Below are positions 1-7,385 of a stretch of DNA of 7,385 nt, in pieces (positions within the stretch are counted from its first letter, which is position 1; each line of letters begins with the position of its first letter). The DNA is from Lentisphaeria bacterium (lineage in GTDB: Bacteria > Verrucomicrobiota > Lentisphaeria > Oligosphaerales > Oligosphaeraceae): positions 1 to 7,385 of the forward strand of contig JAEEXV010000265.1 in NCBI GenBank assembly GCA_016287975.1, read 5' to 3'. The notes below the pieces were generated by a model that saw only the letters and a program-made list of their open reading frames with translations, did not search any database and was not told the origin of the DNA. A program made the translations under genes and the position numbers.

Positions 1-1
1 C

Positions 2-106
2 CTCCGTCGAGGCATCAACGACCGCTTCCTCCGCATCTCCGTCGGGATAGAAAATGCCGGCGACCTCATCGAAGACCTAAAACAGGCAATCAGCAAACAA
101 GCATGA
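2..106 (+). CDS. C-terminal end of a trans-sulfuration PLP enzyme (partial)
   Basis: Only the last 34 codons lie in the window; the gene begins before base 1. The reading frame ends in Leu-Arg-Ile-Ser-Val-Gly-Ile-Glu followed by Asp-Leu-Ile-Glu-Asp-Leu. This is the typical C-terminus of the Cys/Met-metabolism PLP family (cystathionine gamma-synthase, cystathionine beta- or gamma-lyase, O-acetylhomoserine sulfhydrylase). The Arg in this motif belongs to the substrate-carboxylate site in the family. The PLP lysine and the residues that separate the subfamilies are outside the window, so the exact reaction cannot be called. Its TGA overlaps the ATG of the next gene (ATGA), which suggests translational coupling with the MalY-like lyase and a joint role in cystathionine/homocysteine metabolism. 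Confidence 0.85.
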   Translation, partial: LRRGINDRFLRISVGIENAGDLIEDLKQAISKQA

Positions 107-1281
107 ACTACGATTTCGACCTAATTATTTCACGCTACCACACATGCAGCCTCAAATACGACTTCGCAAAAGAACGGGGAAAGCCTGGAGACTTGCTGCC
201 GATGTGGGTGGCGGATATGGATTTCCAGACGCCGCCAGCCGTGCGGGAGGCACTGGCGGCCAGGGCCGTCCACGGCATATTCGGCTATTCCGATCCGGAC
301 AAAGAGTATTTCGATGCCCTTTCCAACTGGTTCGGGACGCGGCATGGCTGGGAGGTAGATCCAACCACGTCTGTTCGTGCTCCTGGCGTCGTGTTTGCCC
401 TCTGCACCTTGATTCGATGCCTCACGGAACCGGGGGACGCAGTCCTCATCCAGGAACCTGTCTATTACTGCTTCAGAGCTGCCATCCACGACAACGGACG
501 CAAGACCATTGTGAACGAGCTGCGCTTCGACGGGATTCAATACCATATCGATTTCGAGGACTTCGAGCGAAAAATCATGGAAAACCACGTAAAACTGTTC
601 ATTCTTTGCAGCCCGCACAACCCTGTCGGGCGCGTGTGGACGGGCAGCGAACTTGAACGATTGGCGGAAATCTGCCTGCGCCACGGCGTGTTCGTGGCGG
701 CGGATGAAATCCACGAGGATTTCGTGTACACCGGCCACAGGCACACCGTCTTTGCAACGCTTTCAGGGGAAGTCGCCGACAACTGCGCAGTCTGCACCGC
801 GCCAAGCAAGACATTCAATCTCGCCGCACTGCACAACGCCAATATCTTCATCGCACACGAGCAGGTTCGCCGACGGTTCCAGCGAGAACTGGACGCGGAG
901 GGTTTCAGCCAGTCGAACATCATGGGTCTCGTCGCCTGCCAGGCCGCATACCAGCATGGAGCGGAATGGCTGGACCAGCTCATCGACTACCTATATGGCA
1001 ATATCGCGCTCATGCGTGAGACATTCAAGTCCCGCATGCCGCAGCTGCGCCTCATTGAACCGGAGGGGACCTATCTCCCATGGGTGGATTTCTCAAGACT
1101 CCACCTGCCTGTCCCCGAACTGGAACGTTTCATCGTCGAGAAGGCGAAACTCTGGCTGGACGGCGGAACCCTCTTTGGAGCAAGCGGCGCTGGCTTCCAG
1201 AGGTTCAACATAGCCACTCCGCGCGCGGTTGTACGGCGTGCACTGGAACAGCTTGAATCCGCAATGCATCAAATCTCATAA
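103..1281 (+). CDS. malY: MalY/PatB-type cystathionine beta-lyase (PLP-dependent)
   Basis: This 392-residue protein has the length and layout of the MalY/PatB C-S beta-lyases, fold-type I PLP enzymes of the cytosol that split cystathionine (and cysteine or its S-conjugates) into a thiol, pyruvate and ammonia. The N-terminal signature LPMWVADMDF is at residues 32-41. Asn173 sits in SPHNPVG, Asp201 (pyridine-nitrogen contact) in AADEIHEDF, the PLP lysine is Lys236 in PSKTFNLA, and the carboxylate-binding Arg is Arg367 in GFQRFNIATPR. The ATG at 103 is preferred because the protein begins with the usual family N-terminus and overlaps the preceding stop as ATGA. No strong Shine-Dalgarno is visible, so reinitiation is likely. 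With the upstream trans-sulfuration enzyme it could run homocysteine formation for methionine, or act in cysteine/thiol degradation. MalY-type lyases are promiscuous, so the in vivo substrate is uncertain. Its last 13 bases overlap the end of the opposing acetyltransferase gene. Confidence 0.93.
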   Translation: MNYDFDLIISRYHTCSLKYDFAKERGKPGDLLPMWVADMDFQTPPAVREALAARAVHGIFGYSDPDKEYFDALSNWFGTRHGWEVDPTTSVRAPGVVFALCTLIRCLTEPGDAVLIQEPVYYCFRAAIHDNGRKTIVNELRFDGIQYHIDFEDFERKIMENHVKLFILCSPHNPVGRVWTGSELERLAEICLRHGVFVAADEIHEDFVYTGHRHTVFATLSGEVADNCAVCTAPSKTFNLAALHNANIFIAHEQVRRRFQRELDAEGFSQSNIMGLVACQAAYQHGAEWLDQLIDYLYGNIALMRETFKSRMPQLRLIEPEGTYLPWVDFSRLHLPVPELERFIVEKAKLWLDGGTLFGASGAGFQRFNIATPRAVVRRALEQLESAMHQIS

Positions 1282-2204
1282 GTCAGGAATTCGCCATTCT
1301 GGAATTCGACATTCTCGTTTCGCTTGAACTGGAGTTCAGGCATCTTGGCGCTGACGCGCGTCTGTTCGGGGACGGACTTTGTCACGAACGCATTGCCGCC
1401 AACGACAACGCCACCGCCAATCACCGTCTCGCCCCCCAGGATGGAAGCGCCCGAGTAGATAGTCACATCGTCCTCGACGGTCGGATGCCGCTTCCGGCCC
1501 TTCAGCTGCTGGCCGCCACGTGTCGAAAGCGCCCCCAGCGTGACACCCTGGTAGATTTTCGCGTGCTCGCCAATCTCCGCCGTCTCGCCGATTACGATGC
1601 CCGTCCCATGGTCGATGAAAAAATATTTCCCAAGCTTCGCGCCTGGATGGATGTCGATTCCCGTGACACTGTGGGCATGTTCCGTCATGACGCGCGGAAT
1701 CAGCGGAACGCCAAGCTCATACAGCTCGTGGGCAATCCTGTTCACCATCGTCGCATAGATGCCTGGATACGAGGAAATCACCTCGTCGCGGCTGAACGCC
1801 GCAGGGTCGCCCTCGTAGGCGGCCTCTATGTCCGTAGCGAGGTATTCGCGAATCTTCGGAATAGCGCTTAGAAACGCATCCACAATCTCCGCGCTCCGCT
1901 CCTGGAGCTCATCTTCAGCCGTCTGCTTGTATTCCTCCTTGAACATGCGAAGCGTCTTGGCTACTTGCTCCAGCAGCGTCTCGCGGATTTCCTCTAGCAA
2001 CTGCCCTGTGTAGAAGCGGATGTTGTCGCCCCGAAGCTCCTTCTGGTCAAAGAAGCCGGGGAAGACGATGTACTGCAATTTTCTCAGGGCCTCCAGAATA
2101 CGCTCGCGCTTCGGGAACTGCGTCTCCCCGATCTTGCGGATATGTGGATGACGCGCGTAGCTCTCCAGCACCGCCTCCAATAAGTCGTCTATCTTGTGGG
2201 TCAT
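1269..2204 (-). CDS. cysE: Serine O-acetyltransferase, long form
   Basis: This 311-residue protein transfers acetyl from acetyl-CoA to L-serine, giving O-acetylserine, the usual acceptor in cysteine synthesis. Residues 1-175 form a helical N-terminal region, longer than in short EpsC-type enzymes. From about 182 to 285 it shows left-handed beta-helix hexapeptide repeats. By comparison with E. coli CysE, the catalytic residues are Asp184 (GIDIHP) and His199 (FIDHGTGIVIGE); His240 (KRHP) corresponds to the conserved active-site His. The ATG is preceded by GGAGG at 2211-2215 with a 6-base spacer, 15 bases after the desulfurase stop, so it is the last gene of the operon. The C-terminus carries a five-residue near-repeat (NVEFQ/NGEFL) from a 15-base tandem duplication and ends in Ile. 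A terminal Ile is what known acetyltransferases insert into CysK to form the cysteine synthase complex, but whether this tail does so is unknown. Serine acetyltransferase is a reported neighbour of Family 2A encapsulins. Confidence 0.95.
   Translation of the reverse strand: MTHKIDDLLEAVLESYARHPHIRKIGETQFPKRERILEALRKLQYIVFPGFFDQKELRGDNIRFYTGQLLEEIRETLLEQVAKTLRMFKEEYKQTAEDELQERSAEIVDAFLSAIPKIREYLATDIEAAYEGDPAAFSRDEVISSYPGIYATMVNRIAHELYELGVPLIPRVMTEHAHSVTGIDIHPGAKLGKYFFIDHGTGIVIGETAEIGEHAKIYQGVTLGALSTRGGQQLKGRKRHPTVEDDVTIYSGASILGGETVIGGGVVVGGNAFVTKSVPEQTRVSAKMPELQFKRNENVEFQNGEFLTYEI
1286..1315. repeat. 15-base tandem duplication inside the cysE 3' end
   Basis: Bases 1286-1300 and 1301-1315 are two adjacent copies of a 15-base unit starting GGAATTCG, identical at 14 of 15 positions (C versus A at the ninth or tenth base). 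The unit length keeps frame and encodes NVEFQ then NGEFL near the C-terminus of the acetyltransferase. Each copy contains a GAATTC palindrome. It is best explained as an in-frame slippage duplication. Confidence 0.8.
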
Positions 2205-2210
2205 GCAGTT

Positions 2211-2215
2211 CCTCC
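2211..2215 (-). promoter_or_regulatory. Ribosome binding site of cysE
   Basis: GGAGG on the minus strand sits 6 bases before the ATG at 2204, inside the 15-base gap after the desulfurase stop codon. It fixes the acetyltransferase start. Confidence 0.75.
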
Positions 2216-2219
2216 GCTT

Positions 2220-3716
2220 TTATCTTACCAGACGCGTCAGCGCCTCGGCCAGCAGGTCGATTTCCTCGGGCGTGTTGTAGAACGCCAGCACGGGGCGCAC
2301 CGTGCCCTCCAGCCCGTAGTGGCGAAGGATGGGCTGTGCGCAATGATGCCCTGCGCGGACCGCGATACCCTGTCCGTCCAGATACTTTCCGACAGAAACG
2401 ATGTCGTGGTTGTCCAGCACGAAGGACAGCACGCCTGACTTGTTCCTCGCCATGCCAATCAGGTGCAGACCGGGCACCGCCGCCAGGCGCGACATGCCGT
2501 ATTGGGTCAGTTCGTGTTCGTATGCGGCGACATTCGCCATGCCGAGACGCATCATGTATTCCAGCGCCTCGCCCAGCCCCACCGCGTCCGCGATGCTGCC
2601 CGTGCCAGCCTCGAACTTGTTCGGGGCGGCCTGGTAGACCGTGCGCTCGAAGGTGACGTCCGCTATCATGTTGCCACCGCCCTGGTATGGCTGCGCCTCC
2701 TCAAGCGCGTCCGTCCTGCCATAGACCGCGCCGATTCCATTCGGCCCGAAAATCTTGTGGCCCGAGAACACGTAGAAGTCAGGGTCCAGGGCGGTCACGT
2801 TGACAGGGATGTGCGCGACGGACTGTGCGCCATCGATCAGGATGCGCACGCCGTGCGCATGGGCGATGGCGACAATTTCCTCAACGGGAGTGATTGTGCC
2901 GAGCACATTGGAGACGTGCGTGACGGACACGAATCTCGTGCGCTCGTTGAAGAGCCTTGAGTATTCGGAGAGGATGAGCTGCCCATCCTTGTCCACGGGT
3001 ATGACGCGGATCTTCGCGCCCGTCGCCGCCGCAATCATCTGCCACGGCACGATGTTCGCATGGTGCTCCAGAATGGAGAGGATGATTTCGTCGCCTGGGC
3101 GGAGCAGCGGTCGCACATAGCTCTGCGCGACCAGATTGACGCCCTCGGTCGTGCCACGGACAAACACGATGTCCTTCGCATTGCCCGCGCCAAGGAATTT
3201 CGCCACGGTCGAACGGGCGTTCTCGTATGCGTCGGTAGAGCGCGCGGCAAGTTCGTGCGCTCCGCGATGGACATTGGAATTCTCGTGCGAGTAGTAGTAG
3301 GAGATGCGGTCGATGACCTGCTGGGGACGCTGCGTCGTCGCCCCGTTGTCAAACCATACCAGCCGTTTGCCAGAGCTGAGCGGCTCCTGAAGGATTGGAA
3401 AATCCGCGCGAAGTTTGTCCACGGGGACTGAACCCACCGTCGCGGATGAGCGCGGCAGGGGCTTTGCCTTGTCATTCGCCACCGCCGAAACGTCCGCCGC
3501 ATTCGTGGCGGACACCAGCGTGGGCGTGTATGCCTCGGTTGGCGCGGATGACGCATCGCGCAGAACATCGGAGGCGATTTGCGCCCAGTCCGTCCCAGTG
3601 GAAACCGCGGGCACAGGCTGCTGAACGCCTTCCAGTTCAGCGGCCCAGGCCAAAAGTTGCCCTTCGCTAGGCAGCCCAGCTGCTGATGGATTCAGATTAG
3701 TCCCTGCTGTAGTCAT
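2220..3716 (-). CDS. sufS: SufS-type cysteine desulfurase with encapsulin cargo extension
   Basis: This PLP enzyme takes sulfur from L-cysteine, leaving alanine and an enzyme persulfide. Counting from the ATG at 3716 (498 residues), about 99-498 is a complete group II (SufS/CsdA-like) desulfurase: His218 in EHHANIVPW, Asp295 in LIDGAQS, PLP lysine Lys321 in SGHKIFGP, catalytic Cys459 in RAGHHCAQP, and Arg474 before LAFYNT. Residues 1-98 are an extra low-complexity segment rich in Ala, Ser, Thr and Pro, absent from ordinary SufS (about 400 residues). It holds short conserved-looking pieces, notably GLPS at 14-17 followed by an amphipathic stretch ending AELEG. Such extensions direct desulfurases into Family 2A encapsulins, and the encapsulin gene lies directly upstream. 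An in-frame GTG at 3725 is possible, but the AGGTGA at 3722-3727 favours the ATG. The gene overlaps the encapsulin end by 20 bases, implying translational coupling of shell and cargo. No sufBCD genes are nearby, so a housekeeping Fe-S role is less likely than sulfur donation or storage. Confidence 0.94.
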   Translation of the reverse strand: MTTAGTNLNPSAAGLPSEGQLLAWAAELEGVQQPVPAVSTGTDWAQIASDVLRDASSAPTEAYTPTLVSATNAADVSAVANDKAKPLPRSSATVGSVPVDKLRADFPILQEPLSSGKRLVWFDNGATTQRPQQVIDRISYYYSHENSNVHRGAHELAARSTDAYENARSTVAKFLGAGNAKDIVFVRGTTEGVNLVAQSYVRPLLRPGDEIILSILEHHANIVPWQMIAAATGAKIRVIPVDKDGQLILSEYSRLFNERTRFVSVTHVSNVLGTITPVEEIVAIAHAHGVRILIDGAQSVAHIPVNVTALDPDFYVFSGHKIFGPNGIGAVYGRTDALEEAQPYQGGGNMIADVTFERTVYQAAPNKFEAGTGSIADAVGLGEALEYMMRLGMANVAAYEHELTQYGMSRLAAVPGLHLIGMARNKSGVLSFVLDNHDIVSVGKYLDGQGIAVRAGHHCAQPILRHYGLEGTVRPVLAFYNTPEEIDLLAEALTRLVR

Positions 3717-4653
3717 AGTATTCACCTACCTCCACGTCTTCAAGCACCGCGATGGCGTCATCTGCGAGAATCGCCGCCGAGCAGTAGAGCGACAGCAGGT
3801 AGGATGCCACTCCCTTGTCGTCTATGCCGCGGAAGCGGATGGAAAGGCCGCGCGAATGCTCGCCCTGCAGACCGCTCTGGTACAGTCCGATGACGCCGCG
3901 CTTCGTCTCGCCCGTGCGGATCAGCAGGATGTTCGTCTTGCCGCTCTGGGACTTCGGGTTCTTCAGCCCGTCCACAAGCATCTTGTCCGACGGAATCAGG
4001 GGGATGCCACGCCAGAGGATGAAGGTCCCGCCGTTGATGTTCGCGGTCACAGGGGGCACGCCGCGGCGCGTGCATTCGCGCTCGAACGCCGCGATGGCAC
4101 GGGGATGGGCCAGGAAGAAGGACGGCTCTTTCCAGACCTTGGAGATGAGTTCGTCCAGGTCGTCGGGCGTGGGTGCGCCGACGCTGTTGTGCGGCTGGAT
4201 GCGCTGCGAGTCGGCCACGTTCTTCAAAAGCCCGTAGTCGTCATTGTTGATGAGCTGGCTTTCCTGGCGTTCGCGGAGGCTCTCCACCGCCAGCGCAAGC
4301 TGTTCCTTGGCCTGGTCATAGGGCGAGCTAAACACGTCCTGTACCTGGGTGTTGACGTTGATGATGGTGGAGATGGAGTTGAGAATGTATTCGCGGGGCT
4401 TTTGCTCGTAATCGACAAAGCCCTGCGGGATGGTGTCGCTCTTCGGCTTGGAGCTGCAGAGCACTTCCAGCGGCGTCGCGCCTTCTTTCACCCTGTTGAC
4501 GCGGTAGATACCGGCGTCCAGACCCTTGAACTCCAGAAATCTGGAGAGCCATTTCGGGGTAAGCATCCCGAATTGCGGCCTAGTCTTCGTGACGTCCGCC
4601 AGCTGATAGGCCGCGGCTTTTCCCAATGCGTTGATTTTGATTTCGTCGGACAT
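3697..4653 (-). CDS. srpI: Family 2A encapsulin shell protein (SrpI type)
   Basis: This 318-residue protein matches the SrpI-type Family 2A encapsulins, HK97-fold proteins that self-assemble into closed protein shells in the cytosol. Recognisable blocks, recalled from the Synechococcus SrpI sequence, are: the N-arm with QLADVTKT and LTPKWL (17-36); AGIYRVNRVK (47-56); VDYEQKPREY (80-89); SSPYDQAKEQL (109-119); ERQESQLINN followed by YGLLKNV (128-146); APTPDDLDELI and VWKEPSFFLAHP (160-184); ECTRRGVPP (193-201); WRGIPLIPSDK (214-224); VGLYQ-like GVIGLYQSGLQGE (253-265); and a C-terminal LYCSAAILADDAIAVLEDVEV before YYDYSRD. There is no nucleotide-binding insertion of the Family 2B kind. The gene is followed, with a 20-base overlap, by a desulfurase carrying a cargo-type extension, which is the classic Family 2A pairing. 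A modest AAGGA at 4663-4667 lies 9 bases before the ATG. Cyanobacterial and Acinetobacter relatives package cysteine desulfurase, and the Acinetobacter one was reported to store elemental sulfur; the same is inferred here, not shown. Confidence 0.94.
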   Translation of the reverse strand: MSDEIKINALGKAAAYQLADVTKTRPQFGMLTPKWLSRFLEFKGLDAGIYRVNRVKEGATPLEVLCSSKPKSDTIPQGFVDYEQKPREYILNSISTIINVNTQVQDVFSSPYDQAKEQLALAVESLRERQESQLINNDDYGLLKNVADSQRIQPHNSVGAPTPDDLDELISKVWKEPSFFLAHPRAIAAFERECTRRGVPPVTANINGGTFILWRGIPLIPSDKMLVDGLKNPKSQSGKTNILLIRTGETKRGVIGLYQSGLQGEHSRGLSIRFRGIDDKGVASYLLSLYCSAAILADDAIAVLEDVEVGEYYDYSRD

Positions 4654-4703
4654 GTTCTTGTTTCCTTGCTGGTTATGGTTTTCTATTTCAATTCACGGAA
4701 AAA
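4654..4703 (-). other. A/T-rich 50-base spacer before the encapsulin gene
   Basis: This is the widest gap in the minus-strand gene set and is much more A/T-rich than its surroundings. It contains AAGGA (4663-4667) as the likely encapsulin ribosome binding site. I see no hairpin with a T-run and no convincing -35/-10 pair, but an internal promoter or mRNA-processing site that raises shell expression is possible. Confidence 0.4.
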
Positions 4704-5885
4704 TCAGAGTTGTCTTGCGGTCGGGTCAACCTCGTTGATCCACCCCTGCACACCGTCCTGGAGGTTCATCATCCGCCCCTGGTAGCCCGCCTCGCGCAGA
4801 TTGCGGATGGCCAGGATGCTCCGCTGGCCGATTTTGCAGACAAAGACAGTGTCCACGGCAGGGTCAAGTTCCTCCTGGCGGCGGACGACCTGGCCGAGCG
4901 GAACCGCCTTTGCATTCGGAAACTTGAAATAGGCGCGCTCGTGCGGCTCACGCAGGTCGATGACCTGGACCGGCTCGCCCGCGTCGAAGCGCCGCTTCAG
5001 CTCGGTTGCGGAGATGGATTCCACGGGCGTCTCGTCCTGCTGGCGTCTCATTCCGCAGAACTGCTCGTAGTCGATGAGCTTCGTGATGCTCGGATGCTTC
5101 CCGCAGATCGGGCAGTCGGGATCGCTCTCCAGCTTCAATTCGCGGAATTTCATCCTCCACGCGTCGTAGAGAAGGAGACGGCCCGCAAGCGTTTCGCCGC
5201 CGCCCACAATGAGTTTGATGACCTCGTTGGCTTGAATCATCCCGATGACGCCGGGCAGGACGCCGAGTACGCCGCCCTCCGCGCAAGATGGGACCAGGCC
5301 GGGCGGCGGCGGCTCGCGGTAGAGGCAGCGGTAGCACGGCCCGTGCTTGGCGTAGAAAACGCTTGCCTGCCCTTCGAACTGGAATACCGAGCCGTAGACG
5401 TTCGGCTTGCCGAGAAGCACGCAGGCGTCGTTGACAAGGTAACGCGTCGGATAGTTGTCCGTCCCGTCCGCCACCACGTCGTACTCGCGGATGATGTCCA
5501 AGGCGTTCTCGCTTTTCAGCGGCTCGTTGTAGGTGACGACGTTCACCAGAGGGTTCAGGGCTCGGATTCGGTCCCGCGCGGAGGCGACTTTCGGACGCCC
5601 CACGTCCCGTGTGCCGTGGATGATCTGGCGGTGGAGGTTCGAGGCGTCGACGCAGTCGAAATCCACGAGGCCGAGCGTGCCCACCCCTGCGGCTGCCAGA
5701 TAGAGCGCAAGAGGCGCACCAAGGCCGCCCGTCCCGACGAGCAGGACCTTCGCGGCCTTCAGTTTCTTTTGCCCCTTGATGCCGATTTCTGACAGAAGAA
5801 GCTGGCGGCTGTAGCGCGAGAGCTCGTCGTGCGTCAGCTCCCCCAGCCGCTCATCGGGTATGATGCTTGGTATGGCTTCGCTCAT
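4704..5885 (-). CDS. moeZ: MoeZ-type adenylyltransferase/sulfurtransferase (ThiF + rhodanese)
   Basis: This 393-residue fusion activates a ubiquitin-like sulfur carrier by adenylating its C-terminal Gly-Gly and then turns it into a thiocarboxylate. Residues 18-265 are the MoeB/ThiF (E1-like) domain: RYSRQ at 24-28, the nucleotide loop GTGGLG at 51-56, Asp143 in DGTDN, two Zn-binding CxxC pairs at Cys184/Cys187 and Cys258/Cys261, and the conserved Cys201 in SCAEGGVLG. Residues 288-393 are a rhodanese domain with active-site Cys350 in the loop CKIGQRS, which would carry the persulfide. This arrangement is that of mycobacterial MoeZ, which serves CysO and molybdopterin synthase. The start lies 3 bases after the CysO stop, and its Shine-Dalgarno AGGAGG lies inside the CysO Gly-Gly codons. 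The immediate neighbour CysO is the obvious partner. The rhodanese domain could accept sulfur from the encapsulin-linked desulfurase, which is inference. No molybdopterin or thiamine genes are in view. Confidence 0.94.
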   Translation of the reverse strand: MSEAIPSIIPDERLGELTHDELSRYSRQLLLSEIGIKGQKKLKAAKVLLVGTGGLGAPLALYLAAAGVGTLGLVDFDCVDASNLHRQIIHGTRDVGRPKVASARDRIRALNPLVNVVTYNEPLKSENALDIIREYDVVADGTDNYPTRYLVNDACVLLGKPNVYGSVFQFEGQASVFYAKHGPCYRCLYREPPPPGLVPSCAEGGVLGVLPGVIGMIQANEVIKLIVGGGETLAGRLLLYDAWRMKFRELKLESDPDCPICGKHPSITKLIDYEQFCGMRRQQDETPVESISATELKRRFDAGEPVQVIDLREPHERAYFKFPNAKAVPLGQVVRRQEELDPAVDTVFVCKIGQRSILAIRNLREAGYQGRMMNLQDGVQGWINEVDPTARQL

Positions 5886-5888
5886 GTT

Positions 5889-6167
5889 TCAGCATCCTCC
5901 TGCAATTGCGGGAACAAGCATCACGGTCGCGCCAGGCGCGACCTGTGTCTCAAGCCCGTTCAGTTTCTTGATGTTCGTCCCATCTACGAAGACGTTCACG
6001 AAGCCGCGCAGTTTCACGCCGTCTTCATAAATCTGGTGTTTCAGGTCGGGGTATTCGGCTGCAAGATTGGCAAGAGCCTCCCTGACGGTGCCGCCGTCAA
6101 CTTCGACCTCGGACTTGCGGTCCACAAAGGATCTCAACGCAGTTGGTACTAGAATCGTAACGCTCAT
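5889..6167 (-). CDS. cysO: CysO-type sulfur carrier protein ending Gly-Gly-Cys
   Basis: This 92-residue protein has the beta-grasp ubiquitin-like fold of the MoaD/ThiS/CysO family. It closely follows mycobacterial CysO: an N-terminal VTILVPTALR strand, the central RGFVNVFVDGTNI segment (54-66) and a C-terminal VMLVPAIAGG (82-91). Sulfur carriers work through a C-terminal Gly-Gly that is adenylated and thiocarboxylated. Here Gly90-Gly91 is followed by one more encoded residue, Cys92, before the TGA, so the tail is masked and would have to be trimmed. A precedent is QbsE of thioquinolobactin synthesis, whose C-terminal Cys-Phe is removed by the JAMM protease QbsD; a JAMM gene lies just upstream here. 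AAGGAG (6175-6180) sits 7 bases before the ATG. It is flanked by mec and moeZ, so activation, use and release genes are contiguous. MoaD for molybdopterin is the alternative, but the neighbours argue against it. Confidence 0.93.
   Translation of the reverse strand: MSVTILVPTALRSFVDRKSEVEVDGGTVREALANLAAEYPDLKHQIYEDGVKLRGFVNVFVDGTNIKKLNGLETQVAPGATVMLVPAIAGGC
5896..5901 (-). promoter_or_regulatory. moeZ ribosome binding site embedded in the CysO tail codons
   Basis: AGGAGG on the minus strand lies 10 bases before the moeZ ATG at 5885 and overlaps the codons for the last Ala-Gly-Gly of CysO. The GGA choice for both glycines creates it. The two genes are therefore locked together for translation. 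Confidence 0.7.
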
Positions 6168-6174
6168 GATGGTG

Positions 6175-6180
6175 CTCCTT
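6175..6180 (-). promoter_or_regulatory. Ribosome binding site of cysO
   Basis: AAGGAG on the minus strand, 7 bases before the ATG at 6167, lies in the 15-base gap after mec. It supports the short CysO start. Confidence 0.75.
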
Positions 6181-6182
6181 GT

Positions 6183-6608
6183 TTATGGTTCGATTTCAAT
6201 CGGTTCGCTGTCAAACGCCTCGCGGCTTGGACGCAGCCGCCAGCTGGTCATCAGCTCCGGCCTGCCTTCCGCCACGCGAAGGATTATGTACGAGTAGAAC
6301 GGCAGAGCGTGTTCCCTGTCGTAGTCTGACGGTCTGGACGGATGGTCCGGATGCGAATGGTAGAAGCCGATGATTTCCAGCCTCAGTCTGCGCGCCTCCA
6401 GTTCCGCCTGCATCATGTCCTCCGCCGTAATCAGGAAACGGTGGTACTGCTCGCCGCCTTCACGCGCATTCTCTATCGGACGCAACGCCTTCACGATATG
6501 GATATCGTCCTCTTCGCTACCGAACATGATGCCGCAGCATTCGTTCGGATACGCCTTCGCTCCAGCCGCCCGGATTTCCGCATCGAGTTGTCTAGTCAGT
6601 CTAATCAT
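6183..6608 (-). CDS. mec: Mec-type JAMM metalloprotease
   Basis: This 141-residue protein (from the ATG at 6608) is a single JAB1/MPN/JAMM domain, the zinc peptidase fold of mycobacterial Mec, which cuts cysteine from CysO-cysteine. The complete metal-site motif is present: Glu23 in PNECCG, then His84-Ser-His86-Pro, Ser94 and Asp97 in the pattern HxHx7SxxD. The protein is essentially only this domain, as expected for the Mec/QbsD class. GGGAGG (6616-6621) lies 7 bases before the ATG at 6608 but only 4 before an in-frame GTG at 6611, so ATG is preferred; it overlaps the CysM stop by one base (TGATG). The adjacent CysO carries an extra Cys after Gly-Gly, so this enzyme may have two jobs: maturing the carrier and releasing newly made cysteine. 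The second is known for Mec, the first is inferred. Confidence 0.92.
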   Translation of the reverse strand: MIRLTRQLDAEIRAAGAKAYPNECCGIMFGSEEDDIHIVKALRPIENAREGGEQYHRFLITAEDMMQAELEARRLRLEIIGFYHSHPDHPSRPSDYDREHALPFYSYIILRVAEGRPELMTSWRLRPSREAFDSEPIEIEP

Positions 6609-7385
6609 CACTGCGCCTCCCAGAAATCAGAGGAAAGATAGCGGTTTCCGTTGTCACAAAGAATTGTCACCACGACCGAGCCGGACGGCAGCGTCTTCGC
6701 CAGTTTCAACGCCGCCGCGACATTCGCGCCCGAGCTGATCCCCGCCAGAATCGCCTCCTCGCGGACAAGCCTGCGCGTCATCGCCAGCGCCTCCTCCGTC
6801 GAAACCTCCAGTTTGACATCCGCGATCGAATCATCGAAGAACCCCGGATGGATGGTCGAGGCCATGTGCTTCATCCCCTCCAGGCCATGGAAGGGCGAAT
6901 CAGGCTGCATCAGGACCGACTTCACCTGCGGGTTCAGATGTTTCAGCCCACGGCTCGTCCCCATGAAGGTCCCCGACGTGCCCGTACCCGCCACGAAATG
7001 CGTCACGCGATGCCCCGTCTGCTCCCATATCTCCACCGCAGTCCCGTTGAAATGCGCCTTCCAGTTCGCGTCGTTGTTGTACTGGTCGGGATAGAAATAC
7101 CGCTCGGGGTGTTCCGCGACCAGCCGACGGCACTCGTTGTACGCTCCGTCCGAACTCTCCAGCGGATCCGTCTCAATGATCTCGGCACCGTAGAGCCGCA
7201 TCAGCTTCTTGCGCTCCTCCGTCGCGTTTGCGGGAAGGCACAAAGTAACTTTGTATCCAAGTGCCGCCCCCAGGGCCGCATATGCGATTCCCGTGTTTCC
7301 GCTCGTCGCGTCGATGATGGTCTTGTCGTGCGTCAACGCGCCTCGCTCTATCCCGTCCAGGATCATCGCCTTCGCAGCACGGTCC
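6608..7385 (-). CDS. cysM: CysM-like cysteine synthase (5' end outside window)
   Basis: The frame stays open to the window edge, so the N-terminus is missing; the visible 258 or so residues begin with DRAAKAM, directly after the Ser-x-Lys where the PLP lysine should be. Counting from the internal Met at 7366, the substrate loop TSGNTG is at 21-26, the PLP-phosphate loop GTGTSGT at 127-133, and ISSGANVAAAL (210-220) and LCDNGNRYLS (236-245) follow. This is a fold-type II PLP enzyme of the CysK/CysM family, which replaces the leaving group of an activated serine with a sulfur nucleophile. Placement beside mec, cysO and moeZ indicates a CysM that takes sulfur from CysO-thiocarboxylate. In my by-eye alignment, the position of mycobacterial Arg220, which binds the O-phosphoserine phosphate, is Lys166 (GMKHM). 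With a serine acetyltransferase in the same operon, O-acetylserine remains an equally good acceptor. The C-terminal tail is shorter than in mycobacterial CysM. Cystathionine beta-synthase is less likely. Confidence 0.92.
   Translation of the reverse strand, partial: DRAAKAMILDGIERGALTHDKTIIDATSGNTGIAYAALGAALGYKVTLCLPANATEERKKLMRLYGAEIIETDPLESSDGAYNECRRLVAEHPERYFYPDQYNNDANWKAHFNGTAVEIWEQTGHRVTHFVAGTGTSGTFMGTSRGLKHLNPQVKSVLMQPDSPFHGLEGMKHMASTIHPGFFDDSIADVKLEVSTEEALAMTRRLVREEAILAGISSGANVAAALKLAKTLPSGSVVVTILCDNGNRYLSSDFWEAQ
6616..6621 (-). promoter_or_regulatory. Ribosome binding site of mec
   Basis: GGGAGG on the minus strand lies within the last codons of cysM. Its 7-base distance to the ATG at 6608 versus 4 bases to the GTG at 6611 decides the start in favour of ATG. 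Confidence 0.7.

What the first reader, a model, noticed from the sequence alone, without database searches (positions are those of the whole stretch)
1269..7385. Encapsulin nanocompartment operon fused with a complete CysO/Mec thiocarboxylate cysteine pathway
Seven tightly packed minus-strand genes combine a Family 2A encapsulin, its desulfurase cargo and serine acetyltransferase with MoeZ, CysO, Mec and CysM homologues. Family 2A encapsulins with desulfurase, and often an acetyltransferase or rhodanese, are known; the CysO route is known mainly from Actinobacteria. I am not aware of a characterised system where the compartment feeds a ubiquitin-like sulfur carrier. Inferred flow: desulfurase persulfide or stored sulfur, then MoeZ rhodanese, then CysO-thiocarboxylate, then CysM product, then Mec release of cysteine.
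Basis: partly seen in the sequence, partly recalled or inferred. Interest (0 to 1): 0.9.

Follow-up and report, generated by a model that had tools for sequence, protein, structure and literature searches.

The report
Encapsulin operon with sulfur-carrier cysteine pathway
A protein-shelled compartment that holds a sulfur-releasing enzyme is encoded together with a ubiquitin-like sulfur carrier and the enzymes that turn its sulfur into cysteine; this pairing marks one clade of such compartments, found mostly in gut bacteria of several phyla.

Summary
Seven minus-strand genes (CysM, Mec, CysO, MoeZ-type E1-rhodanese, family 2A encapsulin, desulfurase cargo, serine acetyltransferase) lie at 1269-7384, with gaps of at most 50 bases or small overlaps. 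It is not unique: of the 80 closest encapsulin loci, 74 carry CysO and MoeZ beside the shell gene; five of the other six are cut by contig ends. In an encapsulin tree these loci fall in one clade (100% support); the family 2A operons I read outside it have no CysO. In 62 of 80 loci CysO and MoeZ are one reading frame with an internal (I/V)AGG (kept in 71 of 71 fused frames examined), and in all 14 separate CysO examined at least one residue follows the conserved AGG, so proteolytic trimming, probably by the JAMM protease Mec, seems required. The acceptor enzyme varies (CysM, or a MetY-like enzyme) while shell, desulfurase and relay stay, which favours sulfur flowing from desulfurase to relay. 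I judge it a new variant of family 2A encapsulin operons. Transfer of sulfur to MoeZ/CysO is inferred, not shown; the opposite order (CysO makes the cysteine that fills the shell) is the main rival.

The parts
6608..7384 (-). CysM-type cysteine synthase, 5' end cut by the window edge
   Evidence: PF00291, TIGR01138; complete in L001 with SVKDR lysine
6183..6611 (-). Mec, JAMM metalloprotease (HSHPDHPSRPSDYD motif)
   Evidence: PF14464; nearest solved structure by sequence 2kcq; overlaps cysM by 4 bases
5889..6167 (-). CysO/MoaD-like sulfur carrier, ends PAIAGGC (one residue after GG)
   Evidence: PF02597, NF041918; matches 1v8c, 4n6e and 3dwg_C (that 3dwg_C is mycobacterial CysO is recalled)
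4704..5885 (-). MoeZ-type E1: ThiF domain with CYRC and CPIC motifs plus C-terminal rhodanese with CKIGQRS loop
   Evidence: PF00899 and PF00581; starts 3 bases after the cysO stop
3697..4653 (-). Family 2A encapsulin shell protein
   Evidence: NF041162 478.8 bits, PF19307; solved relatives 8t6r and SrpI 6x8m
2220..3725 (-). SufS-type cysteine desulfurase, predicted shell cargo with about 100 residues before the SufS domain; likely true start ATG 3716
   Evidence: TIGR01979 and NF041166; N-terminal LPSExxL and Y(S/T)P motifs shared with relatives in the alignment (by eye)
1269..2204 (-). Serine O-acetyltransferase
   Evidence: TIGR01172/NF041874
103..1281 (+). PatB-family C-S lyase, convergent with SAT, overlap 13 bases; neighbour, not clearly part of the operon
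   Evidence: TIGR04350 447.3 bits; beside SAT on the other strand in L001, L002, L006, L007 and L009

Best explanation
The genes form one sulfur storage-and-reuse operon. Shown by sequence: an encapsulin, a SufS-type desulfurase with an N-terminal extension of the cargo kind, a ThiF-rhodanese E1, a ubiquitin-like sulfur carrier, a JAMM protease, a cysteine synthase and a serine acetyltransferase, conserved largely as a set. Inferred: the desulfurase is loaded in the shell and takes sulfur from cysteine; that sulfur, held inside or released as (per)sulfide, is picked up by the rhodanese domain of MoeZ outside or on the shell; MoeZ adenylates the C-terminal GG of CysO, after Mec has trimmed the residue(s) that follow GG (or has cut CysO off MoeZ in the fused relatives), and makes CysO-thiocarboxylate; CysM joins this sulfur to O-acetylserine from SAT; Mec releases cysteine. 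In relatives without CysM a MetY-like enzyme may be the acceptor. The point of the arrangement would be to bank sulfur when cysteine is plentiful and give it back by a protein-bound route that frees little or no sulfide.
For: Conservation: 74 of 80 closest encapsulin loci have CysO and MoeZ; in 73 of 80 MoeZ lies within 1.6 kb upstream of the shell gene (centre to centre); of 38 loci with at least 6 kb on each side, CysO 38, MoeZ 38, Mec-family 38, desulfurase 38, SAT 36, CysM/CysK-family 16. Order can change while the set stays: in L040 and L045 CysM-Mec-CysO-MoeZ lies downstream of SAT. One clade in the encapsulin tree, presence of CysO needing 3 changes. In 130 genomes of the family of G012 (the genome of L049, titled Lachnospiraceae bacterium AB2028) a match over the whole CysO-MoeZ fusion occurs in 2, the same 2 that have the encapsulin above cut-off, and in 0 of the other 128 at E 1e-40 (one of the 2 is the centre). 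Pairwise distances of ENC and MoeZ correlate (r 0.72, 0 of 500 permutations as high; 61 loci). Catalytic motifs kept: JAMM HxHx7SxxD in 94 of 94 Mec-family hits of L001-L080; GG in 71 of 71 fusions; rhodanese-loop cysteine in 84 of 84 MoeZ with a relaxed pattern (80 of 84 with a stricter one). MoaE absent from 18 of 18 relatives' genomes, so this E1 does not serve molybdopterin there (controls 11 of 14). Variable acceptor, constant core: CysM adjacent in 10 of 46 well-flanked loci; of the other 36, 28 have a MetY-like enzyme in the stretch held. The published proposal that a co-encoded rhodanese takes sulfur from the encapsulated desulfurase is in PMC8346489 (section 8, part 1 of 2 read).
Against: No biochemical or expression data. 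The desulfurase consumes cysteine and the relay makes it, so without separation in time the loop is futile. Each of 18 relatives' genomes also has a CysK/CysM-family protein above cut-off elsewhere, so the relay is not the only cysteine route. In mycobacteria the E1 with the two CXXC motifs (MoeBR) did not charge CysO, only MoeZR did (PMC3227635, passages), and the window's E1 has both motifs. In 17 of 67 loci no Mec lies within 800 bases upstream of CysO; 13 of these 17 are Ruminococcus-titled, and where a JAMM is held there it stands about 7 kb away with the second ThiS/ThiF module. Physical contact of MoeZ with shell or desulfurase is untested. Seven encapsulins inside the clade have no CysO nearby. 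Shared ancestry adds to the distance correlations.
Confidence: 0.55

Rival explanations
1. Opposite order: the CysO relay is the operon's cysteine-making arm and lies upstream of the shell. It makes cysteine from sulfide or another sulfur source, and the encapsulated desulfurase stores the sulfur of that cysteine. CysO/MoeZ/CysM then simply replaces the CysK and single rhodanese of other family 2A operons.
For: Operons outside the clade combine the same shell and desulfurase with SAT, some with CysK or a rhodanese (S. elongatus; Variovorax), so the module stands where CysK stands. SAT is present in 36 of 38 well-flanked loci.
Against: In 36 of 46 well-flanked loci CysM is not adjacent although CysO-MoeZ stays; a cysteine-supplying arm should keep its cysteine synthase. 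Against this argument, all 18 genomes checked have CysK elsewhere, which could stand in.
Confidence: 0.28
2. The linkage reflects co-regulation in one sulfur-starvation regulon only; shell and relay work independently and exchange no sulfur directly.
For: Other sulfur genes are nearby in relatives: MetY, a second ThiS/ThiF/JAMM set, thioredoxin genes, a SulP sulfate permease (L049), a sulfate transporter gene in Aliarcobacter.
Against: The relay tracks the shell clade, MoeZ lies just upstream of the shell gene in 73 of 80 loci, and in one sampled family the fusion occurs only with the shell (2 genomes).
Confidence: 0.12
3. The CysO-MoeZ pair charges another target (tRNA thiolation or protein modification, as Urm1/Uba4 do) with sulfur from the desulfurase.
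For: The best fold match of the fusion is Uba4 (6yub); a tRNA methyltransferase-family (PF03054) gene lies 2.4 kb beyond SAT in L001.
Against: CysM or MetY-like enzymes and SAT accompany it. I did not search the loci systematically for thiolation enzymes.
Confidence: 0.05

Closest known systems
Family 2A desulfurase encapsulins (SrpI/CyD of S. elongatus)
   Same: Shell family, SufS-like cargo with N-terminal extension, SAT in the operon
   Different: A CysO/E1-rhodanese/JAMM relay beside the shell, where S. elongatus has CysK and a single rhodanese; shorter cargo N-terminus
Mycobacterial CysO-MoeZ-CysM-Mec cysteine pathway
   Same: Same four protein families; PMC3227635 says the sulfur source of MoeZR is unknown (passage)
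   Different: Linked to a desulfurase and shell; SAT present, suggesting O-acetylserine rather than O-phosphoserine; E1 has the two CXXC motifs that the paper assigns to MoeB-type proteins; CysO has residue(s) after GG or is fused to the E1
ThiS/MoaD + E1-rhodanese + JAB + cysteine synthase operons (Iyer et al. 2006, table row 4c)
   Same: The relay half of the window
   Different: No encapsulin or desulfurase: 0 hits for both words in that paper's main text
MoaX, MoaD-MoaE fusion cleaved after GG (PMC4326299)
   Same: Sulfur carrier fused through an internal GG followed by Ser (here mostly Ala or Ser)
   Different: There the partner is MoaE and the protease was unidentified; here the partner is the E1 and a JAMM protease is co-encoded in many loci
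Wolinella HcyS/HcyF/HcyD + MetY thiocarboxylate homocysteine pathway (recalled; listed as a reference in PMC5764234)
   Same: Relatives such as L029 and L049 carry ThiS-like, ThiF, JAMM and MetY genes near the shell
   Different: A second module beside CysO-MoeZ, and not in the window itself

Membership tests
Family 2A encapsulin | Shell protein over the curated NF041162 cut-off | tested here: met
   478.8 bits against 380
Family 2A encapsulin | No internal cNMP-binding domain (unlike 2B) | tested here: met
   318 aa, only PF19307 found; 2B model matched below its cut-off (372.9 of 400)
Family 2A encapsulin | Desulfurase cargo with N-terminal extension next to the shell | tested here: met
   About 100 residues before the SufS domain, short motifs shared with relatives; but 757 bits is below the NF041166 cargo cut-off of 800
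Family 2A encapsulin | Shell assembles and loads the cargo | not testable with these tools
   needs expression and microscopy
CysO cysteine pathway | CysO, MoeZ (ThiF + rhodanese), CysM and Mec encoded with catalytic motifs | tested here: met
   the CysM lysine lies outside the window and was read in L001
CysO cysteine pathway | CysO ends in a free GG | tested here: inconclusive
   Encoded end is AGGC; 13 separate relatives: AGGC 5, AGGF 2, AGGR, AGGG, AGGI, longer tails 3; 71 fusions with internal AGG. Trimming would be needed
CysO cysteine pathway | CysM uses O-phosphoserine (mycobacterial form) | not testable with these tools
   Co-encoded SAT suggests O-acetylserine; not assayed
CysO cysteine pathway | CysO carries a thiocarboxylate made by MoeZ | not testable with these tools
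   needs mass spectrometry
Molybdopterin synthesis (MoaD/MoeB) | MoaE in the genome | tested here: not met
   0 of 18 relatives' genomes, controls 11 of 14; the window's own genome is not held

The most novel reading that the evidence does not exclude
A whole clade of encapsulins, spread among mostly gut anaerobes of several phyla, works as a ubiquitin-like-coupled sulfur organelle: the shell-enclosed desulfurase charges a dedicated CysO-E1-rhodanese precursor, a JAMM protease splits or trims the precursor at GG to arm the carrier, and the carrier hands shell-stored sulfur to exchangeable acceptors (CysM for cysteine, MetY-like enzymes for homocysteine) without free sulfide.
Probability: 0.35. 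Interest if true: 0.88.

Novelty: new variant of a known kind. Interest (0 to 1): 0.76.

Why it matters
Two open points meet here: what happens to the sulfur freed inside desulfurase encapsulins, and what charges the rhodanese domain in the CysO pathway (stated as unknown in PMC3227635, 2011). A single conserved operon offers a candidate answer to both and a system in which to test it, with cultured hosts among the relatives (Ruminococcus flavefaciens, Treponema zioleckii, Selenomonas ruminantium).

Tried and rejected
Idea that the encoded CysO end GGC mimics the CysO-cysteine adduct: rejected, since the residue after AGG is C, F, R, G or I, or a longer tail follows. Apparent MoeZ-encapsulin fusion in L046: rejected; that MAG has a stop inside the CysO part and a frame break at the end of MoeZ; L046 is still counted among the 62 and 71 fused loci, as is L038, whose CysO part holds unread bases. 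Known riboswitch or other Rfam element before the operon: none at gathering scores in 15 sources; the only two matches were a TwoAYGGAY RNA in L049 and a tRNA in L022. My first JAMM pattern was wrong and was replaced. The ThiF2 column also matches MoeZ itself and is not used. A paper on elemental sulfur in encapsulins (Benisch et al., recalled) is not held.

Rows dropped: from the tree L149, L164, L168 (same contigs as L003, L058, L044) and L165 (contig edge), eight of ten rows that I took for 2B, and the short loci L086-L126; L046 and L038 and all loci lacking one of the four genes; MoeZ hits under 900 bases were not counted as MoeZ, so the IS-split MoeZ of L081 is not; the adjacency count leaves out loci whose CysO starts in the first 700 bases.
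Full report
WHAT IS THERE. The window holds eight genes. Seven are on the minus strand from 7384 down to 1269: cysM (5' end outside), mec, cysO, a ThiF-rhodanese E1 (called moeZ here), a family 2A encapsulin, a SufS-type desulfurase and a serine acetyltransferase. Gaps are 15, 3, 50 and 15 bases, with overlaps of 4 (cysM/mec) and about 20 bases (encapsulin/desulfurase, if the desulfurase starts at ATG 3716, the start its relatives suggest). A PatB-type C-S lyase converges from the other side. No genome of the window is held; the nearest encapsulins are on contigs titled Victivallales from sheep rumen, buffalo reticulum and other gut sites (L001, 98% identity).

IS THE NEIGHBOURHOOD MORE THAN CHANCE. 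The encapsulin was sought in one genome per species: 512 candidates encode a relative, the best 80 were kept. Of these 80, 74 have both CysO and MoeZ. The other six are L003, L027 and L076 (contig ends just upstream), L008 (MoeZ present, contig ends inside it), L058 (contig ends after mec) and L044 (nothing found within 5.9 kb upstream and 3.6 kb downstream). Record titles span Lentisphaerota, Bacillota, Spirochaetota, Fibrobacterota, Succinivibrionaceae and Desulfovibrio, with two titled as Planctomycetota groups; most are MAGs whose labels may be wrong, but strains are among them (Treponema zioleckii kT3, R. flavefaciens ATCC 19208 and YAD2003, Selenomonas ruminantium GACV-9, Lachnospiraceae AB2028 and XBB2008). 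A plasmid of Aliarcobacter cibarius has the set too, broken up by insertion sequences. Gene order can change while the set is kept (L040, L045).

HOW FAR IT REACHES. To avoid the bias of a closest-80 list I searched samples of whole genomes for NF041162: matches at E 0.001 in 7 of 398 in the phylum of G007 (R. flavefaciens), 17 of 398 in that of G013 (Ruminobacter), 8 of 288 in that of G001 (Victivallales), 3 of 198 in that of G005 (Treponema), 52 of 167 in that of G006 (Fibrobacter) and 3 of 198 in that of G014 (Desulfovibrio). Several hits have long frames (about 470-540 residues) and look like 2B shells. Neighbourhoods were read for all hits of the first three samples (or already held), for 20 of the 52 Fibrobacter-phylum genomes, and for one genome of the Treponema sample and two of the Desulfovibrio sample besides the centres; all. 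CysO stands beside the encapsulin in 2 of 7, 1 of 17 and 2 of 8 genomes of the first three samples (each centre included; G394, G505 and G976 end within 1.4 kb upstream and cannot tell), and in 9 of the 20 Fibrobacter-phylum stretches (at least four others are cut by contig ends, and two repeat L044 and L058). None was found in the three non-centre stretches, which look like 2B. So the link is a property of one clade, not of family 2A at large. Elsewhere the shell stands with the desulfurase, mostly with SAT, sometimes with CysK or a rhodanese (S. elongatus, Azospirillum, Variovorax).

TREE. A tree of 125 encapsulin rows puts every CysO-linked row in one clade of 100 rows on a long stem with 100% SH-aLRT support: 71 fused, 13 separate (the window among them), 1 IS-split, 8 contig edges and 7 without CysO. 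Presence of CysO needs 3 changes over rows whose state is known. Rows titled from different phyla mix inside it, which points to horizontal spread (or misbinning of some MAGs). Long branches lie outside, the 2B outgroup was not one side of a branch, and the search was the quick one.

THE FUSION. In 62 of 80 loci CysO and MoeZ are one frame of about 485 residues. In all 71 fused frames examined the CysO part ends (I/V)AGG, followed by A (40), S (29), T (1) or R (1). By eye, the sequence after GG resembles the N-terminus of the separate MoeZ proteins. An AlphaFold2 model of the R. flavefaciens fusion has mean pLDDT 82; residues 90-106, starting at the GG, fall below 50, so the carrier seems tied to the E1 by a flexible stretch. 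Its best solved fold is Uba4. Among the 14 separate CysO (window and 13 relatives) each has something after the conserved AGG: C 6, F 2, R, G and I one each, longer tails 3. Two of these still end in the letters GG (L011, AGGG; L055, a 25-residue tail ending GTGG), so for L011 trimming may not be needed. From general knowledge, an E1 of this kind adenylates a free C-terminal glycine, so fused and extended forms should need a protease. MoaX, a MoaD-MoaE fusion, is cut between Gly82 and Ser83 and needs the cut to work (PMC4326299, abstract and passages); its protease was not known. Iyer et al. suggested that JAB proteases release fused carriers (PMC1779556, passages). Here JAMM proteins carry the full motif in 94 of 94 hits of L001-L080, and one lies within 800 bases upstream of CysO in 50 of 67 loci where that could be seen; 13 of the 17 exceptions are Ruminococcus-titled.

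SPECIFICITY. In 130 genomes of the family of G012 a match over the whole fusion occurs in 2, the same 2 that have the encapsulin above cut-off (one is the centre); 15 others match at E 1e-40 only over the ThiF or ThiF-rhodanese part. In the second genome, G1732, fusion and shell gene lie 120 bases apart. MoaE is absent from 18 of 18 genomes with the system, while 11 of 14 controls have it. Distances among ENC, MoeZ, CD and SAT correlate in 61 loci: ENC-CD 0.89, ENC-MoeZ 0.72, ENC-SAT 0.625, each with 0 of 500 permutations as high; shared species history contributes to this.

DIRECTION OF FLOW. Two orders fit the gene list. Either the desulfurase feeds the relay, or the relay makes the cysteine that fills the shell. 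The acceptor enzymes speak for the first: among 46 loci with CysO and 6 kb on both sides (39 fused), a CysM-family gene stands next to Mec-CysO in 10; of the other 36, 28 have a MetY-like gene (over 150 bits, either strand, anywhere in the stretch), and 34 of 46 have a second ThiS-like gene. L049 reads MetY, Mec, CysO-MoeZ, encapsulin, desulfurase, SAT, ThiS, ThiF, JAMM; L029 also has thioredoxin and thioredoxin reductase. The source and relay are constant, the sink varies. This is an argument from gene content, not a measurement, and each of 18 genomes also has another cysteine synthase. The authors of PMC8346489 proposed that a co-regulated rhodanese may take sulfur from the enclosed desulfurase (section 8, part 1 of 2); in this clade that rhodanese is part of a carrier-charging enzyme, which names the acceptor. 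Against the naming: in mycobacteria the CXXC-bearing MoeBR did not charge CysO (PMC3227635, passages), and the window's E1 bears both CXXC motifs.

LITERATURE. Searches for encapsulin with CysO (2 papers, titles unrelated), thiocarboxylate (0), sulfur carrier (0), cysteine desulfurase plus serine acetyltransferase (0) and rumen (1, title unrelated) found no earlier report. ThiF, MoeB, ubiquitin and molybdopterin do not occur in the main text of PMC8346489. Its supplements and subscription papers were not seen, so an earlier mention there cannot be excluded.

VERDICT. It is a family 2A encapsulin operon of a new variant, with a dedicated ubiquitin-like sulfur relay, often as a carrier-E1 fusion. 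The sulfur hand-over is plausible and untested.

Noticed in passing
L029:12692-16876, L049:6740-7993 and 13757-15207: MetY-like enzyme, ThiS-like carrier, ThiF, JAMM protease, and in L029 thioredoxin and thioredoxin reductase, beside the encapsulin operon: resembles the Wolinella thiocarboxylate homocysteine module (recalled).
   Followed up: partly
window 103-1281: PatB-type C-S lyase converging on and overlapping SAT by 13 bases; the same neighbour occurs in other Victivallales loci.
   Followed up: no
L081 (Aliarcobacter cibarius plasmid pACIB): The same operon on a plasmid typed as mobilizable, interrupted by insertion sequences, with a sulfate transporter gene upstream.
   Followed up: partly
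L046:8516-10050: MAG copy with a stop inside the CysO part and a frame break at the end of MoeZ; assembly error or decay.
   Followed up: partly
L159:11741-12316: YafQ-like toxin gene and a small gene without a Pfam match between JAMM and CysO-MoeZ in a Fibrobacter-phylum genome.
   Followed up: no
L155, L163, L170 (Fibrobacter-phylum genomes): Encapsulins inside the CysO clade that have a CysK/CysM directly upstream and no CysO found: looks like return to the ordinary arrangement.
   Followed up: no
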